Shown here one piece after another: positions 1-64,000 of a DNA stretch of 64,000 nt. A program made the translations under genes and the position numbers. The DNA is from Vreelandella andesensis (lineage in GTDB: Bacteria; Pseudomonadota; Gammaproteobacteria; Pseudomonadales; Halomonadaceae): the NCBI RefSeq assembly GCF_003989795.1, contig NZ_RZHG01000026.1, forward strand, positions 1-64,000, written 5' to 3'. Position 1 is the first letter of the stretch; the number at the start of each line of letters is the position of its first letter. Below the pieces are notes generated by a model. The model had not been told where the DNA came from. It did no database searches and saw only the letters and a program-made list of their open reading frames with translations.

Positions 1-1274
1 CCGGCGATAGGGCTATTGGGGTCTTCCTCGGCAGAAGGGTTCACAATGTCGTTGGAACCAATCACGATCACCACGTCAGTCTTGGGGAAATCGTCATTGA
101 TCTCGTCCATTTCCAGTACGATATCGTAGGGGACTTTCGCTTCCGCCAGCAGCACGTTCATGTGCCCGGGCAGACGCCCCGCCACTGGGTGAATACCAAA
201 GCGAACATTTTTACCGGAGGCTCGCAGTTTGCGCACCAGATCACTTACTGCACTTTGCGCTTGCGCCACCGCCATGCCGTAACCCGGCACAATAATCACG
301 CTATCCGCATCGTTTAAGGCACTGGCCACACCGCCGGCATCGATTGCGATTTGCTCGCCTTCAATCTCAGCCGCCGGCCCTTGGGTGCCGCCGAAGCCAC
401 CCAAAATCACGTTGATAAAGTTGCGGTTCATTGCCTTACACATAATGTAAGAAAGGATGGCCCCTGAAGAACCCACCAGCGCGCCGGTCACAATCAACAG
501 GTCGTTGGAAAGCGTGAAGCCAATCGCCGCGGCGGCCCAGCCGGAGTAGCTATTGAGCATCGATACCACGACCGGCATATCCGCACCGCCGATGCCCATA
601 ATCAGGTGATAGCCGATAAATAACGACAGTGCCGCTAGCACGATCAATGTCCAGAAGCCTGCGCCATTGAGGTACATAATCGCGAGCAGCAGCGAAAGCA
701 CCGCCGCACCGGCGTTGAGCATATGCCCACCCGGCAGCTGGCGAGGTTTGCCATCCACTTTGCCTGCCAGCTTACCGAATGCTACCACCGAGCCGGTAAA
801 GGTCACCGCACCAATGAAAATGGCGAACACGACTTCTATTTGTAAAAAAGTCAGCTCATCTGGGGCTTTTGTAGCGACCAACGCGGCAAACGCTGAAAAC
901 TCTTGCATCGCGCCGTCGGCGGCTTGTGCTGCCAGTACCCGGCGGCGCTCTAAATCGGCGCTCCAGGCAACCAATACCGCTGCTAAGCCCACAAAACTAT
1001 GAAGCGCCGCTACCAACTGAGGCATTTCGGTCATTTCGACCTTGCCGGCGACATAGACGCCAATCCCAGCACCGATCAGCATCGCTGGAATCAGCCACCA
1101 GTAGCCACCGATACCAGGCCCGAGGGAGGTAAAGAACACCGCCACGGCCATACCGATAATGCCGTACCACACGGCTCGTTTGGCTTTTTCCTGATTACTC
1201 AGCCCGCCTAGCGATAAAATAAATAACACACTTGCCGCAATTGCCGCGGCAGATACGAATCCTTGTCCTAACAT
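1..1274 (-). CDS. pntB: NAD(P) transhydrogenase subunit beta (partial)
   Basis: Membrane subunit with the NADP(H)-binding domain of proton-translocating transhydrogenase, which couples the proton gradient to hydride transfer from NADH to NADP+. The start at 1274 translates to [18 protein letters not shown], and the frame stays open to the window edge, so about 424 codons are present and the last few dozen are missing (family length about 460). It is dominated by hydrophobic helices, as expected for domain II, followed by the soluble domain III. It starts 16 bp downstream of the pntA stop codon, so the two are co-transcribed. The start is preceded by CTAAGCGGCGGAGAAACGAT, which holds a GGAGA ribosome-binding site. 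Confidence 0.93.
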
Positions 1275-1290
1275 ATCGTTTCTCCGCCGC

Positions 1291-2862
1291 TTAGGATTTT
1301 TGGAACATGGCGAGCATCCGGCGTGTCACCAGGAAGCCACCCACGATGTTAATCGACGCAATCAGTACCGAAATAGCAGCCAGCACGATAACGACGCTAC
1401 TGCCTGAGCCGATTTGCAAAATGGCGCCTAAGATAATGATGCCCGAAATGGCATTGGTAACCGCCATTAGGGGCGTATGCAGCGAATGACTCACCTTCCA
1501 AATTACCTGGAAGCCAATGAAGCACGCCAACACAAATACGATGAAGTGCTGCATAAATGAGGCGGGCGCTATTTGGCCTAACAGCAGCATTAGCACGCCA
1601 CCCACCGCGAGCAAGCCAGCTTGCCGTTTGGTTTGAGCTTTAAACGTGGCCAGTTCAGCGGCTTTTTTCTCTTCAGGCGTTGGTGCTTTCTCTTTTTTCT
1701 TCGGCTTCGCCGCGGCGATCGCTTTCACTTTCGGGGGCGGCGGTGGGAAGGTAATTTCGCCCTGGTGCGTGACCGTGGCACCGCGAATCACGTCGTCTTC
1801 CATATTGTGATGGATGACACCGTCTTTCTCTGGGGTGAGATCGGTCAGCATGTGGCGGATGTTGGTGGCGTACAGCAGCGACGCTTGGGTAGCCATGCGT
1901 GAGGGGAAGTCGGTGTAGCCAACCACCACCACGCCGTTATCACTGACAACACGTTCATCAGGCTTGGTTAAATCGCAGTTACCGCCTTTTTCAGCGGCTA
2001 AGTCGATAATCACTGAGCCCGGCTTCATGGCCGCGACCATATCTTCTAGCCACAGCTTCGGCGCGGGCCTGCCTGGAATGAGTGCCGTGGTGATGACGAT
2101 GTCGACATCCGGCGCTTGTTCGCGGAAACATGCTAGCTGCTTCTCGCGAAACTCTGGGCTGGAAGGTGACGCATAGCCACCGCTTTCCGAACCGTCCTGA
2201 CTGTCTTCAAAATCGAGGAACAGGAATTCAGCGCCCATGGATTCAATCTGCTCGGACACTTCGGGGCGCACATCAAACGCACGTACCACAGCGCCCAGGC
2301 TCGTCGCGGTACCAATCGCCGCCAAGCCCGCTACACCTGCGCCAATCACCAGCACCTTGGCTGGGGGGACTTTACCCGCGGCCGTGACCTGACCAGTAAA
2401 GAAGCGGCCAAAGTTATTGCCAGCCTCAATCACCGCACGGTAGCCCGCAATGTTAGCCATTGAGGAGAGCGCGTCCATTTTTTGCGCTCTGGAAATACGC
2501 GGCACCATGTCCATCGCAATAACCGACGCGCCCTGCGCTTTACAGGTTTCCAACAGCGCGTCGTTTTGTGCCGGCCAGAAGAATGCAATCAGCGTCTGGC
2601 CTTCCCGCAGGTAGTGAGCCTCTTTTTCCGAAGGTTCACGGACTTTAATCACCACGTCCGCATCACGCCACAACGCTTCCGCGCTTTCCACAACGCTGAC
2701 ACCCGCGTCGCGATACGTGTCGTCATTAAAGCCCGCGGCAACCCCCGCGCCGGCTTCCACCAGGCATTCATGGCCCAGCTTTTGGAGCTGTGTTGCGCTC
2801 TCAGGTGTCAGCGCTACACGCGCTTCTCCTTGAGCTGTCTCTTTCGGTGCGCCAATCTTCAC
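1291..2862 (-). CDS. pntA: NAD(P) transhydrogenase subunit alpha
   Basis: NAD(H)-binding subunit of proton-translocating transhydrogenase, 523 aa (E. coli PntA is about 510). The N-terminal alanine-dehydrogenase/PNT domain opens [21 protein letters not shown] Rossmann motif [13 protein letters not shown] lies near residue 175. A Pro/Lys-rich linker (PPPPPKVKA followed by [15 protein letters not shown]) spans about residues 380-415, and four hydrophobic helices fill the C-terminal 100 residues, so this is the fused alpha1+alpha2 form rather than the split three-gene form. It is first in the pntAB unit. Its closeness to the sulfonate genes is probably incidental, although the NADH made there could feed it. 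Confidence 0.95.
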
Positions 2863-2907
2863 GTTGGATCTCCAAAATATTAGTAAATATAAAATACCTT
2901 AAAATTA

Positions 2908-3963
2908 CTAAGTTCCTAGACCGCCAAAAAGCACCACCCCTAGTACAATGGCCAGCAATAAAAGCGTTTCCAAGACCATTAATATCACCGGTTTCCATCC
3001 AACGACGGCAAGCTTCTGGAAAGAGGTTTTGATACCCAGGGCTGCAATAGCCGTGACTAGACACCAGCGGGACAATGTCGACATCCCGTCATTCACTACT
3101 TCAGGGATCAACCCAAGGCTGTTAATCACCACCAGCACCACAAAGCCCACCAGAAATCCCGGCAACATGGGCACCTTGCTCGCGCCACTCTCTGCTCGGC
3201 GTGACGCCCGGAAAAGCCACATGAACACCATGACAGCAGGCACCAGCATGGCAACGCGGACCAACTTGACCAGTGTTGAGGTATCTCCCGTTTCCTCAGA
3301 GATCATGTAACCCGCCCCCACCACTTGAGCGACATCGTGGATAGTACCGCCCAGGAAAATGCCTGCCTGCGTATTGGTGAGTGCCAAGACGCCCGCAATC
3401 AAAGGGTAAATCACCATGGCAACCGTGGACAGCGTGGTCACGCCGACCACCGTCAGAATGGTGTTGCGCTCGCTGTTCTCATGACGTGGCATCGCCGCCG
3501 ACAACGCTAACGCCGCAGAGGCACCACAGATAGCAACCGCCCCCCCCGTCAGTAAGCCAAGATCACGCTGTAAGCCTAGCATTCTGGCAAGCACCGCCCC
3601 TGACAGGATGACGATGGCTACCGATCCGATGACGGTGAGTACAGGCCCGATGCCTAGCTCACCGACCTGATCAAACGTCATCCGCGCACCCAGCAAAGCC
3701 ACACCAAGACGCAGTACCGTTCGAGCAGCAAATTCAATGCCCTCTCGGCAAAGTCCCTCATCGCTCAGAAAGTGTAGCGACATTCCAAACAGCAAGGCGT
3801 ACAGAAGTGTTGGCCCCCCGTAATGGTCAGCAATAAAGGTGGTCGCCAGCGCAATCATGAAACACACCAGCAGCCCGCGACCAATCTTGCGATAACTGCC
3901 CAGCCGATCCGTCAGGCGCGCCAACCAGCCTTCTTCTGGTGTTGTGAATATAGGTGGCTTCAT
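2908..3963 (-). CDS. YeiH-family putative sulfate/sulfite exporter
   Basis: Inner-membrane permease of 351 aa in the YeiH (putative sulfate exporter) family, with about ten hydrophobic helices and the family-like stretches YALLFGMSLHFLSDEG and GGAVAICGASAALA. A clear GGAGAG ribosome-binding site lies 7 nt before the start at 3963. It lies 164 bp downstream of the zinc dehydrogenase on the same strand. Desulfonation by SuyAB releases toxic sulfite and no sulfite dehydrogenase is visible in the window, so export of sulfite (or sulfate) is the likely job here. The family and topology are seen; the substrate is inference. Confidence 0.8.
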   Translation of the reverse strand: MKPPIFTTPEEGWLARLTDRLGSYRKIGRGLLVCFMIALATTFIADHYGGPTLLYALLFGMSLHFLSDEGLCREGIEFAARTVLRLGVALLGARMTFDQVGELGIGPVLTVIGSVAIVILSGAVLARMLGLQRDLGLLTGGAVAICGASAALALSAAMPRHENSERNTILTVVGVTTLSTVAMVIYPLIAGVLALTNTQAGIFLGGTIHDVAQVVGAGYMISEETGDTSTLVKLVRVAMLVPAVMVFMWLFRASRRAESGASKVPMLPGFLVGFVVLVVINSLGLIPEVVNDGMSTLSRWCLVTAIAALGIKTSFQKLAVVGWKPVILMVLETLLLLAIVLGVVLFGGLGT

Positions 3964-3985
3964 TTGCCAACTCTCCTTTTCCTGT

Positions 3986-4005
3986 CATGCCTAGCCAAAG
4001 GCATG
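3986..4005. promoter_or_regulatory. Small hairpin upstream of the YeiH gene
   Basis: Inverted repeat CATGCCT / AGGCATG (7-bp stem, 6-nt loop) that ends 23 nt before the permease start codon. A second short inverted repeat, AGGTTG / CAACCT, is at 4017-4033. Neither is followed by a T run on the minus strand, so a terminator is unlikely; an operator or leader structure is possible. The rest of the 164-bp gap (3964-4127) shows nothing I can name. Confidence 0.3.
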
Positions 4006-4127
4006 TCACTGGCACGAGGTTGGCGTTCAACCTAACGCAATCACCCAGTGCCACTTCAGGCAGTATGTATTGTCGTTGTGAGCCTTACCCGGCGCAGCTA
4101 TATGTCAGCCGTCACGGTGGTTTAGCC

Positions 4128-5114
4128 TCAAGGCGTCAGAATGATCTTGGCCGCAGGCGTACGACCGGCAACAAGATCAGCAAAAGCGGAAGCGCCCTGT
4201 TCAAGCTGGCGGACTTCGACCCATGAAAGCGGGCCAAGTGCCTGTGAATCCAGCAGATCAACCGTCGCGCGCAAGTCAGTAGAGGTGTAGGTGTAAGCCC
4301 CGAGGAAAGCGACTTCCTTGAGCGTGATGGCTCGAGTATCCAGCCCACCTTCATTATCCTGCAACCCCAAGTGCATGATCGCCCCGCCCGGTCGGATGAA
4401 ACGCGCAGCCATATCCCGGGTAGGCGCTGAACCGACACAGTCAAAAACAGCTTCAAAGCTATCCGTTGGCGGTGTTTCTTCACGCGGATCAAAGGTGCTT
4501 AGCCCAGCTGCTTCCGCCGTGCTTCGACGCAAGGGGTTCGTTTCGGCAAGCTGCAGATGACGTACCCCTTTATGGCGCAGAATCAACCCCGTTAATAAAC
4601 CAATCGCACCCGCGCCAATGACCAGCACCCGCGCTTCGGAAAGCGGCCTTGAAAGATACTGTGCTAACCGGTTAACACCATGCAAGGCAGTGGCAGCCGG
4701 CTCTGTCAGTGCCGCCGCTTCTGCAGACAGTGAATCTGGCAGTTCAATCAGGCAATGGCTGGGAATCGTCAATGTTTCAGCAAAGCTTCCAGGACGGGTC
4801 ATACCAATCATGGTGCGGTTGGCACAAAGATTCTGGCGCCCGGAAATACAGTACTCACAGTGCCCACATACGATAAGTGGATTCATGGTTACTCTTTTGC
4901 CAGCCAAAGGGCCTTCCAGCACCTCACCCGCCGCTTCGTGACCCAATATTAATGGTGGCTGACGACGCGCATCATGGCCGTGAAAGGCATGCAAATCGGA
5001 ACCACAGATGCCCGTTGCCAGAATGCGCACCCGGGATTCGCCTTCAGCTAACGGCAATTCCTCGGTTTCGCGCATTTCTACCTGTTCCGGGCCAACATAA
5101 TAAAGCGCTTGCAT
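4128..5114 (-). CDS. Zinc-dependent alcohol dehydrogenase, probable DHPS 2-dehydrogenase
   Basis: Medium-chain zinc dehydrogenase, 328 aa. It has the catalytic-zinc region GICGSDLHAFHG (residues about 36-47), GHEAAGEV, the four structural-zinc cysteines of CGHCEYCISGRQNLC (about 83-97) and the NAD-binding VIGAGAIGLLTG near residue 170. The ribosome-binding site AAGGAG precedes the start. It follows the SDR gene by 24 bp in the HpsN operon. In Cupriavidus the HpsN gene is accompanied by two DHPS 2-dehydrogenases (HpsO and HpsP) that interconvert DHPS enantiomers through the 2-keto intermediate. This gene fits one of them, probably HpsP, from recall rather than alignment. A sorbitol- or threonine-type dehydrogenase is the alternative. 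Confidence 0.82.
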   Translation of the reverse strand: MQALYYVGPEQVEMRETEELPLAEGESRVRILATGICGSDLHAFHGHDARRQPPLILGHEAAGEVLEGPLAGKRVTMNPLIVCGHCEYCISGRQNLCANRTMIGMTRPGSFAETLTIPSHCLIELPDSLSAEAAALTEPAATALHGVNRLAQYLSRPLSEARVLVIGAGAIGLLTGLILRHKGVRHLQLAETNPLRRSTAEAAGLSTFDPREETPPTDSFEAVFDCVGSAPTRDMAARFIRPGGAIMHLGLQDNEGGLDTRAITLKEVAFLGAYTYTSTDLRATVDLLDSQALGPLSWVEVRQLEQGASAFADLVAGRTPAAKIILTP

Positions 5115-5138
5115 AGTGCAACTCCTTACAGAATCACG

Positions 5139-5900
5139 TTATTTTGCGGTAAATCCGCCATCAACGTAGAGTGTCTGCCCCGTGATATAACCTGATGCCG
5201 GGGACGCCAGGAACACCGTTGGACCAGCGATATCGGCCATGCTGCCATTGCGACCAATCGCCGTTCGTTCTGCCAGGTTTCCAGCTGCCGCCGAATCGTT
5301 AAACAGCGATGCCGTAAGCTCCGTAGGAAAAAATCCTGGCGCGATCGCGTTGGCATTAATGCCATGCTGAGACCACGCCTCAGCCATAGCCCGCGTCAGT
5401 TGAACAATACCGCCCTTACCCGCTCCGTAAGGCGCACTGTTGGGGAAGGCCCGCTGCGATTGCAGCGAGGCCAGATTGATGATTCGTCCATAGCCCTTTT
5501 CACGCATTCCCGGTACCAGCGCACGGGATAAAAAGAACGGCGTACCCAGATGCAACTGCAGCGTCAGTTGCCAAGAAGCCAGATCAACCTCGTCAATGGG
5601 TTGGCGTAGATTGACGCCTGCCGCATTGACCAAAATCGTAACGGCTCCGAAGGGTTCGGCGGCACGCTTAGCAATATCATCGAGCGCTTCTGGCGCGGCA
5701 AGATCTGCCACAAGGGCGGCCGCCTGGCCGCCCTGCGCTTCAATCGTCGCGACACTCTCTTCCAGCGCCTCGCGCCTTCGAGCAGCAACCACCACCCTGG
5801 CACCTGACGCCGCCAGTGCTTCTGCCATGGCGCGCCCTAGACCGCTGCTTCCGCCGGTTACTAGCGCCACTTGGCCATCGAGACTGAAGTCCGCTTGCAT
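5139..5900 (-). CDS. Short-chain dehydrogenase, probable DHPS 2-dehydrogenase
   Basis: Classical SDR of 253 aa. The cofactor motif TGGSSGLGRAMA is near residue 15, NAAG near 88, and the catalytic tyrosine and lysine are in APYGAGKGG near 155. The C-terminal stretch SGYITGQTLYVDGGF is typical of the family. It starts 1 nt after the hpsN stop with a strong GAGGAGG site, so the two are translated together. The partner zinc dehydrogenase follows by 24 bp. The paired dehydrogenases suggest oxidation and reduction at C2 of DHPS, giving racemisation so that HpsN can use both enantiomers; this is probably the HpsO counterpart. The exact substrate is inferred from context. Confidence 0.82.
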   Translation of the reverse strand: MQADFSLDGQVALVTGGSSGLGRAMAEALAASGARVVVAARRREALEESVATIEAQGGQAAALVADLAAPEALDDIAKRAAEPFGAVTILVNAAGVNLRQPIDEVDLASWQLTLQLHLGTPFFLSRALVPGMREKGYGRIINLASLQSQRAFPNSAPYGAGKGGIVQLTRAMAEAWSQHGINANAIAPGFFPTELTASLFNDSAAAGNLAERTAIGRNGSMADIAGPTVFLASPASGYITGQTLYVDGGFTAK

Positions 5901-5901
5901 C

Positions 5902-7251
<1,350 letters not shown>

Positions 7252-7321
7252 TTACTGACGTTTCAGACCCTGTGCACAAGACGTTCAAGACATTCAAGGG
7301 CACATCAGGCATTACCCCTAC

Positions 7322-7343
7322 AAATTGTAAGCGCTTACAATTT
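7322..7343. promoter_or_regulatory. LacI-type operator upstream of hpsN
   Basis: Perfect 22-bp palindrome with core ATTGTAAGCGCTTACAAT and a central GCGC, the classic LacI/GalR-family operator shape. It lies in the 187-bp gap between the TRAP large subunit gene and hpsN. A 14-bp copy (TGTAAGCGCTTACA) stands at 10841-10854 near the LacI-type regulator gene, so this regulator is the obvious ligand. Transcription of hpsN and its two downstream dehydrogenases probably starts near here. Confidence 0.85.
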
Positions 7344-7402
7344 TTTTTCGCTACATTTTGTAGGTATGTTGCAAATCAATTCATCCCACGATGGTTATTT
7401 GA

Positions 7403-8710
7403 TTACCGCCACCAGAGCGACAACCAAGGCACAAACGCGACCAGTAAAGCTACCGATAGCATGGCGAGCACAAAGGGAATGGCATAGCGTGCGATAGCGA
7501 GAACGGAGCAGCGTGTTAACCCTGCCACTACGAAGAGATTCAACCCTAATGGCGGAGTAATGAACCCTAGCCCTAGCGTCGTAACCATCAGGATCGCAAA
7601 ATGGAACTGATCCATGCCTACCATCTGTGCTAGTGGCAGTAAAAGCGGTGCCAGAATAACGATATTAGGCGTTGCCTCCATCACGCAGCCTGCTAAGACC
7701 AGGACACCGATCATCATCAGAATAATCACTACCGGAGAGTCGGTAAAACCGGTGATACTGCCGACCATGGTCTGGGGAATGGACAGGCTGGCAAGCATCT
7801 GAGCCAATGGATGGGCAATCGCAATAATGGGCACAATCACGCCACATACGCGTGCCGATGATTCCAGCATTCGGGGAATATCACTCAAACTGAGCGTGCC
7901 TTGCTGAAAACCCACCAGCACAACAACGATAACGGCGATCGACGCTGCCTCCGTCGGCGTAAAGATACCCGAATAAATCCCACCCAGAATCACGATAGGA
8001 ACAGACAGTGCCCATTTGGCATCCCAGAGAGCTTTTAGCCAGTTTTGAAACGAGAAACGCTCGTGTCCTTTTTCAAAGCCATACATCCGGTTCAATATCA
8101 CATTGGTTATCATGATCGCCAACATCACCAGAATACCGGGGATAATAGCTGCCAGAAATAATGTGGAAACCGGCATACCCAATACAAGACCCAAGACAAT
8201 ATAAGCAATCGAGGGCGGTATCAGAATCCCGGTGCAGGCGCCCGCTGCTACCAGCGCACAGGCGGCGGGAAGCGGATACCCTCTTTCAACCAGCCGAGGG
8301 ATAGTCATGCGCCCAACAGCAGCAGCACCTGCCGCATCAGAGCCGGAGATACAGGCGAAGAAGCCGCAGCCCAGCGTCGTAGAACTACCCATACCGCTTC
8401 GAAACCCACCCACCGTGGCCTGTGCCAGGTTAAGTAACTTTTCCGATAGGCCTGAGCGCACCAGCGCATCGCCGGTCAGGATAAACAACGGAACTGCAAT
8501 CAAGGCAAAGGCATTGATGCCTTCAAACAACGACGCCCCAAACACCGATAAGGGCAACGCTTCGGTGAAGGTCATTGCCGCCAGCGTCCCTAGCCCAATC
8601 GCTACCCAGATCGGCACACCTAATGTAATCAAAGTGACCAACCCTAGAATGGGAAGAAAAAAGCTCCACCCCAAATCTGCCGCAGCAGGTTGATATGACA
8701 TAAATTCCAT
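7403..8710 (-). CDS. dctM: TRAP transporter large permease (DctM family)
   Basis: Large membrane subunit of a TRAP transporter, 435 aa with about 12 hydrophobic helices. It has DctM-like stretches such as GCGFFACISGSDAAGAAAVG, LIPPSIAYIVLG and GFITPPLGLNLFVVAGL. It couples Na+ entry to uptake of an organic acid handed over by the periplasmic protein. It starts 11 bp after the small subunit stop and is the last gene of the transporter unit. Given hpsN next to it, the substrate is probably DHPS. The frame also offers a Met four codons in; the first ATG follows GAGG at 9 nt and was kept. Confidence 0.93.
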   Translation of the reverse strand: MEFMSYQPAAADLGWSFFLPILGLVTLITLGVPIWVAIGLGTLAAMTFTEALPLSVFGASLFEGINAFALIAVPLFILTGDALVRSGLSEKLLNLAQATVGGFRSGMGSSTTLGCGFFACISGSDAAGAAAVGRMTIPRLVERGYPLPAACALVAAGACTGILIPPSIAYIVLGLVLGMPVSTLFLAAIIPGILVMLAIMITNVILNRMYGFEKGHERFSFQNWLKALWDAKWALSVPIVILGGIYSGIFTPTEAASIAVIVVVLVGFQQGTLSLSDIPRMLESSARVCGVIVPIIAIAHPLAQMLASLSIPQTMVGSITGFTDSPVVIILMMIGVLVLAGCVMEATPNIVILAPLLLPLAQMVGMDQFHFAILMVTTLGLGFITPPLGLNLFVVAGLTRCSVLAIARYAIPFVLAMLSVALLVAFVPWLSLWWR

Positions 8711-8721
8711 AGCGATCTACC

Positions 8722-9285
8722 TCAGTCAAACAGCTTCTGTCCATCGAACACGGGTTCACCACGCTTCATACGGCGAACATCTGCCAGCATTGACTGCACC
8801 ACTCGCAATACCACCAGGGTAAAGCCAAGGGGCACGGCCGCCAGGAAAAAAGCCTGTGATACTCGCAAACCGGGAGTAATCGAGCCAAAGTTCAGCGACG
8901 TGAGAATGGGGGCAATCGATAACCAAAGGGCCCATACCGCCAATACCAAGGTGGCAATATCTGCTAGCCACCAACCAAGGCGCTTCACTTTCGGGCCACC
9001 CAGATTCACCAGCACATCGATACGGATGTGCGCCCGATCTCTTACCGCTGCCGCTGCAGCCAGCCATGCCAAGTATATAAACGCGTAGCGGGCAACCTCC
9101 TCGCCCCAGGGCGAGGAGTAGTTAATGACAAAGCGGCGAAACACTTCGATGGCAATGGTCAGAATGATCAAGGCGTAAAATGTCAGCAGCAGCCAACGCT
9201 CAGCCTTGCGATCAATTCCGTCACAGCGCAGCCGGAACGCCCGCCACTTCGACACTTTAGCTGTTGCTGTCGACGAAGTAGCCAT
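8722..9285 (-). CDS. dctQ: TRAP transporter small permease (DctQ family)
   Basis: Small membrane subunit, 187 aa with four hydrophobic helices and the DctQ-like YSSPWGEEVARYAFIYLAWLAAAAAVRDRAHIRIDV. I chose the ATG at 9285 (MATSSTATAKVSKWRAF) because it follows GGAGGAGAGCA closely. A longer frame to 9339 exists but runs inside the upstream gene. The gene overlaps the 3' end of the substrate-binding protein gene by 29 bp, which indicates translational coupling. Confidence 0.92.
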   Translation of the reverse strand: MATSSTATAKVSKWRAFRLRCDGIDRKAERWLLLTFYALIILTIAIEVFRRFVINYSSPWGEEVARYAFIYLAWLAAAAAVRDRAHIRIDVLVNLGGPKVKRLGWWLADIATLVLAVWALWLSIAPILTSLNFGSITPGLRVSQAFFLAAVPLGFTLVVLRVVQSMLADVRRMKRGEPVFDGQKLFD

Positions 9286-10441
9286 TGCTCTCCTCCGTAG
9301 CCGCGAGTAGTTGCTCAAAGACATCCATAGAACCGGCAAGCTTTAGCTTGGTCTCGTCCCAATCCGCCAGCTGATGGCCACAGCGATCGCGCCACTGTGC
9401 AATTTCATCATCTGTCGGGTTGTAAATCTCGACGCCTGCCTGGCGCATCTGGTTGTAAGCATAAGCGCGCGCTGCAGGCACCTTGGCCAGGTTCTCTCGG
9501 AACGTTGTAGCAGACGCCTGCATCACTCCTTCCTGAAGCGGGGCAGAAAGTGAGTCAAACCATTCCTTGTTGCAGGTATATACTTGAGCGTCCGCGACGG
9601 ATCGAATGGTGGAAATGCTGTTTAGCACGTCGGTGAAACCAAACACAAGTAAGGCCTGAACACTGGGATCAAGTGCATCGGCAACACCTTGTTGCATAGC
9701 AGAGGATGTTTCCCCCCAAGCAACCGGCGTTGGGTTAGCGCCCAGCAAGCGATACACTTTTTGCAGGATCTCTGAGCCCGGAACCCGGAACTTGATGTCT
9801 TTGATGTCATCCGGCGTTTTGACGGGACCGTCAAGCAACCCTTTACGAACCGCCACTGTACGTGGATCAATACAGATATAGGAAAGCACCTTGAAACCGC
9901 GCTCCTCAATCTTGTTGTGCACCACATTCTGCCAAGCCTGTGAGGTCACCAGGTTGATAAGATTCTGGTTATTGCCACACCAGTAAGGAATATTGATCAA
10001 ATCCACTTCTGGTGCAAAAGTTGCCAGGTTCGCCATGGAATGCTGCGCAATCGCGATGGACCCGCCTTGCACTTTGCTGATCAGCGTGTCGCCAACACCC
10101 AGCTCACCGGCAGGCGCCAGCCTGACGTAGATTCGGCCACCCGTGAAATTCTGCAGGTTCTCTTTATAGTTCAGCTGCATGATGGGGTAAGCCCGCGTCG
10201 CGCCTACCCGATACCCGGTTGCCAGAACGATGGTCATTTCGGCAGCCGCTTGAAGTTCGCTCTCCTCTTGAGCGGTTTGCGCCATCGCCTGCTCTGAAAA
10301 CAGCGTTCCGCCAACTGCGCCAATCACGGCAGCGCTAAAGCCATAGCGACCCGCGTTAACCATGAATTGACGACGCTCTGGCAGACTAGGCTCACCAGCG
10401 ACACCGGACTTGAAGAGTTCAAAACGATTAAACAGAGACAT
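9257..10441 (-). CDS. dctP: TRAP transporter substrate-binding protein (DctP family)
   Basis: Periplasmic binding protein of about 394 aa. The N-terminus has a twin-arginine type signal: ERRQFMVNAG followed by a hydrophobic stretch and AMAQ, so export by Tat is likely, as for several TRAP binding proteins. The mature part shows DctP features (FRVPGSEILQKVYRLLGANPTPVAWGE would hold the substrate-carboxylate contact region). Two ATGs are two codons apart; AAGGAG is 7 nt before the second (10441), which I use, and too close to the first (10447). Expected ligand: DHPS or a related C3 sulfonate, from neighbours only. Confidence 0.92.
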   Translation of the reverse strand: MSLFNRFELFKSGVAGEPSLPERRQFMVNAGRYGFSAAVIGAVGGTLFSEQAMAQTAQEESELQAAAEMTIVLATGYRVGATRAYPIMQLNYKENLQNFTGGRIYVRLAPAGELGVGDTLISKVQGGSIAIAQHSMANLATFAPEVDLINIPYWCGNNQNLINLVTSQAWQNVVHNKIEERGFKVLSYICIDPRTVAVRKGLLDGPVKTPDDIKDIKFRVPGSEILQKVYRLLGANPTPVAWGETSSAMQQGVADALDPSVQALLVFGFTDVLNSISTIRSVADAQVYTCNKEWFDSLSAPLQEGVMQASATTFRENLAKVPAARAYAYNQMRQAGVEIYNPTDDEIAQWRDRCGHQLADWDETKLKLAGSMDVFEQLLAATEESNGYFVDSNS

Positions 10442-10501
10442 TAGCATGCTCCTTGTAGTTGTTATCGATCATTGCTGTCAGGCGCATATCAGGCCTGGGT
10501 T

Positions 10502-10729
10502 TCATGCAGCGTGGGAATTGCGAGATTCGAGCTTCAGGCAGGCAGAAATAAAGACACCTGTTGCGACCAGTAAAAACAAGGCTTCCTGAGCGGGGGTGAG
10601 GTCTAACGTTCCTGGACTGAAGCGTTGCAGCAAAACATTGAGGAAAAAGACCACAAAAAGACCGAAGGCTATCCACATGAGAGCCCCTATCCCTTTATGA
10701 CTGGAAGGTTGTTTAGATGAATCCGGCAT
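10502..10729 (-). CDS. Small two-helix membrane protein of unknown function
   Basis: 75 aa with two hydrophobic segments (about residues 15-36, IGALMWIAFGLFVVFFLNVLL, and 47-64). A Pro-X-Gln-Glu stretch (DLTPAQEALF) lies between them and the tail is charged. It is the first gene of the TRAP unit, about 60 bp before dctP, and an AGAGGAGT-type site precedes its start. I do not recognise it. Its place in front of the transporter genes, behind the LacI-type operator, suggests an accessory or assembly role in uptake; that is inference. Confidence 0.65.
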   Translation of the reverse strand: MPDSSKQPSSHKGIGALMWIAFGLFVVFFLNVLLQRFSPGTLDLTPAQEALFLLVATGVFISACLKLESRNSHAA

Positions 10730-10840
10730 AGGATTACTCCTCTAACGTTCATTATTCTTGTAGTTATTTTTTCTATCAGTGTTTGCTTAATCAGCCCTGG
10801 CAGCCGCCCATTCGATGTTGTATATAAAGGTGTGCTTGAA

Positions 10841-10854
10841 TGTAAGCGCTTACA
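10841..10854. promoter_or_regulatory. LacI-type operator in the TRAP/lacI divergent region
   Basis: Perfect 14-bp palindrome TGTAAGCGCTTACA, identical in core to the 22-bp site at 7322-7343. It is 112 bp upstream of the TRAP unit's first start and 109 bp upstream of the LacI-type gene, so it could serve both directions, including autoregulation. Confidence 0.82.
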
Positions 10855-10876
10855 AGGCCGTGTATTCAAACTAGAC

Positions 10877-10888
10877 TCATATATATGA
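10877..10888. promoter_or_regulatory. Palindrome TCATATATATGA (copy 1)
   Basis: Perfect 12-bp palindrome, part of a 14-bp block ACTCATATATATGA repeated exactly at 18849-18862 upstream of the GntR-type gene. Two exact copies in the two control regions of the same island point to a shared operator, most simply for the GntR-type regulator. The assignment to a regulator is inference. Confidence 0.55.
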
Positions 10889-10944
10889 ATTGTCCAGAAA
10901 AAAATTCCATCTTCTTGAAGCAAGCCTGATGGCAGCATACAAAA

Positions 10945-10962
10945 AAAAGGAAAAATCCTTTT
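10945..10962 (+). promoter_or_regulatory. Hairpin over the ribosome-binding site of the LacI-type gene
   Basis: AAAAGGA and TCCTTTT form a perfect 7-bp stem with a four-A loop that ends directly before the ATG at 10963. The only good Shine-Dalgarno sequence (AAAAGGA) lies in the left arm, so folding would mask it and lower regulator synthesis. Confidence 0.45.
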
Positions 10963-11991
10963 ATGAACAAGCCACTAAAAAATATTTTACTGGCGGATGT
11001 CGCACAAGAAGCTGGCGTTTCTACGGCATCAGTATCACGTGTACTGAACCGAGCACCACACGTCAGCAAACAACTTAGATCCCGTGTTGAAACCGCTATC
11101 GAAAAGCTTGGTTATGTCCCCCACGGCTCTGCTCGAGCCCTTGCCTCGCGGCGTATCGGCGCCATTGGGGCGCTGGTCCCTACGTTAGACAATGCTATTT
11201 TCAGTACAGGCATCAACTGTTTGGAACAGCGTCTTAAACATCACGATTACCGTTTGCTGATTGCCACCTACCGCTACGATCTTGATGATGAACTGGAAGC
11301 CTTACACACGCTGATCCAGCAAGGCGTTGATGGCATGGTACTGATCGGCCATGACCATCGACCCAGTGCACTGACAACGCTAACGCGCCGCCAGCTGCCT
11401 TTTTTAACCTGCTGGCACAGCATTGATGATGCCAACTGGCCATCCATTGGCTTTGATAATACGGCACCAGCCCACGCACTGGCCGAACATCTACTGTCGC
11501 TTGGGCATCGCCTGTTAGCCGTGGTCGGCGCGCCAACAGAAGGCAATGACCGCGCTCGCGCCCGCTTACAGGGCTTTATTCAGGCAACCGAGCGGGCTGG
11601 ATGTCCCATACCGCCGGAACGTATCATCACTGTCGCTTACGGCATTGCTGAAGGGTTTCAGGCATTTGAGGCACTGATGCGCCTGAAACCGCCCCCCACC
11701 GCCATACTTTGCGGTAACGACATCCTGGCGTTTGGGGTCATGCTGGCCGCCCAGCGGGCTGGCGTTCGCATACCTGATGACCTTTCGGTCACGGGCTTCG
11801 ATGACCTCCCCCAAGCACGCTTTATGACCCCAGCACTCACCACCGTGGCGGTTCCGGCCGCTGATATCGGGCATCAAGTTGCCGATGCATTAGTGGCCCG
11901 CATCGCGGGCGAAACACCCGCACATCGGCAGTTGCTGGACGCTCCCTTAGTCATCCGCGAATCAACTGGCCCATTAAACACAACCGCTTGA
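10963..11991 (+). CDS. LacI/GalR-family transcriptional regulator
   Basis: 342 aa. The N-terminal LacI helix-turn-helix and hinge read LADVAQEAGVSTASVSRVLN (about residues 9-28), and a sugar-binding-type effector domain follows, with FDNTAPAHALAEHLLSLGH and GFDDLPQARFMTPALTTV typical of GalR/GntR(E. coli)-like members. It is transcribed away from the TRAP unit, and two LacI-type palindromes (7322-7343 and 10841-10854) flank the hps genes. It most likely represses DHPS uptake and oxidation until an intermediate binds. The effector is unknown. Confidence 0.9.
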   Translation: MNKPLKNILLADVAQEAGVSTASVSRVLNRAPHVSKQLRSRVETAIEKLGYVPHGSARALASRRIGAIGALVPTLDNAIFSTGINCLEQRLKHHDYRLLIATYRYDLDDELEALHTLIQQGVDGMVLIGHDHRPSALTTLTRRQLPFLTCWHSIDDANWPSIGFDNTAPAHALAEHLLSLGHRLLAVVGAPTEGNDRARARLQGFIQATERAGCPIPPERIITVAYGIAEGFQAFEALMRLKPPPTAILCGNDILAFGVMLAAQRAGVRIPDDLSVTGFDDLPQARFMTPALTTVAVPAADIGHQVADALVARIAGETPAHRQLLDAPLVIRESTGPLNTTA

Positions 11992-11994
11992 ATG

Positions 11995-12999
11995 TCAGCT
12001 CGCTACCGCATGGCTTTCAAGCGCGGCGACGAGAGAGGTGGACAATGTGATTTGGCCATCACCCTCACGGCGCAGTTGAAAACGACGCTCACCCGGTATG
12101 CGAACGCCGGGCTGTTCCAACATCGCCGCAAACAGACTTTCAGCATGCTCAACAAAGCCCGATGAAAACCGCTGTGGGTCAATCAGCAAAATTAGTTGCG
12201 CAATACCGGGAGGTTTGCCCTCTGCATCAAAAAAGGAGCTGGCCTGAAACCCAAAGTTGCTACCGGTCAGTCCTGCTGTCAGTAGCTCTACCATCAGCGC
12301 TAACGCGGCCCCTTTGGCATCACCGGCGGGCACCATACTGCCTGCCAGCGCGTCTTCCGGATCCGTGGTGGCCTGCCCGTCTATATCTAGCGCCCAGCCT
12401 TCCGGTATCGGCTTACCTTGCAACTTCGCCATCATTACCTTGCCACGCGCCACTTTAGACAGCGACAAATCAATCAGCAGCGGGTCGTCTTCGCGACGTG
12501 GGCAAGCAAAAGCAATCGGGTTGGTGCCAAACAACGGACGCTTTCCGCCCCAGGGGGCCATGGCAGACGGGGCATTACTGAACGCCAGCGCCAGATAACC
12601 CTGCCGAGCAGCCGCTTCCACCGATGCACCGGCCACCCCAAAATGGTGAGAATGTGCGATCGACACGGCCGCCATCCCCAATTGCGCGGCGCATTGATAG
12701 CCCGCTTTAAGCCCCTGCTCTACGGCGGGAAAGGCCAGCCCATAGGCGGCATCAACACGCACCACAGCCCCTTCGGTCTCCACACGAGGGACTGCTGAGG
12801 CATCGACTTTGCCACTTGCTGCCTGATCCAGATAGAAAGGCAGCCGTGATAAGCCATGAGACGGTAAACCATCATGTTCTGCGGCCAGCAAAGCCTCAAC
12901 GGTCGCTGTTGCTTCGGCCTCACCAAATCCACGTCCCCGCATGGCGGCCATGGCCAGATCACGCACGTCGGCGACGCTTAATTTGACGTTGTCAGTCAT
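11995..12999 (-). CDS. comC: (R)-sulfolactate dehydrogenase (ComC-like, Ldh2 family)
   Basis: 334 aa of the malate/L-lactate dehydrogenase type 2 family, an NAD(P)-dependent fold unrelated to classical Rossmann LDHs. Signature parts are GLPSHGLSRLPFYL, IAHSHHFGVAGASVEAAAR (catalytic His region) and FGTNPIAFACPR. It overlaps slcC by 4 bp (ATGA). In Chromohalobacter salexigens SlcC and ComC together invert sulfolactate: SlcC oxidises the (S)-form to sulfopyruvate and ComC reduces it to the (R)-form that SuyAB cleaves. Gene order and pairing here match that scheme. The gene ends 3 bp from the convergent LacI-type regulator gene. Confidence 0.88.
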   Translation of the reverse strand: MTDNVKLSVADVRDLAMAAMRGRGFGEAEATATVEALLAAEHDGLPSHGLSRLPFYLDQAASGKVDASAVPRVETEGAVVRVDAAYGLAFPAVEQGLKAGYQCAAQLGMAAVSIAHSHHFGVAGASVEAAARQGYLALAFSNAPSAMAPWGGKRPLFGTNPIAFACPRREDDPLLIDLSLSKVARGKVMMAKLQGKPIPEGWALDIDGQATTDPEDALAGSMVPAGDAKGAALALMVELLTAGLTGSNFGFQASSFFDAEGKPPGIAQLILLIDPQRFSSGFVEHAESLFAAMLEQPGVRIPGERRFQLRREGDGQITLSTSLVAALESHAVAS

Positions 13000-13934
13000 G
13001 CGCTCACCCCCGCGTGTGCCAGCACATCACGCACATTATCGGCGGTCATCTGACTAATACGGGCATTGGATTCTTCGGTAACACCGGCGATATGAGGCGT
13101 CAGAATAAGGTTGGGCACACCGCCAAGGGCTGAACCTCCTGGCAAGGGCTCCTGTTCAAAGACATCCAGCAGGGCACCGGCCAGCCGATCTTCGCGCAAC
13201 GCCGCTGCCAGGGCCACTTCATCCACGATACCGCCGCGTGCCGCGTTAATCAGGATGGCGCCGGGCTTCATGCGATTCAGTGCGGCATCGTCGATCAGGT
13301 GACGCGTCTCATCTGTCAAGGGAACATGCAAACTAACTGAATCGGCAACTGCCAGCAGGCTATCAAGACTCTCATGACGTTCGACTCCTGCCCATTCTGG
13401 CGCATCCGCCGCTAAGTGAGGATCAAAAGCCACGACTTTCATGTCCAGAGCAAGTGCTCGTCGCGCCGTCTCGCGCGCAATGGCACCAAAACCAACCAAG
13501 CCCAGTGTTGAGCCACTTGCTTCACGTCCAATCAACGCCTGACGAGGCCATTCGCCCGCCAGCATTGGCTGGCTGGAGAAATAGGCATTGCGGCGCAACA
13601 TCAAGATACCGGTCAGTACGTATTCAGCAACTGAACTGCCATTTCCGCCATGGGCCGGCTTAACCGCCACCCCTTGCGCGTCACATGCCTTGAGGTCGAT
13701 ATTATCAAGTCCCACGCCCAGGCGTCCTACCGCCTTCAAGCGGGGAGCCGCCGCCAATAACTCGACATCGACCTGGGTGCGATTGCGCACGATAATGGCG
13801 TCAGCGTCGACGACAGCCTCAAGCAGGGACGAACGGTTATCAACGAGGTTGGTGTCAAAAATGACATCAAATTGCGTTTGAAGGTTCTCGACGGCAGCTT
13901 CGTCCATGAACTCAGAAATCACGATTTTAGTCAT
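12996..13934 (-). CDS. slcC: (S)-sulfolactate dehydrogenase
   Basis: 312 aa of the D-isomer-specific 2-hydroxyacid dehydrogenase (phosphoglycerate dehydrogenase-like) family. The NAD-binding motif GLVGFGAIARETARRAL is near residue 145. The catalytic Arg is in NAARGGIVDE, the Glu in DVFEQEPLPG and the His in LTPHIAGVTEE. It lacks the regulatory ACT domain of SerA. The ribosome-binding site AGGAG is 5 nt before the start. Coupling to comC by a 4-bp overlap and proximity to suyAB and a TTT transporter support oxidation of (S)-sulfolactate to sulfopyruvate. Confidence 0.9.
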   Translation of the reverse strand: MTKIVISEFMDEAAVENLQTQFDVIFDTNLVDNRSSLLEAVVDADAIIVRNRTQVDVELLAAAPRLKAVGRLGVGLDNIDLKACDAQGVAVKPAHGGNGSSVAEYVLTGILMLRRNAYFSSQPMLAGEWPRQALIGREASGSTLGLVGFGAIARETARRALALDMKVVAFDPHLAADAPEWAGVERHESLDSLLAVADSVSLHVPLTDETRHLIDDAALNRMKPGAILINAARGGIVDEVALAAALREDRLAGALLDVFEQEPLPGGSALGGVPNLILTPHIAGVTEESNARISQMTADNVRDVLAHAGVSA

Positions 13935-13966
13935 GAGTACTCCTGTTGTTTTTGCCGGAAACGTTG

Positions 13967-14018
13967 TTATTACCGGGACAGTTTTTATTAGCGGAACAGT
14001 GGTTATTACCGAGGCAGT
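13967..14018. repeat. 18-bp tandem repeat, three copies
   Basis: Three imperfect copies of TTATTACCGGGACAGTnn start at 13967, 13985 and 14003 with an exact 18-bp period. They sit in the 124-bp gap between tctB and slcC, 30-80 bp upstream of the slcC start. They could be tandem regulator sites or simple slippage; I see no inverted symmetry. Confidence 0.75.
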
Positions 14019-14058
14019 CCCGGCAGCAAGGGGTATATATCTCTGCGCAACAAAACGG

Positions 14059-14541
14059 CTACATCCACCACCGCCCTAGCGGTAACGGCACATTTAGCAG
14101 TAAGGCGAAGAGACCGTAGAAAAAAGCCACAAGCAAAGCCCCGGTTACCAGATGTCCGATTAAACGTCGTGTTGTCCAGGGTTGGTATTGAGCCACCATC
14201 ATCAAACTGACAAAACTTGCCAGCCCTGTCAGCAGAAAACCCGCCCATGGCATCACCAACGCCCAGGCGGTCATTACGACTACCAGTAGCACCCGCCTGG
14301 GCGTAGACCCCTTGTCACGCTCCGTATTGCTTAACACCCCGCGCACCACCAGCTGAGCAAGCCGCAGTAACCCCGCAACAATCACCACAATAGCGATGGT
14401 GGCGGGAAATATAGCGCCCAGTTGGCTCATATCCTGGCTTTTCCATAAGCAAATACCTCCAATGCTAATGAACAGCAGCGGCATCAGGAATTCTGAGCGT
14501 GCCGAACACGACGCCTGGAGCTTGGGAATCGCTTTGCTCAT
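14059..14541 (-). CDS. tctB: TTT transporter small membrane subunit (TctB family)
   Basis: 160 aa with four hydrophobic helices (about residues 17-35, 43-66, 85-115 and 130-155), the usual TctB layout. Its start overlaps the tctA stop by 4 bp. Tripartite tricarboxylate transporters take up organic acids with a periplasmic binding protein. Sulfolactate clusters of Chromohalobacter and relatives carry such a system (SlcHFG). It is the last gene of the tctC-A-B order seen here. Confidence 0.87.
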   Translation of the reverse strand: MSKAIPKLQASCSARSEFLMPLLFISIGGICLWKSQDMSQLGAIFPATIAIVVIVAGLLRLAQLVVRGVLSNTERDKGSTPRRVLLVVVMTAWALVMPWAGFLLTGLASFVSLMMVAQYQPWTTRRLIGHLVTGALLVAFFYGLFALLLNVPLPLGRWWM

Positions 14542-16070
14542 GATGAAATCTCCTGTTGGGGATCATCCGCACCGTTCTGATGACGACGCTGGGCTCGGCG
14601 CGCTTTGATAATCGGGTAAAAGACACTGAGGATCGATAAAGCAATGATCGTCAGTGAAATTGGCCCACCAAAGAACATCATTGCGTAGGAGCCGCTTGCA
14701 CGCCCCATCAGGAAGCCCTGCACAAACCCTTGCTCGGCAATGGGCCCCAGAATCAAACCCAGCACGATCGGCGAGGGTTTGAACCCATAGCGATTGAGCA
14801 ACCAACCCACCACCCCTAACGTCAGCATGATGATGACATCACTCACGCTATTGCGAATGGCATAGGTGCCAATTACCGTCATAAAGGCGATGGTAGGCAC
14901 CAGTAACGCTTTGGGAATGGTGATAATGAACTTGAAGGCATAGCGACCAATCAATAACCCCAACGGCAACAGCAGGCAAGTAGCAATAAACAGCCCAGCG
15001 ATAAAGGTGTAGGTGATGCTCGCATTAGTGGTGAAGAGCTCTGGGCCGGTACGAAACCCTTGCACCAACAGCGCCCCCAGAATAACGGCATCCGGCGGTG
15101 TTCCGGGAATCCCCAACACCAGAGTGGGAATGAAGCCACCGCCCACCGTCGCGTTATTGGCGGATTCGGTGGCCAGAACGCCCTGGGGATTTCCCTTTCC
15201 AAAGGAACTGGAATCTTTAGCGGCGCGTCGGGCTTCCGAGTAAGACACCAAACTGGCTATCGACCCGCCAGCCCCCGGCAGAATCGCCACCCCGGTGCCA
15301 ATGGTGGCCGAACGCAATAGGTTCAGTTTGCCTACCCAGGCATGTTTCAAGCCTTCGCGCAAACGGATTCCACGTGGCTCCTCATTGACTTTAAGATGAG
15401 ACTCAGGGGTAGCGACCAGATCAATCAGCACCGGAATACAGTACAGCCCAATTAGCGCCGATACCGTCTCAATGCCGCCAAGCATCACCTGAGAACCAAA
15501 GGTATAACGAATATCGCCCCCCACTACGGCCACGCCAACGGTGGAAAGCAATAAACCAAACCCAGCGCCCATGAAACCTTTCAACGTCGACCCTTCGGAC
15601 AACGCTGAAATCAGCGTCAACCCGAAAATGGCTAGCCAGAAATATTCCACAGGACCGAAGCTCAGCGCCACCTGTGCCAACAGGGGGGCCAACGTCAGCA
15701 AGGCGAGCACGCCGACAAGCCCGCCCACCACTGAAGCCAACGTTGAGAGGGTGACCGCTAGGTCACCATCGCCACGTTTCGCCATCGGGAAGCCATCGAA
15801 CGTTGTCGCTATTGCCGACGGCGTTCCCGGCGTATTAACCAAAATGGCCGAATACGACCCACCATAAATGGCACCGGTATAAATCGCGCCCAACATGATA
15901 AGCGCTGACTCCGGTGTCATACCAAAGGTCACCGGCACAAGCACAGCAACTGCCATGGTGGCCGAAAGTCCTGGCAGCGCCCCGATGATGATTCCCGCAG
16001 CAACACCCAGCAGCGCCAACCCCAGATTCATTGGCGACAAAGCGCCTAATGCATGGCTGAGAATTTCCAT
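14538..16070 (-). CDS. tctA: TTT transporter large membrane subunit (TctA family)
   Basis: 510 aa, about 12 hydrophobic helices, with TctA hallmarks GALPGLSATMAVAVLVPVTFGM (residues about 31-52), GGSYSAILVNTPGTPSAIATTFDG and LGIPGTPPDAVILGALLVQG. It starts 22 bp after tctC behind AGGAG. Neighbouring slcC/comC and suyAB make sulfolactate the expected substrate. The C-terminus (RRAQRRHQNGADDPQQ) is hydrophilic. Confidence 0.94.
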   Translation of the reverse strand: MEILSHALGALSPMNLGLALLGVAAGIIIGALPGLSATMAVAVLVPVTFGMTPESALIMLGAIYTGAIYGGSYSAILVNTPGTPSAIATTFDGFPMAKRGDGDLAVTLSTLASVVGGLVGVLALLTLAPLLAQVALSFGPVEYFWLAIFGLTLISALSEGSTLKGFMGAGFGLLLSTVGVAVVGGDIRYTFGSQVMLGGIETVSALIGLYCIPVLIDLVATPESHLKVNEEPRGIRLREGLKHAWVGKLNLLRSATIGTGVAILPGAGGSIASLVSYSEARRAAKDSSSFGKGNPQGVLATESANNATVGGGFIPTLVLGIPGTPPDAVILGALLVQGFRTGPELFTTNASITYTFIAGLFIATCLLLPLGLLIGRYAFKFIITIPKALLVPTIAFMTVIGTYAIRNSVSDVIIMLTLGVVGWLLNRYGFKPSPIVLGLILGPIAEQGFVQGFLMGRASGSYAMMFFGGPISLTIIALSILSVFYPIIKARRAQRRHQNGADDPQQEISS

Positions 16071-16092
16071 ACGACTCCTTCCCGGGGTCAGA

Positions 16093-17055
16093 TCAGTCGA
16101 TCAGGCCGAGTTCACGAGCAGTAGCCTCGTAAACATCCATTTGCTCCGCCATGAAGGCATCCATTTCATCTAACGGGATATCGAGCAGCACAAAACCCAG
16201 ATCCTGCATTTCCTGTTGGAATTCAGGATGCTGGTTAATCTGTTGGAAAATATCAGAGAGCTTCTGCTGAATGTCGTCAGGCGTTCCCTCTGGCACTGCC
16301 ATACCACGATAGGCACCGCCTACCATGTCATAGCCAAGCTCCCGGAAAGTCGGCACATCAGGGAACATCGGATGACGCTCCTCAGAGGCCACTGCCAGCA
16401 TGCGGACTTTGTCATGATGATTGGCGGCGACTGTCGTGTAGCCCCACTCTGCCTGCACCTGACCACCGAGTAGCGCCGTTACCGCTGCACCGGTTCCCTT
16501 GAAGGGAATATAGGTCGTGGTGACATCAGCTAACTGCTGGAAACGTGTATTTGCGACATCGTTGGCACTGTAGGTACCACTACCGGAGAGGGTTACCGCG
16601 CCCGGCGCTGCCTTGGCAGCTTCAATTAAGTCATCAAGGGTCTGGTGCGGGCTGTCATTGCGCACCAGAATGGCATCTGGCGAATAGTGGAAATAGTGAA
16701 AGTTGCTGAGATCTTCCAGCTGGAAACCGACATCTTTCCCCATCGGTTTGAGGATAATGTGCGGCAAATTAGAGCCCATGATGGTGTAGCCATCCGCCGG
16801 CATACCCGAGAGTTGAGACCAACCCACGGCACCACCGCCGCCCGGCATGTACTGGACGATCAACTGTTCACCGGTGATTTCCTCGAAATACTTCTGCTGC
16901 AGCCGGGCGCTGATATCAGACTCACCGCCTGGGCCAAAGGGAATCACGTACTGGATATCTTTAGATGGAAAATCGTCCGTTTGAGCCATGGTCAGAGCGC
17001 TGACAAGAGATAACCCAAGGCCGGCGGCCAGGCCGATAGATAAAGAAATTCGCAT
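16093..17055 (-). CDS. tctC: TTT transporter substrate-binding protein (TctC/Bug family)
   Basis: 320-aa periplasmic binding protein. A signal peptide covers roughly residues 1-25 (ending LTMAQT). Family motifs are IQYVIPFGPGGESD and YMPGGGGAVGWSQLSGMPADGYT, the loops that grip a carboxylate through water, and VPEGTPDDIQQKL near the C-terminus. First gene of the transporter unit, with a GGAGA site before the start. It is separated from suyB by a terminator-like hairpin (17179-17207), so it is probably transcribed from its own promoter. Confidence 0.93.
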   Translation of the reverse strand: MRISLSIGLAAGLGLSLVSALTMAQTDDFPSKDIQYVIPFGPGGESDISARLQQKYFEEITGEQLIVQYMPGGGGAVGWSQLSGMPADGYTIMGSNLPHIILKPMGKDVGFQLEDLSNFHYFHYSPDAILVRNDSPHQTLDDLIEAAKAAPGAVTLSGSGTYSANDVANTRFQQLADVTTTYIPFKGTGAAVTALLGGQVQAEWGYTTVAANHHDKVRMLAVASEERHPMFPDVPTFRELGYDMVGGAYRGMAVPEGTPDDIQQKLSDIFQQINQHPEFQQEMQDLGFVLLDIPLDEMDAFMAEQMDVYEATARELGLID

Positions 17056-17169
17056 AAATTATTCTCCAAGTATTGTCATTGTCGTTTTTAACTTGCGAGC
17101 AAACAGTACCGACGCTTGCGATAGTCCACGGCACTGGGTGAAAGGCGCTTTTTGTTAAACATTTCTCCT

Positions 17170-17210
17170 AAAAAAAGCGACGCCCAGCCAAATAAAGCAA
17201 GGGCGTCAAA
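17170..17210 (-). terminator. Rho-independent terminator after suyAB
   Basis: On the minus strand GACGCCC and GGGCGTC form a 7-bp stem (17201-17207 and 17179-17185) with a 15-nt loop, followed by GC and a run of seven T. It begins 10 bp after the suyB stop. A run of T before the stem also makes it partly bidirectional. Confidence 0.75.
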
Positions 17211-17216
17211 AAAGCA

Positions 17217-18386
17217 TCAGGCGCTTTCGTAAAGGCGTGTCATAACAAACTCACGATGTCCCAGCGCTTCAGCGGCAGTGTGGCGACCATTGGCGGTACG
17301 CACCATCATTTCCAGCAACGCATCACCAGCCTCATCCATATCCATCTCGCGTCTGACAAGCGGCGTCACATCAACATCAATATGCTCGCTCATTGTCCGC
17401 AGGGTACGCGGGTTAGCACATAGCTTAATCACTGGCAGAATCGGGTTACCGATAACGTTGCCCTGGCCCGTCGGGAAGAAATGCACGACATAGCCCGCCG
17501 CTGCGCATAACGTCACCATCTCGGCAGCTGCGGAAGAAGAATCCATAAACCACAGCCCTGGCCCGGTCGGTGCTTCAGCTTTATCCAGCACACCGTCAAC
17601 CATGCAGCGCTTACCGATCTTCTGAATATTACCCAGCGCCTTCTCTTCGATGGTCGTCAGACCACCTTCAATGTTGCCCTTAGTCGGCTGAGATTCGGAT
17701 AGATCGCTGGTTTTGTAGCGGTCAATCATATTGCTATAACCGTCAAACATCGCCTGGAACTGCTTACGCACTTCAGGCGTCGCGCAACGCTCAGCAACCA
17801 GATGCTCGCCACCCGTCAGTTCAGATGTTTCTCCGAACACTAGCGTACAGCCTGCATCGTAGAGCTTGTCAAACGCGTTACCTGTCGTCGGGCAAGAAGC
17901 CAGACCCGAGGTGGTGTCAGACTCGCCGCACTTGGTAGAGACCCACAGCTCATTGATATCGCACTCTTCGCGCTGCAATTCACTGGCGTGCTGCACAAAC
18001 TCACGAGCTTTCTTAGATGCCGCGCAAATCGTGTTGTGGTCACCGTTCTGCTCAATCCAGAAGCCTTCAACGGGCTTGCCGGTAGCCTTGATGCCATCAA
18101 CCACTTTGTTCGTCCAACCTGGCTCGATACCAATCACGATGACCGCAGCAACGTTCGGGTTACAACCAATACCGATCAACGTACGGAAGTGTAGATCCAA
18201 ATCAGGACCAAACTGCAGACGGCCATAAGCATGCGGCAGTGCCAGAGTTCCCTTGATGTTATTGGCGACGGCCTCAGCGGCAGCGTTGGAAATGTCGTCG
18301 ACCGGCATAACGATGACGTGGTTACGGACACCAACACGTCCGTTCTCGCGACGATAGCCTTGAAACTTGCGACCTGAAATTTCCAT
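17217..18386 (-). CDS. suyB: (R)-sulfolactate sulfo-lyase large subunit
   Basis: 389 aa of the altronate/galactarate dehydratase (UxaA C-terminal) family. SuyAB cleaves (R)-sulfolactate to pyruvate and sulfite, the desulfonating step. Family-like parts are [48 protein letters not shown] and [16 protein letters not shown], rich in metal-binding Cys/His/Glu. I chose ATG 18386 because GAGGTGG sits 6 nt before it; a GTG at 18395 would overlap suyA. It starts 2 nt after the suyA stop. SuyA and SuyB together correspond to the single-chain UxaA split in two. Confidence 0.93.
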
Positions 18387-18388
18387 TT

Positions 18389-18673
18389 TTACCACCTCTT
18401 GGTTTTAACATTGTGGACGTGCAGGTGTTCACCCTTATTGATCGGCTTGATGGCGCGACCAATATCGACGCTGTACTTCATGACAGCATCATTTTCTGCC
18501 AGATCACGAACCGCCAGCTTATGACCGATCGGAATGGCATCATGAACGGTGCACGTCACCGTCTCGTTACCTTCCATGATCCAACCTGTGACCTCTTGGC
18601 CAGCTTGAATCCCCTCGACCACAATGACCCCGACGCTGTCGTCGGCATCATGTACTATAAAGTCGATGCTCAT
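18389..18673 (-). CDS. suyA: (R)-sulfolactate sulfo-lyase small subunit
   Basis: 94 aa, a SAF-type domain as in the N-terminus of altronate dehydratase: [18 protein letters not shown], then [25 protein letters not shown] and [14 protein letters not shown], the last being the typical end of the SAF domain. GAGAGGAGA lies just before ATG 18673, which is preferred over a TTG at 18688. Translated with suyB. Divergent from the GntR-type gene, with regulatory sites between them. Confidence 0.93.
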
Positions 18674-18973
18674 GGTATCTCCTCTCAACTTGTGAGGTTA
18701 TTAACGTTGTTCCGGTGTCGAATGACAAAACATTCAATGACGGAAACCGCTTACAACATCTATCTAAAACAGCTGTCTACAAAATCTGTCTGCACTAAGC
18801 TGCTTAAAATATTCAAAAGCAATGCGAAGTACATGCTGTAAAACCACTACTCATATATATGACATATGACAGAGGATAGCAAGTCCATGACACATTTTTT
18901 TGATATTATTAGGACAAGCGAAAATAATTGACGGTAATGAATGCCGTATTAGCAGTACTTCAAGGAACCGAAC
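18674..18973. promoter_or_regulatory. Divergent control region suyAB / GntR-type regulator
   Basis: 300 bp without a gene. It holds the perfect palindrome TCATATATATGA (18851-18862) and, nearer suyA, a half LacI-type site CGCTTACAA (18748-18756) whose other half is degraded (about 12 of 16 positions of TTGTAAGCGCTTACAA if the axis is placed between 18749 and its left neighbour). The distal third is AT-rich, as expected of promoters. Confidence 0.5.
18851..18862. promoter_or_regulatory. Palindrome TCATATATATGA (copy 2)
   Basis: Perfect 12-bp palindrome in the block ACTCATATATATGA (18849-18862), identical to 10875-10888. It is 112 bp upstream of the GntR-type start and about 178 bp upstream of suyA. 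Candidate operator of the GntR-type regulator. Confidence 0.55.
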
Positions 18974-19699
18974 ATGAACGCCGACCCAACCCCCAGCTAT
19001 CGCCCGCTTTACCAACAGATCAAGGAAGCCCTACTTTCACGCATCGTGTCAGGCGTTTGGCCACCGGGTACCTTTATTCCCAGTGAGTCCGCTCTGTCAC
19101 AGGAGTACGGCGTCAGCGTAGGAACTCTTCGCAAGGCAGTGGATGCACTCGCCAGTGAGCATGTGGTGATTCGTCATCAAGGCAAAGGCACTGTCGTGGC
19201 CACACATGACAGTGATCGGTCACTCTTCCAGTTTTTTCATTTTGCACGTCACGATGGTACCCGCTCGCTGCCGATTTCACGTGTACTTAAGCGGGAATGC
19301 CGCCCAGCGACGCAGGATGAAGCAAAAGCGTTGGGCATAGAGGAAAACGCAGTGGTCGTACATATTCAGCGGATCAGGGTGCTGGATGATGTGCCCGCAT
19401 TGCTAGAAGACTTGGTGGTTGATGCGATAAGATTTCCGGTACTCGAAAGTGAACCACAAACACTGCCCAACACGCTTTACCAACTCTACCAGCAGAAATT
19501 CGGCCAAAGCGTGGCAAAGGCAGAAGAACGCCTGGTTGCTGTTGCGGCGGGCCCTCAGGAACAGAAACATCTCGGGGTCGAGATCGGTTCACCGCTGCTT
19601 GAAGTCCACCGGATTGCCCGAGGCCTTCAAGGCGAAGCCCTTGAATACCGAGTCTCGCGCTGTGAAACCCACCAGCACTGCTATTGGAACGAGCTTTAA
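18974..19699 (+). CDS. GntR-family (HutC/UTRA) regulator, probable SuyR
   Basis: 241 aa. Winged helix-turn-helix at the N-terminus (PLYQQIKEALLSRIVSGVWPPG, then PSESALSQEYGVSVGTLRKAVDAL and HQGKGTVVA) followed by a UTRA effector domain (about residues 85-235), hence HutC subfamily. The start follows AAGGAACCGAAC. It diverges from suyAB, as regulators of sulfolactate clusters often do, so it probably controls suyAB and, through the shared palindrome at 10877, the hps side. The effector is likely a sulfonate intermediate; not shown by sequence. Confidence 0.9.
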   Translation: MNADPTPSYRPLYQQIKEALLSRIVSGVWPPGTFIPSESALSQEYGVSVGTLRKAVDALASEHVVIRHQGKGTVVATHDSDRSLFQFFHFARHDGTRSLPISRVLKRECRPATQDEAKALGIEENAVVVHIQRIRVLDDVPALLEDLVVDAIRFPVLESEPQTLPNTLYQLYQQKFGQSVAKAEERLVAVAAGPQEQKHLGVEIGSPLLEVHRIARGLQGEALEYRVSRCETHQHCYWNEL

Positions 19700-19852
19700 G
19701 TACCTTATTCAAAATGAATCTTGAGATCAGTTCCATAACTGCCAAGCGATTGGTGTATCTCATTATTAAAGAGATCAGACGCAAGAAATCATTCAGGCAT
19801 GAACCATGCCTACTTAAATGCCTAACGTTGAATCTACAAAAAAATGATTAAA

Positions 19853-19901
19853 AAAAATGCCTCGCCGAATATTTTAATAAAATATTCGGCGAGGCATTTT
19901 T
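19853..19901. terminator. Strong bidirectional hairpin terminator
   Basis: A perfect 23-bp inverted repeat (19853-19875 and 19879-19901) around a 3-nt loop, with GC-rich core GCCTCGCCGAATATTTT and A/T runs on both outer edges. It lies between the convergent GntR-type gene and the last capsule gene and should stop transcription from both sides. Confidence 0.93.
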
Positions 19902-19924
19902 AATAAAACTAAAATAATAATAAC

Positions 19925-20866
19925 CTAGGATCTTTCTGGTTTAGCCAAACCTAGTAGCAGAGCCAGCCTATACGTTGCTGAGTATGACTTAAAATAATAA
20001 CACAAAAAATAAACCGAAACTTTTTGCGATAAAGTCAATTCTTTTTTTAAAAAAAACTTCATCGCTTTGCGAGGTGGAAAATAGCCTTTAATTAAAATTA
20101 AAAAGAAATTCTTCTTTTTATTTTTATTCATTTTATCCGCTTCTCCGCCAAGCACTCGTCTTCGCTTCTTAAGAATAGTCTTTACATCGGAACGTGCTGG
20201 GTGATTCACGATAACTTCCTGAGCATATTCAACAGGTATACCTTTTTCGTAAGCTCGCACACCCCATTCATTATCACCACCCGACATCAAGCTATCGTTA
20301 AAAAAACCAACTATTTCAAAGTTTTTTCTCCAGGTCACCATGTTAGCAGTTACAGCTCCTCCCCTCTGGGCATAGCGTTGTTGGTCAAACCCAAAGGCTT
20401 TTTCATAAATTTCAACAAGCGTAAGTTTGTCAGACTTAAAGAAAAGATCCACATGGCCTGCAATTCGCTCAGCACCTTTATCAAGCCGACTAGTTGCTGT
20501 CTCCAGCCAATGAGAGTCAGGGATACAATCAGAATCAGTAAATGCGACTATTTCACCTCTTGAAATTTTCAAAGCAGCATTTCTTGCCGAGTAAGAACCA
20601 GGTTTAGCCTCTGTGATCATGATGAAGTTTTTGGGCAACAAAAAATCTGGGGGCGGGCAATCATCAGAAGCATTATTGACAATAATAACTTCATAATCAT
20701 CTTGAGAAAGTGTCTGCTTCTCTAATGCAACAACACATTTCTTTAAGCGCTCCCAGTCATAATACGTTGGAACGATCACAGAAACTCTTGGAATTCTGGT
20801 TTGGCAATTGACATTAAGATCGTCGCTTACCTGCCAGCTTTCTATCTCTTTATCATAAAAAGACAT
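19925..20866 (-). CDS. Family 2 glycosyltransferase
   Basis: 313-aa GT-A fold transferase. RVSVIVPTYYDWERLKKCV opens the nucleotide-binding domain, VNNASDD and GSYSARNAALKISRGEIVAFTDSDCIPD follow, the last holding the DxD-type metal site near residue 115. The C-terminal 80 residues are Lys/Phe-rich. Last gene of the capsule locus, directly before the terminator. AT-rich compared with the flanks, like the other variable genes of the locus. Sugar donor and acceptor unknown. Confidence 0.87.
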   Translation of the reverse strand: MSFYDKEIESWQVSDDLNVNCQTRIPRVSVIVPTYYDWERLKKCVVALEKQTLSQDDYEVIIVNNASDDCPPPDFLLPKNFIMITEAKPGSYSARNAALKISRGEIVAFTDSDCIPDSHWLETATSRLDKGAERIAGHVDLFFKSDKLTLVEIYEKAFGFDQQRYAQRGGAVTANMVTWRKNFEIVGFFNDSLMSGGDNEWGVRAYEKGIPVEYAQEVIVNHPARSDVKTILKKRRRVLGGEADKMNKNKKKNFFLILIKGYFPPRKAMKFFLKKELTLSQKVSVYFLCYYFKSYSATYRLALLLGLAKPERS

Positions 20867-20944
20867 TTCACGCCCTCACGAAATCGTTGAGAAGATAACT
20901 CTTTTCTCTACTTAAAATGCGTGCTCGTTTTATGTTTAGTATGT

Positions 20945-22156
20945 TCAGGCATGACTAATTGCTTCAAGACGACAACTGTTACGTAGATGAGAGGTAACTC
21001 GTTCGCAAACGCGACCATCGTTCATGGCGGCATGGCGTGCTACAAAATTTGCCAAGCGCTGATGATGGTGCTTTTCAACCAACGACTCCCAAGCGTCAGG
21101 AAATTGTTCCCAAGATTCAATAACCGGGCCTGGCGCATCAGCAAAATAATCACCATAAACTCCTACATCGAGGTTGAGATAATCATCCAGATCAGGGGCC
21201 ATTAAGATAATAGGACGGTTCAAACATGCATAATCGAACATTAAGCTCGAGTAGTCAGTGATGAGCACATCTACTGCCGGGAACAAAGCATTGACATCTG
21301 GAAATATACTCACCGGCGCTTCACGTATACTGGCATTACCCTCCATCAGTGCTTGTACACCACTCATTTTCAAAGAAGCGTGCCCGCGAATAAGCAATAG
21401 CAGACGGTGCTTTTCTAGCCATGGCAATAGTGTTTGTAGGCGCTTTCCTTGCGACACATCAAGCCCTCCTTTGCCCTGCATTCTTAGAGTCGGCGCGTAT
21501 AGCAACACTTTGTTAAACGCAGAAGTATCGATACCAGCTTTCTGCAATAGTATAGACGCGTTTTCTCGGAAGGCATCCCATCGGGGATAGCCAAGCGCAG
21601 TGACACGATCGCTTGGCAAACCAAATGCAGAGATCATGCGCTCCCGACCAACGCCGGAAGCCACCAGTACTTGTTGAGGCCTGCGCTGACCAGGTAACAA
21701 CCTGCGCAGATATCGATCAAACACGACTGTAAAAACACCAAGTCGAGAAGACCGAGCATCCTGAACCAGGCGTTTAAGGGGAGTACCATGAGTTAAATTG
21801 ATGAGCTGCCCGCCGAACGATGCATGCGCATTAATGTCTTCCGCTGAGTGAGTAACCAGAAACAATCGTGCACGCAATGACAACAGTATTCCTTTGGCAG
21901 AGTAAGCAAGATAGGCTTCCCCACCTTCTTCACGAACTCGCTTAACCACCTCTTGATCATGGGCCAGCCAAACTGCACGTAAGCTAGGCTCATGATCACG
22001 AACATGGCGATACAAATAGCTGGTATTGTCAGCAAACTGTCGCCCGTGCCAAGCTCCAAATATCCATAGGCGATCATTGCGCGGGTAACATCCGCCAATC
22101 AGGCACAGCGGTAACCATGCCAACTGCTTTGCTAAACGAAGTGTGTATGAAGACAT
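20945..22156 (-). CDS. CDP-glycerol:glycerophosphate glycerophosphotransferase-like
   Basis: 403 aa of the TagB/TagF family, which moves glycerol phosphate from CDP-glycerol onto a glycan or poly-glycerophosphate chain at the inner face of the membrane. Family parts are WIFGAWHGRQFADNTSYLYRHV, LTHGTPLKRLVQDAR, LYAPTLRM, and DVLITDYSSLMFDYACLNRPIILMAPD, with the two active-site His regions. ATG 22156 follows AAGGAAATCACA. The TagD gene that makes CDP-glycerol is 40 bp upstream, so the polysaccharide probably carries glycerol phosphate. Confidence 0.88.
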   Translation of the reverse strand: MSSYTLRLAKQLAWLPLCLIGGCYPRNDRLWIFGAWHGRQFADNTSYLYRHVRDHEPSLRAVWLAHDQEVVKRVREEGGEAYLAYSAKGILLSLRARLFLVTHSAEDINAHASFGGQLINLTHGTPLKRLVQDARSSRLGVFTVVFDRYLRRLLPGQRRPQQVLVASGVGRERMISAFGLPSDRVTALGYPRWDAFRENASILLQKAGIDTSAFNKVLLYAPTLRMQGKGGLDVSQGKRLQTLLPWLEKHRLLLLIRGHASLKMSGVQALMEGNASIREAPVSIFPDVNALFPAVDVLITDYSSLMFDYACLNRPIILMAPDLDDYLNLDVGVYGDYFADAPGPVIESWEQFPDAWESLVEKHHHQRLANFVARHAAMNDGRVCERVTSHLRNSCRLEAISHA

Positions 22157-22196
22157 TGTGATTTCCTTGTCACTATCGCCGTCAGTCAACGGATTA

Positions 22197-22658
22197 TTAA
22201 CCGAAGTCTTTTCTTAACGTATCGAGCACGTCGAAGGCATTCATTAACTCCTCACGTGAAACGCTGTAAAAAGGATTAAGCGAGCGTTTCAATTGAGTCG
22301 TAGAGACACCATCGGTGCGCGGCAGATATACCACTTCGCAGTGAGGCAAAAGAAAATCAAAGTGGCCTTTCCAGTCATCACCAATAGCAAAAGTGTCTAC
22401 TGAATAGCGCTTGATATCCTGAATCTTTTGTTCCCAGTCAGTCTCAGGGATCACTTGGTCGACATAGCGCAAGGAGCGCACAATCTCGGCACGGTGCTCG
22501 AAGGGAATCAACGTACGCTTACCCTTAACAGTATTGAACTCATCCGTAGAAATGCCCACCATCAGCCGATCCCCCATATCAGCTAACCGTCTAATTAGAT
22601 TCAGATGGCCAATATGAAACATATCAAAGGTTCCATAAGTAATTATCGTCTTAGTCAT
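22197..22658 (-). CDS. tagD: Glycerol-3-phosphate cytidylyltransferase
   Basis: 153 aa, small nucleotidyltransferase making CDP-glycerol from CTP and sn-glycerol 3-phosphate. The HxGH signature is in ITYGTFDMFHIGHLNLIRR near the N-terminus, and RTDGVSTTQLKR is the RTxGISTT motif of the family. ATG 22658 follows GGGGGCGAACTC. It is followed by a matching glycerophosphotransferase. TagD is best known from Gram-positive teichoic acid synthesis; capsule loci of some Gram-negatives also carry it. Confidence 0.92.
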   Translation of the reverse strand: MTKTIITYGTFDMFHIGHLNLIRRLADMGDRLMVGISTDEFNTVKGKRTLIPFEHRAEIVRSLRYVDQVIPETDWEQKIQDIKRYSVDTFAIGDDWKGHFDFLLPHCEVVYLPRTDGVSTTQLKRSLNPFYSVSREELMNAFDVLDTLRKDFG

Positions 22659-22684
22659 GAGTTCGCCCCCTTTGCTCACTCAGT

Positions 22685-23605
22685 TTATTTAATACGGCTA
22701 CGTAACTGATCGTAATAAGGTTGGGGCACTAATAATGAGATAGCGTGCAGCCATAATCGCATATTCATTCCCCCCAATTTCAATGCTTCTAAATCCAAGC
22801 GCACTGACTGACCAAGTTGTTTTTTCTCAACGGCCCAAGAAAGGACTTTTCGATTAATTGCCAAACGCAACTGTCTTCGCTCACTATGCGTTAATATCGG
22901 TTCATACTCTTTCAAAAGATCCACCCCAGGATGCAAGCCAATCAGGTTGCGTTTATCACGGGTGATATCGCTATTCTCAAGGAGCCATAAACTGGTCACA
23001 GAAGCGTTATAGTGAATTGCTTTAAGTTCACACAGCACTTTTAACCAAAAATATACATCTCCTCCTCGGCGGTAAAGTCCCGCGGGAAATCCTCCCATGG
23101 ATAAAAATCGCTCACGGGAGATACACGCTCCGTTCATGTGAATAAAGTCGAAACGAGCAAAGGATCTCAAGGCTTCCAAGCGGCTCAGACGGTCAATTGG
23201 CATTCCTTTTATGCAAGGTAATCGCCGCTGGCCTTCAATCTTCTGATAGGCATTGACGAATAACTCAATATCAGAATGATGAGAAATAGCATTAGCAAAG
23301 TACGACAAATGATCAAATAACATAATGTCATCAGCATCAAAAAACACTAACCACTGACCTGTCGATTTCTCTGCCCCAAAGTTGCGTGCAGCATACCCCC
23401 CCGGCCCCGGAGAACTACGCTGGAAAAGCTTCAACAAACCCGCTTTTTGGTGTTCTCGTAGCACATCAAGAGAACCATCCGTAGAGCCATCATCTACAGC
23501 AATCACCTCGAAATTTTTGAAAGTCTGTCGATAAAGACATTTCAATGAATCATTCAAGGTTTTTACCTTATTATAGACAGGTATGATCACTGAGAAGAAA
23601 GCCAT
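22685..23605 (-). CDS. Family 2 glycosyltransferase
   Basis: 306 aa. FFSVIIPVYNKVKTLNDSLKCL, VDDGSTDGSLDVL, AARNFGAEKSTGQWLVFFDADD give the GT2 nucleotide-sugar fold with the DAD metal site near residue 92. GGFPAGLYRRGGDVYFWLKV looks like the acceptor-side motif. It lies 26 bp upstream of tagD on the same strand. Donor sugar unknown. Confidence 0.88.
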   Translation of the reverse strand: MAFFSVIIPVYNKVKTLNDSLKCLYRQTFKNFEVIAVDDGSTDGSLDVLREHQKAGLLKLFQRSSPGPGGYAARNFGAEKSTGQWLVFFDADDIMLFDHLSYFANAISHHSDIELFVNAYQKIEGQRRLPCIKGMPIDRLSRLEALRSFARFDFIHMNGACISRERFLSMGGFPAGLYRRGGDVYFWLKVLCELKAIHYNASVTSLWLLENSDITRDKRNLIGLHPGVDLLKEYEPILTHSERRQLRLAINRKVLSWAVEKKQLGQSVRLDLEALKLGGMNMRLWLHAISLLVPQPYYDQLRSRIK

Positions 23606-23697
23606 ATTAATAGATTCTCGATGTATTATAGGAATTAGAATTCTTCAAAGAGCGATAAATTATTGAACACTAGATAAATCAGTGCGGGGAAACAATA

Positions 23698-24921
23698 TCA
23701 GATGTTTGTTGGCTCATTAATAGAATTACTACTTAATAGATTATGCGCTGTACTACTTGACACCGGATATGCTATTTCCATTGATTTAAGCATAACGGCA
23801 TTAACCTTATGAACATCATATCGATCTTTAGCAATTTCGTAAGACCGTCGACCCATGGTGTGTATAAGGCTAGGCTCATCAATAAACGTTTGCATGGCTA
23901 GCTCTAGCGCATCGACATCTTTAACAGGTATCAAGTAGCCATTATCACCTTCAACGACCGTTTCACGACAACCAGGCGCATCAGTGGTGATCACCGCTCG
24001 CCCCATCGCCATGGCTTCTAATACTGAACGGGGAGTGCCTTCTCGATAATAGCTGGGAAGTACATATACGCTACAATCTGCTATCGCTGGCCGCACATCA
24101 TCAAGCCAGCCTAAATGGTCAATAGACCCCTCCTTAATCCAGGTATCCAATTCTTCCTGGGTAATCGTATCGGGATTACTATCGATATTTCCGGCCAGCT
24201 GAAATACGATCTCTGGGTGCCGCTGTTTAATTCGGCGCGCAGCTTTAGCATATTGACGTACACCTTTGTCGCCCAACAAACGCGCAATCAATAAGAAGCG
24301 TGGTGGGCCAACAGGCAAAGGCGCTACTGTAAAATGGCTCATGTCGACCCCTGAACCATTAAGCACTTGGGAAGGCACTTTTTTATGCAGTATTCCCAGC
24401 TCACGAAACAATGCGTCATCATCAGGATTCTGAAAGAACACCATATCTGCTTTATTTAACGCCGCCGCATAAAGTCGACGCACGACTTGATAGACCAAAG
24501 CCCGCTTACCGCTGGCTTGACTGGCGAACGCGTATCCTAAACCGGTAATTAGTGCATAGCGACGAGGAACGCTGGCTAGCCTAGCCGCCAGCAGACCGTA
24601 AACAACTGGCTTTATTGTGTAACTCAAAACCATTTCTGGCCGAATGTTGCGCATAAGGCGGTAGAGAGCATGCAATGTTAAAGCATCATTCCACGGGTTT
24701 AGCCCGTTTCTCTGCATCGGAAAATCGTGAGCAACTGCTCCCCAAGCCTCAAGTTGCTGGCGAGTATTGGTGTCTTCAGAAAGCCCTGGAGCGGCTACAT
24801 GCACATCTAATCCAGCCTTGATCAGGGCTTGCACCAATGGCCCACGAAAATTGACCAACGAATAGCTGGTGCCCGATATCAACAAAAAACGCTGATTCGA
24901 TATAACAACCTTGGGCTTCAT
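23698..24921 (-). CDS. Family 4 glycosyltransferase
   Basis: 407-aa GT-B retaining transferase. The N-terminal half is like WcfI/PglA-type enzymes (FLLISGTSYSLVNFRGPLVQALIKAG, VHVAAPG). The C-terminal donor domain has FLLIARLLGDKGVRQYAKAA and the E-x7-E region SYYREGTPRSVLEAMAMGRAVITTDAPGCRETV. A clear AAGGAG site precedes the start. It probably adds a second sugar to the lipid-linked primer; specificity cannot be read. Confidence 0.9.
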   Translation of the reverse strand: MKPKVVISNQRFLLISGTSYSLVNFRGPLVQALIKAGLDVHVAAPGLSEDTNTRQQLEAWGAVAHDFPMQRNGLNPWNDALTLHALYRLMRNIRPEMVLSYTIKPVVYGLLAARLASVPRRYALITGLGYAFASQASGKRALVYQVVRRLYAAALNKADMVFFQNPDDDALFRELGILHKKVPSQVLNGSGVDMSHFTVAPLPVGPPRFLLIARLLGDKGVRQYAKAARRIKQRHPEIVFQLAGNIDSNPDTITQEELDTWIKEGSIDHLGWLDDVRPAIADCSVYVLPSYYREGTPRSVLEAMAMGRAVITTDAPGCRETVVEGDNGYLIPVKDVDALELAMQTFIDEPSLIHTMGRRSYEIAKDRYDVHKVNAVMLKSMEIAYPVSSSTAHNLLSSNSINEPTNI

Positions 24922-25065
24922 GAGAACTCCTTAGCAAACCACCAAGTCACACACATATTGTGTGTTTACGTCTTGGCGTTAACTATTTGAAATAGCACTT
25001 AGTGATGCATACACGTAGTTTTGAAAAACAGATTCGATTTGAGCGAAGGACATGTTAAATCATGA

Positions 25066-26271
25066 TTAAACCGTTAAGTTCATAACGTCATTAAGCACTT
25101 GGCACGTCTTATCAATCTCTCCCTGAGTGAGTGTCGGGTGACACAAAAACATCAGGCTAGTTTGGCCAAGCTCTCTGGCCACGGGTAAACTGCTTTGAGG
25201 CTGCCAGCCAGCATTTACAAAGGCTTTTTCGAGATATACCTCAGAGCAGCTTCCCGAAAAACAGGGCACACCTCTCAGGTTAATCTCATTCAAAATACGA
25301 TCGCGATCCCAACTTGGCCCTAGCTGTTGTGGGTCAATAAATACATAGCATTTATAAGCGCCATGCTGGGTATTTTGATTTGATGTTTCAGAAACTATAT
25401 CTGAACAAAAAACAGGAACACGCAACGCGGGACAATCAACTGCTGCTTTCCAAATACGCTGAGCATTCGTCTGGCGATTCGCGCTCCACTCGGGCATCCG
25501 TTTTAGTTGAATACGGCCTATTGCGGCCTGCATTTCAGTCATACGCCAGTTGGTGCCAAACGTTTCATGCAACCAGCGAAAACCGGGGGGGTGCTTTTGT
25601 TCATGGACTGCCTCCCAGCTCTTGCCATGGTCTTTGTAGGCCCACATGCGCTTCCAGAGCGCGGTGTCGTTCGTAGTGACCATGCCTCCTTCACCACCAG
25701 TGGTCATAATTTTATCCTGACAGAACGACCAACAGCCGACGTGACCGATACCACCTACGCTTTGGCCTTGGTAACGGGCGCCATGAGCCTGAGCACAATC
25801 TTCAATTACATAGAGTCCGTGCTGTTCAGCCAACGCCATCAGTTCGCGCATTTCGCAGGGCCAGCCCGCCAAATGCACGGCAATAATAGCGCGAGTACGC
25901 GGGGTGATTTTTTCAGCCACTGTGGCGGCAGTAATATTTTGAGAGTCACGATCAATATCAGCAAAGACTGGCACCGCACCGGCATTTGCAATGCTTGATG
26001 CTGAAGCCACATATGTTCGAGAAGTAACGATTACCTCTTCATTATTTTTTTCGCCAATTCCTAATCCTTTTAATGCTAAGTCTAATGCGTTGGTGCCGTT
26101 GGCTAAGGCAATAGCATGCTTAGTCTCGGCGAAATGAGCGAATTCCTTCTCGAATTCAACGCACTCATTACCCGTCCAATAGTTCACCTTGTTAGAAAGC
26201 AATACATTCTGAACAGCCTCAGCCTCTTCTTGTGTGAAGGAAGGCCAGGGAGAAAATGGTCCGTTAAGCAT
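25066..26271 (-). CDS. DegT/DnrJ/EryC1 family sugar aminotransferase
   Basis: 401-aa PLP enzyme that aminates a keto-sugar nucleotide. ANGTNALDLALKGLGIG, the Asp of YVIEDCAQAHGARYQG and the Lys of WSFCQDKIMTTGGEGGM (PLP Schiff base) are present. With the WbpM/CapD-type dehydratase at 33040-35037 it would convert a UDP-4-keto-6-deoxy-HexNAc to the 4-amino sugar. It overlaps the upstream ATP-grasp gene by 8 bp. No PglD-like acetyltransferase is in the locus. Confidence 0.9.
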   Translation of the reverse strand: MLNGPFSPWPSFTQEEAEAVQNVLLSNKVNYWTGNECVEFEKEFAHFAETKHAIALANGTNALDLALKGLGIGEKNNEEVIVTSRTYVASASSIANAGAVPVFADIDRDSQNITAATVAEKITPRTRAIIAVHLAGWPCEMRELMALAEQHGLYVIEDCAQAHGARYQGQSVGGIGHVGCWSFCQDKIMTTGGEGGMVTTNDTALWKRMWAYKDHGKSWEAVHEQKHPPGFRWLHETFGTNWRMTEMQAAIGRIQLKRMPEWSANRQTNAQRIWKAAVDCPALRVPVFCSDIVSETSNQNTQHGAYKCYVFIDPQQLGPSWDRDRILNEINLRGVPCFSGSCSEVYLEKAFVNAGWQPQSSLPVARELGQTSLMFLCHPTLTQGEIDKTCQVLNDVMNLTV

Positions 26272-27340
26272 GGCTTGGCCCCATAGTTAATAGATCTTTT
26301 TCATTCATGACGACCGGCTTCTCATCCACGTCTCTTAGAAATATAGTGCCTTGGGGAAACTCGTAATGTTTGTAAGTATGGGAAAAATGCTCAGAATTAA
26401 GATTTGCCTCAAGATAATCTAAAGGCAGATTCGCCCCTGCCTTGGCCAATGAGGAAACAAAAGCAACAAACCTTACATTTATTTCGGTTATCATTGGATT
26501 TCCCTGCGCATCTTCTTTAAAATCTACTGTAAAAACTCCATTAGCCTTAGAGTGATACTGATTAAAAAAGTAACTAATCGCTTCATCAGCAATTTTTACA
26601 AGCTTCGGATCATTAATCATTCGCCCAAATGCAGTATTGCCGGTTATTCCAGAAGGCGCGACCTTAGACATAATATACGTTACCCTCTCGGCACAAGCAG
26701 AACGCAACATCTTTCCGTCCATATAAATAACCTTACACGCAAGATTTCTACCAGGAAGAAACTCTGATGCAATAAATTCTTCAATAAGGGGGTTAATTCG
26801 CATCCATTCCTCAAGCTCTTTTTTACTGGTGATTTTCAAAGATCCCAGACCACTTGAACCCACGGTTCCACGAACCCAAAAAGGATAGCCAAGCGTTAGA
26901 TCATTACTTTTTGATCCATTTAAAAAAGTGCTATAGCGGGGTATATAAGGCTTATCTTCTAACACTTTATGAAGCGTCTTCTTATCTATTAGCGCTTCAG
27001 TTGGTTGACTTGATGAAATAAATGTTTTGCAAGGCAGTCCTTCCTGGTCCTTACGTTTTGACCATGCTACCACCTCTACTTCAGGCAACACCACGGCAAA
27101 TTTAATTTGATGAAGGTCAATTATTTGGGAGATTTTTGACCAATAACATTCATCATTGGCTCTGGGTACTAAATAGGTGTAACTATAAGAAAATTTATCA
27201 TAAAGGCCTATCGCTAATGGGTTAGCATCAACACCAATAAAGCGATAACGATCAGTTCCAGAATCAAGAACTGATCTGACAAAACTGCGTGGCGTAGGAC
27301 CACCGACACCAGTGACAAGGATATTAATTTTCTCAGCCAT
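26264..27340 (-). CDS. ATP-grasp enzyme (carbamoyl-phosphate synthase-like fold)
   Basis: 358 aa. The N-terminal pre-ATP-grasp domain begins INILVTGVGGPTPRSFVRSVLD. The ATP-grasp core has a Lys-type P-loop (LGYPFWVRGTVGSSGLGSLKITSKKE), EEFIASEFLPGRNLACKVIY and the metal site DFKEDAQGNPMITEINVRF. I chose ATG 27340 after AAAGGTGG; a start at 27358 is possible. It overlaps both neighbours (PglC-like transferase and DegT aminotransferase), so its product probably belongs to amino-sugar making, for instance ligating an amino or organic acid to the 4-amino group. That role is inference. Confidence 0.82.
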   Translation of the reverse strand: MAEKINILVTGVGGPTPRSFVRSVLDSGTDRYRFIGVDANPLAIGLYDKFSYSYTYLVPRANDECYWSKISQIIDLHQIKFAVVLPEVEVVAWSKRKDQEGLPCKTFISSSQPTEALIDKKTLHKVLEDKPYIPRYSTFLNGSKSNDLTLGYPFWVRGTVGSSGLGSLKITSKKELEEWMRINPLIEEFIASEFLPGRNLACKVIYMDGKMLRSACAERVTYIMSKVAPSGITGNTAFGRMINDPKLVKIADEAISYFFNQYHSKANGVFTVDFKEDAQGNPMITEINVRFVAFVSSLAKAGANLPLDYLEANLNSEHFSHTYKHYEFPQGTIFLRDVDEKPVVMNEKDLLTMGPSHA

Positions 27341-27956
27341 TTTTTCCACCTTTGTCATTTTGCAGTTTTGACTCTTTGAAATTTGGCATCGCTACGTCAC
27401 CTGAGTAACTGATACCTTCGCGAACAAACACCTTCTTCACTGTTAATAGCAATATTTTGATATCTAACAGCATTGTCTGGTTATCTACATACCAAATATC
27501 GTAATCAAATTTTCTTTCCCAAGAGATGCCATTACGTCCATTCACTTGGGCCCAACCTGTCACACCCGGGCGCACCTCATGTCGCCTAGCTTGGTAGGTG
27601 CTGTAATAAGGTAAATATTCCATTAGCAACGGCCTAGGACCTACCAAGCTCATATCCCCTTTCAGCACGTTCCATAGTTCAGGTAGTTCATCCAAGCTGG
27701 TAGCACGTAAGCATCGACCAAAGGTAGTTAGACGCTCTTTTTCTTGTAACTTGTTGCCTTGCTCGTCATAAGGATCTCGCATGGAACGAAACTTGACTAT
27801 TTCAAAAGGTTTTCCGTTTAGTCCCGGGCGATATTGTCTAAAAAGAACAGGCGTGCCTAGTTTATAGCGGATCAATAACGCTATAATAACTAGAACTGGT
27901 GATAGCAATATCAATCCCATTATAGAGATAGCAATATCAAACTGTCGCTTAATCAT
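27333..27956 (-). CDS. PglC/WcaJ-type initiating sugar phosphate transferase
   Basis: 207 aa with a single N-terminal re-entrant hydrophobic segment (residues 9-30) and the catalytic core of the small polyprenyl-phosphate hexose-1-phosphate transferases: PVLFRQYRPGLNGKPFEIVKFRSMRD, ATSLDELPELWNVLKGDMSLVGPRPL, and RHEVRPGVTGWAQVNGRN. It moves a sugar phosphate from UDP-sugar to undecaprenyl phosphate to start repeat-unit synthesis. The length matches the PglC form rather than the 460-aa WcaJ form. Its amino-sugar donor probably comes from the neighbouring aminotransferase. Confidence 0.93.
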   Translation of the reverse strand: MIKRQFDIAISIMGLILLSPVLVIIALLIRYKLGTPVLFRQYRPGLNGKPFEIVKFRSMRDPYDEQGNKLQEKERLTTFGRCLRATSLDELPELWNVLKGDMSLVGPRPLLMEYLPYYSTYQARRHEVRPGVTGWAQVNGRNGISWERKFDYDIWYVDNQTMLLDIKILLLTVKKVFVREGISYSGDVAMPNFKESKLQNDKGGKNG

Positions 27957-27998
27957 GACACACCTATAAGCAATAACATCATATTTAGTCTTTAAAAA

Positions 27999-28904
27999 CT
28001 AAGAACGCGGCCTTAAATTTAGCATCTTCCACACCACAAGCTTACCCATAGCTTTCATTTCTTTGTATTCGAAATTTATTCCTGGGTTATATATTTTACT
28101 GCTCGCCTGGCAGTAAACAGGCTTATTAGAGTTTCTATTTATCATTTTAGCTTGCTCAGCATCACCTTCAATATATAAACGAGCAGATGAATTTCTAAAG
28201 GCTTCCGATTTAAATTTGGCAATCGAAAAATTATCCATATTATTTAATTCAACATCGTTATTCACCATTATCAAATTAGTAAAACTGACACTATTTAATT
28301 TAAGCCAATCGACTACTTTTTGACGCTGCAGCTCATGCCGGCAAGAAACTATTGTATTTACTTTCTGAGAAGGCAAATAACTAGACTTAATAACATCTTT
28401 ACCATTACTTTTATTAATTGAAATAACGCCCTCCAGAGAAATACAAGACTCTTCTATTATTTTATGATGAAATATATTCCACTCAAACACTCTAGGCAGT
28501 GGTATAAACTCAATAACAATATTAACATCATTCCTAACGGGCTTATTAGAATAAACCGCAAGAGTTGTTATTCGTTTTTTCAGAAAGTTGGGGATGGATT
28601 TCATCTCCTTCCTTAAAGAATCACCACTTAATATACTATCATCAACCAATAATATCTTATTTGCATCCCAGGGCTGGGAAATATTATTTTTAATACCACG
28701 TGTCACCCCTTTTTTTAACGGGAAATTATTTACCAACGAAGATATGTCAGTACAGTTAACATTTAATGCAAGTGAAATAATGTAAGCAGGTATCATCCCA
28801 CTTCTTGGTATACCAACCACTAAATCCCAATTGCCCGATATTTTATCAAAGTTTTTTTTGATATCGCTATTTAAATCAGCGTAAGATTTAAAGAAAATCT
28901 GCAT
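27999..28904 (-). CDS. Phosphoribosyltransferase domain fused to a degenerate HAD-like domain
   Basis: 301 aa, markedly AT-rich. The N-terminal half is a type I PRTase: DLVVGIPRSGMIPAYI and the PRPP loop KILLVDDSILSGDSLRKEM (about residues 94-112). The C-terminal half resembles a HAD phosphatase (CRHELQRQKVVDWLKLNSVSF, FKSEAFRNSSARLYIEGDAEQA), but where motif I (DxDG) is expected the sequence reads SLEGVISIN, so the nucleophile seems lost. ATG 28904 follows AGGGGATATTGTCT. Such fusions occur in surface-polysaccharide loci; the reaction is not known to me. Confidence 0.7.
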   Translation of the reverse strand: MQIFFKSYADLNSDIKKNFDKISGNWDLVVGIPRSGMIPAYIISLALNVNCTDISSLVNNFPLKKGVTRGIKNNISQPWDANKILLVDDSILSGDSLRKEMKSIPNFLKKRITTLAVYSNKPVRNDVNIVIEFIPLPRVFEWNIFHHKIIEESCISLEGVISINKSNGKDVIKSSYLPSQKVNTIVSCRHELQRQKVVDWLKLNSVSFTNLIMVNNDVELNNMDNFSIAKFKSEAFRNSSARLYIEGDAEQAKMINRNSNKPVYCQASSKIYNPGINFEYKEMKAMGKLVVWKMLNLRPRS

Positions 28905-28930
28905 AGACAATATCCCCTGTTTTATTTTTT

Positions 28931-28965
28931 ATTTACTATTTACTATTTACTATTTACTATTTACT
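28931..28965. repeat. 7-bp simple sequence repeat, five exact copies
   Basis: ATTTACT repeated five times without error, 27-61 nt upstream of the PRTase-HAD start codon and 20 bp after the ugd stop. It lies in the leader between two capsule genes. Heptamer tracts can change copy number by slippage. Confidence 0.95.
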
Positions 28966-28984
28966 TATTTATTCCTACAGGGTC

Positions 28985-30340
28985 TCATATTTTAGAAATA
29001 GCGGCCAATGGTAAATTAGCTCTACCTACTGAATAATAATTAAATCCTTTTGCTGCCATTCTATTTGGCTCGTAAAGATTTCGACCATCGAAGATAGTAG
29101 GCTCAGATAGCAGCGCTTTAATAAGTTCGAAATCAGGCGCACGGAAGTTTTGCCACTCGGTAACGATGATTAATGCATCGGTATTTTTTAACGCTGCTTC
29201 TTTGGTTCCACAAAGCGTTAAATACTCACGATTTCCATAGATCCGCTGTGTTTCTTCCATAGCTTCCGGATCATAAGCTTGTACCTTTGCCCCTGCACTC
29301 CATAGAGCTTCCATAAGCACTCTACTTGGCGCATCGCGCATATCGTCCGTATTGGGCTTGAAGGAAAGCCCCCAAATAGCAAAAGTCTTCCCCTTCAACT
29401 GAGCATTGAAGTGCTGATTTATTTTTTGAAAAAGCGTGGTTTTTTGCTCTTTATTTCGTGACTCCACTGCTTTAAGTAACTTGGCATCAAAATCAATACT
29501 ATTTGCAGTGTGAATGAGGGCCTGTAAATCTTTAGGAAAACAGGAACCACCGTAGCCCACACCAGGATAAATAAAATGGTACCCAATACGTGGATCCGAA
29601 CCGATTCCCTGACGCACCGCTTCGATATCCGCGCCCAGAAGTTCAGCTAAGTTTGCCATTTCATTCATGAAGCTAATCTTGGTGGCTAACATGCAGTTAG
29701 CGGCATATTTTGTCAGCTCAGCGCTTTTTACATCCATCACGATGACCTTGTCGTGATTGCGATTGAATGGCGCATACAGCTCTCGCATGATGTCAATTGA
29801 GGCCGCGCAATCAGTACCGATAATGATGCGATCTGGCTTTTGGCAGTCTGCAACAGCACTACCTTCTTTGAGAAACTCGGGGTTAGACACGACGTCAAAG
29901 CTGATATCGCTACGACCACGCCTCTTCAATACTTTTTCCACCGCAGCACGCACCTTGTCGGCGCTACCTACGGGAACGGTCGATTTGTTAACGATAACCT
30001 GGTCGCGCTCCATATGTTCGCCGATGGTCGCAGCCACGTTGAGCACATAGGTAAGATCCGCGCTTCCGTCTTCGTCGGGCGGGGTTCCCACCGCGACAAA
30101 TTGAACTTGCCCGTGTTGAATTGCCGCAACCGCATCGGTCGTAAACTCAAGCCGTCCAGCAGCATGGTTTTCTTTTACTATCGCTTCCAAACCCGGCTCA
30201 TAAATGGGGATGATACCCAGCTTAAGTTGTTCAACCTTATCGGCGTCTACATCAACACAGACAACGTGATGGCCGACTTCAGATAAAATAGCGCCTTGAA
30301 CCAGGCCAACATAACCCGTTCCGAAAACTGTAACGTTCAT
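28985..30340 (-). CDS. ugd: UDP-glucose 6-dehydrogenase
   Basis: 451 aa. Oxidises UDP-glucose to UDP-glucuronate with two NAD+. Rossmann start [44 protein letters not shown], and the catalytic cysteine in [16 protein letters not shown] are all present, and the C-terminal NAD-type domain has [27 protein letters not shown] precedes the start. With the downstream-acting epimerase gene next to it, it supplies UDP-glucuronate and UDP-galacturonate, making the polymer acidic. Confidence 0.95.
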
Positions 30341-30434
30341 TGGTGTCCCTGCTAGGATTTGGTGTACTAAGGGAAGATTGAGATGCGCATTTCACTTAAC
30401 TAAACTAGACATTTAACTTTATTAAGCCAGACAT

Positions 30435-31496
30435 TTAACTTACGGCATCAGGTGAAATATTCGTCGAACATTTATTTTTCGAATAATAGTCACAATACCA
30501 GTCAGTAAAGTTTTTAATGCCTTTATATATCGGCGTGGAGGGTTTATAGCCTACCATTTTTTCTAATTCGCCTGAGTCTGCGTAAGTATCCAGCGCATCT
30601 CCCGCCTGTAGAGGTAAAAATTCTTTAATGGCTTTTTTACCTAGTGCTTTTTCAATAGCTTCGATATAAACACTGATCGATACCGGATCGTTATTACCTA
30701 TATTAAAAAGCCGAAACGGTGCATTACTGGTAGCTGGGTCAGGGCTGTCACTATTCCACTCCTGAGCTGGGGTTGCAATGTCATCACTGGCACGGATAAT
30801 TCCCTCCACAATATCATCCACATAAGTAAAGTCGCGTGTGTGGTGGCCATAGTTGAATACCTGAATAGGTTCATTCGCCAAAATATGCTTAGTAAATTTA
30901 AAGAGTGCCATGTCTGGACGTCCCCACGGTCCATAGACAGTAAAAAACCTAAGCCCAGTCGTCGGCAATCCAAACAGGTGACTATAACTATGCGCCATCA
31001 TTTCGTTAGCTTTCTTAGTGGCTGCGTAGAATTGCAACGGATGATTTGCTCCATTGTGCTCAGAAAATGGCATTAGCGTATTAGCACCATAAACGCTGCT
31101 GGTACTGGCGTAAGTCAGGTGAGCAACCTTAGCGTAGCGGCACGCTTCTAATATATTGGTAAAACCAGTCACGTTGCTTTCCACATAACTTAGAGGGTTT
31201 TCCAGTGAGTAGCGTACGCCAGCCTGAGCAGCAAGATGAATAACTCGATCAAAATGGTGTACTTCAAAACATTTCTTCACCGCTTGTTGATTAGCTAAAT
31301 TGGCACGAATGGAAAAGTAGTTGCTTTTCGTCTCACTAGCCGTTTTTTCAAGTATGTTTAGCCGCGCTTCTTTTATCCTGGGGTCATAATAATCATTAAC
31401 GTTATCAAAACCGACAATACTATCTCCCCGCTCTAGCAGTCGTTTAGCAGTGTGAAAGCCGATGAATCCAGCGTGGCCGGTAACTAGAATCTTCAT
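30435..31496 (-). CDS. UDP-glucuronate 4-epimerase-like NAD-dependent epimerase
   Basis: 353-aa extended [23 protein letters not shown] binds NAD; STSSVYG and the YxxxK of [20 protein letters not shown] are catalytic; [20 protein letters not shown] is characteristic of UDP-glucuronate 4-epimerases. The ATG at 31496 follows GGAG at 7 nt, so the longer frame to 31559 is rejected. Next to ugd, it would convert UDP-GlcA to UDP-GalA. Confidence 0.9.
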
Positions 31497-31545
31497 ACAG
31501 TGACTCCATGACAAAACAACCAAGAGCATTAGGAAGGGAGACAGT

Positions 31546-32742
31546 TCAGTTACGGACAAGACGTTGAATGTGTTGCCAACTCACCCGCCTCAAACCATCC
31601 AAGGTTAAAGGCACTAGTGCCATTGAACGCACCATGGTAAGTATCGGGCGCGGAAGCTTGTTTAAACATAAGGTTCGAGGTAGCCCGGTATAGGGGAACC
31701 AGCGTTCATGATAAGAGCCCTGATGAGCCAAAAGCGGCAAATCTCCCTTGAAGCGTGACGGGACGGCATACCAGGCATAATTACCCTTCAATGTCTCTAT
31801 CTCTTCAGTACCAGGCTGCAAGAATTCAAAATCGATGATTTTGAGTCCCTGGCAAGGGTCATAAATCAAATCTTGTGGAGTGAGATCAATACACTCGTAG
31901 CCAAGACGTCGGTAGTGCAAGATAACGGCTCTCACACGTTCTATTGTCCAGATAGGCAGTAACCCATGGGGTGAGAAAGGCGCACGGGGCGATAGTATCC
32001 GCTCCATGCTATTGGAATAGCGCTCAAATACTAAGTAATGGGGCCCTACCTCCAGCAAACGCGATACTTCAGGTAATGACGCTCCCAATTCACGGGCTTG
32101 CACTTCACGCTCTAAATACCGTTCACGACCTGGGCGAAACGTTTTACAAATTGCTTCTGTACCGTGAAATTCCACCAGTTCAACCTTGGCTCGACACACT
32201 TGCTTACTCAAGTCGGCCAGAACGGGATATGGCGTACGAAATTGCATGTTATAGCGCTGAGATGCTGTGCGTAATTTATCTATCCGGTGTGGCACTATTT
32301 GATTTAGAAATTCAAATGTGTCCGTAGTGTTACGCGACAAATATAGCGGGCTGTATTGCTCTTGGCTGCTGCGGCCCTTGTTGACCTTTTGGTTTAGCAG
32401 TGTTTCGACTGTAAGCAACCGTGCATTGTCAATTCGCCCGGGCGCTTCTCTTGAAGACGGCTGCTCCATCACAGGGTGAACATCGTGCACTACTAAAAAG
32501 TAAACTGGCAGACCGGCATTGTCTGGCCACTTTTCAGACACCTGCTCTACGCCATCAATCCACTGCGCTAACGTTTTTCGCTGCTCCTCTTGAATTGTCA
32601 TTTCGTGCAAAATATTGAAACCATAGCGATCCAGCAAGCTATGTAAAACATCTAAATATGCTAGCCCACGCTCTCTTATTACAAGAACAGCCATACCGGT
32701 TAGCCACTCCTGCTCCTCGACATCACGTTGTTTATTCATCAT
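31546..32742 (-). CDS. NDK-like N-terminus fused to a kinase-like domain, unknown function
   Basis: 398 aa, no transmembrane segment. Residues about 17-160 look like a worn nucleoside-diphosphate kinase ([24 protein letters not shown] at the start, [12 protein letters not shown] where NDK has its His-containing loop, so the catalytic His is missing). Residues about 190-340 look like a protein- or sugar-kinase fold: [23 protein letters not shown] (Lys and Glu), YLVFERYS (hinge), [13 protein letters not shown] (catalytic loop) and LKIIDFEF (DFG-like). AAGGAG precedes the start. It lies 49 bp before the epimerase gene. Domain reading is by eye; function unknown. Confidence 0.6.
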
Positions 32743-33039
32743 AGCTTTTCTCCTTTTAAGCCAAGGAAGTAGTAGAGAGGGTTGTTTAATAACACTAGTA
32801 AAATAACTAGTAAGATCATAAAAAAGTAAAAAAGGTCATAAGAGAGCGGATAAATGAAAATCGTTAATTAAAGTTTTAAAGATGATTTAAAATACTTTTA
32901 AAATCAGTCTTTTTTATTTTATGGAGCTTTAATATTGTGGTCAGGAATTAACTACCAGTGGAACGCCGACCAACTTACCCACTTAAGCAGGAGAAACTCC
33001 AAGAAAATAAGCGACATTATTCGGCTTCCCATCAACATG
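32743..33039. other. AT-rich gap inside the capsule locus
   Basis: 297 bp without a gene, unusually AT-rich. An imperfect inverted repeat (GATTTAAAA / TTTTAAAATC, 32885-32907) followed by T-rich sequence could act as a weak terminator or pause site after the dehydratase gene. No promoter that I would defend. Confidence 0.4.
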
Positions 33040-35037
33040 TTAGCTTTCTTTAGTGGCTGGATTAAGTATTGGATCGAGCCGAGTCATTGAACTGACAAAA
33101 GGAGTTGTATTTAGGTGTTGAGGCTGCGTTTTGTGAAGCGTGTTTTGACGAGCCATCCATACTAAGTCGGCAATATCGTCTAGAGGGTGATAATCCAGAG
33201 GAGCCGATTGTAAAAGTTGTCGAATACGCAAATGGTCTGTTTCAGCAAAGGATTGTTCTAGTTCTCTTAAAAAAGCTTCAAGCCTAGGCCATTCCCAGAA
33301 ACGTTCTTTTGACGTCATAATACGATCATGTCGCGTCTTACTAACGTCGTCACCAATCAACAGCTCCTCATATAACTTTTCGCCTGGTCGCAAGCCGGAA
33401 TAAACGATCTCAATATCACCTTCGGGGTGACCGGCATCTTTAACTTCGAGCCCTGAAAGTCGAACCATATTCATTGCCAAATCTAATATACGGACGGGTT
33501 CGCCCATATCGAGCACAAACACCTCGCCGCCCTCGCCCATCGCGCCAGCCTGAATAACCAATTGAGCGGCTTCAGGAATCGTCATGAAATAACGGGTGAT
33601 CTCCGGATGGGTTACCCTGATAGGGCCTCCCTGCTCAATCTGCTTGCGAAACAACGGAACAACAGAGCCACTAGACCCCAGCACATTTCCAAACCGCACC
33701 ATGCAGAAACGTGTATTTGACTGGGCGTGGGCGAATGCTTGGCAAATAAGTTCGGTCAACCGTTTGGAAGCCCCCATCGCATTGGTGGGACGTACTGCCT
33801 TATCGGTGGAAATAACAACAAAAGTTTCTACACCCGCTGTCATTGCTGCCTGAGCTAGGTTTAAGGTGCCAAAGACATTGTTGCTGACTCCCTGAACAAG
33901 GTTAAACTCGACCATCGGCACATGTTTGTAAGCTGCTGCATGGTAGACGGTATGCACTTCAAAGCTTTCAAATACCGCCTTCAGGCTAACCACATGCTCA
34001 ACTGATACAAGCAGCGGTTTTAGCTCGCATCGTGAATGGGTCGTTTCAATTAGCTGCCTCAACTCCTGCTCAATGGCGTACAGGCCAAATTCGCAGTTGT
34101 CGACCAACAATAGCCGTATTGGGTTTTGAGCAAGTATCTGACGGCATAACTCACTGCCAATTGACCCGCCTGCGCCGGTCACCATGACTGCCTTATCTTG
34201 GATATTGGCTTGCAGTAACTCAGCAAAAGCTGGCACTGCCTCTCTTCCCAATAGGTCCTCGAGCGCCACGTCATGAAGCTCACTAATTTTTGCTCTTCCA
34301 GCAATCACATCGGCGCTACCGGGAATCGTTTTTAGAGGCACGGAAAGGCCAGAAAGCCAATGTAATATCTCACGTCGACGCCACCGTGGAGCGCTGGGAA
34401 TTGCGAGCAAAACCATAGCAGCCTGATGCTCCTGAACCAAAGCGGCTAATGCAACCGGCTGATGAACCCGCAGCCCTTCGACCATGGTGCCTTCTAGCCC
34501 TCGCCAATCGTCTACAAAAGCCACCGGTTCATATTCTTCACCATGGCGAAGTGCATCAACCAATTCGCATCCCGCTGCCCCCGCTCCGTAGATCACCACT
34601 GGCTTACGCTGACGGCGCTGGCTATAGCGATACAGTTCACGTATTAAAAAACGCAGACTTCCAATGCCTAATAGAAGAAGGAGTGGGTAAATAACAATGA
34701 CGGATAGCCCGATAGCGTGTTCAACCATGTAACTTACCGGCACCACCATCAGTGCAGACGTCACTACCGCCATAGCAACTGTCGGCACAGTGACATGGCT
34801 CATGTAGCGAATCACTATTCGATATAGCCCGAGCCAGTGGAAAAGCAAAAGGCTTGTCGGCACCAGCAAGCCAATAGCCATCCAGAGGGAACCGTCTTCT
34901 AGCGGCTGAAGACTTTCCATATGAATCATTGTAGCCAGCTGTAAACTACTGGCTACAATCACGCTATCCAGCAAAACCAGTACTCTGCGTTTTATCCAGC
35001 GGGGCGTCACCGATAACGACTTCATTAAACTATCCAT
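33040..35037 (-). CDS. WbpM/CapD-family UDP-HexNAc 4,6-dehydratase
   Basis: 665 aa in the inner membrane. Four N-terminal hydrophobic helices (about residues 15-125) precede a CoA-binding-like domain (VVIYGAGAAGCELVDAL) and a catalytic SDR domain (VMVTGAGGSIGSELCRQIL near 290, AAAYKHVPMVE, STDKAVRPTNAMGASKR, GLRPGEKLYEELL). In place of the SDR Tyr the family uses a Met (NAMGASK), which is seen. It makes UDP-4-keto-6-deoxy-HexNAc, the substrate of the DegT aminotransferase. AAAGGG lies 7 nt before the start. Confidence 0.93.
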   Translation of the reverse strand: MDSLMKSLSVTPRWIKRRVLVLLDSVIVASSLQLATMIHMESLQPLEDGSLWMAIGLLVPTSLLLFHWLGLYRIVIRYMSHVTVPTVAMAVVTSALMVVPVSYMVEHAIGLSVIVIYPLLLLLGIGSLRFLIRELYRYSQRRQRKPVVIYGAGAAGCELVDALRHGEEYEPVAFVDDWRGLEGTMVEGLRVHQPVALAALVQEHQAAMVLLAIPSAPRWRRREILHWLSGLSVPLKTIPGSADVIAGRAKISELHDVALEDLLGREAVPAFAELLQANIQDKAVMVTGAGGSIGSELCRQILAQNPIRLLLVDNCEFGLYAIEQELRQLIETTHSRCELKPLLVSVEHVVSLKAVFESFEVHTVYHAAAYKHVPMVEFNLVQGVSNNVFGTLNLAQAAMTAGVETFVVISTDKAVRPTNAMGASKRLTELICQAFAHAQSNTRFCMVRFGNVLGSSGSVVPLFRKQIEQGGPIRVTHPEITRYFMTIPEAAQLVIQAGAMGEGGEVFVLDMGEPVRILDLAMNMVRLSGLEVKDAGHPEGDIEIVYSGLRPGEKLYEELLIGDDVSKTRHDRIMTSKERFWEWPRLEAFLRELEQSFAETDHLRIRQLLQSAPLDYHPLDDIADLVWMARQNTLHKTQPQHLNTTPFVSSMTRLDPILNPATKES

Positions 35038-35109
35038 GATTTACCCTTTAATATTCCTTGCTGGTTTAGCTGCTGATTATCCGGCCACTCGACTGGCAAT
35101 AGCGTTATT

Positions 35110-36249
35110 TCAGCGAACATCAGCAACCAGACGATGATGCGAAGCGGCTATTTCCCCTTGTCGGTAAAGGTGCCAACACAACACTAATACAACCCAGAAT
35201 AGCGTCGCCCGCAGACCATTATGGGTAGTGGAATAGATCAGCGGGCCGGCCACACCGGCCCAAACATATAGCGGTGCTCGTCGTAACGCGATGATGATCG
35301 TCAATAGGAAAAGCCCTAGTCCTGGTAGCCCGTAGGCAAATAGCATATTGACGAAAGAAGAGTGAATTTCGTGCCCATCGTAAGGTGCGAAGCGCTGACG
35401 CTCTGCCTCCCCCGCCCCCAAAATGGCGTATTCAGGGAAGTTCGTTAGTCGGTCAAATTTGCGCTCTTCGTAGACGCTATCTACTTTACTTGGCGCTCTG
35501 TCCATGCGTGACTCCAAGTTGCGCAATACTTGTCCATCCGAGCTAATATTGGCAATCAAAACGCCCAGCAGTAACAGTGGAAATAGCAGTAATAAGCGCG
35601 CGAAGTGCTTAATTTGACGAGCATTCGCCATGGCCCAACCGGCCAGCACCAAGACACCTCCCCCCATTGCGGCTAACGACGATGCGGCTAGAATCCCCAA
35701 TACGCCTGAAGCTAGCCCAGCAACCCCCAAAAACCTCATCCGAGGACGAAAATCATCAAGCATCAATAACACCACCACGCCACATAATGAGAAATAGGCG
35801 AGTTGGTTAGGGTTATTAAAGCTTCCGGTCGTGCGGTTCACGCCCATGGCTAACTGCAGCAAGGCCTGGCTACCCGCAATCATTAGTGCGATAGCGACGC
35901 CATTACGGATAAGCCCTATGGCGCGCTCACCATATACGCTAAGAAAACGTAATAACGCCATGCCAACAAGGAAATTAAACAAGAAAAACTGAGCAGGTCT
36001 AAAAAAGTTCGTCGTTCCAATGATCAGCGTCCAGCTAAGACATACCATCACTACCCATAACACCATCATTGCCCAGCTTATGGCGAAAGGTGAAACTTTC
36101 AGGTGTTTGTCACCCAGTGACATCAATAGCATCACGCCGACAAAGCCTAACAATATAAAATCAGTTAGCTGCGGCGATCCACTGGGAAACAAATAAAGAC
36201 TGCTTAACGAAAGACCTATAAAAAGTAGTAGTGCGCCTATCAGATTCAT
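35110..36249 (-). CDS. Wzy/O-antigen ligase-like polymerase
   Basis: 379-aa membrane protein with about 11 helices and one long periplasmic loop (about residues 240-300, ESRMDRAPSKVDSVYEERKFDRL...DGHEIHSSFVNML). The GxHEIHSxF-type region is the Wzy_C/ligase signature. It is placed between the ABC flippase and the dehydratase. It probably polymerises repeat units in the periplasm; a ligase role is the alternative. A second member is at 43479-44711. Confidence 0.82.
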   Translation of the reverse strand: MNLIGALLLFIGLSLSSLYLFPSGSPQLTDFILLGFVGVMLLMSLGDKHLKVSPFAISWAMMVLWVVMVCLSWTLIIGTTNFFRPAQFFLFNFLVGMALLRFLSVYGERAIGLIRNGVAIALMIAGSQALLQLAMGVNRTTGSFNNPNQLAYFSLCGVVVLLMLDDFRPRMRFLGVAGLASGVLGILAASSLAAMGGGVLVLAGWAMANARQIKHFARLLLLFPLLLLGVLIANISSDGQVLRNLESRMDRAPSKVDSVYEERKFDRLTNFPEYAILGAGEAERQRFAPYDGHEIHSSFVNMLFAYGLPGLGLFLLTIIIALRRAPLYVWAGVAGPLIYSTTHNGLRATLFWVVLVLCWHLYRQGEIAASHHRLVADVR

Positions 36250-36300
36250 GACGATACCCTTTGTCTATCTTGAAAGAGACTACTGGCTAGCGACTCCTGG

Positions 36301-38118
36301 CTAGAGATTCGCCATCATCTGGAAGGTATGATTACGGCTGGCCAATTCGTCGTAGGTGCCGGCATCCGTAACTCGTCCGCCTTCAAGCATGTAGATAATG
36401 TCGCAGTCCTTTACTGTTGCTAGGCGGTGGGCAATCATCACTACGGTCATCTGACCAGAAAAATGCTTGATGTCTTCCATCACGCGGCGTTCGGTAATGC
36501 CATCCAGGGCACTGGTCGCTTCGTCGAACACCAGCACTTTGGCGTGCTGATAAAGGGCGCGCGCGATCCCCAAACGTTGGCGCTGCCCGCCTGATATTTG
36601 CACCCCGCGCTCGCCAATATGAGTTTCGAGTCCCTCGGGGAATCTATCCAGCAGATCATCAAGTTGCGCCATGCGTAGCGCTTCCTTGACTCTTTCGACA
36701 TCAATATCCTTACGCTCGATAGCAAATGCGACGTTTTCGAGAATGCTGGCATCGGATAAGAATATCTGCTGAGGCACGAACCCTACCCCAGCCTGCCATT
36801 GCCGTATGTTTTCCTGGGTTAAAGGAACACCATCAATCAGTACATGTCCTTGCCGAGGCTCAATCAGGCCCAGCAGTAAATCGATAGCCGTGCTTTTGCC
36901 ACTACCCGAGGAACCGACTATAGCCACCATCTTATTGACCGGTATGGTCAACGTCAGCCCGTCAAGTGCCAGGGCTCGCGTTCCTGGATAGTCAAAGACC
37001 ACGTCTTCAAGTTTGATATCTTGCTGAGGTACCCAGGGCGTTATCGGAGCGGATGTCTGAGTGTCACTAACAGCGACAGCACTATTTTTCGACTCATCAC
37101 GACTAGCTATCAGATCATCACGAATGACGTTGTAAGCCGCCAAGTTGCCGCGGATTTTCGTAAGTGAGGTATATATCTTTTGAAAACCGGGTAGCATTTT
37201 GAAGCCTGCCAGCGCATAGATGGAAAGTGCCGGTAGAATTGCCCCAAGGTTGCCGTCGTAAAGGTTAAGCAAATAAAGCACCAGCACAATAACCGAGCCG
37301 AAGGCCACCAACTCAATGGCATAACGGGGAGCATCACTAAGTCCCTGCGTTACTCCCTCACCACGCGCGATACTATTGCAGGCATCATCAAAACGTGAGG
37401 TAAAATTTTCCTGACGATGTAATAAAAGCAGATCTTTAATCCCTCCGAACCCCTCACTCATCAATTTAAAGCGTTTAGATTGCGCTTTGGAAATCCGCTT
37501 GCCATTGCTGATAAGAAAACGGCGAACTGTTTGATAAAGCAAAAGGTAGGTGCCAAAAAAGACCACCACGCCGACAATTGCCACCAGCGGGTTGTAGAGA
37601 AAAATGGCTAAGGTCATGAGAGACACCATGACCAACTTAGCGTTTAGTTCCATGGCAGGGTTAATGATCTTAATAGTGACGCGTTGAACTTCCGCAGACA
37701 CCTTAGCGGTCAGGCCGCTAGTATTGTAGTTCGAATGAAACAACCAGGGCTGGTAAAGGTAATAGCGGTAAAGGCGGCTTGAGAGCTCCGCTCCCACTCG
37801 AGCGCTATAGAGCGCCAGGCGCCACGAGGTATATATAGAAAGTAGCGCCGCCATCAACAAAACGCCGAGCACCATAGCACCCAACAAGCTCAAGAAAGCT
37901 CTGGGGCTTTGCAAGCCGGAAGCGCTATAAGCCATTGCAAGCCAACCATCGCCCTGGAGCTTACTCATATCACCTACAACCGCCATGAAAGGCCCGATAG
38001 CCACCACCCCGGCGATCTGCGCCAGCGCCATACCGATAATCAGTATCTGGAGCCTCAACAATTGGCGCCGCTGTTGCTTAGTCAACAAAGAATAAAGTTC
38101 GCGCAATTGCTTCAGCAT
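36301..38118 (-). CDS. ABC transporter (PglK/MsbA-type flippase)
   Basis: 605-aa half-transporter: six hydrophobic helices in the first 330 residues, then an ATPase with Walker A GSSGSGKST (near residue 400), Q-loop, signature ISGGQRQRLGIARALY, Walker B VLVFDEATSALD and a switch His in MIAHRLATV. It lies in the capsule locus between wzc and wzy, and no Wzx is present, so it is the best candidate for flipping lipid-linked repeat units, as PglK does. Starts 6 bp after the wzc stop. Confidence 0.88.
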   Translation of the reverse strand: MLKQLRELYSLLTKQQRRQLLRLQILIIGMALAQIAGVVAIGPFMAVVGDMSKLQGDGWLAMAYSASGLQSPRAFLSLLGAMVLGVLLMAALLSIYTSWRLALYSARVGAELSSRLYRYYLYQPWLFHSNYNTSGLTAKVSAEVQRVTIKIINPAMELNAKLVMVSLMTLAIFLYNPLVAIVGVVVFFGTYLLLYQTVRRFLISNGKRISKAQSKRFKLMSEGFGGIKDLLLLHRQENFTSRFDDACNSIARGEGVTQGLSDAPRYAIELVAFGSVIVLVLYLLNLYDGNLGAILPALSIYALAGFKMLPGFQKIYTSLTKIRGNLAAYNVIRDDLIASRDESKNSAVAVSDTQTSAPITPWVPQQDIKLEDVVFDYPGTRALALDGLTLTIPVNKMVAIVGSSGSGKSTAIDLLLGLIEPRQGHVLIDGVPLTQENIRQWQAGVGFVPQQIFLSDASILENVAFAIERKDIDVERVKEALRMAQLDDLLDRFPEGLETHIGERGVQISGGQRQRLGIARALYQHAKVLVFDEATSALDGITERRVMEDIKHFSGQMTVVMIAHRLATVKDCDIIYMLEGGRVTDAGTYDELASRNHTFQMMANL

Positions 38119-38124
38119 TTTGGA

Positions 38125-40383
38125 TCACCGATATGCATAGAGGTAGCTGCCGTAATAACCATGACGGCTATTCGTCGTTTTCTTAACGCCATTTAAGATC
38201 GCACCTTTGATATTCACACCAGCGCTCTCCAGACGGCGCTTTGCGGCCTTAATTTCTCCTGGAGGGTTTCTGTCAAAACGCACAACCATCAAACTAGTTC
38301 CAGCCAACTTGCCCACCACCGTAGCATCGGTTACCGCTAATATCGGTGGCGTATCTACGATCACTAAGTCATAGCATTGGCTCATGGCTTCTAAGAAATC
38401 GTGGAAACTTTGCTGCATCAACAGCTCCGATGGATTAGGTGGCACACTGCCTCTGGACACATAATCCAAGCCTTCTAAATCGCTATGACGAATAGCTTCT
38501 TCTGCATCAATTCGTCGTGCCAGCAACTCAGAAAGGCCTTTTACACCCTTGCCGTGAAACGCGTGGTGCAAATGTCCGCGTCGCATATCGGCGTCAATTA
38601 GCAGAACTCTTTGACCTGCCTGAGCACAGACAGCGGCCAAGTTAGCGGCTATGAAGCTCTTTCCAACTCCAGGGCTCGCACCGGTGATCATCAAACGGTT
38701 ATTGTCTGATTCAAGCATCGCAAAATAGAGGCTAGTCCGCAGACCACGCAGCGCTTCCACGGCAATTTCGGCGGGTTTTTTAATGGCTAACAAGCCTCGG
38801 AAAACTTCCTGACCCTTTTTTGAATGACGCGGACGAATTCGCTCGGTGAGCCCTGTCTGCGCTCCAGAATCTGGCAACGTGGCGTATACAGGCAATCCCA
38901 GTTCTTCGAGCTGCTCGGGTGACTTAATTGCGCGACTAAGTAATAAGCGCAGCACAACTAACGTCGCCGCCAACAACGCTCCTATCAACGCACTAACCGC
39001 CGTTATCAACGGAATGCGTGGTGCGATAGTGCCAGGATTTAGAATTGCAGCATCCAGGATGCGCACGTTGCCTACCGTACCGGCTTTAACCAAACGCATT
39101 TCTTGAAGTTGATTAAGCAGCTGAACATACACCTGCTGGTTGACTTGGCTGTCTCGGGTCAAGCGAAGCACTTCCTGCTGTGTTTCAGGCAATTCATTGA
39201 CCTGAGCATTGAGACGGTCGCGCTCCGCCACAAGCTGAGAGCGTTGCCGTAGTAAGGTTTGGTAGTTAGGGTGCGATGGACGATAGCGCTCAGCTAAATC
39301 AGCCTCACTCATGGCCAGTTCACTGAGTTGATTTTCGACTTCCACGACACGGGTGAGAAGATTTTGGGTCTCGAACGTTAGATCAACTGAGTCACGTTGC
39401 GCCCGATAGTCATTGAGCATTCCTTCCGCATTGGATAATTGGTCTCTAACTTGGGGAATTTGCTCGCTAAGAAAGGCGATTTGTTTCTCTGCTTCTTCAG
39501 AATGTCGCTGAACATTCTGGGTCAGAAAAACCCCTGTCAAGGTATCCAACGTCGGCTGAATCTTGCTGCGATCAGCGCCGTTAAGCGTGAGTTCGTAAAC
39601 GCCTGACTCAGTGCCTCGCGGTAACACCTCAAAACTACTTTCAAGATTCTTTATCGCATTAAGAGAAGATATCCGCGTTAATCTGAATTCAGCACCGGGA
39701 TGAGCAACTGCCTGACTAATGAAGAGGCGATACCCTAATTCATCATCCTGTACGGTTTCTCCAACAGTGCCGATAAGCTGCCGCTCATCTTCCAGCCATA
39801 ATTCAAAATTACCATCTTCCTTTATACGCAGTATGTGCTCACTTCCCACATGTTCATCAGGCACATCAAAACGTGCGATACGCAACGACTCATTGGCCCA
39901 TACATAAGGATTTTGCCAGTGACTTTCCTCGCCCATCCCTAACCATTCACGCATAAATGCAGGGGTAAGACTTTCTATCAAATCTTGACTAACCCCGTGG
40001 TTGACCAGGAAATCCCCTATCACTGGCAATCTGCGCGGCTCAACCGTGATAGCTAAGTCTTGCCGATCAGCGGTTTCCCCCAGCACCATACGTGATCGTA
40101 AGATTTCGAGTTCCGCAGCGGTAGGATTACCTGGCTGTTGCTCACCCAATGACTCCATAAACGCTAAGTTAGCGCCACGACTTTCTATCTGGACTAAAGC
40201 GTCAGCCTGATAGATACGCGGCTGAGAACTGGCGTAAAAATATCCTGCCAGGAGAAAAAGCCCCGTTATCGTTACGATAAACCAGCGATGGTCAGAGAGA
40301 GAGTCAATTAACTTGCGTAAATTAAGGTCATCGCTCTCCTGGGGGCCAGGTGATGATGAAGGTGGATGAGGAAAGTAGTTCAT
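38125..40383 (-). CDS. wzc: Polysaccharide co-polymerase / BY-kinase
   Basis: About 752 aa. Wzz domain with two transmembrane segments (about residues 33-52 and 440-462) flanking a periplasmic coiled-coil region, then a tyrosine kinase: Walker A ITGASPGVGKSFIAANLA, Walker A' VLLIDADMRRG, Walker B LVIVDTPPILAVTDA. The C-terminal tyrosine cluster (HGYYGSYLYAYR, five Tyr) is the autophosphorylation tail reset by Wzb. I prefer ATG 40383 over 40389 by spacing from GAGG. It controls chain length and opening of Wza. Confidence 0.93.
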   Translation of the reverse strand: MNYFPHPPSSSPGPQESDDLNLRKLIDSLSDHRWFIVTITGLFLLAGYFYASSQPRIYQADALVQIESRGANLAFMESLGEQQPGNPTAAELEILRSRMVLGETADRQDLAITVEPRRLPVIGDFLVNHGVSQDLIESLTPAFMREWLGMGEESHWQNPYVWANESLRIARFDVPDEHVGSEHILRIKEDGNFELWLEDERQLIGTVGETVQDDELGYRLFISQAVAHPGAEFRLTRISSLNAIKNLESSFEVLPRGTESGVYELTLNGADRSKIQPTLDTLTGVFLTQNVQRHSEEAEKQIAFLSEQIPQVRDQLSNAEGMLNDYRAQRDSVDLTFETQNLLTRVVEVENQLSELAMSEADLAERYRPSHPNYQTLLRQRSQLVAERDRLNAQVNELPETQQEVLRLTRDSQVNQQVYVQLLNQLQEMRLVKAGTVGNVRILDAAILNPGTIAPRIPLITAVSALIGALLAATLVVLRLLLSRAIKSPEQLEELGLPVYATLPDSGAQTGLTERIRPRHSKKGQEVFRGLLAIKKPAEIAVEALRGLRTSLYFAMLESDNNRLMITGASPGVGKSFIAANLAAVCAQAGQRVLLIDADMRRGHLHHAFHGKGVKGLSELLARRIDAEEAIRHSDLEGLDYVSRGSVPPNPSELLMQQSFHDFLEAMSQCYDLVIVDTPPILAVTDATVVGKLAGTSLMVVRFDRNPPGEIKAAKRRLESAGVNIKGAILNGVKKTTNSRHGYYGSYLYAYR

Positions 40384-40425
40384 AGTCATGCCTCGCTATT
40401 CAGAAATACTATTCAAAATAGCCAC

Positions 40426-41577
40426 TTAAAGCTCGCTGGCATCACTGGCTACGTTTATGACATTACCCGGCAGACTGACCGATGGCAGCAGCAGAGAAAT
40501 GACCGAGTTCCAGCGAGCCAATGGCGCTGACGTTACGTACACCACATCCTGAGGCTGGAGCGGAAAGCGAGTGCCAAGCAATAACCGTGTGGCATCGCTA
40601 ATATCCAACTGATAAACAGTGGCGAATTTTTCACTACCTGGCGCGTTGCCTCGCACGACAAAAATACCGGAAGGCTCAGCACGGCCTTCATTCACGCCAC
40701 CTGCTCTGCCTAGCGCATCCGTCAGGGTGATTCGCTCGTTACCCAGCGCAATCGCTCCTGGACGTATTACTTGCCCCATCACGATAACGTTCTGGTTTTC
40801 CATTGTAGGAACATGCAACAAGTCACCATCACGCAGTAAACGATTTTGCGTCATGTCCCCCTGACGCATCATGGCGTATAGCGAAATGCGTTCTTCGCTA
40901 CCATTACGGCTCAATGTTACGTTGCGCCAGTCTGCATTTTCTTGCGCCCCACCTACCTCACTAATGGCATCAAGGATTGTCATCGGCACAATGGTCAGTG
41001 GTAATGTGCCAGGATTTTGGACAGCGCCACTGATATAAACTTTCTGGGAGTTAAACGCCGCGATGCCAACTTCAACTTGTGGTTCGTTGATCACATTGGC
41101 AAGACGCCGAGTAATAAGGTCACGCACTTCATCAAGCGTCATTCCCTCAACCCTTACACGCCCTACGTAGGGGTAGAACATGGTGCCATTGGGTCTTATC
41201 CGATTACCGGTTTCTGCTGCGGAGCGCTCGGAACCGGCGGGAATGGTTAATTCAGGATGGTCATAGACAATGACGCTTAAAATGTCGCCAGGTCCCACCC
41301 GGTACTCATAGCCCGGCACCACTGGGTTCGATGTTGGGGTCGGAACCCGAGAAGATACATCTCTTTCGAACATCGCATTCACCAAATCTGGGGTGATCTG
41401 CTGAACGTCCACTCGACCATCTAATGATTGCCCAAGCTTGTCTTCATCAATGTGGCCACCAGGGGCCATAGCGCAGCCACTGAGGACTCCCAAGAGCACG
41501 GTCAACGCTAGATAGCGGAGTAGTCGAGCTGAATTGTTACTAGATTTCACTTTTTCTACTTTATTAAAATTAGTCAT
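40426..41577 (-). CDS. wza: Outer-membrane polysaccharide export lipoprotein
   Basis: 383 aa. Lipoprotein signal: hydrophobic stretch ending LLGVLSGCAMAPGG, so the mature protein begins at Cys. Poly_export domain YRVGPGDILSVIVYDHPELT and SLBB domains (VYISGAVQNPGTLPLTIVPMTILDAISEVGG and a second, VIVMGQVIRPGAIALG) are in order. The C-terminal amphipathic helix should cross the outer membrane. ATG 41577 follows GGGAGCAAAC. First gene of the long capsule transcription unit, immediately behind an RfaH ops element. Confidence 0.94.
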   Translation of the reverse strand: MTNFNKVEKVKSSNNSARLLRYLALTVLLGVLSGCAMAPGGHIDEDKLGQSLDGRVDVQQITPDLVNAMFERDVSSRVPTPTSNPVVPGYEYRVGPGDILSVIVYDHPELTIPAGSERSAAETGNRIRPNGTMFYPYVGRVRVEGMTLDEVRDLITRRLANVINEPQVEVGIAAFNSQKVYISGAVQNPGTLPLTIVPMTILDAISEVGGAQENADWRNVTLSRNGSEERISLYAMMRQGDMTQNRLLRDGDLLHVPTMENQNVIVMGQVIRPGAIALGNERITLTDALGRAGGVNEGRAEPSGIFVVRGNAPGSEKFATVYQLDISDATRLLLGTRFPLQPQDVVYVTSAPLARWNSVISLLLPSVSLPGNVINVASDASEL

Positions 41578-41604
41578 GTTTGCTCCCTGTGCTTTTTTTC
41601 TAGC

Positions 41605-41616
41605 CACGCTACCGCC
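41605..41616 (-). promoter_or_regulatory. RfaH ops element in the wza leader
   Basis: On the minus strand GGCGGTAGCGTG, a 12/12 match to the ops element that recruits the antiterminator RfaH to elongating polymerase. It lies 28 bp upstream of the wza start codon in the untranslated leader of a unit that runs more than 20 kb. Position and strand are exactly as needed. Confidence 0.9.
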
Positions 41617-42236
41617 CGAGGATTTTAGTCAGGCAATTCCCAGAGCCTTATTGAACATTGCCTAGGCGACGCAAATTCGCGCATCGCCATGAGACATAAC
41701 TACCGGTACGGTAATTATTTTTAATGTTACATAAAAACACAGAAATATTAATTTCATTTACATAACTAACGGAGGGTGAAATAACTGCTACTTTTTTAGG
41801 CAGGGAGACATGCTTAATGGCAGGTTTAGACACGAGAAAAACGAGGATAGAAACGTATAAAAAAACGGGTTTAGTTATTATTAAAAAATATTTATTATTA
41901 AAATCAACATTTTAATAGAAATAAAAAATACTCAACAAAAATGTCATTTAATTTTTACAATAGTTGTATAGGCAGGTAAGTCAGTTTTTTGATACCACCC
42001 GGATTTGTAACCAAAATGTAACGAGATTGTGCTTGGCACAGGGGATAGCTATGTGAGCAAATTCTTAATTAGAAGCCAAGCGTAGGATTACCGGCCCCTT
42101 AATGCACCAATGAAGACTCAGCCAAAGCGGAGAGAAACCCCCAAATAGGAAAAGAGATTTCAGATAGCATCTGGTCGAAGCTTAGGGGGCACTACTCGAC
42201 ATGATGGGGCACTACTCCACATAACCAGTATCAACG
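41617..42236. other. Long leader/promoter region of the capsule locus
   Basis: About 620 bp without a credible gene between wzb and the ops site. The wza-proximal half is very AT-rich (41840-41980), as expected for an H-NS-type silenced promoter. Near wzb there is a 12-bp direct repeat GGGGCACTACTC at 42186-42197 and 42206-42217 (20-bp period). A 61-codon open frame at 41648-41833 lacks a ribosome-binding site and is not called. Confidence 0.6.
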
Positions 42237-42689
42237 TCAGAGTAAGGTTTTCGGGAGTTTTTCAGCCCATAACAAAGTAGCGCCTTTCAGTAGCGTATGA
42301 ACATACTTAAAGACTTCTAATGTCTTTCTATAAGGATCAGGGATATCCTGCCCCTCACCGTCATTAAGCCAACGACCCAGTAATAGTGTCTTACCCAAAG
42401 CCTGTGGTGCTTGTTTCCCGACAGCACGACGCTGCCCCTCCGTCATGACTAAAATGAGGTCGGCTGTCTGAATCATTGTGGCTGTCAGTTGGCGAGCTCG
42501 GTGATCCGTGACATCAAGGCCATCATCTTCAGCCAATTGTCGTGCAAACGGTGAGACAGGCTCACCTTCCAAGGCGCCTAAGCCGGCTGAACTGATCTGA
42601 TAGTCGGGGAGTTGCTGCCTAAGCAGTGCTTCAGCCACAGGGCTACGGCAGATATTACCGGTACAAACCACCAAAATGTGCGTGAACAT
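42237..42689 (-). CDS. wzb: Low-molecular-weight protein tyrosine phosphatase
   Basis: 150 aa. P-loop VVCTGNICRSPVAEALL holds the catalytic Cys and Arg (CxxxxxR-S); the general-acid Asp is in GEGQDIPDPYRK, as in all LMW-PTPs. Dephosphorylates the Wzc tyrosine tail in the capsule cycle. The longer open frame to 42752 overlaps the YdcF-type gene and is rejected since MFTHILVVC is the family start. Unusually, it stands ahead of wza, about 660 bp away, rather than between wza and wzc. Confidence 0.93.
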   Translation of the reverse strand: MFTHILVVCTGNICRSPVAEALLRQQLPDYQISSAGLGALEGEPVSPFARQLAEDDGLDVTDHRARQLTATMIQTADLILVMTEGQRRAVGKQAPQALGKTLLLGRWLNDGEGQDIPDPYRKTLEVFKYVHTLLKGATLLWAEKLPKTLL

Positions 42690-42739
42690 ACGTGTTGAGT
42701 CTCTTAACAAGAAGCGGAATGGTAAGTGTTTAAATATGT

Positions 42740-43495
42740 TTAATGCTCCCACCGGATAGCAAGCAGACCAAAAGCCTCGTAAATAGCACGCTCGGTTTTA
42801 TGCAATTCACGCGCTGAAGGTATCCAGTAAGCGATGCCCCCTCTGCGGTTACCTAAGTAATGCGTAGGTGCCGCGACAGGACGCAAACCAACTCGCTCAA
42901 AATGCTGCATTGCGCGTGGCATATGTGATGCTGAGGTGACTAGTACAACTTGAGCGCCTTCACCAAGCAGTGCCTTTACCGCCCTTGCCTCTTCTGCAGT
43001 ATCTTTCGGCGATGGCAGCTTCACGATGCGTTCTAGCGGTACGCCTAACGACTCAGCGGCCTCGGCATAACCCTGCGCCATCGTCATTTCTGAATTTGCA
43101 CCACTCCCTGAAACAAGTAGCGGCAACCCTGGGCGCAGATGCCATAGTCTTAGTCCCTCCATTAAACGCAACCCCGAACTTTCCCCCAACTTTCCGGTTA
43201 TTGACCAAGGCTGATCTGGCTGCCAACCGCCGCCCAGCACAACCACTGCATCAACGTCTTTGTTTTCCGGCCAACTCTTTAAGGCATCATATTTCGACTC
43301 TAGCGGAATAAGCAGGCTATCTGACACTGGCGCCCACGCCGCCAACAGTAACAAGGCCATCGAACTGGCAATCAGGTTATTGCCTAAGCGATGTCTTCCA
43401 ACCCCACGAATTACCCACCCAACCCCAAAGGTGATTGCCATCAAGGCGGTGGGCATTACTAATATTGCTACCAACGTTTTAATTAGCGTATACAT
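42740..43495 (-). CDS. YdcF/ElyC-like DUF218 membrane protein
   Basis: About 251 aa. Two N-terminal hydrophobic helices (MYTLIKTLVAILVMPTALM and LIASSMALLLLAAWAP), then a DUF218 domain with DAVVVLGGGWQPDQP, PLLVSGSGANSEMTMAQGYAEAAESLGVP and VLVTSASHMPRAMQHFERVGL. E. coli ElyC acts on envelope and lipid-carrier metabolism. It overlaps the ligase-like gene upstream by 17 bp, so the pair acts in one transcript with wzb. The start is taken at MYTL; the site before it is weak. Confidence 0.85.
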   Translation of the reverse strand: MYTLIKTLVAILVMPTALMAITFGVGWVIRGVGRHRLGNNLIASSMALLLLAAWAPVSDSLLIPLESKYDALKSWPENKDVDAVVVLGGGWQPDQPWSITGKLGESSGLRLMEGLRLWHLRPGLPLLVSGSGANSEMTMAQGYAEAAESLGVPLERIVKLPSPKDTAEEARAVKALLGEGAQVVLVTSASHMPRAMQHFERVGLRPVAAPTHYLGNRRGGIAYWIPSARELHKTERAIYEAFGLLAIRWEH

Positions 43496-44711
43496 AGCGA
43501 CTTTTTCGCGGAAGAACCTCAGGAACTTGAACCCACAGAACAATTAGCCAACTGATATATACAGCAATTCCTGCGGGATATGCGAAAAAAGAGTAGCTTA
43601 AGCCAAAGCTTATAAAAGAGGTTGTCAGCAACATTCCAGCGACGGAAAAAGATTTTTGTGCAGGATTTTCACTGCGCAAGCCTGGAAAAAAACGCCATAA
43701 AGCAACAAGATAAAGCCCCAGAACCGTCAACATACCCAGTAAGCCTCGCCGTACCCAGGCATCAAGCAGATCGTTGTGCGCATGCCAGTAATTGCCTAAT
43801 GCCGGGTTCAACTTCCCCTCGGCGACCAGTACGTTCATTGCGGGTTGATAACCTTGGTGACCGTAGCCCAATAAAGGCTGCTCTCGAATTAACCACAACG
43901 CACCGCGGTACATTTCCAGGCGTGCCCCCACGGAGCCAACATCCGTTCCCTCAATATAGTGGTGCACGTCAGCCACTGCTTTATCCACTCGCCTTTCTAC
44001 ACCACTTTGCGGAATTACATACGACACCATCATCACTGCTAATACGCAGCAGATACTCAGCCAGCGCCATATCGCTGGCCACTGGTAAGCATAGCCGTAA
44101 TAAAACACCGCTATGGCTATCGGCAACGCCAACCATCCCCCCCGCGTACCCGACAGTGCCGAGGCTAATGCACCTCCCGCCGCGCCCAATAGCAACAGTA
44201 ATAACCAGCAAAGACGTAATTGTTGTTGGTGCCAAGCCCAGCCTAAACCGGCAAGACAAAGCAGTGCGCTCAATAATGCAAAATTACCGAAGAAGATAGA
44301 GTGTAGCGGCGGGTGGCCTGTCGCACGCGTCAACCCAATCCCAAACTTTTGCCACGCAGCCCATCCACCCGCTCCCAACCCACTTAACGCGAGCCCCGCC
44401 CACCATGCAGCTGGCCGTGGTGTAACTGCGCGAATCATCAACACAACCAGCGCAGCGAGCCAAGCGGCTCCTGCCAATGGCAACGCCTGACGCAAGCTGT
44501 CATGCCATACGCCAATCATAATGTCGACCGCACCAAGCCCGACAATCAACATCAACAGAAGGCGGTCGAAACGACTGTTCGCGTGATTTATACCGCGCCA
44601 GCGTCGGTTTTTTTTCCAAGTAAGGACTCCCCATATCAGGGTAAACAATAACCCCAGCCAATAGCCTAAAGGCACCAGCAAGGGTAATGTGGTGATTGCT
44701 ATAGCCTGCAT
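43479..44711 (-). CDS. O-antigen ligase/Wzy-like membrane protein
   Basis: 410 aa, about 11 hydrophobic helices. The large periplasmic loop (about residues 230-300) carries LWLIREQPLLGYGHQGYQPAMN and YWHAHNDLLDAWVRRGLLGM; the H-A-H-N-D-x-L block is the classical WaaL/Wzy_C signature. Upstream of ydcF-like and wzb on the same strand. It may ligate polymer to lipid A-core or to another acceptor, while the 379-aa protein at 35110 polymerises; which does which is not visible. Confidence 0.86.
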   Translation of the reverse strand: MQAIAITTLPLLVPLGYWLGLLFTLIWGVLTWKKNRRWRGINHANSRFDRLLLMLIVGLGAVDIMIGVWHDSLRQALPLAGAAWLAALVVLMIRAVTPRPAAWWAGLALSGLGAGGWAAWQKFGIGLTRATGHPPLHSIFFGNFALLSALLCLAGLGWAWHQQQLRLCWLLLLLLGAAGGALASALSGTRGGWLALPIAIAVFYYGYAYQWPAIWRWLSICCVLAVMMVSYVIPQSGVERRVDKAVADVHHYIEGTDVGSVGARLEMYRGALWLIREQPLLGYGHQGYQPAMNVLVAEGKLNPALGNYWHAHNDLLDAWVRRGLLGMLTVLGLYLVALWRFFPGLRSENPAQKSFSVAGMLLTTSFISFGLSYSFFAYPAGIAVYISWLIVLWVQVPEVLPRKSRYVYAN

Positions 44712-45179
44712 AAAGCCTTTGCCTTGTCAGCGTTACTGGGAAGAAATTACTCGCGTGCTTATGCGACCTCGGCATGCGTCTAGATGCGCACCCACAAATT
44801 TATTGCTTATGAGCAACACAACTGGGTATTTGGGTTTATAAACTCGTTTAGCAAATCACGCGTCAAATAATGTAAATCTCGACATAAGAGTGTAATGAGA
44901 TAGCCCAACTAAAAGAACACATTTGACCTGCGTAACCTTATCACTACTAAAAAGACTGACAAACGCACACTAAACTTAGGTCTACTAGGTTAATCAATAA
45001 AGCTGAGCATTGTCAGACATTCCCCATTGCCAAGTCTAAGGCGATGCAGCGATTCTATGAATTTGAAAAACTAACGGCTATGTATGATTTTAAGCGTATG
45101 ATTTTAAGAGCTAAGGAAGGTTAGCTTAAAAATAGGAGGTAACAAAACCAGCATGTCACTACATCAGTAATCAACGTTC
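44712..45179. other. Gap between ligase-like gene and PmrB-like gene
   Basis: 468 bp without a gene. It must hold the promoter of the ligase-ydcF-wzb unit. The only structure I see is a 13-bp direct repeat GTATGATTTTAAG at 45082-45094 and 45096-45108. Confidence 0.5.
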
Positions 45180-46583
45180 TTACTGCTGGTATTTCCCCCA
45201 CGTCACGCTTGCCTCTAGCCCACTGGGCGTGCGGTTACTAAGCGTAAAGTGCGCGCCTTGACGCTGGACTAACTCCGAAACAATCGATAAACCCAGTCCG
45301 CTGCCGGTGATGCCCTGCCCAGACGCACGCCTAAAGCGCTCAGTGACTTTAACCAAAAGTGCCTCAGGGAGTCCGGGGCCAGAGTCTCTTACGATGAGTT
45401 GAGGCAACCCTTCCCAAAGAGCTAACTCTATCTCCACTTGACCGCCTTCCGGCGTATAGCGCAACGCGTTATCCAATAGGTTACGAAAGAGAATCCCCAC
45501 CTCGACCTCATCGGCGTTAACCTCCAGCCGGGTTAATCCTGTTAACGTCAAGTGCTGATCTCGCTCTTCAGCGAGAGGCCATAGCTCTGCTACCAATTCA
45601 GCAACAATCGGATAAAGATTGATAGTAGCCGTTGAAGCTGTGGCGACTTGATCCAGACGAGCCAAAATAAGCAACTGTTCTACCACCCGCTGAAGCCGTT
45701 CAACCCCGACATAAGCCTTTTGTAGAGATTTTTCTTCTCCCGCTTGCGCATTGTCTAAGTGGATTCTAAGCGCTGCCAAGGGAGTGCGTAATTCATGGGC
45801 CGCATCTGCGGTAAAGCGTCTTTCGCGCTCTAACGTCGCTTTCAACCGGGCAATAAAGTCGTTTAGCGATTGCTGTAATTCATTAAGCTCTAGAGGAACC
45901 GGATTATCGATTTGACTCAGGTCGTGGGCAGAGCGGCCTTGTACCTGACTGGAAAGCGCTTGGATGGGCGCAATACCACGCCGGATAATACGGCTCATCA
46001 ACCAAAGAAGGATTGGCAGCAAAAAGAGCATCGGCAATAAATTGTTCCAGGTGATGCGCTCCACTACTTCATCATGAAACGAGCCTTCCAGCCCCATACT
46101 GATCCAGCTATCGCTGGCAATATCGAACATACTAAAAACCCGCCAACGATGGCCATCGTAACGTTCCCAACGAAAACCCTCCTCTAAAGGCGCGGGGAAG
46201 GGGCCAGCATCATTCCATTTGCCTCCTAACAACCTAGGTGAGCCATCGGCATTCCAAAAACCCAGTACTAATTTAAGCTCTTCCTCGTGGTAGAGCTTAG
46301 GACCTGGTTCAGCGCTACTCACGGGCACTGCGTTACCGTCTCTATATAGCTGAGCCGGATGTTCTGGAAGGCCCACGCGCGAAGCCAAGCGAGCGTAGTC
46401 GTCAATGGTCGCGTTTGGATCGAGTTGGCCAGCCACAATCCGGCTATGCAGACTGAGCTGTGTATCGAGAATTTCTTCTAGCTCGTGATCGGTAATTAAG
46501 TAGGCAGCGGTAAATGCGATGCCCCCGGCGACAACCATAGTAACGGCTAGCGTGCGAAGTAAATAAAGCCGTATCGATCTCAT
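45180..46583 (-). CDS. Sensor histidine kinase (PmrB/QseC-like)
   Basis: 467 aa. TM1 is at about residues 8-30, TM2 at about 170-190, with a periplasmic sensor of roughly 140 residues between. HAMP follows, then the H-box AAHELRTPLAALRIHL, N-box NLLDNALRYTPEGG and G-box GSGLGLSIVSELVQ. It overlaps the response regulator gene by 4 bp. Targets lie across the divergent region: GT9, PAP2 and EptA genes. The periplasmic domain is longer than in E. coli PmrB (about 35 residues), more like QseC, so the sensed signal cannot be inferred. Confidence 0.92.
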   Translation of the reverse strand: MRSIRLYLLRTLAVTMVVAGGIAFTAAYLITDHELEEILDTQLSLHSRIVAGQLDPNATIDDYARLASRVGLPEHPAQLYRDGNAVPVSSAEPGPKLYHEEELKLVLGFWNADGSPRLLGGKWNDAGPFPAPLEEGFRWERYDGHRWRVFSMFDIASDSWISMGLEGSFHDEVVERITWNNLLPMLFLLPILLWLMSRIIRRGIAPIQALSSQVQGRSAHDLSQIDNPVPLELNELQQSLNDFIARLKATLERERRFTADAAHELRTPLAALRIHLDNAQAGEEKSLQKAYVGVERLQRVVEQLLILARLDQVATASTATINLYPIVAELVAELWPLAEERDQHLTLTGLTRLEVNADEVEVGILFRNLLDNALRYTPEGGQVEIELALWEGLPQLIVRDSGPGLPEALLVKVTERFRRASGQGITGSGLGLSIVSELVQRQGAHFTLSNRTPSGLEASVTWGKYQQ

Positions 46584-47242
46584 TGCGCTTGGCTATCCAG
46601 TCGGTAGCCAATCCCGCGCACATTAATGATCAGATGCTTTTCAAGCTTTTTACGCAAATGATGAATGTGAACTTCCACCGCATTGGACTCTACCTCATCG
46701 CCCCAGCCGTAAAGCAAATTTTCTAAACGGGGCCGAGATAGCACCCTGCCGGGGTGCCTAGCTAGCTCTAGAAGTAAAGCATACTCGCGTCGGCTCAACT
46801 TTACGTCTTTGCCCCGCCAACTCACCGTATGACGAGCTTCATCAATACTCAGCGCTCCCAGCGTTATTATCTGAGAAGCACGCCCCTCTGCGCGTCGCAT
46901 TACGACCCGCAAACGGGCGAGTAATTCCTGCAAGTTAAAAGGCTTAAGCACGTAGTCATCTGCCCCCGCATCTAAGCCGCCAATACGGTCTTCCACCGCA
47001 TCGCGGGCCGTTAAAATAAGAATAGGCAGAGCGGACTGCTGACGTAGTAACTGCAGCACCTGCATACCGTCCATATCGGGCAGCCCTAGATCCAAAATGA
47101 TGACACTGAAGGTCTCGTTACCGACAGCAATGATGGCTTCACGGCCAAGCATAAACCAATCGACCGTGTATCCCTCGCGTTCCAGCGCCGTCTTAATGCC
47201 GTCCCCCAGCAAGGGGTCATCCTCTAACAGCAGTGCGCGCAT
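46580..47242 (-). CDS. OmpR-family response regulator (PmrA/QseB-like)
   Basis: 220 aa. Receiver domain with acidic pocket LLLEDDPLLGDG, phospho-Asp in VIILDLGLPDMDGMQVL and Lys in DYVLKPFNLQELLARL. The winged-helix effector domain starts near residue 125 and ends LRKKLEKHLIINVRGIGYRLD. ATG 47242 begins the conserved MRALLLEDD; the longer frame to 47263 lacks support. The two sites TTTAAG-N5-CTTAAG (minus strand, 47286-47302) and TTTAAG-N5-TTTAAG (47388-47404) match the PmrA box, giving likely autoregulation and activation of the divergent genes. Confidence 0.93.
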   Translation of the reverse strand: MRALLLEDDPLLGDGIKTALEREGYTVDWFMLGREAIIAVGNETFSVIILDLGLPDMDGMQVLQLLRQQSALPILILTARDAVEDRIGGLDAGADDYVLKPFNLQELLARLRVVMRRAEGRASQIITLGALSIDEARHTVSWRGKDVKLSRREYALLLELARHPGRVLSRPRLENLLYGWGDEVESNAVEVHIHHLRKKLEKHLIINVRGIGYRLDSQAQ

Positions 47243-47285
47243 GCAGATCCCCTCAATCGACAAATCACTATCCTGGCTACCAAAG

Positions 47286-47302
47286 CTTAAGCGTTGCTTA
47301 AA
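47286..47302 (-). promoter_or_regulatory. PmrA-box-like site facing the response regulator gene
   Basis: Minus strand TTTAAGCAACGCTTAAG: two YTTAAK hexamers with a 5-bp spacer, an 11-bp period as for OmpR-family dimers. It is 43 bp upstream of the regulator start. Confidence 0.75.
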
Positions 47303-47387
47303 TACAGTGACTTATATTCCACAAAACATGCCTGGCTTTCTTCAAGCGTTATGCCTACCACCCGGTTTTTCGCAAACACTTACGTTG

Positions 47388-47404
47388 TTTAAGTCTTTTT
47401 TAAG
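47388..47404 (+). promoter_or_regulatory. PmrA-box-like site facing the GT9 gene
   Basis: Plus strand TTTAAGTCTTTTTTAAG: perfect YTTAAK-N5-YTTAAK, 128 bp upstream of the GT9 start. Oriented the opposite way from the site at 47286. Confidence 0.75.
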
Positions 47405-47532
47405 TTATCAGGCCCAAACTATTTCTTCCGCTGTAGGCAAAGCCAAAACAGCGTCTTCACTCGCGTTTACTTTGGATCGCCTTCGAAGCTGCCGTGGGCA
47501 GAATTTTTATTAACTAAGACGAGCGTCTAATT

Positions 47533-48723
47533 ATGCACTTACTGTCACTCATTAGAACAAACTATTATTTAAAAATAATGGCTCGTTTCTTAGAAAAAGG
47601 AATGAAACGAAGTTTACTGAGAGGCATACGGTATATCGTCAAAGCGCCTGCGCCGGAAACCATCGACAGCTTAGTGGGCATAGAAAAAATTGTAATCATT
47701 CGCCCTAATTTCCGTCTGGGCAATGCGCTAATCAGCACCCCTGTCATCGATGCTTTTCGTGAACGTTTCCCTTCCGCGCGCATAGATTATTTAGCGACAG
47801 ACAAAACATTACCACTGTTACAACAGCGGCCTGTTGACCATTTTTATTTACTGTCGAGATCCGCCATTCTCCGTCCTTGGCAGTGTCTGACACTATTACG
47901 ACGATTACGAGCACAACGCTATGACCTAGCGGTACAAGTAAGCGGAGGATCAACAAGCGGCTTTATCGTGACCCGGTTAATAGGGGCACGGTACAGCATG
48001 GGTTCACGTAAAGGTCACCAGCGCTGGTACAGCATTGAGTCAGAAGGTAAGTCATCACATGCCTACGATGACATCGTTAATTTGACACGTCCGCTCGGAG
48101 TAACCTGCCGTAATCGGCCACTTCTCCAGCTAACCGAGCAGGAACGCTACCAGGCAACAACGAAGATACAACAGCTAGTCAACTTTCATAGCAATCCCCC
48201 ATCACATTCTGGCTTTATTGCGATCTTTGTTGGTGGGCATCAAGACAAACGTTGGCCGTTGGCATTTTGGCTAATGCTCATCGATGCCATGGAAGCCCGC
48301 AAAATACGTTATGTCGTATTTCTTGGACCGGAAGAGTTTAGGCTTCTAGCACCGATTGAGCAGCGTTTGTTGTCATCGCGGTATGGCAGCTTATGCCCAC
48401 CGCTTCCAATCCGTCATTTTGCCGCGGTTTTAGAGCAGGCGCAGTTACTCGTGACACCAGACTCGGGACCTATGCATTTGGCGGCAGCACTCGATGTCGC
48501 CACCATTTCCTTGGTACGCCAGAAAAAATCACTCGCTTTTGTACCACGAGAAGCCAATGACACCATTCTGTGGCGCCCAGAAATCAGCACAGTAATAGAA
48601 GCCATACACGCTAATCTTGACGGCCAAGCCGCAACAACACCCGCTCTTGCGGTCTCGGTAACCAACAACCCAAGACCATGCGTAACGACGCCACCTAGTG
48701 TAGTTCATACGTACTCTAGCTAA
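47533..48723 (+). CDS. Family 9 glycosyltransferase (heptosyltransferase-like)
   Basis: 396 aa. GT9 features: IVIIRPNFRLGNALISTPVIDAFRERFP at the start of the fold, FVGGHQDKRWPLAFWLMLID, and the donor-site block LVTPDSGPMHLAAALDVATISLV. Heptosyltransferases of LPS core belong here. It heads a plus-strand unit with PAP2 and EptA genes, behind a PmrA-box-like site, so it probably modifies LPS core under the same control. Acceptor unknown; ORF begins with MHLLSL, an alternative Met at residue 16 is possible. Confidence 0.85.
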   Translation: MHLLSLIRTNYYLKIMARFLEKGMKRSLLRGIRYIVKAPAPETIDSLVGIEKIVIIRPNFRLGNALISTPVIDAFRERFPSARIDYLATDKTLPLLQQRPVDHFYLLSRSAILRPWQCLTLLRRLRAQRYDLAVQVSGGSTSGFIVTRLIGARYSMGSRKGHQRWYSIESEGKSSHAYDDIVNLTRPLGVTCRNRPLLQLTEQERYQATTKIQQLVNFHSNPPSHSGFIAIFVGGHQDKRWPLAFWLMLIDAMEARKIRYVVFLGPEEFRLLAPIEQRLLSSRYGSLCPPLPIRHFAAVLEQAQLLVTPDSGPMHLAAALDVATISLVRQKKSLAFVPREANDTILWRPEISTVIEAIHANLDGQAATTPALAVSVTNNPRPCVTTPPSVVHTYSS

Positions 48724-48763
48724 TAAATCTAAATTAAAGCGCATAACTTTTTAAGTTTTGCTC

Positions 48764-48780
48764 CTTATAGTGATCTTAAT
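48764..48780 (+). promoter_or_regulatory. Weak PmrA-box-like site before the PAP2 gene
   Basis: CTTATA-GTGAT-CTTAAT agrees with YTTAAK-N5-YTTAAK at 10 of 12 positions, about 80 bp upstream of the PAP2 start. Supported mainly by the two better sites at 47286 and 47388. Confidence 0.35.
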
Positions 48781-48860
48781 ATTACGTTACTAAGTGAACT
48801 GTTGGCTTGGAGGCAGACGCCGTCACGCCGACCGTTTTTAATGATGATGGGTGTGTGGCT

Positions 48861-49547
48861 ATGCGTGTTGCTCAACTAAATATTGTCAAACCCTTGGCAG
48901 CCGCTTGGCTTTTATTTCTGATCGCCATGTCAGTTTTCGGTGTTTTAAACATAGATATTACGCTAGCAGACGTTATATATCGCTTTCAGGGTAATACCTG
49001 GGCGTGGAAAGATGCCTTGATTACCCAAGATATTTTTCACAAAGGCGGTAAATGGCTAAGCCTGGCTATGGGTTTAGCCATACTCCTCCTATTGATACTA
49101 AGCACCACGGTCACTCGTCTTAAAGCCTATCGCATGCCGCTTTTGTATCTTTTTTCCGCAACACTTCTCTCAGCGTTACTGATATCGACAATTAAACACC
49201 TGGTAAGCATGGAATGCCCTTGGGATTTAATTCGCTATGGAGGAGAACGAGATTTTATTGGCTTGCTTGATATACGTCCTTCTTCAATGCCGGCGTCCGC
49301 GTGCTTCCCCGCCGGGCATGCCAGCGCAGGCTATACGTGGATAGCCCTTTACTTCTTTTTTGCCGTCACACGGCCTCATTGGCGGTGGGCAGGACTTGCG
49401 GTGGGGTTAGGGCTTGGCCTTGTGTTTGGGCTCACTCAACAGTTTCGCGGGGCGCACTTTCTGTCCCACGACCTCTGGACCGTCATGCTTTGTTGGACCG
49501 TTAGCTTTGCCCTTTCAAGGTTGTTATTAAACCCCCGCGTTCATTAA
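48861..49547 (+). CDS. PAP2-family membrane phosphatase
   Basis: About 228 aa, five to six helices. The three PAP2 phosphatase motifs are visible in variant form: K-H-L-V-S-M-E-C-P-W-D (motif 1), CFPAGHASAGYTW (motif 2, catalytic His) and FRGAHFLSHDLWT (motif 3, His nucleophile). Likely dephosphorylates lipid A or undecaprenyl pyrophosphate in the periplasm. It lies 22 bp upstream of eptA, a pairing common in lipid A modification loci. The ATG at 48861 is preferred to a TTG at 48807 but the ribosome-binding site is weak. Confidence 0.87.
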   Translation: MRVAQLNIVKPLAAAWLLFLIAMSVFGVLNIDITLADVIYRFQGNTWAWKDALITQDIFHKGGKWLSLAMGLAILLLLILSTTVTRLKAYRMPLLYLFSATLLSALLISTIKHLVSMECPWDLIRYGGERDFIGLLDIRPSSMPASACFPAGHASAGYTWIALYFFFAVTRPHWRWAGLAVGLGLGLVFGLTQQFRGAHFLSHDLWTVMLCWTVSFALSRLLLNPRVH

Positions 49548-49569
49548 TCTTTTCACAGAGAGCTTTTCG

Positions 49570-51240
49570 ATGCCCCCGTTGCTGTCATTACCTTCAAAAA
49601 TTGTTGACTCCGTTTGGAAGTATCGTCCCACGACAAGCACGGAGCAGCTTGTCTTATGGGTCGTTGTCATATTCAGTGTTTTTTACAATATACCTTTCTG
49701 GCAACAGACCGTTGCCGGCTATGACCTTCTTGCCGTCCAGACGTGGCTAACCTTTGCCACTATGTTTTTGGTAATGACCTGCCTTAACTTTGTGGTTTTC
49801 GTCAGCTTTGCTTTTCGACCGGTAGTAAAACCCTTATTAACTCTATTGTTCCTGATTGCTGCCTTCGTCAGTTACTTTACCAGTTACTATGGCACCTATT
49901 TTGATACCTCCATGTTAGACAATGTGCTTCAAACGGACATTAACGAAGCACGGGAACTTCTTACCGCTGGATTACTGATCCATTTGGCAATTTTTTTTGG
50001 CTTGCCTACCCTCCTGATTTGGCGAGTAAAAATCACGCCCTCAACCTGGAAAAAAGCTATTGTTCGCCGCTTGGCTTATTATCTCGCCAGTACGGCTATA
50101 TTGTTGTTAACGATCTTCTTATCTTACCAAGAAGTATCGTCACTCATGCGCAACAATAAACAGCTTCGCTATTTGGTGACCCCAGGTAATTATATTGTTT
50201 CGATGGTACAGGCGCTTTCCAGTCAACATGCTAGCGTGAATGCGGTACGACTCCCAGTGGGAGAGGATGCCTACATCAATTCGCAAGAGGGTGACAAACC
50301 GACACTGCTCGTCATCGTGGTAGGCGAAACCGTGCGGGCAGCGAATTGGGGGTTAAATGGTTATGAACGCCAAACCACGCCCAAACTTGCCCAGCAACCC
50401 AATGTGATTAATTTTCCCGACGTTACCGCCTGCGGTACCAGTACGGCGGTCTCATTACCCTGTATGTTTTCATTAACAGGGCGTGCCAATTACGCTAAAT
50501 CCTATGCTCAGCAGCATGAATCCCTGCTGGACGTATTAACCCACGCGGGCATAGTGGTCACCTGGTTTGATAACCAGTCGGGCTGTAAAGGCGTTTGCGA
50601 GGGAGTGACTACAAAAACGCTGTCGCCAGAGGACTATGCTTCTTTGTGCCAAGATGGGCGATGCTTGGACGAGGCACTGGTGAACTCCTTAACCTCGCAA
50701 GTTAGCAGTACCTCAGTTGACCAGGTGGTCGTGCTGCATCAGCTAGGTAACCATGGACCCAGCTATTACCAGCGTTACCCTGCTGCTCATGAACGTTTTG
50801 TTCCCACCTGCACCACTGCTGATTTAGCCAAATGCTCAAGAGACGCCATTACCAACAGCTACGACAACGCCATTCTATATACCGATTCCGTATTGGATCA
50901 GGTAATTGAAACGTTAGAGCGTCAGAATGAATACGCATCTGCGATGATCTATCTCTCGGATCATGGTGAATCACTAGGCGAAAAAGGACTTTATTTGCAC
51001 GGTGTTCCCTACGCCATTGCCCCCGATGAACAAACCCATGTCCCTATGGCTTGGTGGCTTTCCAACACGTTTTCACAACAGCAAGGGCTCAATACGGAGT
51101 GCTTACGACAAATCGCTGACCAACCCGCCTCGCACGACAACTTATTTCACAGCGTGCTGGGTTTGCTTGGCGTCGCAACAGATGTGTACCAGCAAGAAAG
51201 AGACATTAGCCAAGCGTGCCGACAATCCTCTAGCAGTTAA
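49570..51240 (+). CDS. eptA: Lipid A phosphoethanolamine transferase
   Basis: 556 aa. Five N-terminal helices (to about residue 185) anchor it in the inner membrane; a periplasmic sulfatase-fold domain follows. VGETVRAANWGLNGYERQTTP, the nucleophile block TACGTSTAVSLPCMFS (Thr near 290-292), WFDNQSGCKGVC, HQLGNHGPSYYQRYP and YLSDHGESLGEKGLYLHG give the zinc ligands and acceptor site. It adds phosphoethanolamine to lipid A, lowering negative charge and polymyxin binding; the MCR enzymes are relatives. Control by the neighbouring PmrAB-like pair is expected. Confidence 0.94.
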   Translation: MPPLLSLPSKIVDSVWKYRPTTSTEQLVLWVVVIFSVFYNIPFWQQTVAGYDLLAVQTWLTFATMFLVMTCLNFVVFVSFAFRPVVKPLLTLLFLIAAFVSYFTSYYGTYFDTSMLDNVLQTDINEARELLTAGLLIHLAIFFGLPTLLIWRVKITPSTWKKAIVRRLAYYLASTAILLLTIFLSYQEVSSLMRNNKQLRYLVTPGNYIVSMVQALSSQHASVNAVRLPVGEDAYINSQEGDKPTLLVIVVGETVRAANWGLNGYERQTTPKLAQQPNVINFPDVTACGTSTAVSLPCMFSLTGRANYAKSYAQQHESLLDVLTHAGIVVTWFDNQSGCKGVCEGVTTKTLSPEDYASLCQDGRCLDEALVNSLTSQVSSTSVDQVVVLHQLGNHGPSYYQRYPAAHERFVPTCTTADLAKCSRDAITNSYDNAILYTDSVLDQVIETLERQNEYASAMIYLSDHGESLGEKGLYLHGVPYAIAPDEQTHVPMAWWLSNTFSQQQGLNTECLRQIADQPASHDNLFHSVLGLLGVATDVYQQERDISQACRQSSSS

Positions 51241-51744
51241 ACGCGTAAGTGATCGTTAAGCAGTTGATGGCAATGTAGGTGCATCCTCATCACGATTCGG
51301 GTGCATCGAAATGTCCATATCGCTCTTATCAACCAAAAAGACAGCGCCTGATGATTGAATGCCTAGTGATGAAACTGCTCTCATTAATAGGAAATAGTTT
51401 CTTTTCGGCTATGCGTATTTTAACTATGTTAATCATACTTCCTTGTTAATCGCACTTCCTTGTTAATCGCACTTCCTTGTTAAACGTACTCCTGGTGCTA
51501 TTTGGGGTAGAGTCCATTGAGATTACCATCGCTATTTTTAGCATTGGGGTCAGCCGTACATTTCAGCTATTGAGGTTAAGCAGTGCAAGTACAAGTACAA
51601 GTACAAGTACAATTATGCATATCCCTTTTCGCCTTTTAGTGTGTAAAGTTTTGGATACACTTGATGCAATAGGTATGGCAGATGTTGGGGCTGTGGTTGC
51701 TTTGTTTCTTTTGGCTTAATACCTACCCCTCACTCATTTGGCAT
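51241..51744. other. Gap with two short tandem repeats
   Basis: 504 bp between convergent genes. TTAATCGCACTTCCTTG (17 bp) occurs three times at 51429-51479 (first copy with two changes) and begins a fourth time. CAAGTA occurs four times at 51586-51609. An 80-codon frame (51477-51719, TTG start) runs over both repeats and is not credible as a gene. No clear terminator seen. Confidence 0.6.
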
Positions 51745-53964
51745 CTAGTAAATGTCTTCCAGATACCGCCCCTGCTTTTTTAACGATTCCACATCGGTGT
51801 TTAAAGGCTTTAAAATATCATCAATTACCTGCCTAACCCCCGCTGCCATATCACGGCCACCACACACCAGGAACTGAGCTCCTTTGCTGGCCATCTGTCG
51901 CAAAGCCATCTGATCCTGCCTAAGCTTATCCTGGACATAGGCGCGTTCGTCGGATCGGGAAAATGCTGTATTCAGACCCGTCAGCCGGAGGTCGTCAAGA
52001 TAATCCCCAAGCTCCGGTTGATAGAGAAAATCTGAGCGTGAATCACGCCCACCCCAATACAGGTACATAGGGTTGCGGCTAGTGTTCTTCCTGATGAAAC
52101 CAGCGAGCGGCCCAATTCCCGCTCCCGCACCAATGAGAATGATCGGAAGATTGCCCTTGGCCGGTCGGAACTCAGGATTTTGGCGAACGAAACCCTCTAT
52201 ACGATCACCTAGCCTAAGCGCGTGCAAGTATCCGGAGCAAAGACCGCCAGGTTGCTTGCGAACGCATATCTCCACAACACCGTCTGTGGCAGAAGAGGCG
52301 AGTGAGTAGAACCTCGGGGCCTGCCCGTTCGGCGGCATAACCCCAAGCAGGTCGCCGGCTTCAAATGAGGGTAGTGTCTTGTGGTTGCCAGAGAAAACCT
52401 TCGTCCATCCGCCCTGCTCTGCTGCCTTGAAACGCAGAATGCTGGTGGGTGCCTGTATCGCGAGTCCATAATCTGCCCGTTCTACCAGTTCCAACTCGAC
52501 CGTGGCGGGCGGCAACGGGTTGTAATCCAACGTAAGTGGAACCCCAATATCCTTGCTAATGCTTTCTCCCCACTCGCTGAATTGCGCCGCGGCGCAGCGA
52601 TCAATTTTTTCAAGGCCATGCAGGCGGCCGAGCCCTTTATTGGCCAGCGCCGCATCCACCTCCACGGCAAACTTGCAGAAGTTAGGAAACTGCCGATCAC
52701 CAAAACCCAGTACCGCAAAGGTCAGCGCTTTGCCGGGGCGAAAATTACCAAGCCTGGCCATAAACTGCTGGGCCGATGCTGGCGCATCACCGTCGCCATA
52801 AGTTGACGTCAGTACAAAAAGCCTGGAAGCCTGCGGGTATTGATTCGCCAGCGCATTCATTTCGCTGCAATGCACCCGAAACCCTGCCTTGTTGAGGCTG
52901 GAGTGGAGTTCCCGGGCAAAGCCCCAGGTGGCATTGCCCTCGGAACCAACGAGGATAAGCGTATCCGCCTGAGAGGCATCAGCATTGTCTGGAAGCTGCC
53001 CTGAGGAACGCCGACGCTGCCACCAGATGATTCCCCCCGTCATCGAGAGCACCGGTACGGTCAGTGCTGCAGCCCCGAGAATCAGGCTTAGCCACCACAG
53101 GCCCTCGCCGGTATGCAGACTGACGATCCACTGCTGCACCACGCTGCCGTCAGAGCGCGGCTGGTACTGCAGTAACTCACCGGTCGCTTGATCAACAAAA
53201 CCGGAACCACCCCTAGTGGTGAGAGAATAGACGTCCTGTGAGTCGCCAGGATAGGGAAATACCAGTTCACGGAATTCACCAAAATCCACATTGCCAAGCG
53301 CTTTCAAGGTGCCCACCGGGGCCGGTTGCCCACCCGAGACCTCAGCCGGAAATGTTGGCCCGATTTCAGACGCTTCAGGCAGAAAACCAAAGCGCTGCGC
53401 CGATAGATAGCTGCCGGTCAGCGCTGACAACAGCAAGCCAAGCACGGCAAACCGGGCCAGTTCGGCGTGGATCCGTTTGCTGCCCGAACCGGAGAGCGGA
53501 CGTAACAGGTTTCGCCATCCACCAGTACGCCTGGCCAGCAACAAGATTCCTGAAATACACAGAAGCACCATGAAAGCAGCTAGCACTCCAGCCAGCGCTC
53601 TTCCGGCATCATCCAGCATAAAGGCGCGGTGCAAATCCTTGACCCAGCCAAAAAATGCCGACGATTCGTAGGGTGCAATGCCCTCACCGGTTACTGGATT
53701 AACCAGATCCGCGCCCGCCTGACCATCACGGCTGTAATAAACGATGACCTTGCCCGAGGGCTCTCGCACAATCTGTTCAGTCCCGGGATAGTGAGTGACT
53801 ACCCGGTCGGCCAGCTCGGCAACACTGACCTCACCGAAAGCCGGAATAACCGCTGAGACTCGATCCAGCGTAGGCGCCAACGCCAGGACAGCCCCCGTGA
53901 CTGAGAGAACGATCAAAAACAAACCCGCCATCAGGCCCGGTAAGCGGTGGAACTTGCGCAACAT
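51745..53964 (-). CDS. PepSY membrane protein fused to a flavodoxin/FAD/NAD(P) reductase
   Basis: 739 aa. Order: PepSY-associated membrane region with about four helices (residues 1-330), a flavodoxin domain (LILVGSEGNATWGFARELHSSL, then TSTYGDGDAPASAQQF), and a CysJ-like reductase (FYSLASSATDGVVEICVRKQPGGLCSGYLH for FAD, GAGAGIGPLAGFIRKN for NAD(P), CGGRDMAAGVRQV at the end). It should pass electrons from cytosolic NAD(P)H through FAD and FMN into the membrane. Electron acceptor unknown; ferric-chelate reduction or periplasmic reductase supply are options. DUF2271 and PepSY genes follow upstream under a TCS. Confidence 0.9.
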   Translation of the reverse strand: MLRKFHRLPGLMAGLFLIVLSVTGAVLALAPTLDRVSAVIPAFGEVSVAELADRVVTHYPGTEQIVREPSGKVIVYYSRDGQAGADLVNPVTGEGIAPYESSAFFGWVKDLHRAFMLDDAGRALAGVLAAFMVLLCISGILLLARRTGGWRNLLRPLSGSGSKRIHAELARFAVLGLLLSALTGSYLSAQRFGFLPEASEIGPTFPAEVSGGQPAPVGTLKALGNVDFGEFRELVFPYPGDSQDVYSLTTRGGSGFVDQATGELLQYQPRSDGSVVQQWIVSLHTGEGLWWLSLILGAAALTVPVLSMTGGIIWWQRRRSSGQLPDNADASQADTLILVGSEGNATWGFARELHSSLNKAGFRVHCSEMNALANQYPQASRLFVLTSTYGDGDAPASAQQFMARLGNFRPGKALTFAVLGFGDRQFPNFCKFAVEVDAALANKGLGRLHGLEKIDRCAAAQFSEWGESISKDIGVPLTLDYNPLPPATVELELVERADYGLAIQAPTSILRFKAAEQGGWTKVFSGNHKTLPSFEAGDLLGVMPPNGQAPRFYSLASSATDGVVEICVRKQPGGLCSGYLHALRLGDRIEGFVRQNPEFRPAKGNLPIILIGAGAGIGPLAGFIRKNTSRNPMYLYWGGRDSRSDFLYQPELGDYLDDLRLTGLNTAFSRSDERAYVQDKLRQDQMALRQMASKGAQFLVCGGRDMAAGVRQVIDDILKPLNTDVESLKKQGRYLEDIY

Positions 53965-53983
53965 GGCTTTAACTCCTGCCTGC

Positions 53984-54457
53984 TTATTGAAGATCGTAAG
54001 TGAAAGAGCTTACATAACCGCGCCCGGACACCGGCTTACCTGACCCTTCTGTGGTAAGAGGAGCCACCACATCTGCCCTGATATCGCGCATATCTTCAAC
54101 CGCCGAGTCAACACGAACCTCATAACCACTATCGATCAGCGAATCCTCCAGGTTCAGAGTAATCTTCAGGGTGCGGCCACTAGTGACACTGGCACCAGTC
54201 AGGCCATCGTACTCGGCTGGGTCCAGCCTGCTGCCTCGCGCCCAACCGCTCAGATGCTTGTAGTATTTGGATTTCTCACCGGCCACCCAGAGCGTGCCCT
54301 GATAGGTTCCGGAAGCATCGGTCAGGTACAGCACCACGTAGGCGCCATCGCCCCTGTAATTCTGTAATTCGGTTGTGAACGCCACTTCACGGGCCTGGGC
54401 AAAAGCAGGAATAGCCACCGCAATCGCCAGACCCAGAGCACACAGGTTTTTTTTCAT
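53984..54457 (-). CDS. DUF2271 periplasmic protein
   Basis: 157 aa. Signal peptide MKKNLCALGLAIAVAIPAFAQA, then a DUF2271 domain (VAFTTELQNYRGDGAYVVLYLTDASGTYQGTLWVAGEKSKYYKHLSGW...GLTGASVTSGRTLKITLNLEDSLIDSGYEVRVDSAVEDMRD). ATG 54457 starts the signal peptide and is used instead of 54523. It lies 19 bp upstream of the flavoreductase-fusion gene. Function unknown; the usual association is with PepSY/flavodoxin membrane reductases. Confidence 0.85.
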   Translation of the reverse strand: MKKNLCALGLAIAVAIPAFAQAREVAFTTELQNYRGDGAYVVLYLTDASGTYQGTLWVAGEKSKYYKHLSGWARGSRLDPAEYDGLTGASVTSGRTLKITLNLEDSLIDSGYEVRVDSAVEDMRDIRADVVAPLTTEGSGKPVSGRGYVSSFTYDLQ

Positions 54458-54515
54458 GGGATATCTCAAGTCAGAACAGGAACTGCATAAATCGTAAGCA
54501 CAACTTACGGGCGGC

Positions 54516-54962
54516 TTATTCAACCGTTACGCTGGGACGATCTTTAACAATGCCGTTACTCGACATCCGACTGCTGGCATCGCCCTGCTGTTGGTTCACA
54601 AGCCGGTCTTTGTCATTCCGTTCGTAATTGTTGTCGTCATCATCTTCGTCATCGTCGTCTTCTTCCCGCTCCCACTTCATCATCAGCAAAGACGCGGGGG
54701 CGAAAGATGCCTCTGCCTTAACGCCATTGGCATCGCGGCCTTTTACCTCATAGCAACCATCATCCACCTTGATCCGGCGCACTCTCCAGCCTTCGGCTTC
54801 CAGCTTTTCACGCAGATTTTCGCGGGGCTGCCAACTCGCCACCGGGTCATCGCAGTCATCATCGGCCAGGGCGGAACCGCTCAGAAGCAGTAAAGAAAGG
54901 CTTAGAAAAAGGGATATTGTTTTTGTGGTCGTTTTTCTGATCGTTTTTGTGATCGTTTTCAT
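54516..54962 (-). CDS. PepSY-domain periplasmic protein with acidic tail
   Basis: 148 aa. N-terminal signal peptide (MKTITKTIRKTTTKT, hydrophobic core LFLSLSLLLLSGSALA). A PepSY domain follows (WQPRENLREKLEAEGWRVRRIKVDDGCYEVKGRDANG). Then comes a run of acidic residues (EREEDDDDEDDDDNNYE) that could bind metal. First gene of the minus-strand unit; 58 bp separates its stop from the DUF2271 start. A response-regulator-type site (55008-55025) lies about 50 bp upstream. Confidence 0.87.
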   Translation of the reverse strand: MKTITKTIRKTTTKTISLFLSLSLLLLSGSALADDDCDDPVASWQPRENLREKLEAEGWRVRRIKVDDGCYEVKGRDANGVKAEASFAPASLLMMKWEREEDDDDEDDDDNNYERNDKDRLVNQQQGDASSRMSSNGIVKDRPSVTVE

Positions 54963-55007
54963 GATCGTTCTCCTGTTGATGTCTTTCGATTCACTCTACG
55001 GCGCCAA

Positions 55008-55025
55008 CCTGACAATGACCTGAAC
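55008..55025 (-). promoter_or_regulatory. Response-regulator-type site facing the PepSY operon
   Basis: Minus strand GTTCAGGTCATTGTCAGG: two KTCAGG half-sites with a 5-bp spacer (11-bp period). A second copy faces the other way at 55078-55095. Confidence 0.65.
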
Positions 55026-55077
55026 AGACGAGACTATTTCAGCGGAACTGGAAGGCTTCTTTACAGCCTTGGTGGCC

Positions 55078-55095
55078 GTTCAGGCTAATGTCAGG
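55078..55095 (+). promoter_or_regulatory. Response-regulator-type site facing the two-component genes
   Basis: Plus strand GTTCAGGCTAATGTCAGG: the same KTCAGG-N5-KTCAGG arrangement, 47 bp before the response regulator start. Confidence 0.65.
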
Positions 55096-55141
55096 TTTTG
55101 TCTGTAATATCTTTTTATCGGTGCAGAATCAGAGGTGTGTT

Positions 55142-55807
55142 ATGCGGGTACTGTTGGTGGAAGATACGGCGGGGCTGGGTGAGGCGGTACGAGATCAAAT
55201 CACCGACGACGACCACGCCGTGGACTGGGTGCAAACACTGGACTTTGCCGAGGCGAGCGTTCAGACAATCGCTTACGACCTGATTCTGCTCGACCTGCTG
55301 CTGCCCGATGGCCATGGTTTTGATTTTTTACGGAAATTACGGGCAACCGGAAAAAAAACACCGGTGATCATCCTTACCGCCAGAGACCAGGTCTCTGACC
55401 GGATTGAAGGATTAAACGCCGGTGCTGACGACTATTTGATAAAACCCTTTGATCTTTCCGAGTTATCAGCCCGCGTGGCTGCCGTCGCCCGCCGCTACCG
55501 GGGCGATCCGAGCCCGGTCGTACATGTGGGTAATCTGGAAGTTGATCTTGGTGATCATCGCATCCGTCGCAGCGGGCTGCCGGTAGAACTGACTGCCCGA
55601 GAGTGGGCACTGTTCGAGGGCTTTATCCAACGCCCTGGAATGCTGTTATCGCGATCGCAGCTTGAAGATCGTCTTTACGCCTTCGGGGCCGAAATCGAAA
55701 GTAATACCATCGAGGTTTATGTCAGCCGCTTGCGCAAAAAGCTGGGGCGGGACGCCATCGTAACCGTTAGGGGAATGGGCTATCGCCTGGAAACACATGG
55801 CCACTAG
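55142..55807 (+). CDS. OmpR-family response regulator
   Basis: 221 aa. Receiver domain MRVLLVEDTAGLGEAV, phospho-Asp in ILLDLLLPDGHGFDFL, Lys in DYLIKPFDLSELSARV. Winged-helix DNA-binding domain ends LRKKLGRDAIVTVRGMGYRLE. ATG 55142 starts the domain and is preferred over 55088. It overlaps the sensor kinase gene by 11 bp. Divergent from the PepSY operon, with paired sites between, so it likely controls that operon and itself. Confidence 0.93.
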   Translation: MRVLLVEDTAGLGEAVRDQITDDDHAVDWVQTLDFAEASVQTIAYDLILLDLLLPDGHGFDFLRKLRATGKKTPVIILTARDQVSDRIEGLNAGADDYLIKPFDLSELSARVAAVARRYRGDPSPVVHVGNLEVDLGDHRIRRSGLPVELTAREWALFEGFIQRPGMLLSRSQLEDRLYAFGAEIESNTIEVYVSRLRKKLGRDAIVTVRGMGYRLETHGH

Positions 55808-57125
55808 AACCAGCCTTCAGAAAACACTCGGTATCGGCCTTACACTGGGCGTCACCCTACTTTGGCTGGTAGGCGTTACTGCGTCCGGACTCGTTGCCCA
55901 GCACGAAATGAATGAGGTATTCGACAGCGCTCTGGAAGAAACCGCCCAGCGAATCCTGCCGCTGGCCGTTACTGACATCCTGAACCGGGAAAACGATACC
56001 GGCAATCAAAGAGCTCCGGCTTTGAAAGACCACGATGAATACCTGACTTATCTGGTACGGGACGAACAGGGCAACCTCCTGCTCCGCTCCCACGACGCCA
56101 ATCCTGAGGTTTTTGGTACAACACCCATAGAAGGCTTTTCAAACACCTCTACCCACCGGCTATACGGCGCGTTTGCGGTCAGTAATACGATTTATCTTGA
56201 AGTGGCTGAGCCCCTGGCGCATCGGCGTGAATCCGCGTTGGAGGCGGGATTGGCCTTATTGATGCCGTTAGTGGTACTGATTCCGGTAAGCCTGCTGGGT
56301 GTCTGGTGGATCGTCCGGCTTTCGCTGCGCAAGGTGGTTGATTTTCAACAAGACATTGAATCCCGCGGCGCGGGAGACCTTACCCCGGTTGCAGAGAATC
56401 AGCTGCCCCGTGAATTTAAACCGATCGCCATTGCCGTCAATCGGCTACTCGAACGATTGCACCGTGCACTTGAATCGGAACGGAGTTTTACCGCCAACAG
56501 TGCCCATGAGTTACGAACCCCACTCGCAACAGCGCTCGCCAAAGTGCAGCGACTGAAAACCCGGATATTCGATGATCAAGTGAAGAAGAATGTTACGGAA
56601 ATTGAAGAGGCCTTGCGCAGCCTGTCGACGCTTTCCGGAAAACTGCTTGAGCTGGCAAAAGCGGAAGGTGGCGGCGCCCTATCACAAAACCCGCACGATC
56701 TTGTGCCCGTACTGGCAATAATCGTCCGAGATTTTGAGGACCAAGTACCTGGAAGAATTGTCCAGTCCCTGCCAGAGCAAGAGGTGAGTTCTTTTCTTGA
56801 TCCCGATGCTTTCGCCATTCTGGTGCGTAATCTGATCGAAAACGCGCTCAAGCATGGCTCACCGAACCAGCCGGTGGAAGTTAGCCTGGAGGACAATGGC
56901 ACGCTAAGAGTGTGCAATGGCGGTGACAGCGTGCCACCGGATCAGCTCATTTTATTACGCAATCGATTTACCCGCTCAAAAACAGATGCTTCCGGTTCCG
57001 GCCTGGGCCTGGCGATTGCCGATGCCATTGCCAAAGGTGCCGGTATGCCCCTGCATCTAAGATCTCCAGTCACAGGACGGCAGGATGGTTTTGAAGTAGT
57101 AATGAATGTAATAAACACATGGTAA
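55797..57125 (+). CDS. Sensor histidine kinase
   Basis: 442 aa. TM1 at about residues 12-34, periplasmic part of about 120 residues, TM2 at about 155-180 (LALLMPLVVLIPVSLLGVWWIV). HAMP-like linker, then H-box NSAHELRTPLATALAKV, N-box NLIENALKHGSPNQ and G-box GSGLGLAIADAIAKGAG. The catalytic domain is short. It belongs to the QseC/PmrB branch by architecture. Signal unknown; the neighbours suggest metal or redox stress. Confidence 0.92.
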   Translation: MATRTSLQKTLGIGLTLGVTLLWLVGVTASGLVAQHEMNEVFDSALEETAQRILPLAVTDILNRENDTGNQRAPALKDHDEYLTYLVRDEQGNLLLRSHDANPEVFGTTPIEGFSNTSTHRLYGAFAVSNTIYLEVAEPLAHRRESALEAGLALLMPLVVLIPVSLLGVWWIVRLSLRKVVDFQQDIESRGAGDLTPVAENQLPREFKPIAIAVNRLLERLHRALESERSFTANSAHELRTPLATALAKVQRLKTRIFDDQVKKNVTEIEEALRSLSTLSGKLLELAKAEGGGALSQNPHDLVPVLAIIVRDFEDQVPGRIVQSLPEQEVSSFLDPDAFAILVRNLIENALKHGSPNQPVEVSLEDNGTLRVCNGGDSVPPDQLILLRNRFTRSKTDASGSGLGLAIADAIAKGAGMPLHLRSPVTGRQDGFEVVMNVINTW

Positions 57126-57205
57126 ACACAGGTTTATTTTTTCAGGGTCTGATGACGTTTCGCCAAAAAATAAAGCGCTAACGCCAGAAATCAGGAGATG
57201 TTTTG

Positions 57206-57898
57206 ATGAGTCATCATGAAATTCACAGGTCGAATCGCGTTGGGTGGCTGAGAGCCTCGGTGTTAGGTGCCAACGATGGCCTTGTCTCTACGGCAAGCTT
57301 GATTATTGGTGTGGCGTCAGCCTCAACCGGACATAATGAGATTTTGTTAGCGGGCGTTGCCGGACTGGTTGCCGGGGCCATGTCGATGGCCGCCGGCGAG
57401 TATGTTTCCGTCAGTTCGCAATCTGACACAGAAAATGCCGATTTGGCGCTGGAAAGAAAATCATTAGAAGATAATTATGAGATTGAACAGCTGGAACTTG
57501 CCGAAATTTACGAACAAAGAGGCGTCGACCCCTGGTTGGCCCAACAGGTCTCTTTTCAGTTAATGGAGCATGACGCACTCGGTGCGAATGCTCGTGATGA
57601 AATCGGTATTTCTGCGGATGGTGATGCGAAGCCTATGCAGGCTGCATTTTCGTCAGCAGCCTCTTTTTTAGTAGGGGCATCACTACCGCTAGCAGTCGCG
57701 TGGCTTGTGCCCTTTCATTTGATCATTGTTTTGGTTGCTCTTTCTTCGTTGGTGTTTCTGGCACTCCTGGGAGGCCTGGCAGCCCGGACGGGTGGAGCCT
57801 CTATTATCACCGGCGCAATCAGAGTCACCTTTTGGGGAGCATTGGCCATGGCGCTCACAGCCGGGGTTGGCGCGCTGTTCGGAGTGGCTGCGGGGTGA
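57206..57898 (+). CDS. VIT1/CCC1-family membrane protein
   Basis: 230 aa. GWLRASVLGANDGLVSTASLIIGVASAS and AGAMSMAAGEYVSVSSQSD are the family hallmark helices. A cytosolic metal-binding-type segment (residues about 80-140) with many Glu follows, then three C-terminal helices. Members export or sequester Fe2+/Mn2+. The ATG at 57206 follows AGGAGA at 7 nt (a TTG one codon earlier is ignored). It lies 80 bp after the sensor kinase on the same strand. Confidence 0.9.
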   Translation: MSHHEIHRSNRVGWLRASVLGANDGLVSTASLIIGVASASTGHNEILLAGVAGLVAGAMSMAAGEYVSVSSQSDTENADLALERKSLEDNYEIEQLELAEIYEQRGVDPWLAQQVSFQLMEHDALGANARDEIGISADGDAKPMQAAFSSAASFLVGASLPLAVAWLVPFHLIIVLVALSSLVFLALLGGLAARTGGASIITGAIRVTFWGALAMALTAGVGALFGVAAG

Positions 57899-57907
57899 CA
57901 CACTAAT

Positions 57908-58263
57908 TTAAAGCTTATGCTCGCTCACCAGCACTAGATCAACCACGTGCACCAGGGCGATGACTTCCCGAAGAAAGGGGTCGATGTCTTCCTGCTGTTC
58001 CGAGGCGCCTACGAACACCATGAACGAAAGCGCCTTTACTGAGGGCACTTCCACTTTTGCCCGAGTAGACCCCGTCGCCATAGTTTTCTGTGCTTCATAC
58101 CGCACCTGTTTGGCGGATTCCCGCTCCAGTTTCCAGACTGCGTCCAGTGTTGGAAAGGTGGGGGCCCGGTCGGGCAGATGTTACCGCAGGTGGTACAGCC
58201 TACCGCACAGTTCATGGCGTCCAACGGATCCGCAACACCATCAATCGCCGTATGCTGATCCAT
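57908..58263 (-). pseudogene. Ferredoxin-like 4Fe-4S gene broken by a frameshift
   Basis: Two frames join into one protein of about 118 aa. The N-terminal part (ATG 58263, after AAGGGGAAGAGTC) reads AMNCAVGCTTCGNICPTG, with a CxxxCxxCxxxCP cysteine pattern. The other frame continues FPTLDAVWKLERESAKQVRYEAQKTM and runs to the stop at 57908. The break is in the run CGGGCCCCCACC near 58160-58172; adding one G would give CPTGAPTFPTL. Either a real single-base deletion or a sequencing error. It lies between the VIT1-like gene and cbpM. Confidence 0.7.
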
Positions 58264-58379
58264 GACTCTTCCCCTTTTCATTGATAGGCGTATTCACCAT
58301 CAATGTAGCTCGTTGAAGCTTCAGGAGGGGAGGAGTCCCTTTCATTGGGGATACAAGCGATTTTTTGCTAATAACTTTC

Positions 58380-58685
58380 TCAAAGACCCGCAGCGCGCAA
58401 CCGATCTTTGAGACGCTGATTTTCCTCTATCAGGTCAGCCGCCAATGCGGCAAGTTCGGGCGCGGCCTCAAAATCGCGTTCTAACTGATGCATTCGCCGA
58501 GCACGGGTCAGGTCGTGACTAGTGAAGCGCCAGCTCGCCACATAGGGTGAACCATCCGCCAGTAGGCCACTCTCAATGCGCTCGATAACCCAGTCGGTTT
58601 CCACCGAGCAGGCACGCGCCAACTCATCAAGAGTCAGGGTCGCCTCGTCGATCAAATCACCGCTGGTAATAGCTCGCTGTACCAT
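58380..58685 (-). CDS. cbpM: Chaperone modulator CbpM
   Basis: 101 aa, MerR-like fold. ITSGDLIDEATLTLDELARACSVETDWVIERIESGLL, then WRFTSHDLTRARRMHQLERDFEAAPELAALAADLIEENQRLKDRL is the CbpM pattern. It begins 3 bp after the cbpA stop, on the same strand. In E. coli CbpM binds the J domain of CbpA and blocks its DNA- and DnaK-binding activity. Confidence 0.92.
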   Translation of the reverse strand: MVQRAITSGDLIDEATLTLDELARACSVETDWVIERIESGLLADGSPYVASWRFTSHDLTRARRMHQLERDFEAAPELAALAADLIEENQRLKDRLRAAGL

Positions 58686-58688
58686 GGC

Positions 58689-59639
58689 CTAGCCTCCCTT
58701 CCGTTGGCGCGGATCGAAAGCCAGTTCCCGCGCCATGGTTTCATACAGTTCCCGTGCCTTATCGCTATCGGCCGGGGGCAGCACTACCGCTAACTCAACA
58801 TACAGGTCGCCAGGATCAGGTCCGGGAATGCCGCGCCCTTTCAAGCGCAACCGACGCCCAGATTGCGAGCCCGCAGGCACCTTCAGCTTCACAATTCCAG
58901 ACGGAGTGGGGGTCTCAATGCTGGCTCCTAAAGCAGCCTCCCAGGGCGTGACCGGCACCGTTTGGTGAACATCCCGTCCTTCAACCCGATAACGTGGGTC
59001 GGGGATAAAGTGGATTTCAAGAAATAAATCACCCGCTGGTCCACCGCCGATACCAGGACTGCCCTGACCCGAAAGCCTTATATGCTGGCCCGCTTTCACA
59101 CCCTTGGGTATTCCCACGTTGAGCGTGTGTTCTTTAGAACTGACGCGGCCTTGAGCATCGACCTGAGGCACTAACAGCGTGATCGAACGGGTGGCGCCAA
59201 GGTAGGCATCTTTGAGATCAATAACCACTTTGGCGTGACGATCTTCACCGCGCATCTGATAGCCGCGCCCTGCTCTTCCACCTCCTCTTTGCCGACTGCC
59301 TTGGCCGAAGAGGTTGGCAAAGAAGTCACTAAACTCACCGAGGTCAGCTTCCTCAAAGCCACGCCCGCTGTACTCAAAACCTGCATCCCAATCCGGTGGT
59401 GGTTGGAAATCCTGGCCAGAATGATACTGCTGAGCAAGTTGGTCATAGGCGAGCCGCTTCTCGGGATCAGACAACACTGCCTTAGCTTCATTGATTTCCT
59501 GCATGCGCTGCTCAGCATCCAGCTCTTTGCTGACATCGGGATGAAACTTGCGTGCCAGCTTGCGGTAGGCTTTTTTAATCTCCTCGGCTGTTGCAGTTTT
59601 CTCCACGCCGAGCACTTGATAATAATCCTTAAATTCCAC
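58689..59639 (-). CDS. cbpA: DnaJ-like co-chaperone CbpA
   Basis: 316 aa. J domain starts MEFKDYYQVLGVEKTATAEEIKKAYRKLARKFHPDVS with the HPD tripeptide. A Gly/Arg-rich linker (GQGSRQRGGGRAGRGYQM) follows, then C-terminal substrate-binding and dimer domains (VGIPKGVKAGQHIRLSGQGSPG, LKVPAGSQSGRRLRLKGRGIPG) without the DnaJ zinc finger. The start is GTG 59639: GGAGG lies 8 nt before it and the domain begins there; the longer frame to 59786 is rejected. Confidence 0.93.
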   Translation of the reverse strand: MEFKDYYQVLGVEKTATAEEIKKAYRKLARKFHPDVSKELDAEQRMQEINEAKAVLSDPEKRLAYDQLAQQYHSGQDFQPPPDWDAGFEYSGRGFEEADLGEFSDFFANLFGQGSRQRGGGRAGRGYQMRGEDRHAKVVIDLKDAYLGATRSITLLVPQVDAQGRVSSKEHTLNVGIPKGVKAGQHIRLSGQGSPGIGGGPAGDLFLEIHFIPDPRYRVEGRDVHQTVPVTPWEAALGASIETPTPSGIVKLKVPAGSQSGRRLRLKGRGIPGPDPGDLYVELAVVLPPADSDKARELYETMARELAFDPRQRKGG

Positions 59640-59806
59640 GTTGAGAGCCTCCGGTCGTCGGAATGGACTCCAGGCAATAGTCCGCCAAGTATCCTGTGTA
59701 ATAGCTGCTAATGGCTCAAGGATAGTCGACGACACCAGCCTCGAACACTCTACAATCTCAACCTTGCCTCTATTTCCTGAATTCAACCAATAATTGCCGC
59801 CGCTCT

Positions 59807-59874
59807 TTTACACAGGGCTTAGGTTTACACAGAACGTAGATTTACACAGAACGTAGATTTACACAGAACATAGG
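59807..59874. repeat. 17-bp tandem repeat, four copies
   Basis: TTTACACAGAACGTAGA repeats from 59807, 59824, 59841 and 59858, the first and last copies degenerate. It lies in the gap between divergent cbpA and the N-ATPase operon, upstream of atpD. Confidence 0.92.
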
Positions 59875-59941
59875 CTCGTTACGCGTAACGCTAACACAGG
59901 TTAGGGCAGTGCTTTTTAAACCCTCTTAGTATTCAAAATAG

Positions 59942-61862
<1,921 letters not shown>

Positions 61863-61866
<4 letters not shown>

Positions 61867-62171
61867 GCGCTGATCACCCTAAGAACCCTAACGAAGCAAC
61901 ACCACCCGATGACCCCTTGGTCAGTGAAGCAAGACGGCGACATCAACGTCATGAGCGTTGGCTGCGCGAGGGTGATATGTCCGTTGGCCGACGTCTTGCC
62001 CAAATCGGGGTGCTGGGCTGGATATTTATCGTGCCTACCCTGGCAGGCCTATTTTTTGGCCGTTGGCTAGATACCCAACTGACCACCGGCATTTTCTGGA
62101 CCACACCGATGATGATGTTAGGCATCTGCCTTGGCGCCTGGACAGCCTGGAAATGGATGAATGCACGATGA
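61863..62171 (+). CDS. atpQ: N-ATPase small membrane protein AtpQ
   Basis: 102 aa with a GTG start that overlaps the atpC stop. The N-terminal half is polar and Arg-rich (VSEARRRHQRHERWLREGD), then two hydrophobic helices (IGVLGWIFIVPTLAGLFFG and TTPMMMLGICLGAWTAW). AtpI-like in shape. AtpQ is a recognised part of N-ATPase operons, probably helping assembly of the c-ring. Confidence 0.88.
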
Positions 62172-62494
62172 GCAACACACTCTTTTTGACACACTCGCTG
62201 CCACATTCGTTACTACACGTTTTACCACTCACCATCCCGTTGTGTTTTCTGGGCGGGTTGGCGCTTGGCTATGTCTACTTTCGCGCGCTGCAGAAAACAA
62301 TTGACCTTTTTATGAGCGTGAGTCGGGGGCACCCTTTGATGGGCATGGCGCTAACGCTGGGGCGCTTAACGCTACTTGCCCTGGGCCTCTACCTTGCCGT
62401 GTTGATGGGTGGCTTTACGCTGTTAGCCATGCTGGCAGGCATCATGTCCGCCAAAGCGCTGATGTTTTGCAAAATAAGGCACGCCAGCTTATGA
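62168..62494 (+). CDS. atpR: N-ATPase small membrane protein AtpR
   Basis: 108 aa. Start ATG 62168 overlaps the atpQ stop; the longer frame from 62063 lies inside atpQ. Three hydrophobic segments (LTIPLCFLGGLALGYVYF, LGRLTLLALGLYLAVLMGG, LLAMLAGIMSAKALMF) match AtpR. Companion of AtpQ in N-ATPase operons. Confidence 0.87.
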   Translation: MSNTLFLTHSLPHSLLHVLPLTIPLCFLGGLALGYVYFRALQKTIDLFMSVSRGHPLMGMALTLGRLTLLALGLYLAVLMGGFTLLAMLAGIMSAKALMFCKIRHASL

Positions 62495-63207
62495 ACTCAC
62501 CTCTTCAAGCCAACGTTCTGTTTCAACTGGGGCCGGTTCCAATCACTGAAGCCGTCATCACAACGTGGGCAATTATGGTGATCCTCATCCTTGGATCATT
62601 TTTGCTCGCCCGGCACCTCGATACGCTACCCGGCAAACGCCAAGCAATACTCGAACTTATCGTCGCCACATTGGATATTCAGATACGCGAGACGTCCGGC
62701 GCAGCGCCAGCGCCCTACCGAGGATTCATCGGCACCCTTTTCCTATTCATCCTGATCGCCAATTGGTCGTCACTTATACCCGGAATAACACCACCAACCG
62801 CCCAGCTCGAAACCGACGCAGCATTGGCGATACTGGTTTTTTTATCAATCATCTGGTTCGGCATCAGCAAAGGCGGCGTGCGGGGTTATTTTAAGTCCTT
62901 CGCCGCCCCCAACCTTATTATGATTCCGCTGAATATTCTGGAAAGCGTCACCCGGATTTTTTCGATGTTTGTACGTTTGTTTGGCAACGTGATGAGCGGT
63001 GTTTTTGTGATCGGCATTGTTGCCTCATTGGCTGGCCTGCTGGTACCGATTCCATTAATGGCGCTCGACCTGCTGACCGGACTGGTACAAGCCTACATCT
63101 TTGCCGTACTGGCGATGGTGTTCATCACGGCGACCGTCGAAGAAAGTCAACCCACAGTGAAAGACTCACCCCCCGCATCGCCACCTTTAGAAGAGAGGGA
63201 ATCTTAA
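62491..63207 (+). CDS. atpB: N-ATPase subunit a
   Basis: 238 aa, six to seven helices. The essential arginine is in ESVTRIFSMFVRLFGNVMSGVF, equivalent to E. coli aArg210. The last helices read LLTGLVQAYIFAVLAMVFITATVEE. Its ATG at 62491 overlaps the atpR stop. Forms the cation half-channels against the c-ring. Tail is short and hydrophilic. Confidence 0.92.
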   Translation: MNSPLQANVLFQLGPVPITEAVITTWAIMVILILGSFLLARHLDTLPGKRQAILELIVATLDIQIRETSGAAPAPYRGFIGTLFLFILIANWSSLIPGITPPTAQLETDAALAILVFLSIIWFGISKGGVRGYFKSFAAPNLIMIPLNILESVTRIFSMFVRLFGNVMSGVFVIGIVASLAGLLVPIPLMALDLLTGLVQAYIFAVLAMVFITATVEESQPTVKDSPPASPPLEERES

Positions 63208-63452
63208 TGGACTATCTCAGCCTGATCAGTATATTCAGTGCCGCTTTTGCCGTGGCATTTGGCGCCATCGGACCCGCACTGGCAGAGGGGCGCGCCGTCG
63301 CGGCCGCGATGGATGCTATCGCGCGCCAGCCTGAGGCCGCGAATACCATCTCACGGACGCTATTCGTCGGTTTGGCGATGATTGAAACGACAGCCATTTA
63401 TTGTCTAGTCATCTCGCTGCTACTTCTGTTCGCCAACCCATTACTTGGGTAA
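63207..63452 (+). CDS. atpE: N-ATPase subunit c with two-carboxylate motif
   Basis: 81 aa, two helices joined by the loop ARQPEA (residues 39-44). The ion-site glutamate is Glu60, with Thr61, Thr62 and Tyr65 after it (IETTAIY), as in Na+-type c subunits (Glu65/Ser66/Thr67/Tyr70 of Ilyobacter). In helix 1 the Gln32 position is Glu27 (GPALAEGRA), 33 residues before Glu60, so a second carboxylate is present. The first base is the last of the atpB stop codon overlap. Confidence 0.93.
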   Translation: MDYLSLISIFSAAFAVAFGAIGPALAEGRAVAAAMDAIARQPEAANTISRTLFVGLAMIETTAIYCLVISLLLLFANPLLG

Positions 63453-63456
63453 TAGC

Positions 63457-64000
63457 ATGAGCATTGATTTCTGGAGCCTGGGGTTACAAGCCGTTAACGT
63501 CACCATTCTGATCTGGCTGCTGTCACGGTTTTTTTGGCGGCCGGTCGCCGCCGCGATTAAGAAACGTCAGGACACGGTGAGCCGTCTACTAAACGATGCT
63601 CAAACGGCCAAGACCAACGCCGATGCCATTCTTGCGGAAGTGACGACTGCCCGTGAAGGCATCGCAGCCGAGCGCGAAACTATGCTGACCGACGCTGCGC
63701 AAAAAGCGGAAAGTGCTGCCAACCTAGCGCTGGTTAATGCTCAAAAACAAGCCCAGACACTCATTGATACCGCCCAGCTTGAAAGCACTCGAACGGCCGA
63801 CGCGCTGCGCGCTGAACTCACGGAACAGGCGACTCTGCTCGCCGTCAACATTGCGCAGAAATTACTCAGCCGCCTGGACACCGCTGTTGTTCAAAGTGCC
63901 TTTGTAGGCTTGCTGGTTGAAGCGATAGGAGCGCTTTCCGCAGAGGATCGAGAGTCATTACGGGCGGCAAACCAGGGCATAGAATTGGTCGGCACATTAG
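63457..64000 (+). CDS. atpF: N-ATPase subunit b (partial)
   Basis: At least 181 aa, cut by the window end. MSIDFWSLGLQAVNVTILIWLLSRFFWRPVAAAIKKRQDTVSRLL is the b-subunit membrane anchor and stalk start; residues 45-140 are a long Ala-rich coiled coil. The part from about residue 140 (LAVNIAQKLLSRLDTAVVQSAFVGLLVEAI) continues where a classical b subunit is nearly finished. In N-ATPases the gene for delta is absent and b is longer, so this extension is expected to stand in for delta. Confidence 0.92.
   Translation, partial: MSIDFWSLGLQAVNVTILIWLLSRFFWRPVAAAIKKRQDTVSRLLNDAQTAKTNADAILAEVTTAREGIAAERETMLTDAAQKAESAANLALVNAQKQAQTLIDTAQLESTRTADALRAELTEQATLLAVNIAQKLLSRLDTAVVQSAFVGLLVEAIGALSAEDRESLRAANQGIELVGTL

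Follow-up and report, generated by a model that had tools for sequence, protein, structure and literature searches.

The window examined here, a stretch of 64,000 nucleotides from Vreelandella andesensis, carries within a polysaccharide operon a gene whose product is best described as a member of a kinase family of polysaccharide loci that has no name, in which the kinase-like part has a partner resembling nucleoside diphosphate kinase (NDK-like) and, in relatives, a nucleotidyltransferase-like (NTase-like) partner as well. Computation supports the two folds, the existence of three-domain relatives, the joint loss of the NTase-like domain and the NDK motif, and the position in the operon. We give about an even chance to the reading that the protein is a kinase-fold phosphotransferase acting on a sugar, a polyol or a lipid-linked glycan of the surface polysaccharide, with an NDK-like half that is a dead scaffold and with a three-domain ancestry. 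The family, nameless in the annotation libraries searched, sits in loci by which halophiles shape their surface polymers. Its members form a graded series, from proteins with three intact domains, through proteins whose NTase-like motif is worn, to proteins from which the NTase-like domain is gone and in which the NDK motif is lost. Such a series shows which of the parts rely on others, and it offers a way to test what an NDK-fold domain does outside nucleotide metabolism. If the protein were truly a glycan kinase, the presence of phosphate on these polysaccharides would become predictable from the genome.

The gene and its operon

The gene is an open reading frame of 398 codons on the minus strand of the window (31546 to 32742), with its ATG at 32742 and its stop codon ending at 31546. 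A ribosome-binding site, AAAGGAG, immediately precedes the ATG. The encoded protein is 37 to 85% identical to 17 aligned homologs, and these homologs, together with the low dN/dS described below, argue that the frame is more than a chance one.

The gene belongs to a co-directional run that extends from a Wza-like gene (ending at 41607) down to a glycosyltransferase gene (19925). The first part of the run encodes Wza, Wzc, an ABC-type flippase-like protein (36301 to 38118, minus strand), Wzy, a FlaA1-type UDP-sugar dehydratase that is the upstream neighbor (33040 to 35037, minus strand), the NDK-kinase protein, a UDP-glucuronate epimerase-like protein that is the downstream neighbor (30435 to 31559, minus strand; the listed frame begins at TTG) and UDP-glucose dehydrogenase. 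The rest comprises a PRTase-like protein, an initiating sugar transferase, an ATP-grasp protein, a DegT aminotransferase, glycosyltransferases and a TagD/TagF-like pair, made up of a cytidylyltransferase (22197 to 22679, minus strand; PF01467, E 6.9e-24) and a glycerophosphotransferase (20945 to 22189, minus strand; PF04464, E 5.6e-53). The names of the operon genes come from reading the sequences, with Pfam added for six of them. The preliminary description had placed the gene next to sugar-nucleotide genes, and the operon is indeed one for a polysaccharide.

Two other members of the run deserve mention. The phosphoribosyltransferase-like protein (27999 to 28910; PF00156, E 2.3e-8) has about 180 extra residues and relatives in many carrier loci. 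The ATP-grasp protein (26264 to 27358) is of a carbamoyl-phosphate-synthase-like kind (NF009402, E 5.8e-18, below the cut-off), and its reading frame overlaps both the initiating sugar transferase gene and the DegT gene.

A predicted NDK-like fold without the NDK site

A full-length AlphaFold2 model built from 18 sequences (mean pLDDT 67.6) was good in its N-terminal half and poor in its kinase half. Residues 12 to 171 (32230 to 32709, minus strand) are predicted to adopt the NDK fold. When this half was compared with the PDB by Foldseek, 44 of the best 50 rows were NDKs by title and 6 were radial-spoke or axoneme complexes, which contain NDK-domain subunits; the best E value was 1.3e-3, so that none passes 0.001. 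With VIA-align, all 50 of the matches listed were NDKs, the best reaching Z 10.9 (rmsd 3.5 Å over 130 residues, model residues 15 to 170). At the position where relatives carry the catalytic His (N-x-x-H-G-S motif in NDK), the window protein has Tyr134. The preliminary description had recognized just this, an N-terminal NDK-like part devoid of the catalytic His, and the comparison of predicted structures that it proposed as a check recovered both the NDK and the kinase folds rather than neither.

The sequence searches are blind to this relationship, which is drawn from the predicted fold and the motif. Pfam gave no PF00334 row for the window protein, for 18 full-length homologs or for 18 isolated domains; a profile search of the PDB with the NDK-like domain returned six rows, none of them an NDK; and hhalign against the NDKs of the order gave a probability of 2%, the 25 aligned columns being the catalytic-motif segment. 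Since the catalytic His and a PF00334 match were both looked for and neither was found, we do not file the front half as an NDK. An ordinary NDK is encoded elsewhere in the window genome. Searching the 369 genomes of the class with the NDK-like domain alone retrieved G283, a genome discussed below, and six rows at E 0.03 to 0.09.

Other identities for this half were considered and set aside. DUF3939 and DUF4865 each matched 1 of the 18 NDK-like domains, TauD matched 2 of the 18, and DUF4865 matched 2 of the 18 full-length proteins in Pfam; on residues 132 to 187 of the window protein, DUF3939 scored 20.8 bits against a cut-off of 21.3. All of these were taken as chance matches.

The kinase-like half

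The quality of the full-length model led us to predict the kinase half (residues 168 to 398; 31549 to 32241, minus strand) alone. This model, based on 26 sequences, has a pLDDT of 91.4 and a pTM of 0.86 and shows the fold of the protein-kinase-like superfamily. Foldseek returned 1668 matches at E ≤ 0.001, VIA gave Z 12.1 to CDKL1 (145 residues) and Z 11.4 to RioK1 (178 residues), and a profile search of the PDB found kinases from E 8.9e-8. The Lys, the Glu, the D-x-x-x-x-D and the DFE noted in the preliminary description are indeed in place, as Lys200, Glu213, Asp286-LTPQ-Asp291 and Asp304-Phe-Glu. Lys200, Glu213, Asp286 and the Asp304-Phe-Glu triplet, hence the Lys, the Glu, the catalytic-loop Asp and the DFG-type Asp expected of a kinase, are kept in all 24 family proteins. 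At position 291 the 13 proteins of the window's genus all have Asp, and the other 11 have the usual Asn.

No curated family claims the protein: neither half exceeds any cut-off in the annotation libraries searched, Pfam gives no row at E ≤ 1 for the kinase half, and no PF06293 (Kdo/WaaP) row was obtained for the window protein. Among relatives, PF00069 was detected in 7 of 26, with a best E of 2.7e-5. By its predicted fold and its residues, then, the back half is a member of the kinase-like superfamily that lies outside every curated kinase family searched. Several of these observations count against a glycan kinase, namely that protein kinases are the closest PDB matches by both sequence and fold, RIO kinases ranking high as well, that WaaP and WbdD are not among the matches listed for this half, that Pfam has no row for it, and that Asp291 replaces the usual Asn. 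The Ser/Thr protein kinases and RIO kinases, although closest among the matches listed, differ from the window protein, whose short C-lobe ends in a long basic helix. This amphipathic helix (residues 365 to 398; 31549 to 31650, minus strand) is seen in the model and contains 6 K/R and 1 D/E in its 34 residues.

One could imagine that both halves are inactive and that the whole protein is a scaffold. No canonical glycine-rich loop is evident ahead of Lys200, a Cys rather than the His of HRD stands two residues before Asp286, and the change of Asn291 to Asp in the genus would also suit a pseudokinase. However, the conservation of Lys200, Glu213, Asp286 and Asp304 in 24 of 24 proteins and the 91% identity of the kinase half across the genus speak against inactivity, and parts of the canonical motifs are often absent from kinases with small-molecule or glycan substrates. 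We therefore consider a pseudokinase quite unlikely.

A third domain in relatives

In nine of the 24 family proteins the open frame runs 230 to 345 codons ahead of the homologous part, and this additional N-terminal stretch aligns with a stand-alone NTase-like protein. We call it NTase-like on the basis of a G-E-D-I-D-I-L-like motif and of matches to PF14907 that fall short of its cut-off, seen in 5 of 8 members with E 0.02 at best; a profile search of the PDB with this domain gave no match. Four of the fused proteins (G167, G161, G957 and G981) keep this motif intact; in the other five (G133, G175, G975, G989 and G189) it is worn. Three of the latter genomes (G133, G175 and G989) have an additional stand-alone NTase-like homolog directly downstream, and both stand-alone homologs that were aligned (G133 and G175) possess the motif. 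In G283, which belongs to another family of the same class, a single protein unites the NTase-like and NDK-like parts and the next gene encodes the kinase, in surroundings that read as LPS or glycan genes; the kinase product falls just under the PF06293 cut-off (21.1 bits against 21.3). The occurrence of the fused, stand-alone-neighbor and split arrangements suggests that the three parts act together. The window genome gave no match to the stand-alone NTase-like protein in a search run without a positive control. As a side observation, a protein of about 310 to 340 residues is encoded after the stand-alone NTase-like gene (L008:9857-10879 and L059:7488-8417); it has matches in four loci (G189, G133, G175 and G989), and its L008 copy gave no Pfam or NCBIfam rows.

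The state of the NDK motif follows that of the third domain. All 9 three-domain proteins have the complete motif, N-x-x-H-S-x-D, and none of the 15 two-domain proteins does (the NDK-domain alignment, A9, holds 17 of the 24 family domains and that of G283). Within the window's genus, the motif Asp is gone from all 13 proteins and the His position holds a His in seven, a Tyr in four (one of them the window protein) and an Asp in two. The kinase tree places the two-domain form in two groups, implying 2 changes (1 is not ruled out), so that the link between NTase-like loss and motif loss rests on one or two events.

The two halves also differ in constraint. In the window's genus the kinase halves share 91% identity on average and the NDK halves 53%; in the fused group the corresponding means are 59% and 48%. 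Among the 13 genomes of the genus, with synonymous sites near saturation, median dN/dS is 0.033 for the kinase half (68 of 78 pairs usable) and 0.217 for the NDK half (54 of 78), the latter value indicating that purifying selection still acts on the NDK-like half. Taken together, identity, dN/dS and residue counts indicate that the kinase is the part kept for its own sake and that the NDK-like half keeps its fold but not its site. The nine NTase-bearing relatives with an intact NDK motif suggest that the NDK-like part was probably functional once. To judge from these alignments, the two-domain form is probably the remnant of a larger three-domain protein, a point absent from the preliminary description. 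The adaptor role which that description gave to the NDK-like part fits the loss of the motif from a retained fold, and would be a plausible though conjectural one.

Proposed function

We infer from the fold and the residues that the C-terminal half binds ATP and transfers phosphate, and the enzyme is probably active. Given the locus and the precedents of WbdD and WaaP, the acceptor may be a sugar, a polyol or a lipid-linked glycan of the polysaccharide made by a Wza/Wzc/Wzy-type locus. The composition of the C-terminal basic helix would permit a peripheral contact with the membrane, and the NDK-like half, its site lost and its fold retained, would serve as a catalytically dead scaffold or docking domain. 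Its ancestor was most likely an NTase-like, NDK-like and kinase-like protein, from which the NTase-like domain would have disappeared in the window's genus.

WbdD, the capping kinase-methyltransferase of the Escherichia coli O9a O antigen, is described as phosphorylating the terminal mannose through a eukaryotic-type kinase domain (PMC3482155). Like the window protein, it combines a kinase-fold domain with a second domain and is encoded in a polysaccharide locus. As far as the descriptions allow comparison, the two differ in that the partner of WbdD is a methyltransferase and its pathway depends on an ABC transporter, whereas the window protein has an NDK-like partner and a Wzy-type locus. The WaaP/Kdo kinases (PF06293), as described, are likewise kinase-fold enzymes of a pathway for cell-surface glycans; the window protein differs in lacking a PF06293 match and in having the NDK-like half. 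The resemblance to NDK (PF00334) concerns the predicted fold of residues 12 to 171 and, in the three-domain relatives, the motif; the window protein lacks both the motif His and a PF00334 match. In humans, POMK with fukutin/FKRP offers what we take to be a functional parallel only, in which a glycan kinase is joined by a CDP-polyol phosphotransferase on the dystroglycan glycan; a search of the window genome with the NTase-like protein gave no match.

It is tempting to speculate that the ancestor was a three-step phosphotransfer machine in a single chain, with a kinase, a phosphohistidine-forming NDK-like domain and a nucleotidyltransferase fold, which phosphorylated a glycan and then built or transferred a phosphodiester. 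It would be a convergent counterpart of the POMK-fukutin route, its NDK-like domain would have acted as a phosphate relay or as a module binding the nucleotide donor, and the window protein would represent the reduced, kinase-only end. We regard this scenario as unlikely.

Distribution and neighborhoods

Among the 275 genomes of the window's taxonomic family, 24, from two of 24 genera, encode such a protein. So do eight named Vreelandella and Halomonas records, and the protein of Vreelandella alkaliphila DSM 16354 (L007) is 84% identical to that of the window. A search of 369 genomes of the class matched three others: G528, with a two-domain protein (25% identical), G308, with two overlapping reading frames, and G283, with the split arrangement. 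G528 was excluded from the 24-genome counts and from the identity and dN/dS analysis, and G308, with its gene in two frames, from the kinase alignment, the motif counts and the kinase tree; loci of a genome present in two collections were counted once. In G308 the relative (L024:1004-2112) occupies overlapping frames that differ in phase, and a stand-alone NTase-like gene adjoins on the opposite strand. Among 398 genomes of the phylum, nine besides the window's gave short matches to the kinase part, and the two inspected were Ser/Thr protein kinases. A mobile element was considered and rejected, since no protein match was obtained in 72,556 plasmid records (E 0.01) or 50,697 phage records (E 0.1). 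A part in anti-phage defence was considered and rejected: the PADLOC rows were weak (best E 1.9e-4, for a relative; 0.02 for the window protein) and the neighbors are polysaccharide genes. In the titles and abstract openings of the open-access literature we recognized no paper on an NDK-kinase fusion, and the excerpts of a study of EPS deletions in Halomonas (PMC9232590) mention no kinase.

All 24 genes lie among polysaccharide genes. The FlaA1 gene is found upstream in 19 loci, adjoining the kinase gene or separated from it by a single gene that has a ParB-like motif, and the downstream content is variable, with a TagD-like gene in 14 loci and PRTase-like genes in several. As the genes downstream of the retained kinase differ from locus to locus, its neighbors do not identify the substrate. 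A sugar or a protein of the pathway, the targets proposed in the preliminary description, would both be candidates, and the interpretation given there is supported in part. In G147 a Wza-Wzc-flippase-Wzy-FlaA1 block, 65 to 69% identical, is followed straight after FlaA1 by a PRTase-like gene, with no kinase; the existence of so similar a locus without the gene makes the kinase look like an accessory enzyme. The flippase (E ≤ 1e-100) occurs in 48 of 161 genomes of the family, and five of these are kinase carriers. A flippase-specific partnership was thus dismissed as not exclusive.

These arrangements bear on the possibility that the enzyme is a protein kinase, which would act on the polysaccharide machinery (for instance the flippase, Wzc, the polymerase or a glycosyltransferase) and regulate chain length or export, with the NDK-like half docking the target. 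Its nearest PDB relatives by profile and fold would agree with this, as would the place of the gene after FlaA1, mostly by a conserved export block with varying genes downstream. On the other side, the gene is missing from G147, which has the same export block, and from 43 of the 48 flippase genomes, and glycan kinases share the kinase fold. A protein substrate is the main rival of the reading that we prefer, but regulation of this kind seems to us somewhat unlikely.

A teichoic-acid-like decoration has also to be weighed, in which the kinase would phosphorylate the glycan and TagF would then extend it from CDP-glycerol. Of 14 carriers, 8 have PF04464 genes (E < 1e-40) no more than about 11 kb from the kinase gene, and of 187 non-carriers, 4 have them at any place in the genome (Fisher p 2e-8, a value overstated because the genomes are related to one another), and the 14 loci with TagD-like genes point the same way. 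Yet the other 10 loci show no TagD-like match in the stretch examined, several stretches ending early, and the kinase is equally conserved there. As a specific partner, CDP-glycerol chemistry was set aside as enriched but not exclusive, and we hold this form of decoration to be very unlikely.

The neighborhoods hold one more gene of interest, that of the ParB-like motif. It encodes about 280 residues (L007:6958-7806, L008:6355-7299 and L059:11421-12158) and includes the stretch G-Q-H-R-Y-A-V-I-S-A-L-G, which to our eye recalls ParB-like folds; Pfam at E 0.1 listed nothing for the L008 copy. A search of the window for this gene gave no match, and an A+T-rich gap of 297 bases lies at that place. 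In 11 of the 24 loci, this gene adjoins the NDK-kinase gene.
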